Positions 1-22,255 of a DNA stretch of 22,255 nt are shown here, piece after piece. Made by a program: the position numbers and the translations under genes. The notes beneath the pieces are model-generated. The model saw nothing but the letters and a program-made list of their open reading frames with translations. It was not told where the DNA came from and did no database searches. Each line of letters begins with the position of its first letter. The stretch's first letter is position 1. This DNA is from Saccoglossus kowalevskii (lineage: Eukaryota > Hemichordata > Enteropneusta > Harrimaniidae), in NCBI RefSeq assembly GCF_000003605.2, contig NW_003124894.1:882250-904504 (forward strand), given 5' to 3'.

Positions 1-876
1 TACGTTGCTTACTTTCGCCCTCTACCGACACCGGTCTGCAAAATAGTTCATTTTCACCGACAGAGGGTGACACACGCGCGACAGTTTAGGTTAACCGATT
101 ACCCGGTAAGCCAATGTGACCTCACTGCCAAAAAAATGTTTAAATATTGTTCCGCTGGGAAAGTGCTGACAGAAAGAATGTGAACTGTGAGACCTATTCG
201 CCTGGTGACAATCGTTTCTGGTCTCGCTCATTCCATCTAATTCTAACCTGCCAAGCGGACTCCACGAGAATCAGGCAGAGGTGAAAATATGTAGTTATGT
301 CTGGTGGGTTTCATAACGGATATTTAAACCCTGGCCTCATTGAATTTTGCTTTAAAAATGTGTGTTTTTTTGTTTTGTTTTTTTTTCTGGCATAAAGTAT
401 TTAAAATTCAATAGAAAAAAACACGCATCAACAATAGATGTTTAACCGTTAATCACCTCTTGAAAATGGGTTCCCGGGTTTCATACTTCGAAACATGCAC
501 ATCAGCTGTCTTTGTTAACTAAAATTGCAAATATCCATTGTTCGCATAATTAACATTTAATTAATTATTAATTTCACTGTATTTTTTTTTCTATCGAGTC
601 ATACAACAAGTTCAGTGTCAGCTGACATCGGAGTACCACAATGTCCGTCATTGTCGATATGACAATGGATATAATATAGTAGTTGAAATGTTAACCCTAA
701 TTAATAATAATGGATCTAGAAGAAACATAGATTAATTATGATGAATGAAAATATCATTAGGGGTCCCGGGAATGACCTTTCTGACATCTCATAACATTAA
801 TTTAAATAGACAGGAGACAGGTGATATATTTCATCTGTTGGTTCCAAATTGTTTATGTTCATTTTCAAAGGAAATG
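1..876. other. gene-free AT-rich stretch
   Basis: I see no supportable gene here. The stretch is AT-rich, with T-rich runs near 364-390 and 582-590. A 14-bp imperfect inverted repeat (358-371 against 415-428) is mostly poly-T/poly-A and so carries little information. No long open frame, tRNA box or convincing exon was found on either strand. Confidence 0.6.
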
Positions 877-1033
877 GTTAAAGCGTGAGGGTCGTCACCT
901 GCGCACGCGCGGGAATTTAGTCTCAAGTCACACACGCTAACAACACAAAAGCTCAAGGTAGACGCTTGTTTGTAAACAATGACACGCTATGGCCATCTGA
1001 CGCATGCGCAGGTGACGACTCCCCCGCTTTAAC
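877..1033. mobile_element. MITE-like element with 33-bp terminal inverted repeats
   Basis: The left arm (877-909, beginning GTTAAAGCG) matches the reverse complement of the right arm (1001-1033, ending CGCTTTAAC) at about 29 of 33 positions, including an unbroken GTCGTCACCTGCGCA core. The arms enclose 91 bp with no open frame. Size, long terminal inverted repeats and lack of coding capacity fit a non-autonomous DNA transposon (MITE). The hexamer GGAAAT occurs just outside each side (870-875 and 1038-1043). It is a possible target-site duplication, but it does not abut both arms exactly, so the superfamily is left open. The CpG-rich arms contrast with the AT-rich flanks. Confidence 0.65.
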
Positions 1034-3182
1034 AATTGGAAATATTGCGCAGTGATGGTCGAAACTTTAATTTATTATTTTGTACGGGTACAAAAATCAA
1101 AACAAAGTATATGACCCCCTAAGTCAGTCCACGTGAACGGTAACGCGTCGCTGTCTGCCATGCCGTGACATTGAGTGAGCGTTTCAGTGCCGCGCTGTAC
1201 TGTCAAATCAAAATCAATTCTCCGTCTAATGCGAGATGGGTTTCTTGACAACAACGACAAAGCAAAAACAATTATAGTTGACAGTTGATGGATATTGATG
1301 GTCTTCACCGCAGGTAATACGAAGCCTCTCTTGTTGCACGTATATCCGTGGAGCCAGAGACAAAATATTTTCTAATATTGACGGTCGAGTACGAATAGTC
1401 GGGTTTCGGGTGTTGTACGATGACATCGGTAACACTACAGAATCGTTCGAAGTTCGTGCACGACGCGCGAGTTAAATTTTAGTTGTTTCGTAACAACCAA
1501 CTAAGAACAAGGACGACAAAATGGCGGTTAATTGTGACGTATTCTGGCAGAAATACCACGTGACCCAGAAACCCATAAATGGTCCTTTCGACCTGAGTTT
1601 TAAAGGGAATAAGCAAGACTTTTTCTGAATGATGTGACCAGAAATAAATGGAAGAAAAACTTATTAACCATATTTGTCAACACTTGTAGTTCTCACAATT
1701 TGAAGCTAATTAATTAATGACGAAGGTTATAGTAATACGAAGATATGTATATGCAAATGAGGTTAGTGTCACGTCATTACAACCGTGTTTAAAATTTGAG
1801 ACACGGTTTGTATTGATCTTGACTTTTACTTTTAACGAACTTGAATTCTGGTCGGGAAAGGTCGCCATTCACGTTGATTTTGCTTTACTTTTATTATGTA
1901 TGTGGATCGCATGTGAAACCTTTTATTTAATAAAACAGAATATTGAGCGGTTTACAAGAACCACCAGAGACGTATACGGCCAACGGGCAAGTGGAGGATA
2001 AATAACATCGCTTCCGGGGTTTTTCATTTTTTTTTCTCTTGAAAAAACGAGAAATGCTGAAATACATGTTTCGTTGACTAAGTGCTCTCAATAAGATTGT
2101 CGGCACTGTTTCTTTTATCTTTTTTCTCAAAACTCTTGGATTACCATGTGAGGGAAAACATAAGTAGTAACTATGTTACGACCGACGGAGCTGGGAGTTT
2201 GTTCCCTTTTCTTTGCCTATGATTCAATCCGTTTAATCAACCAACCCCTGTCAGTCTCCAGCGCTCACATCAATAACGAAAAACGTGGGATATCAGAGGC
2301 CAGACAAGGCGCCGCGATGACCAGTTAATATTCGGATCGTGCATTCAGTACATAATACTCTTCAATATTGGAAGACAGATTTTAATATAGATAAATAAGA
2401 GCTATGGTTCCACATTCTGACCTTAAATTACACAGATCCGTGAGCGCTTGCTTGTTTATCACTTGCGTTTTGGTTATACTGGATGTCAAACCAAATTCTA
2501 TATTCAGGAAATATGTGTACGCACATGGTGGTATTTCCCAGAACGAGTGATTAATGGTTTTGTTTTGTTATATACCCTATCATACCCTATCCAATTACAT
2601 GTTATTATCCGTGCATATGCCTTCATCATCTACCCTACTTACCAATCTATAAGAATGCGCTAATGAAATACTAAATATTAATCGCAAGAAGAGAATTTCT
2701 TTGGTTCCTTCTAAAAGGCTATAGAGGTATGATTTTATTAAAATGAGAATACTCCGATTGTAAGGTGATCCATCTTTTTAAATCCGACTCAGGTAATTTC
2801 ATATTGAATGCCAGGGAAATCGGAAACCTTGATGCATGCGACACGATCCGCACGCCGCGTTGCTACCACCCAAGCTCGCCCCTGGCTTTAAAACGGACAG
2901 ATTCGGACAATAAAATCCACGATTTATTCCAAATTCGTATACATTTGAAAGAAATTAAGCCACGGGAAATTGGAATAATGATATCAGCTTAGTGCATGTA
3001 TTTTTTGGTGAAGGGATGGGTGGGATTGGAAGGTGAGGTAAATATTATGAGATTAAAATCACGGAAACAAAATTCTTTATAAAGCAGTGAATTGGTGCAT
3101 TGACACTAATGCTACTATGTATATTTAAATGTGCCGTGTGTTGGAGTTTTTGATGATTTTTTATACCCACCATTTTTCAAGA
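1034..3182. other. gene-poor stretch with CpG-rich patch at about 1120-1640
   Basis: No gene can be supported. The left part (about 1120-1640) is richer in GC and CpG than its surroundings. It holds CACGTG boxes near 1131 and 1554 and an AAAATGGCGG site at 1518-1527 (YY1-like, or a start codon in good context). A 35-codon frame begins at 1521 and ends with TGA at 1626-1628; a short frame on the other strand starts at 1161. Neither product is recognised. From about 1640 to 3182 only short noise-like frames are present. Confidence 0.4.
2923..2928 (-). terminator. candidate poly(A) signal of the neuropeptide gene
   Basis: On the minus strand this is the first canonical AATAAA after the neuropeptide stop codon at 3564-3566, giving a 3' untranslated region of about 640 nt. 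T-rich sequence follows it. A variant AATATA lies closer, at 3490-3495, and could serve instead. The choice cannot be settled from sequence. Confidence 0.25.
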
Positions 3183-3202
3183 ATATATATATATATATAT
3201 AT
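3183..3202. repeat. (AT)10 microsatellite
   Basis: Ten uninterrupted AT units, within what would be the 3' untranslated region of the minus-strand neuropeptide gene if the distal poly(A) signal is used. Confidence 0.95.
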
Positions 3203-3563
3203 AAATCAATGAAATGAACTGAGAAAACAACGGAATTCGAATTGCAGTAAATATATCGGTTATAAAATCCGGACTAATTACAAAGGTTTCTCACAACTCT
3301 ATATGCAGTGCTAGGGGTGTGTGTATTCTCATAAGGTGCGGTAAATGGGTAAATAAAAATCGTTACAGTATTAACATCAAACTTGAATACGAACATAAAT
3401 CTCTCATTGTCAATCTCATTGCACTATGCCGTGCGTTTCGTCGCAATACTCGGTGTCCGTATTTCGTTGTACATTATAATATATGTCTGTATATTGAGAG
3501 ATTTGATTAAACAGTTCGTAAATTAAGTTTCGCCATGTTGCGTGTAAATTACAATTGTTATGC

Positions 3564-3913
3564 TTAGCCGCTGATGTACTGGGGGTCCCTCTTGCCGGAG
3601 TAAAATTGGGAGTCTTTCTTGCCACTGATGAACTGTGGGTCTCGTTTGCCGGATATGTACTGCGGGTTTCGCTTCCCCGATATGTATTGCGCCGCTCTCT
3701 TCCCGGAGATATATTGTGGTTCCCGCTTTCCCGATACAAACTGTCCGGCAGCCTCTCGTTTGCCACTGATGAACTGGGGCTCAGGGTCACGTTTTCCAGC
3801 AAACCCGTAACCAGCACTGAGGAACTGTCTTTTTCCTGGATAGCCGTTACTTAGAAATTGCCTTTTCTCTGCCGGCTCTTCTATTACCTCTCCTTCAGGT
3901 TTTTCGTAAACGC
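3564..3913 (-). CDS. multi-copy amidated neuropeptide precursor, coding exon 2
   Basis: Second coding exon of a 155-residue secreted prepropeptide; residues 41-155 lie here and residue 40 (Gly) is split by the intron. An acidic spacer ends at KR (56-57). Ten peptides follow, all but the last ending in G plus KR, or once KK: QFLSNGYP, QFLSAGYGFA, DPEPQFIS, EAAGQFVS, EPQYIS, AAQYIS, NPQYIS, DPQFIS, DSQFYS, DPQYIS. The last copy ends in Gly directly before TAA. By established prohormone biology, convertases would cut at the dibasic sites, a carboxypeptidase would trim the basic residues, and PHM/PAL would turn each Gly into a C-terminal amide. The first two peptides start with Gln and may become pyroglutamate. 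There is no Cys in the mature region, so no disulfides. The acceptor is CTGTAG before 3913. The family is not recognised; PRQFV-amide and MIP-type peptides resemble it only loosely. That this is a neuropeptide precursor is nearly certain; its receptor and action are unknown. Confidence 0.93.
3588..3722 (-). repeat. five tandem 27-nt peptide-coding units
   Basis: Residues 104-148 are five consecutive nine-codon units, each a hexapeptide followed by GKR or GKK, so the DNA has an exact 27-nt period. A truncated sixth unit plus the stop follows. Upstream copies are eleven codons long (33 nt). The regular period points to tandem duplication of the peptide unit. The most deviant copy is DSQFYS, which follows the sole GKK site. 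Confidence 0.9.
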
Positions 3914-5122
3914 CTACAGTTGTGAAAAACAAATAGGTACAAAAGTGTTATAAAAAACGTGAATTAAATAGTATCAATAACTGTTTTTATGATAATTCAA
4001 ACATCAGCACTGTCATGATTGAAATGATTGATAGTCAAAAAAGAAAACATGATAATGAAGCATATTTAGCATGATATTTTATTGGTTTGACGGAGTTTCT
4101 TTTTTGCAGATACGACTCTCAATTTCGTCTACTAGTATTTCGCAAAGGGGAGGTCAATTGGGCTACTGCGACCGTTTCACTGTTCCTTTTAATCAGCGGA
4201 AACCCAATACGTCGTTTTATCGGATTTATATAAACCTATTCGGTAAGCTCTATAACAGAAACCCGACTTTGTTTTAATTTCGAAAAAAAGTATAGAGAAG
4301 AAAATGAATTGAATTAAAAGTAGAAACCCGCTGTGATTCAGGATTGGAAAAACAAGTCCGAAGGAGATGAATCACGCCCGTTGACAATTATCCCATTCGA
4401 AAAGTTTCAATTGAAAAAATAAATAAATGAAACTGGATTATATATAAATGTGCTTGATCAAATCTAAACGTTTTCACGAGCAGGGAATGTACGAATGACA
4501 TGTAGGTTAATTCCGGTATATCAAAGATTAAAATCACTCCCAACTATACCTTTAGTTATTTAAATTCCGAGACTTGGGCAATTTTGACTTCTGTCAAGAA
4601 GGAAATTGATTTATTTCCGTCGCGCGAAATCGAACATTTTCGACTAGGAGCCCAGAACGATCGATGACATTTTATTCATGATCATGGGACGATGTTTCAC
4701 ATTTAGTCAACCGAAGTAATCACTATTGGCGATGTAATTTAAGAAGGGCATTCCAAACGAATGAAGAGGTTCGGTTTTAATTGCTAATGCGAGATACTGG
4801 AATACACGGTTTATATGTTAAAGGGTGGATAGCCTACAGTTATCGCAGTGTAGGCAATAAAGCAAAACACGTAAGAGACGGGAGAAAATGTTTATTCATT
4901 CCGATTGTATCTGGCGAGTCTAAATAAGTATTTGGGTCAACATCGCGTTACTATGGTAATCGATATTAAAACCCGATTCTTCGATTAACCCATCATTCAT
5001 TTTAGAGATAATGGACTAGTATCTTTATCGTATCTGTCGAATCTTAATAGCCCTATTTCCATATATTAGTCGGCGTGGATTCTGTTAAAAACACATAACG
5101 CAGTAAAAGTTGCCAAAGTTAC
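3914..5122 (-). other. phase-1 intron of the neuropeptide gene
   Basis: The donor is CAG|GTAACT at the end of exon 1 (exon ends at 5123). The acceptor is TTTTTCACAACTGTAG before 3913. Exon 1 ends with one base (G) of a codon and exon 2 supplies GC, giving Gly40 and keeping the frame through the peptide array. An RFX/X-box-like imperfect palindrome sits at 4947-4960. No other exon was recognised inside. Confidence 0.85.
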
Positions 5123-5240
5123 CTGGTAGATAGTTTAAATCTTTGTAAGCTTCTTGTTCCTGGGCACTTGCTAGAAAGCAAGACCAAACAAATACGATCA
5201 CAAAAAGACACGTTCCATATTTGTAACTACAGCGCCCCAT
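5123..5240 (-). CDS. neuropeptide precursor, coding exon 1 (signal peptide)
   Basis: Encodes residues 1-39 plus the first base of codon 40. ATG is at 5240-5238. The protein starts MGRCSYKYGT, with Arg3 and Lys7 forming a short positive n-region. A hydrophobic stretch follows at about residues 11-23 (CLFVIVFVWSCFL), then A-S-A with predicted cleavage after residue 26. The mature propeptide would begin QEQEAYKD. This is a textbook secretory signal, and it joins the array exon in frame through canonical splice sites, which is why the two are called one gene. The shorter frame that opens at 3932, inside the intron, is not the real start: its first residues come from the splice acceptor and form no signal peptide. 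Confidence 0.88.
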
Positions 5241-5272
5241 GTTCGGCGTTATTTCTTCTATGTTCTTTTTAC
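5241..5272 (-). other. 5' UTR segment with upstream intron acceptor
   Basis: On the minus strand, TTTATTTACTCATTGCAG ends at 5273, 32 nt before the start codon, and looks like a proper 3' splice site with pyrimidine-rich lead-in. This implies a non-coding first exon farther right. There is no in-frame ATG in the 32-nt leader. If the site is not used, transcription simply starts nearby. Confidence 0.45.
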
Positions 5273-6869
5273 CTGCAATGAGTAAATAAAGTTGACTAAA
5301 TATACTGAAATATACATTATTATTATTATCTCATTTACATAGGATTTGCTGGTCACATATACGTGCTACCTTTGCATGAACATGATATGTATTCTCATCT
5401 TATGTCGAGATCTCGACGTACAGCACCGCCCCATAAAGCGCTATTTCGTCCTTCTCAGACAATTTAATTACTGAGAAAATGTCAAGTTTAAGCCTCACCC
5501 CAACAAATTTCACCGAAATCTGATCCACGCGTCTATAGTAGTTGTTTTGACTAAAGTGCCGATTTAATTACTTTGCCTTTAAAGTACTATATACTTCGGT
5601 AAACCACTCTGAGCGGGCTTTCCTATGACATACAACTAGTATTAAGGCTATACAGGATTGGATATAAGGATTGCAATTGAAACATTCGCAACTGGTGAGA
5701 GTTTCCCATCAGGGAGGAAGATCCCAAAATGTTGCTCGTACTACATTTTTGTAGTGAAATAAACAGGTAACTGGATAGACGTGGGCCCACGTGCGTACTC
5801 TACATCTGTCTTTAGTGTACCTTTTACGCACTGCATCGCCAAATTCAGTTGATTTCGTGATCGACTAACTCGATCTGTACGCGCCGGAGCGTGAGATGGC
5901 TTGACTGACAGGGTGTATCGACATGGATGGAATGACGGTAATGACCACAATGTAGAGCTCGGCATAATTTGAACGAATTGATAAGTTTAGACAATATTAT
6001 CAAACACGAAAATTGGAGAAATTAGAACTACTTATTTCTCTTGACGCTGGAGCTGCAGGATACATTCCGACCCTGTTATTTAAGGGTCAACACACGCGTT
6101 TGACAATCCGAATTCCCATAATGCTGAACCATGTAATTAGTACATTTGCCGTTTTGAATAAAGAAATTGAAAAAATCATTCTGTCGTTATATGTGAGATC
6201 GAAGGTATCAGTTCTGCTTCACCCTATTTTAACGCATGACACGTTCACCCCCTGCCATATAATGAAACAATCCACATTCGCTGGCCTGCGTGTACGGCTT
6301 CTTCTCGGGGAAATCAAAATGCGATATTAACTTAAAGAGGCTTACAAATGAACAAATGGCAGATTCTAAGTCATTAGTGGACTAATGCATCGCTGATTAC
6401 ATTGAATCGTTCACATACATCGTCACACGTTTGGCGGGAATTATTAATTTTTGTTGTGTAATTAAAATCATAGCCAGTTTTTTTTTTTATTTGTAACTGA
6501 TTATTCCTAACATTTACTAACAGTGGAATTAACGCGGATTATTGTTAAGAATGTTAAATGTATCTCTTCACGAAGCCGCAGCTGTTACGCGAAGGGCAGT
6601 GTTATCACAGTGAGTTCACATATATAGCAAATAGACAATTACGTTTTTTTGAATTGGATTTCCAGATTTTCTTAGCCATGGTCCTGAAGGTATTCAAACA
6701 AAAACAAATCTACGATTTTGTTTTATTTCTCACCGGGGCGTCTTCAATTTAATGGGAAAATCAAATTAGATAATCATTTAGCTATCTGACATTTGTTGCA
6801 TTTTTCAATCTATAAATTTCCTAAAAAAAAATCCCACACCCATCTCATTTACGGAAATATCTTTGACTT
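5273..6869. other. gene-free stretch, probably 5' intron of the neuropeptide gene
   Basis: No supportable coding exon. It includes a perfect 14-bp palindrome GTCGAGATCTCGAC at 5404-5417, an E2F-like TTTGGCGGGAA at 6430-6440 and a T-run near 6479-6489. Short open frames here show no recognisable domain. Confidence 0.5.
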
Positions 6870-7000
6870 TGACGTGACGCGACATGGCGCCACACTCACC
6901 GCCCGCGCCTTTTTTTAAATTGACTTTCAAACGCGCGCTGAACAACGTAACATTTTAAGCGACTGCGCGATTATTGGCGACGTAAATACATGAATAGATT
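6870..7000 (-). promoter_or_regulatory. candidate distal promoter / non-coding first exon
   Basis: A CpG-rich patch in AT-rich surroundings. On the minus strand it carries a CCAAT box (in GCCAATAATC), TTACGTCG, several GCGCG tracts and then GGGCG|GTGAGT, a near-perfect splice donor with its exon ending at 6900. Splicing to the acceptor at 5273 would place a non-coding first exon here, with an intron of about 1.6 kb. No clear TATA box. This is inference only. Confidence 0.25.
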
Positions 7001-7072
7001 AATAAAGAAATGTTCACAATACAAATGACTTGTATGCCATTTGTCAATTACACGTTGATTAGTTGATTAACA

Positions 7073-7084
7073 GGTCACGTGACC
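7073..7084. promoter_or_regulatory. GGTCACGTGACC palindromic E-box
   Basis: A perfect 12-bp palindrome containing GTCACGTGAC, the form bound by USF/MITF/TFEB-type bHLH-zip factors (CLEAR-like). It is followed on the plus strand by ATATACATA (7092-7100) and an initiator-like TCAGAC (7111-7116), though the TATA-to-initiator spacing is short. No downstream gene was recognised. Confidence 0.25.
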
Positions 7085-10000
7085 ACGCACCATATACATA
7101 ACTGTTGCAGTCAGACAGTGAAGATGTATGCACGTATCACCCAGCTTGGCGACGCAAAAAAAAAAAAACAAGTTAAAATTTCTCTCTCCGAATGTTCCTT
7201 AAAAACGAACCATTGTTACGTATTCGCGGTAATTACTTTTCATAGCGATTGACGCTGAAAGACGAATTCAAACCATTAGTGGAAGAAAATTGCGAATTTG
7301 GGCAGAGATCATTGACGAGTTGAATAACAGTAATCAGACATATAGTTCGAGGAGCATCGTGTGTTCAATATGATCCTGATGAAGCCATATAAGATCTGCA
7401 TTTCTATTGCCTCGATGGTTTAACGTTGTGACGGCTTGGAAAATCCTACTACCCGAAGAAACTGATACCCAAGTTAGTATAATCTAGTATTTTGTGCACG
7501 TGTGATTAACATTACATTTAAGGGTTTATTATTAAAAAACAAATTGTAAAGCATTTGCAGCGGCAAGCTACGTGCTATAATACAACGTTTCATATTTCCA
7601 TACGATTGTTCGTTTCACCTAGGTTCTCGGTGTGATCAGCACACCAACCGATACTTCGGCTGTTTGATCATGGCATTTTCTACTAATATCTTTTTTACGA
7701 TTTCTATACATTTTCTAGCATGAATGTCACGACTCCTACTATCGTGACCAGTATGAGGCCACCGTAATACGGCTACGCAGTCTGCCCCATCCATTATGGT
7801 CGAATCATCGCAATAATTACCGGAAATGAAAACCTGGAATTGACTTTATTGATGATCATGTGTAATGTATGCAATGTTACCCTCGGTGTGCTTGTTTGTT
7901 TGACTAGAGTAATTATCTTTCCTTGTTAACAGCCGCGACCGGGAGGCCAGTGAAAAAAAAATGCCTGTATCACAATGAAAACAACTTGTTGACAAGTATA
8001 AGTACTGACGCCAAAAAAGCCCGAATTATTGAACCGGATGCGTTTTAAATGTCGATGAATCATGAAAGTTGCCATGATCATATACTCGCCTCTAGTGATT
8101 GTATACATTAAATCAACGAAAAAAAGACACATACGAAGCGTCCACAGGCATATAATAATTTAACCGTTAAAACGTTCACAGTACTCAGTAAGAGATTAGA
8201 CTCGAAACTTATGGCATCGTGACTGGTGTGAGTGTACCAATTCCGTATTCAGCGGACGTATGGAAAGTGTAAGTCGACGAGGCTTTAACTATTTAAAACA
8301 ACGTCCAAGTTGAGAGTTGCACATTCTGTAAACAAATTGGGGAACGCCGACTGACCACTGTGATGAATTATCAACAGGATAGATTGCGAGCGGTTTCCCG
8401 TAGAGGCTGCGAAATACTCGAGGCCAAACGTTTTAGTGCTTAATAGCGTGATGCATTGCTTCGATGGTGTTGACATTTCTAATTTTGTCCACATTATCGA
8501 CAACTTATTAATGGCATCTATAAACATGTCAGAAACGAACACACTGCTAATTAGTAAATACGAGAAAGAGCAGTTTCTTGACGCTGTTTTTGTTCAGAAA
8601 TAACGTTGTTTTTTTTTTAGCCGAGCATAATCATTAAATACCAAGTATAGTTTCTCCCTGACTAGCAAGACTGGCGCCAAACTTATTGCCTAGTGCAGAA
8701 CGGATAATCAATTAACCCATGTTCGGTTTCCATAAATGTTAATTACTGCCCCATAATGAAACCTTGTTATTAACACGCACGATATAGCCATATTAATAAT
8801 TACAAATGAAACTAATTAAAATATAACAAGTGGTCAATCTTGTAGTATTTCAATACATGCCATTCCTTTTTGACTCTGAGTTTAATCAACTTTATCATGC
8901 GAACAAATAAAAACACATTATGCTTGTCGGTGCGAGATCTTTTAATTGTACCACTCGTACCCAAAGTTGTCGGCGCGCAATTTTATTCACGCAACATATC
9001 AACTATGGCGCAAGGATTCTATAATGCCGTAAATTGGAACCTACTCTAGTGAAATGAAATCAGGGAAGTATCACGCTTCACCAGTCTGCTCACATATTAA
9101 TCGACGTTTCATCGAGTCATTCATGTCCTATTCGTTTCAGATTATTTTCTAGATATTTATTTTAATTATCGCTACAATTGATAATTGTGTGAAAATATCG
9201 TCATTATCGAAAGCTGTGTGAAATACGAAGTATAGAAAACTCAAGGTAAATGAGTTTTTAAATTTCTGCGCGTTATTTGTAAGACAAATGTCACCATTAG
9301 TCACTTCGCATGATTATTAGAAACCAATCTGTACTTTTTTAAATATTTTATAGTGTGTATTAGTAACGCAATCCTCATCCCTTAAATCTACAAGTCAATA
9401 GCAATCCCCATATCTCTAGGGTCTGTATCTTTATAATTGAAGAACCGTCGTGCAATATGCCGAATAAAGGAATCGAGTGTGAGCGATCTCTCCTTTCCTC
9501 TTTCTCTCTTCTCTCGCGTGTTATTTCTCTTGATGTGACTGCGCGCATTAATATCATTATGGGACGCGGTTGATATGAAGGAAAGCATGCACAATATATA
9601 ACTTGCGGTTAATTAAATAGAATCGGCACACACGCGGAATCTAAACCCCAACTACAAAACGCTGCGATACGGTTATTGCTAATATCATACAACGCTCAAA
9701 GAACGAATATGGTACAAGTTTCATCATAAAATCCCGAACAAACAAACGCTTGTAAAAAAAACACACAAAAAAAAACCAAAAAACAAATCTGCACCTCTCT
9801 AGTTACGGGTGTCAATATATCAATCTTTACTTACCAGTCGTCAGCTACAACGTTTCCCCCTCAAAGACGCTGGCACACAAAACAAAGCCCTCGTTTATCG
9901 ACTCAAACTTGAAAGAACGGCACAACGTCGAGTTTGTATATATGTGATCTATCAGAAGGGGACGCGCACACCATATAGCAAGCTTCTGTTCCCAGTGTTC

Positions 10001-12163
10001 CGTCGCACTGTCGTACGTAGTGAAGCTGTGCACATATTTATATATATGAGAGAACGCCCCCTGTTTGGCTGAATTCTATGTATTTATTTTCTCCTATGTC
10101 ATAACCGCCCGCCCTAATAGATATTTTTATTTAAATAACCAATAGGAAATGTGCACAGCGAAATACAGTCACTGGGGAGGATCAATAGAATCGTATGCCA
10201 GATTCGAAATAGCTACAATTATCATTTAAACAGCATCGCGAACCTATCAAGCCAATGAGCTGTATAATGAAACACGGCGACTGTTTCGACGCAAGGCTTC
10301 ACCCATCTTCAAACTCAGACCATCGTAGTTCATTCATGATTTAGATGTTATGCCGTCTTTTACGACATGGCTCAGATTTGCTGGGATTTCGAGTAGGTTT
10401 TCCTTCTCCTCGAGAACACGTCCCGGGAGCAAATAAACGCGAATGTTGAAAAAGATTGATGAAGGGGAAAATTAAGGATTCAGAGCGTATTTAAGATACG
10501 CGGCGCCGAATCCATTTAATTTGGTTGTATATTGGATGCTTATGCCAATGCGTTAATTTAACGTTGTTTTTGGAGAGGAAATGGGGTGGACTAAGTACGC
10601 GTGAATTCCGGGAATCGCACCAACTACATGCGAGCCGATGTCGCTATATTAATAGTCAATTAATAGTAATGAGAAGCGCCAGGAAAACAACAAAAAGGAG
10701 ATTAAGAAAACACATCTGTGAAGCAGATACATTTCTCGCCTATTTCATCAACCTCTGAACTAACAAATTTCTAACGAGACCTATTCACGTACGGTATTCC
10801 TCACCTAATAACTGACTATAGCCACACGTATGTAGCTAAATAACTCACTGCGGCAGGTTTGAACACAATTAGCGACAATCGCGTCAAAGCTGTGAATACA
10901 TCATAAATTGCATTGCCGTTAAACCTTGGAAAGTAGCCACAATACTACAATCACAAATTCCGTGTTAGAAGCACGAACGAACAAACATGTGTAAACGTTT
11001 TCAAATACAGTATGATACGTCTGTTTCACAATAACAAGTATAGCAATAGCCTACGTGTGTCTGGGGTGTAATCAGTGACACAGAACAAAAAAACGATCTC
11101 ATTAACTAAACTATTATTTTGTAGTATGCTACACTAAAACCTGACACGGCAACATCATTACGTCTAGGCAGTGCAATGTGTAATCATCCTTTAGACGTAA
11201 ACCCCATTGAAAACATTGAAAGTATCGATGTAGCTTAACATCTAATTCATCCAATTTCATCTACCGCATCATTTTAATCAAGACACCATTAAACGACGAG
11301 GTTAATGTGGTAATATTGAGTCTTTCATAACAACGGTTTATATCAGATTCTATCGAGGCATTGGTAAGTTTAACGTTGGTTTCAAATGGAATTGATCATC
11401 GAAGGCAGTGTGTGCTATAATACTATTAGATACGGATTCTGAACTGGACAGAATAAAGGCGGGCTATATTTAGAAGGTTTGCAATTAAACTTAAACCTTT
11501 TTAATCATTTATTATTAACGACAGACGTTTTGTTTTATAGATTAGACACGTGTTTTTGATTCAGAATTAACCTATGAAACACAAATATTTCTAAAGAAAA
11601 TAACCATTGCCACTTATATTTTTTTATTATTAAGTTATTTAAAAAAAAGATGACAAGATTTCTGAATCAGTCTTCATCTTTGTAATCAATAGTGATGATA
11701 AAACACACAATAATAAATACATCATCCTTTCTCCTAGCTGTACGTCAAATGACAATACTTATTACTCATTTCAAGTAACCCATTTTAAACATAATATTAT
11801 CAAACATATTTATTGTCACTCTCTACTGTCATAGTCAGTGATGTCAAGACAATTGGACTGCACACATTTGAAATATATGGGTTTTTTTGGTCCTTGGTGT
11901 TCTGTGTCCTCTTTTACTTTAACACTCAAATATGGAAACTTCATTTGTAATTATTTTTATTTAAATTTTATCAAATATTTACAACTCTTACAGACTCTTC
12001 CAAACATGTTGATTCGTATGCTACGACTACATTTGAATATCGAAACCCCAGATATACAAATAAACAAAAGATAGAAAGAATATTTAACGTTTTCACTAGC
12101 AGCCTACAGAGAAAGATGAACATTTAACATTATCATGTTGATAGCAAATACCACGGACACCAC
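7085..12163. other. long gene-free stretch
   Basis: About 5 kb with no supportable gene on either strand. The short open frames (for example 8285-8542 and 9375-9594 on the minus strand, 9809-10072 on the plus) show no recognisable domain, signal peptide or splice context. Local structure: small hairpins at 7629-7645 and 7726-7748, a CT-rich run at about 9488-9515, an A-rich run near 9755-9785, and a 9-bp inverted repeat at 11158-11166 / 11192-11200. Confidence 0.55.

Positions 12164-12193
<30 letters not shown>
12164..12193. repeat. (CAT)10 microsatellite
   Basis: Ten uninterrupted CAT units. No coding frame extends through it, so it is treated as an ordinary trinucleotide repeat. Confidence 0.95.
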
Positions 12194-12194
<1 letters not shown>

Positions 12195-15100
12195 GCGCAT
12201 ATACGTCACAGCGCTGCTTTGCTTCCCGCTTACGATAATGGAAGTAGTAATTATTTACGTAAAGAATGGAGTGTGTTTCCTGATACATTTGAAATCTACT
12301 GATTTCACGCATGGGAACATTTTGTCCATCATTGCTTATCTTAGCTAAACAATTCACATTGATCACAGTCAGTTATTACAGTTTCACCTCAGGGAAATCC
12401 AGCAAATGTTCTTCAGCGGTATTTAGAAACCTTTATTACCATAACTTCACTATTTAATACTTCTCTATTAACTCTACTGAGTTTAATGTAGTTGCATCTT
12501 TCTTAACCGTGTGTTCAGGAAAGCTTTCCATGTTCGACAATTCTTGATTTAATGTCACTTATGTGATGTTATTTGACTATTTTCTGCTTTTGTAATTAAT
12601 TATTTTATTCTTCTATCATGCGCACGTGTAAAAAGCGCAATATAGGTAAAAGAAATATTATATTAGCAAGTATTATATGCCACATTCTTTACTTAATTGG
12701 TGTTGTTATATAACGGTTGAACTGAATATTATGTTAACGTTTTTGCTATATGTTTCCAAAATATACTTTGCTAATTTTGAACCAAATGGACATAAATTTT
12801 CATATCTCGATTATAATTTTCAAAAACAAAATATGGACAAATTATGGTTTATTTTGTTGGTGGCGAAATAGGTTAACTTTAAATTGATGTTCCAAAAATT
12901 AATGAAGTCAGTTAAAGTTATTTCATTTCGAAGATGTTTACACACAAAGAGTAACATATTTACATATAGTATTCATTTTTTGTCTGTAATTACGCATTCA
13001 CACAAACAAGCATTCTAAACGTGAAGAAATTCCAATCTGTGTTTAGTTTAATTTTGAAATATCAATAATAAACTAATAGTTACAAAAATGGTGTTCAAAA
13101 TTCAGTTTTAATGATTCGTAATTCAAATGCGTAAAAAGAAATCTAAGTCATTGGGTTGTCGTTATTGTCTCGGAGTCAATACAGATATGTATGTACTGTC
13201 AAAGTGGAAATAACAAGCGTTGATCATTTACAAGTATCGTATACCAAAATTTACAAGTAACACTTGTGCATCTAATTGGGTTTGTTGCATTTGTGTCGAT
13301 TTCACTTAGTTTAAAAGCTTACCAATAAATATAGCTGGAAAGATTTATTGATGAAAAAAGTTGGATTTAACAATTGCAGTTTGCAGTTATGTCTTTCTAA
13401 ATTCAATTTTCAAAGACAATATTTGACAATGTACAAAACGCAAACAAGTGTTAGATCTGAAAACGCAAATTAACCAACTGGCAACAAGCATCGTGAAACT
13501 TGTCAGTTACAGTAAAATGATGGCACCAGTGGAATACTCCCTACAAGCCATCATGACGTCCAGGAAACGAAAACATTAATCGACAAAAGGAAAGAAGGAA
13601 ATGAAGATATTTCAAATTCTTAGTTTGTAAATCTTCATTATTCATGCATTTTATAACCACCGCAAGTTACAAGCAAATTTGCTAGTAAGTCAGTACTATT
13701 GCTACAGACATGCATGAATAATTTCCGTCAGCAGGGTGGAACTCGCCGTGGAAGAAAACAGTATTTTTTAGGAGTAAACCACACTACAGATTTTTGAAAA
13801 TCGACTATCACAATCTGTACGTCATTTTGTGTGTTACTGTTAAACAATATAAAAATAATCATCTGTTCCACACGTATGAAACAATTTCCCGGTCTTTATT
13901 TCTGCTATTACAATTTTATCATGAAATTTCTACAAACTGTTTTTTTTCATACATAGGCATTGCACGTAAGTCAAATGGAATATTACGAACACAATTCCGT
14001 GCAAAGGTTTGTAGACAAGATGGATAACACTCGGGGGTAATACTTGTCAAGATGACAGACACACGATCATTTCACTGTTTATAGCCTGCCCTGCGAGCTG
14101 GCCATTCTATGAAAAAAAAATATCGAATACAAATTTTGTGCAGTAAGATTTCTTGTATATAATCATACATTATCAACGCACTGGTTCATCATTTTGTGCA
14201 CAACTTCGTCGGCGCCACATGCAAAGTACTGGACTCTTGCCTGAAAGCAACATTGCTAACTGACACGTTTGCTCGCTAACGCACTGCATTGGTATTCGAT
14301 CATTATGTGCGGTGGCACGATATTCATGTGTGTACTTAGTGATTCAAACGATCTACGTCTGCGGCAAACAACACGATTTATTCGACGATTCTTGGCCTGC
14401 ATCTCAGTAACAACTTGTCATTGTAGTGACCATGACACCATTTGTAATAATACCATACACCTACGTTACTGTACCAATATCTGGACGGTTGTTAAACATG
14501 CTTCGCTTGGTTTATTTAAACATCAAATGATATCAATGCGTGGTAAAATTCATGGTGTTAAGGACAATAACAGACACGGTAATTGCTTGGTACAAATCTA
14601 TTAAGTATCTTAATCTGCATACTAATTAATGTCACTCAAGAATAAAGTCTTGTTCTACTGGTATCAGACACTCACAATTTTAAAAGTCGTCTATCATAGT
14701 TACTGCAAACCATACTATTTTTGTTGGCCTACGTTGCCTGGACAACGTTACACGAGTTGATGTACTGCGACTGAATATCTTTTTTAAATTGATAAAAAAA
14801 GAACTGAGCACATGTGCCCATATTAGCTTGAACATTGAGTGATGCAGCATAATCTGAGCCCAGCAATATGTATCTTTCGCGTATTTAATCAGTGCAGTGT
14901 AGATAATGTTTATTTGTTATTTCATTAACAAAAATAATATATTGTGGAAAACAAATGCATATATAGGTAGAAGAGATATAAACCATCGTCTACAATGCAC
15001 ACAATGTCTAAACTCTGAGACTGCTGCTTATACCAGGGGTATACGTAACCGCAAAAGAAGCAAGACCGATTTGTCGGTATATTCAGTCACATTTACTGTG

Positions 15101-18100
15101 AACGAAAAAAGCAATCGAACCAGCAGTATTGTGATTCAGCTATGCATGTTTTACTAACAACTTAGAAATATTGCTACCATAACAGAGTGTTACATTTGAA
15201 CTATCAATATAGCCGTTTTGTTAGCAAAACAGTGAGCTATTTTGCAATACTGTTGTAATTCTACGGCTGGATTGCTTTTTCGTTCACAGTAATTTGAAGA
15301 CTTTGCGACCGTCGTGTATTTTAGATATTTCAGAATAAAACAAATGTTCAAACTATGATAACTACAGAATTGTGTTATGTAACGTGACGTTTTCAACAGT
15401 TATTATAGCGGAATGCTTGGTTTGTTTTTAAATACATGTCCAAGACAATTTCAGATGTGATAACAGTTTTTTTTCTCCATATTGCAAATGTATTCTGAAG
15501 GGTAATTTTTCGCATGAAGACTTTTATCGGAGAAAAAACACATCTGACAAACTATTAAAATCTTATAAAGCAGACGTTTTCCACATACAAACATTTACTG
15601 ATACAGTTTCACCGTCAGAATAACAAAACGAGAATCCTATCTTTTAAAGGACAATTTTTTTTTACATTGAGAATAGAGCGATTGAACCGAGAAACAAAAG
15701 GTCACTTTTCCATTTTTTACATTAATGACATATACACAGACAGGAAATTGCATTGAAGGAGAAACTGAAATTACACAGTATGGATAATGCAGTGTTTGGG
15801 TATTCACTGCGTTACCTTCTGACCCTGGTCAATCGACCGCGTTGCTAGATAAGGTATTTCATTTCTGGGAAATGGTTGAAACAATCAAACTAATCCGAAA
15901 CCTTTTGTCCTACAAACCTATGCCGGCTGGGTGAAATTTTGTATAACGCAACGAATGTTAAATATCTAAGATTGTTATACAGTAAACATCGGTCTTTGTA
16001 AATAAATGAAATTGACGCTCTTCTGTATTAATTATTCCTCATCTGCGCACGGATTAAATAAAATACTTTTAACCGAAGACTGAGATATAATTAAGCAATG
16101 CCTGACGGGGACATCCGATGTAGATGCAAAATATACCTTCCTGCTTAGAGTTTGCTAATTCCCCCTCTAAAAATAAACTTGAACTTCTTCATATTGTGAA
16201 GTCATGAAAGGGTCAGTGACGTACATCGATTGTACGTCTAGATAAATAATAGTACGCATAAAGAGAGGCCACGTCCTTGCGGCTTACGTCGAACGATTCC
16301 AACTTACGCTAAAAGCACCTAACTATTAGGAGATCCAGTGACAACAACTAGTTAATCTGTCATTGATTCCCTAGCCAGAAAATGGAAAAATAATGGAATG
16401 AAAGCATAATAATAGTTTCCTTTGACAGAATTCCCGCGTGTACATGTTTTTAACGCTGCAGGAGGTGACTGTGGATAACGACAGATATTTGACGAGCTTT
16501 CTATAAAAAAAAGAGTAATTTTAAATATTTCTTCTGTTTCATATGTCCGAACTGACAAATCGAATCGCATCGAATGCATAACTGGTAATGCTAAGTTCAC
16601 GTATGATAATGAGATTAAAAAAATATATTTTGAAATTCAACTGAAATGTACCAAAAATATATTTAAATATAATATAAACTACCATATTATAATGTCATAA
16701 TAAAAGAAAATAAATGAAGTGAAGTTAAATGCTAACATTACGTGACTTTCCGAAGACAGTCAATCACAGGTCGATTTTACCCGAGGTGTATTGCGCTGAT
16801 TTATTTCAGCAAAAACGTTCACATTTCTCAGTTAACAATAGTATATATTATCAAATATATAATTGTATACAAATTACATTTATCTAAATACGCAACTGTT
16901 ATTAAATCTCCATCATCATAACAGTACTCTTTGTAAAGCGCAGAAATTGGTCTATAATACAGTAAAATAACTGCACTGATGATCTCTAATGTTTTAATGG
17001 CTGAAACCTGAAATTAAAAGCCTAGTCGAAGAGTGGTTCAACTCTGCCTTTTAGCTGATGGATTTGACAATCTCAATGCGATTTATCTTGGACTTCTCTC
17101 GGGAGTCTGATGTAATATTTCTAACATTAGTTGTTGAAAGATATGTCATTTCGTACTCAAAGACGTGTTGACAGTAGTGAACTGCGCACCATGTTCGCGC
17201 ATGACATCAATGTACACACAATGCAAGTAAGTTGCGACATTTAATTGTTCTATATGTATACAATGAATTTATCCTCCGTCCTTTGTTATTTTTTTATAAC
17301 AGAAATAGACAGTTTTGTTGATTTTTTTTACAGACATAAGTGTCAAAGACCATAAAATCCGAATCAAGAAAAAGGGTCAAATAATATTACAATTCACAGC
17401 GGATGAGCATATCTTGTACTGACCTTGTCTATTTGGGCAATCCAATGAATAAATACATGAAATACGGCGATGCCAGTTCGTTGCAACTTGCGATATATTA
17501 TAACTGATTAGTACGTGTCTTCATGGAAATAAATAATTTATATAATTGTGAAAGTACTTTGACCAAGTATACAGACTAGTGCGACGCTGCAGATGAAAAT
17601 CGGGACGATACGGAGGATAATGGTTCACGAAATTACCAACACAGTCTCACTCACATACACACACTATGCTATCCCAATGTGTAGGGAATTACGTGTTTTT
17701 AGATGTATATACAAGTATATCATAGTAAACTTGGCAATGATTGATGAGATATTCTTTTGATCGGTCGAAAACGTCTGGATTTTATGGATTTTATTTAACC
17801 AATGTCACAACGCCCAGTAAGTACACGCAATGTGATTATAACGTAGTTCGAGGCTAAATAATGCCTCCCTGGTACTGAAACCGTTACCCCAACATGGACT
17901 GCGTAGCTCAAAATAATAAATCCTTTTTTAAAATATACAAATCTACTTTTTTTACTGGTTTATGTGTCTTATCACGTCTGATTACAGCCGGAAGTGTGCT
18001 TACACAATCGTCAAAATTATGCAAACAGTAAATCGTTTTCGCACCCATTGTGTAGCCACCATTGGGTGAGTTTAACGTAATCATAATATAAGGAATGTAA

Positions 18101-18660
18101 CCTCGTTGTAGCCGTGTGTAATACAATCATATGAGATTTGCTATTTGAATAATTAACTTCGGATAACAGAAGATTTACAATGTAAATGATGTCACAGTGT
18201 TTACAATTATTGCACCTATCGCATTACTTCGAAGTAGAAGTGAATCGTATTTTTAATTAATTTTAACTGAGGTACATGCAGCTAGATTTGGTTCTTTAAT
18301 TATTCCTTTCTTGTGCAGACAACCACATGATTGAGCAGCACATGCCTTAACATTTAAAAACCTGGAAAAAATCTTGAACGGGTGCGAATAAAAGAGATTC
18401 ATGACAAATCGAAACATTTACAAGAGTTTAGTTTGGGGCGTTTAAATGATTCTAGTGATACGTTGAAAAGAAATTGAATTATTTGTTGTTCACACAAATA
18501 AAAGTAAATTCTACCGATTATCATAAAATATACATTAATTTGAATATGGTTACATTTGATTATGTGCGATTGGAAATTGAAATGTAAACCTAATCTATAC
18601 TTTACATCATTTACAGTTTGCAATGACAGGAAATAAGCACATCATGTTACAAGAACACAT
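12194..18660. other. long gene-free stretch
   Basis: About 6.5 kb of AT-rich sequence without a supportable gene. The longest open frame, 14269-14604 on the plus strand (111 residues, Cys-rich), has no recognisable domain or splice context and is probably chance. Small structures: a 13-bp inverted repeat 13637-13649 / 13710-13722, ACGTTG...CAACGT at 14731-14748, a palindrome GACGTACA-TCGAT-TGTACGTC at 16218-16238, and ATTTACAATGTAAAT at 18173-18187. Confidence 0.55.
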
Positions 18661-18671
18661 TTACCGCATTT

Positions 18672-18741
18672 CCCCGGTCATAAGCCCAGGGGAATTAACA
18701 TGTAAAACCGACAAAAGTAAGGGATGGGCTTATATCCGAAG
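18672..18741. mobile_element. short inverted-repeat element (MITE remnant)
   Basis: CGGTCATAAGCCCA at 18675-18688 faces TGGGCTTATATCCG at 18725-18738, an imperfect inverted repeat matching at 12 of 14 positions with a 36-bp loop. The left arm lies within TTACCGCATTTCCCCGGTCATAAGCCC, a terminal style reminiscent of non-autonomous DNA transposons in animals. No target duplication was identified and the outer borders are uncertain. Confidence 0.35.
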
Positions 18742-20539
18742 ATTGTTTGCTTCAACATTGTAACATTGTAATGGGGAATACTACGTATATTGTTCTAAAG
18801 GGCGAAATAAGTCGTCATTGATTACACAACACTTATTTTAAACATAGGTTCGAACAATTATTGAATTGCAGATTAAAAGTTGTTCTGCCTTGACACATTT
18901 TTCAAGCAGACAAACAATCGATTCGTCAATATAGACACAACTGAAATTTATATTGTGTTGGTGAAGTCACAAATATTTGAGACTGTGGTATTTTTGTATA
19001 TTAAATTTTATAAATAATATAAACATATTTTGTTGTTGTAACTATCGAACAGCAATTTTGAAGCTAGATCTTTGCAATTGCTTTACATATTCAAATCTAT
19101 TAACACACTGTATTACAAAAGCGAAATAAATTCATCAAGCGTTTATATAACACCTACATGCAGTTCAATCCACAATCTGACAGAAGAACATTGAATTGTA
19201 ATATTAATATTTGATTTAGTTATGTCACAATTTCTTACTACGTAAGTTTATTAATGTCAATAATAGTATTAATCATAACACGATCCGATCTTCTTCAAAA
19301 CACATGCTTTACATCGAAAGTCTAAGAAAATGGAAACAATTTGAAAAACTCTATGTTTTAGGGTAGAGGTTATTGACTCAGGTGTTCTAATTTCACATGT
19401 TTAATCAATCAGTATCACTCAGCGTCAGATGCAATGGTCGTCCTGGATGCTGTCCAGACGTCATGACAGTTTTCAATTACTTGATATATTAGTAAAGAGT
19501 ATTGTAATACTGTCACCTAGTCATTATGGTATGATATTGTCTTAATCATTTTAACCTTTTAATATTTTCTTTTATTTTTAATTCTTTAATATTACGTGTT
19601 TTTTTTGCCAAGTTATGTCAGTAGAATGTTAAACACCATAATAAAGCCCAAACGGAAATATTCTTTCACCAGCGAGGATGTTGTCAAATGTTACTATTTA
19701 GCTGTTGGTCAAAATACGTTTAATGGTTTATGGTACATAAAACAAAATGGAAATGGTTGGTTATATTGCTACTGGCCATTCACACATACTATTAATACAT
19801 GACCTTTTATCTTTTGCGAGCTCACATTCTTGCCTACAGATATTTTGATTTTTCTATAAAAACACACTATAGAAATGCTATCTAATAGGAACTCTGAAAT
19901 ATGTTTTTACCATAAATGTTGTTGTCCAAAACCGTCTATCATTACGAGAAGTTTGTGTTCGTATCTCTCATTTTATGCATTACATATTCTGTGAATTTCT
20001 TATACAGGCAACCATGTTATGTGAGGTGTATTTTATTTGAAGATGATCTTTTCCAATTACAAATTGATATTATAAAGCTCGTATCTAACACAAACTGACA
20101 CTGTCTGAATTCTATGATCTAGCGTCAGATTTCTCTTGATTACCATGTCTGCTGTCTTGTGGTTCTTCTAAATACATTAAATATATATACACCCACATGT
20201 ACATGATGCCATATTGCACAGGGATTTCCAAAGTTCAATAAATAATGGCAAGTCCATAGTTCGTGTACTTATTGTGATATAATTAATCATTCTTTGTTGA
20301 CCTTTTGATCTCTCGGCAACATTATCTGAAAAATGTAAAATACAGCAGCGCGTTTTGCATTGGAGTATGATTAGTTAAACATTGGCGGGAACCTCTTGAG
20401 ACATTGCAGTGGAATAATTAGACATTTTTTTTACTGTAGCACTTCGAATGAATTATGTCTCAAATATTCATATATTTCTAAAGTTAGTTTGTCTTGCCAA
20501 TTTATATAAGCGTGATTGTTATCAGTTTTGATCCATTGA
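18742..20539. other. gene-free stretch
   Basis: AT-rich with no supportable gene. The open frames at 19596-19802 and 19916-20098 have no recognisable features. An E2F-like TTGGCGGGAA occurs near 20384. Confidence 0.55.
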
Positions 20540-20728
20540 TTGGGCAGATTCAACGAAGCAACCATGGTGCAATTATCAGTTTTTCATAATAACGCAATCT
20601 TTACAACAGATTTTCTAAATCATCAAGAGCACCGAGTGCTTCACCGAAAAACAACAGTCCTTAACCATTTAGGGAACCTTACAGATTTTACCCACAAGGA
20701 AATCCCAAGAACACTGGACAATAAATAG
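20540..20728 (+). pseudogene. Tc1/mariner-like transposase, catalytic-tail remnant
   Basis: The plus-strand frame contains HNNAIF, TTDFLNHQEHRVL, LNHLGNL and IPRTLDN. In this order they resemble the C-terminal block of Tc1-like transposases: the QDNA motif with the second Asp, a DFL helix, the EHLW motif with the third acidic residue, and a PRTLDEL-like end. Both catalytic acidic positions would be Asn here, and the spacing between them is about ten residues shorter than the DD34E norm, so this would be a dead copy. It reads opposite to the adjacent DNA-binding half (20738-21244). The similarity is judged by eye and is weaker than for the N-terminal half. Confidence 0.4.
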
Positions 20729-20737
20729 ATTCAATGT

Positions 20738-21244
20738 TCAATTTGCATTACTTGCATGTCTTTTAATTTCGACAACTTCTCGTTCTCTCTCGACATGACC
20801 CCAGACACGATCCCCGATGTGTTGATTATCGATTAGTTCCCAAGAAATCTAGTTTTTGTTTTCTGTCTGTTTCGATCGGATATCACTTCTCCAGTGATAC
20901 AAACTGATGTGTGATAGCCATGTGCATCACCATAAATAGTATTAATCATAACATTTGGAACCGTCTCCATAGTCCAGGCATTTTCGTTGCTATCAAGTGT
21001 AGTTCTTTTATAGTATATGATAGGTTTAGTTTCCTTGTACAATTAAATGTGCTGTGTGACATGATGACTCAACTTTAATCACTCTGTGGAACTGCCTTTT
21101 TCCGCTGTCTAAACTTCCAGTAGACGTCTGCTTCTGGCAAATTGTGCACACTGTGGATTTTGAAACACCAACTGCATTTGAAATCTCGGCGAATGATTTT
21201 CCATTTAGAAACAATTTTCAGGCAAATTCGTGTGGAGTTACCAT
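20738..21244 (-). pseudogene. Tc1/mariner-like transposase, N-terminal DNA-binding half
   Basis: From Met at 21244 the frame reads MVTPHEFA, a TGA stop (21218-21220), then KLFLNGKSFAEISNAVGVSK. That is a classic Tc1/mariner helix-turn-helix (leader helix, A-E-I-S, G-V-S-K-S-T-V), followed by the linker TGSLDSGKR and a second HTH start ending LIVQGN. A frameshift near 21030-21040 moves the continuation to the next frame: GYHTSVCITGEV, then ISDRNRQKTKTRF, like the G-x-x-V...IS-x-x-N-R region before the catalytic domain. After a further break, GDRVWGHVERE (about 20812-20780) resembles the DGR-x-VW segment. At least one nonsense mutation and two frame breaks make it a pseudogene. No catalytic Asp/Glu set survives on this strand. 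Confidence 0.7.
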
Positions 21245-21959
21245 CCAGGTAGGAGAACTAAGTGATTTCGCTGTGTGTGTAATAACATGTATTGGTAGTA
21301 CAGATAACAAATCACGCCAATGTTTATCTAAGCAAAATTGGGATAGCGATTATATCGTATTAACAAACATAGTACGTACTCGCATTCCTAATTTTCTGAT
21401 TGAACGAGACAACATGATTTACATGGCAACACATTACTATAAAAAACACTATCCAAAAATCTATATCCAAGCAACACATACCGTAATAAGTGTAATGTCG
21501 TAGCATGGTACATTTCAAACAGACGCCAGACTGCCAGCAGCCCATAAAGCATGCATGGGACAAAATAACAGTTTAGTGGTTGAAGTATTAAACACGAACT
21601 CCAACTTCGGTCATCGTATTTTCCATTATCTATATTCTATATCTCTGATGTGTAATGTATAACATAAAGCATGTTCTGACTCTATAATGCCAAAATCTGT
21701 AATCCAGTCATGTAACACAGGTCTGTAGCAAATTGAACATTTATTTAAATACAATAAAATGCATTTAGCAATAACGGTTTCTGTGACTATAAAAACAGTA
21801 GCAGATTAACAAACCAGACTCAAGAGTTCACATCTTTTCCAGGAAAGCCTTGAGTAACCTTCCAAACATCGTTTGTTGGACTAGATCCATAATTATTTCT
21901 AATTGTTTGAAACATGCATAGATACATAAGCAGTACATATGTTATACACTTTTTAATAT
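21245..21959. other. gene-free stretch
   Basis: No gene supported. A 119-codon plus-strand frame (21144-21503) overlaps the transposase remnant in antisense and is otherwise featureless. Terminal inverted repeats of the Tc1-like element were not identified by eye. Confidence 0.5.
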
Positions 21960-21970
21960 TTTATTTTATT
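21960..21970 (-). terminator. poly(A) signals of the right-edge segment
   Basis: Two overlapping AATAAA hexamers on the minus strand (21965-21970 and 21960-21965) lie about 45-50 nt after the stop codon at 22015-22017, as expected for the 3' end of a transcript. Confidence 0.4.
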
Positions 21971-22014
21971 GTACAAGACACTTCGCGATGAGCGTCTTTT
22001 GCGGTCAGTAATAT

Positions 22015-22185
22015 TTACGAACATTTTTGTTCACTATTGGCGATCCGTTCTGCTAGGATTGCCCTTAAAATCAATTTTGTGTTTCTGAGTGTGTGGTTTC
22101 CGTTGTTTTCACGTATTAATTCTTCTGTGATTGTTTTGGCTTGGCCTATTTCCCTCAATCTTGACAGGCAGGTCACACCATCACC
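22015..22185 (-). CDS. unidentified coding-like 3' segment, partial
   Basis: A 56-residue frame without its own start codon: GDGVTCLSRLREIGQ, then AKTITEELIRENNGN, then HTLRNTKLILRAILAER and a short tail to TAA. Its composition, a charged and aliphatic helical pattern, is protein-like. The same frame is also open from the window edge to 22189 (YPVFGCYYGND, then RPFFLQILPNN), interrupted only by one TAG at 22186-22188. Either the segment is the last exon, entered through the AG of that TAG, or it is a decayed gene or transposon with one nonsense codon. The stronger-looking acceptor TTTTTTCTTCAG just upstream would lead into stops in all frames. I do not recognise the family. Confidence 0.4.
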   Translation of the reverse strand, partial: GDGVTCLSRLREIGQAKTITEELIRENNGNHTLRNTKLILRAILAERIANSEQKCS

Positions 22186-22255
22186 CTAGTTATTAGGTAA
22201 AATCTGAAGAAAAAATGGTCTATCGTTGCCATAGTAACAGCCAAAAACTGGATAG

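What the first reader, a model, noticed from the sequence alone, without database searches (positions are those of the whole stretch)
3564..5240. Unrecognised amidated neuropeptide family with a Q-[F/Y]-I-S-amide core
Seen: two exons on the minus strand join in frame through GTAACT/CTGTAG splice sites. They give a 155-residue precursor with a clear signal peptide and ten peptides, nine followed by GKR or GKK and the last by the stop. Eight end in Q-[F/Y]-[I/V/Y]-S-G. Known: this is the architecture of multi-copy amidated neuropeptides processed by convertases, carboxypeptidase and PHM/PAL. Inference: a C-terminal Y/F-I-S-amide does not match the FMRFamide, MIP, PRQFV-amide or SALMFamide types I know, so it may be a lineage-specific or undescribed family.
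Basis: partly seen in the sequence, partly recalled or inferred. Interest (0 to 1): 0.85.

Follow-up and report, generated by a model that had tools for sequence, protein, structure and literature searches.

The report
Acorn-worm TRH-type neuropeptide precursor gene
This is a real acorn-worm gene for a string of tiny amidated signalling peptides, but they look like the worm's version of the known thyrotropin-releasing-hormone family rather than a new family; the one unusual point is the short, often proline-bearing spacer in front of most copies.

Summary
In detail: two minus-strand exons (5240-5123, 3913-3564) join in frame into a 155-residue precursor with a signal-like start and ten peptides, nine ending in GKR/GKK and the last in G-stop. 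The genome is that of the hemichordate Saccoglossus kowalevskii or a very close relative: mitochondrial gene order and tRNA-Lys anticodon fit, and a published S. kowalevskii primer matches exactly once. 'Undescribed family' is not supported. Q-[F/Y]-X-S-amide fits the echinoderm TRH-type pattern (pQWYT-, pQYPG-, pQYFA-amide; pQXXXamide), including extended copies beside the tetrapeptides. The genome holds one clear TRH-receptor orthologue. An S. kowalevskii TRH-type precursor is already in print (GI:187216047) and TRH expression in this species has been mapped; I could not read that record, so identity with it is inferred. One oddity: in eight copies two or four residues (DP, EP, NP, AA, DS, DPEP, EAAG) stand between GK[RK] and Gln. 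Dipeptide trimming before pyroglutamate formation is possible but untested; the peptides may equally keep them.

The parts
5123..5240 (-). Exon 1 (coding part): start Met, signal-like sequence and first spacer residues, ending in CAG|GT donor
5163..5240 (-). Putative signal peptide, residues 1-26, inferred cut ASA|QEQ
   Evidence: hydropathy; cleavage site judged by eye
3914..5122 (-). Intron, 1209 nt, GT...AG, splits a Gly codon
3564..3913 (-). Exon 2: acidic spacer, all ten peptides, stop codon
3837..3860 (-). Peptide 1 QFLSNGYP(G)KR, Q directly after KR, C-terminally extended copy
3798..3827 (-). Peptide 2 QFLSAGYGFA(G)KR, Q directly after KR, C-terminally extended copy
3765..3788 (-). Peptide 3 DPEP-QFIS(G)KR
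3732..3755 (-). Peptide 4 EAAG-QFVS(G)KR
3705..3722 (-). Peptide 5 EP-QYIS(G)KR
3678..3695 (-). Peptide 6 AA-QYIS(G)KR
3651..3668 (-). Peptide 7 NP-QYIS(G)KR
3624..3641 (-). Peptide 8 DP-QFIS(G)KK
3597..3614 (-). Peptide 9 DS-QFYS(G)KR
3570..3587 (-). Peptide 10 DP-QYIS(G)-stop

Best explanation
This is a TRH-type (thyrotropin-releasing-hormone-type) neuropeptide precursor gene of the acorn worm Saccoglossus kowalevskii, very probably the one already cited. Shown: gene structure, ten amidation-competent copies, no second copy found in the assembly, species (or a very close relative), and a TRH-receptor orthologue in the same genome. Inferred: the signal peptide is removed; prohormone convertase cuts at KR/KK; a carboxypeptidase trims the basic residues; PAM turns the terminal Gly into an amide; the peptides act on the TRH-type receptor. 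Least certain is the N-terminus: I lean slightly to an aminodipeptidase removing the X-Pro/X-Ala-type spacers two residues at a time until Gln is exposed and cyclised, giving pQFIS-, pQYIS-, pQFVS- and pQFYS-amide beside the longer pQFLSNGYP- and pQFLSAGYGFA-amide. The confidence is for the TRH-type identity, not for the trimming.
For: Precursor anatomy. Species: 17,037-bp mitochondrial contig with inverted COX1 (Pfam match) and, recognised by eye, ND2 ahead of ND1 and ND5 next to CYTB, with tRNA-Lys TTT: features that PMC3121625 (passages) and PMC2697986 (passages) give for S. kowalevskii; one of two S. kowalevskii FoxJ2/3 cloning primers printed in PMC4077281 (passage) was tested and matches exactly once, reversed control 0. 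Family: PMC4772807 (passages) gives A. rubens TRH-type as 11 x QWYT-G plus one extended QYPGGAPIGLD-G between dibasic sites, mainly pQYPG-NH2 in S. purpuratus and pQYFA-NH2 in A. japonicus, positions 2 and 3 aromatic or cyclic, and lists 'Skow, S. [quoted passage not shown] PMC5627052 (passages) gives pQXXXamide in a brittle star. Here position 2 is F or Y and position 4 Ser in 10 of 10 copies, and the first two copies are extended. Receptor: a human TRHR segment finds one outstanding locus, C174:45840-46442, 56% identical, E 7.2e-54; the next of 150 listed rows is 32%, 6.3e-20 (150 of 438 candidates scored). Its frame (L049) finds TRHR in the PDB at 4.9e-60 against 2.6e-27 for the next molecule and keeps the Tyr and Asn aligned with TRHR 106 and 110 in TM3 (that these contact pGlu is recalled). 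PC2, glutaminyl cyclase and PAM are reported with generally overlapping expression in this species, and TRH was mapped in juveniles (PMC10508912, passages). No second copy: of 17 rows matching the exon-2 protein 16 are other loci, none with a stop-free frame of more than two G[KR][KR] sites.
Against: Gln directly follows the dibasic site in only 2 of 10 copies, whereas the echinoderm copies are described as bounded by dibasic sites. Position 3 (I, L, V, Y) is aromatic in only 1 of 10 copies. hmmscan against Pfam-A found no family at E <= 1, so any TRH model in it (recalled to exist) does not match. The sequence behind GI:187216047 was not readable, so that it is this gene is not shown. The composite echinoderm-motif search was swamped by satellites and did not list this gene, so it neither finds nor excludes another TRH-type gene. 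No transcript, peptide or receptor assay.
Confidence: 0.82

Rival explanations
1. A TRH-type precursor whose mature peptides keep their spacers (e.g. DPQYIS-amide, EPQYIS-amide): no dipeptide trimming and no pyroglutamate on 8 of 10 copies.
For: Classical dibasic processing alone gives these peptides. FSEFLGamide, which has no N-terminal Gln, is the ligand of the Platynereis TRH-type receptor (PMC4772807 and PMC5818035, passages). In cnidarians X-Pro N-termini are themselves described as protection against aminopeptidases (PMC7523074 and PMC9545775, passages), so a DP-, EP- or NP-start (5 of 10 copies here begin with one) could be a mature end.
Against: The spacers vary in residue and length but are always 2 or 4 long, with Pro or Ala second in 8 of 10 dipeptides; the receptor keeps the TRHR 106/110 Tyr and Asn (pGlu role recalled); two copies have Gln directly after KR.
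Confidence: 0.4
2. A lineage-specific amidated family unrelated to TRH, with a Q-aromatic-X-Ser motif arrived at by convergence.
For: Tetrapeptide similarity is weak evidence alone; Pfam-A gives no match; 12 motif strings found no paper that looks like a neuropeptide paper in the held library.
Against: Motif, copy number, extended copies, sister-phylum pattern and the presence of a TRH receptor all agree with TRH-type.
Confidence: 0.12
3. Not a functional gene: a decayed or chance open frame.
For: No transcript could be examined.
Against: 9 amidation sites in one frame against at most 2 in 300 approximate shuffles; intact frame across two exons; both Ser codon families at one conserved Ser.
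Confidence: 0.02

Closest known systems
Echinoderm TRH-type precursors (A. rubens ArTRHP, S. purpuratus, A. japonicus, O. victoriae OvTRHP1)
   Same: Signal peptide, many short copies between dibasic sites, Gln at the core start, aromatic position 2 and small position 4 in the A. rubens, S. purpuratus and A. japonicus tetrapeptides, C-terminal Gly for amidation, an extended copy besides the tetrapeptides (A. rubens)
   Different: Here 8 of 10 copies have 2 or 4 residues between GK[RK] and Gln; 10 copies against 12, 19, 19 and 21
S. [quoted passage not shown]
   Same: Same species as far as tested; the same family by motif
   Different: Its sequence is not in the text that I saw; identity with this gene is inferred
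Cnidarian multi-copy amidated precursors
   Same: Gln cores followed by Gly and dibasic site, with extra residues between cleavage site and Gln; dipeptidyl aminopeptidase processing was proposed for one sea-anemone precursor (only the reference title seen, in PMC9545775; that its spacers are X-Pro/X-Ala dipeptides is recalled)
   Different: There Asp or Glu usually stands directly before Gln (DQGRFGKR, EQGRFGKR), here Pro, Ala, Gly or Ser does; other cores and phylum; no claim of homology
Annelid EFLGamide (TRH-type of Platynereis)
   Same: Orthologous receptor family; amidated short peptides; N-terminal extension tolerated
   Different: Glu in place of Gln, C-terminal Gly-amide

Membership tests
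TRH-type neuropeptide precursors | N-terminal signal peptide | tested here: met
   Hydropathy of residues 8-25 and ASA|Q, (no dedicated predictor)
TRH-type neuropeptide precursors | Multiple short copies bounded by dibasic sites | tested here: met
   10 copies
TRH-type neuropeptide precursors | C-terminal Gly for amidation on each copy | tested here: met
   10 of 10
TRH-type neuropeptide precursors | Core Gln followed by an aromatic or cyclic residue (echinoderm pattern Q-X-X-X-amide) | tested here: met
   F or Y after Gln in 10 of 10 copies; 8 of 10 are Q-X-X-S-G against the pattern. Position 3 is aromatic in 1 of 10
TRH-type neuropeptide precursors | Gln exposed at the N-terminus and cyclised to pyroglutamate | tested here: inconclusive
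   Directly after KR in 2 of 10 copies; 8 of 10 would need a further trimming step. The annelid member FSEFLGamide lacks it
[quoted passage not shown]
   C174:45840-46442, reciprocal best match TRHR
TRH-type neuropeptide precursors | Peptide activates that receptor | not testable with these tools
   needs expression assay
SALMFamides | C-terminal LxFamide or FxFamide | tested here: not met
   Before the Gly, 8 of 10 peptides end in Ser, one in Pro, one in Ala; motif as in the abstract start of PMC3594158 in the listing
Cnidarian-style N-terminal processing | Non-dibasic residues, typically Asp or Glu, flanking the N-terminus of the immature peptide | tested here: inconclusive
   Extra residues are there in 8 of 10 copies, but the one next to Gln is Pro (5), Ala, Gly or Ser (1 each), never Asp or Glu. 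As dipeptides: Pro second in 6 of 10, Ala in 2, AG and DS the rest; D, E or N first in 8. Anatomy only, no test of processing

The most novel reading that the evidence does not exclude
A deuterostome TRH-type precursor whose active pyroglutamyl tetrapeptides are released only after stepwise dipeptide removal (X-Pro/X-Ala) from the N-terminus: an unorthodox N-terminal processing of neuropeptides, a kind that PMC9545775 (passage) says is not present in Bilateria. This would mean either an ancient route kept in hemichordates or an independent origin.
Probability: 0.3. Interest if true: 0.6.

Novelty: already known. Interest (0 to 1): 0.3.

Why it matters
It gives the gene structure, peptide list and candidate receptor of the TRH-type system of a hemichordate, the sister phylum of echinoderms, so that the ligand-receptor pair can be tested directly. 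The spacers also pose a clean question: is the N-terminus of these peptides trimmed by an extra step, as described for cnidarian but not bilaterian neuropeptides?

Tried and rejected
Literature: 12 motif strings (six each) gave 5 and 10 papers, none on neuropeptides judging by titles and abstract starts; the 40 of 3,607 papers listed are on zonisamide and bisamides. 'Samide' as a mollusc family name appears once, in PMC6425005, citing a paper not looked up (not found by the full-text search); it could not be compared. Surveys of xenacoelomorphs, hexacorals, nemerteans with brachiopods and phoronids, molluscs and crinoids were seen by passages only: QFI/QYI or QFL/QFY strings, where asked, occur 0 times; 'samide' occurs once (an RPRSamide context) and once. 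Cnidarian, mollusc and crinoid origins, considered first, were dropped after the mitochondrial gene order. Jekely 2013 and Mirabeau and Joly 2013 are not held (one search was a wrong id). All 15 papers opened were seen as passages, none whole.

Paralogues: one search gave 17 rows, one the gene itself. All 17 loci were counted for amidation-site arrays: outside the gene no frame held more than two sites (two in L013-L015 and in L024). Seven of the 17 loci went to alignment: L013, L016, L017 and L018 are tandem repeats; the rest were not read closely. Composite motif search (repeated unchanged as 113 because both were queued in one turn): 111 rows, 150 of 169 candidates scored; 20 loci were read: 19 show tandem repeats in the frames printed, for L030 the match lay outside the frame printed; none had an array (two sites in one frame of L046). 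Inconclusive, because this gene itself was not listed. DPPIV-type peptidase (PF00930), PAM (PF01082) and 18S rRNA (RF01960) searches did not complete. tRNA and Rfam at gathering threshold: nothing in the window.

Full report
What is there. On the minus strand, exon 1 (5240-5123) and exon 2 (3913-3564) join across a GT...AG intron of 1209 nt into a 155-residue precursor. After a signal-like start and an acidic spacer come QFLSNGYP-GKR, QFLSAGYGFA-GKR, DPEPQFIS-GKR, EAAGQFVS-GKR, EPQYIS-GKR, AAQYIS-GKR, NPQYIS-GKR, DPQFIS-GKK, DSQFYS-GKR and DPQYIS-G-stop. Nine G[KR][KR] sites in one frame compare with at most two in 300 approximate dinucleotide shuffles. The splice is a sequence inference; no transcript was seen.

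Whose genome. The window lies at C1729:882250-904504 of a 572-Mb assembly. The COX1 search led to a 17,037-bp mitochondrial contig, C4830, with COX1 on the minus strand. Read with the echinoderm mitochondrial code, and with the other genes recognised by eye, it shows ND2 before ND1, ND5 next to CYTB, and ND6 on the minus strand; ARAGORN gives tRNA-Lys the anticodon TTT. PMC3121625 (passages) says that COX1 inversion and a transposition of ND1 or ND2 separate S. kowalevskii from Balanoglossus, and that its tRNA-Lys has UUU where Balanoglossus and echinoderms have CUU; PMC2697986 (passages) notes nd5 next to cob. One of the two S. kowalevskii FoxJ2/3 primers printed in PMC4077281 (passage) was tested: it occurs exactly once in the assembly, its reversed control not at all. 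A close congener is not formally excluded. That 17,037 bp is the length of the public S. kowalevskii mitochondrial record is my recollection.

What it is. PMC4772807 (passages) describes echinoderm TRH-type precursors: in A. rubens 11 copies of QWYT-G and one longer QYPGGAPIGLD-G between dibasic sites; mainly pQYPG-NH2 in S. purpuratus and pQYFA-NH2 in A. japonicus; positions 2 and 3 aromatic or cyclic. PMC5627052 (passages) gives pQXXXamide for a brittle star, 21 copies. The acorn-worm peptides fit: Gln, then F or Y in all ten, a variable third residue (aromatic in one of ten, a departure) and Ser fourth in all ten, with two extended copies first in the array. The same paper's figure legend lists an S. 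[quoted passage not shown] kowalevskii TRH in the proboscis base and trunk, and reports PC2, glutaminyl cyclase and PAM in generally overlapping regions. The record itself could not be read, so 'this gene is that record' is inference. Pfam-A gave no family for the precursor at E <= 1.

Receptor test. A 196-residue human TRHR segment from memory gave 150 matches (150 of 438 candidates scored), one far ahead: C174:45840-46442, 56% identity, E 7.2e-54; the runner-up is 32%, 6.3e-20. In return the locus's open frame (L049) found TRHR in the PDB at 4.9e-60, the next molecule being a GRPR fusion at 2.6e-27. The alignment keeps the Tyr and Asn at TRHR positions 106 and 110; that they hold pyroglutamate is recalled. 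The genome therefore encodes a TRH-type receptor whose ligand should exist.

Copy number. The exon-2 protein finds only itself strongly (3.4e-70); the other 16 rows (E 3.9e-7 to 8.5) come from loci with no frame of more than two amidation sites, and the four looked at closely are tandem repeats. A composite echinoderm-motif query returned 111 rows; 19 of the 20 loci read show tandem repeats and none an array of amidation sites, but it did not list this gene, so it says little.

How it works, and the open point. Signal peptide removal, cutting at KR/KK, carboxypeptidase trimming and amidation are inferred from anatomy and from the enzymes reported for this species. In eight copies Gln is preceded by DPEP, EAAG, EP, AA, NP, DP, DS and DP: always two or four residues; of the ten dipeptides Pro is second in six, Ala in two, with AG and DS the exceptions; D, E or N is first in eight. 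These copies share descent, so they are not independent observations. PMC7523074 and PMC9545775 (passages) describe cnidarian precursors in which Asp or Glu, and sometimes other residues, flank the immature peptide, trimmed by an unidentified aminopeptidase or endoproteinase that stops at Gln, X-Pro or X-Pro-Pro; [quoted passage not shown] This cuts both ways: the even-length, Pro/Ala-rich spacers look made for a dipeptidase, but an X-Pro end is described as a protected mature end in cnidarians, and annelid FSEFLGamide shows that the family tolerates an extension. I lean slightly to trimming to pQ[F/Y]IS-amide, at 0.30 for the full novel case; kept spacers are the main rival at 0.40.

Neighbourhood. 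Left of the window on the + strand, about 21 to 12 kb before its start, four exons match the Pfam wnt family (E 1.4e-16 to 2.2e-34); that it is Wnt2 is recalled. Nothing else in the window was recognised: of nine other open frames given to Pfam-A seven had no match at E <= 1 and two had weak ones below their cut-offs; tRNA and Rfam scans were empty.

Verdict. A real, intact gene with no second copy found, ordinary in kind and very probably the known S. kowalevskii TRH-type precursor. Interest 0.3, mainly for the spacers and for pairing ligand and receptor genes.

Noticed in passing
L002:8976-9398, L003:3965-4369, L003:6337-6615, L003:7686-8018 (about 21 to 12 kb left of the window): Four exons of a Wnt-family gene on the + strand (Pfam wnt); the Wnt2 label is recalled.
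   Followed up: partly
window 12164-12194: Perfect CAT microsatellite, 10.3 copies.
   Followed up: no
either side of the window (L004 and L005): The window is bounded by long N runs of 9,349 and 7,399 bases, so its ends are assembly gaps or withheld stretches.
   Followed up: no
L002, about -27.3 to -25.7 kb from the window start: A tandem repeat open in several frames (TNQGTLYMYPFRTGQTKAHCTYTLSELDKPRHT-like).
   Followed up: no
C343:304038-304673 (L013-L015): Satellite reading YVSKQRNMQ in one frame; the strongest false match to the peptide array.
   Followed up: yes
window 5290-5273 (-): A possible splice acceptor (TTATTTACTCATTGCAG|GT) 32 bases before the start codon, suggesting a further 5' untranslated exon upstream (by eye).
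   Followed up: no
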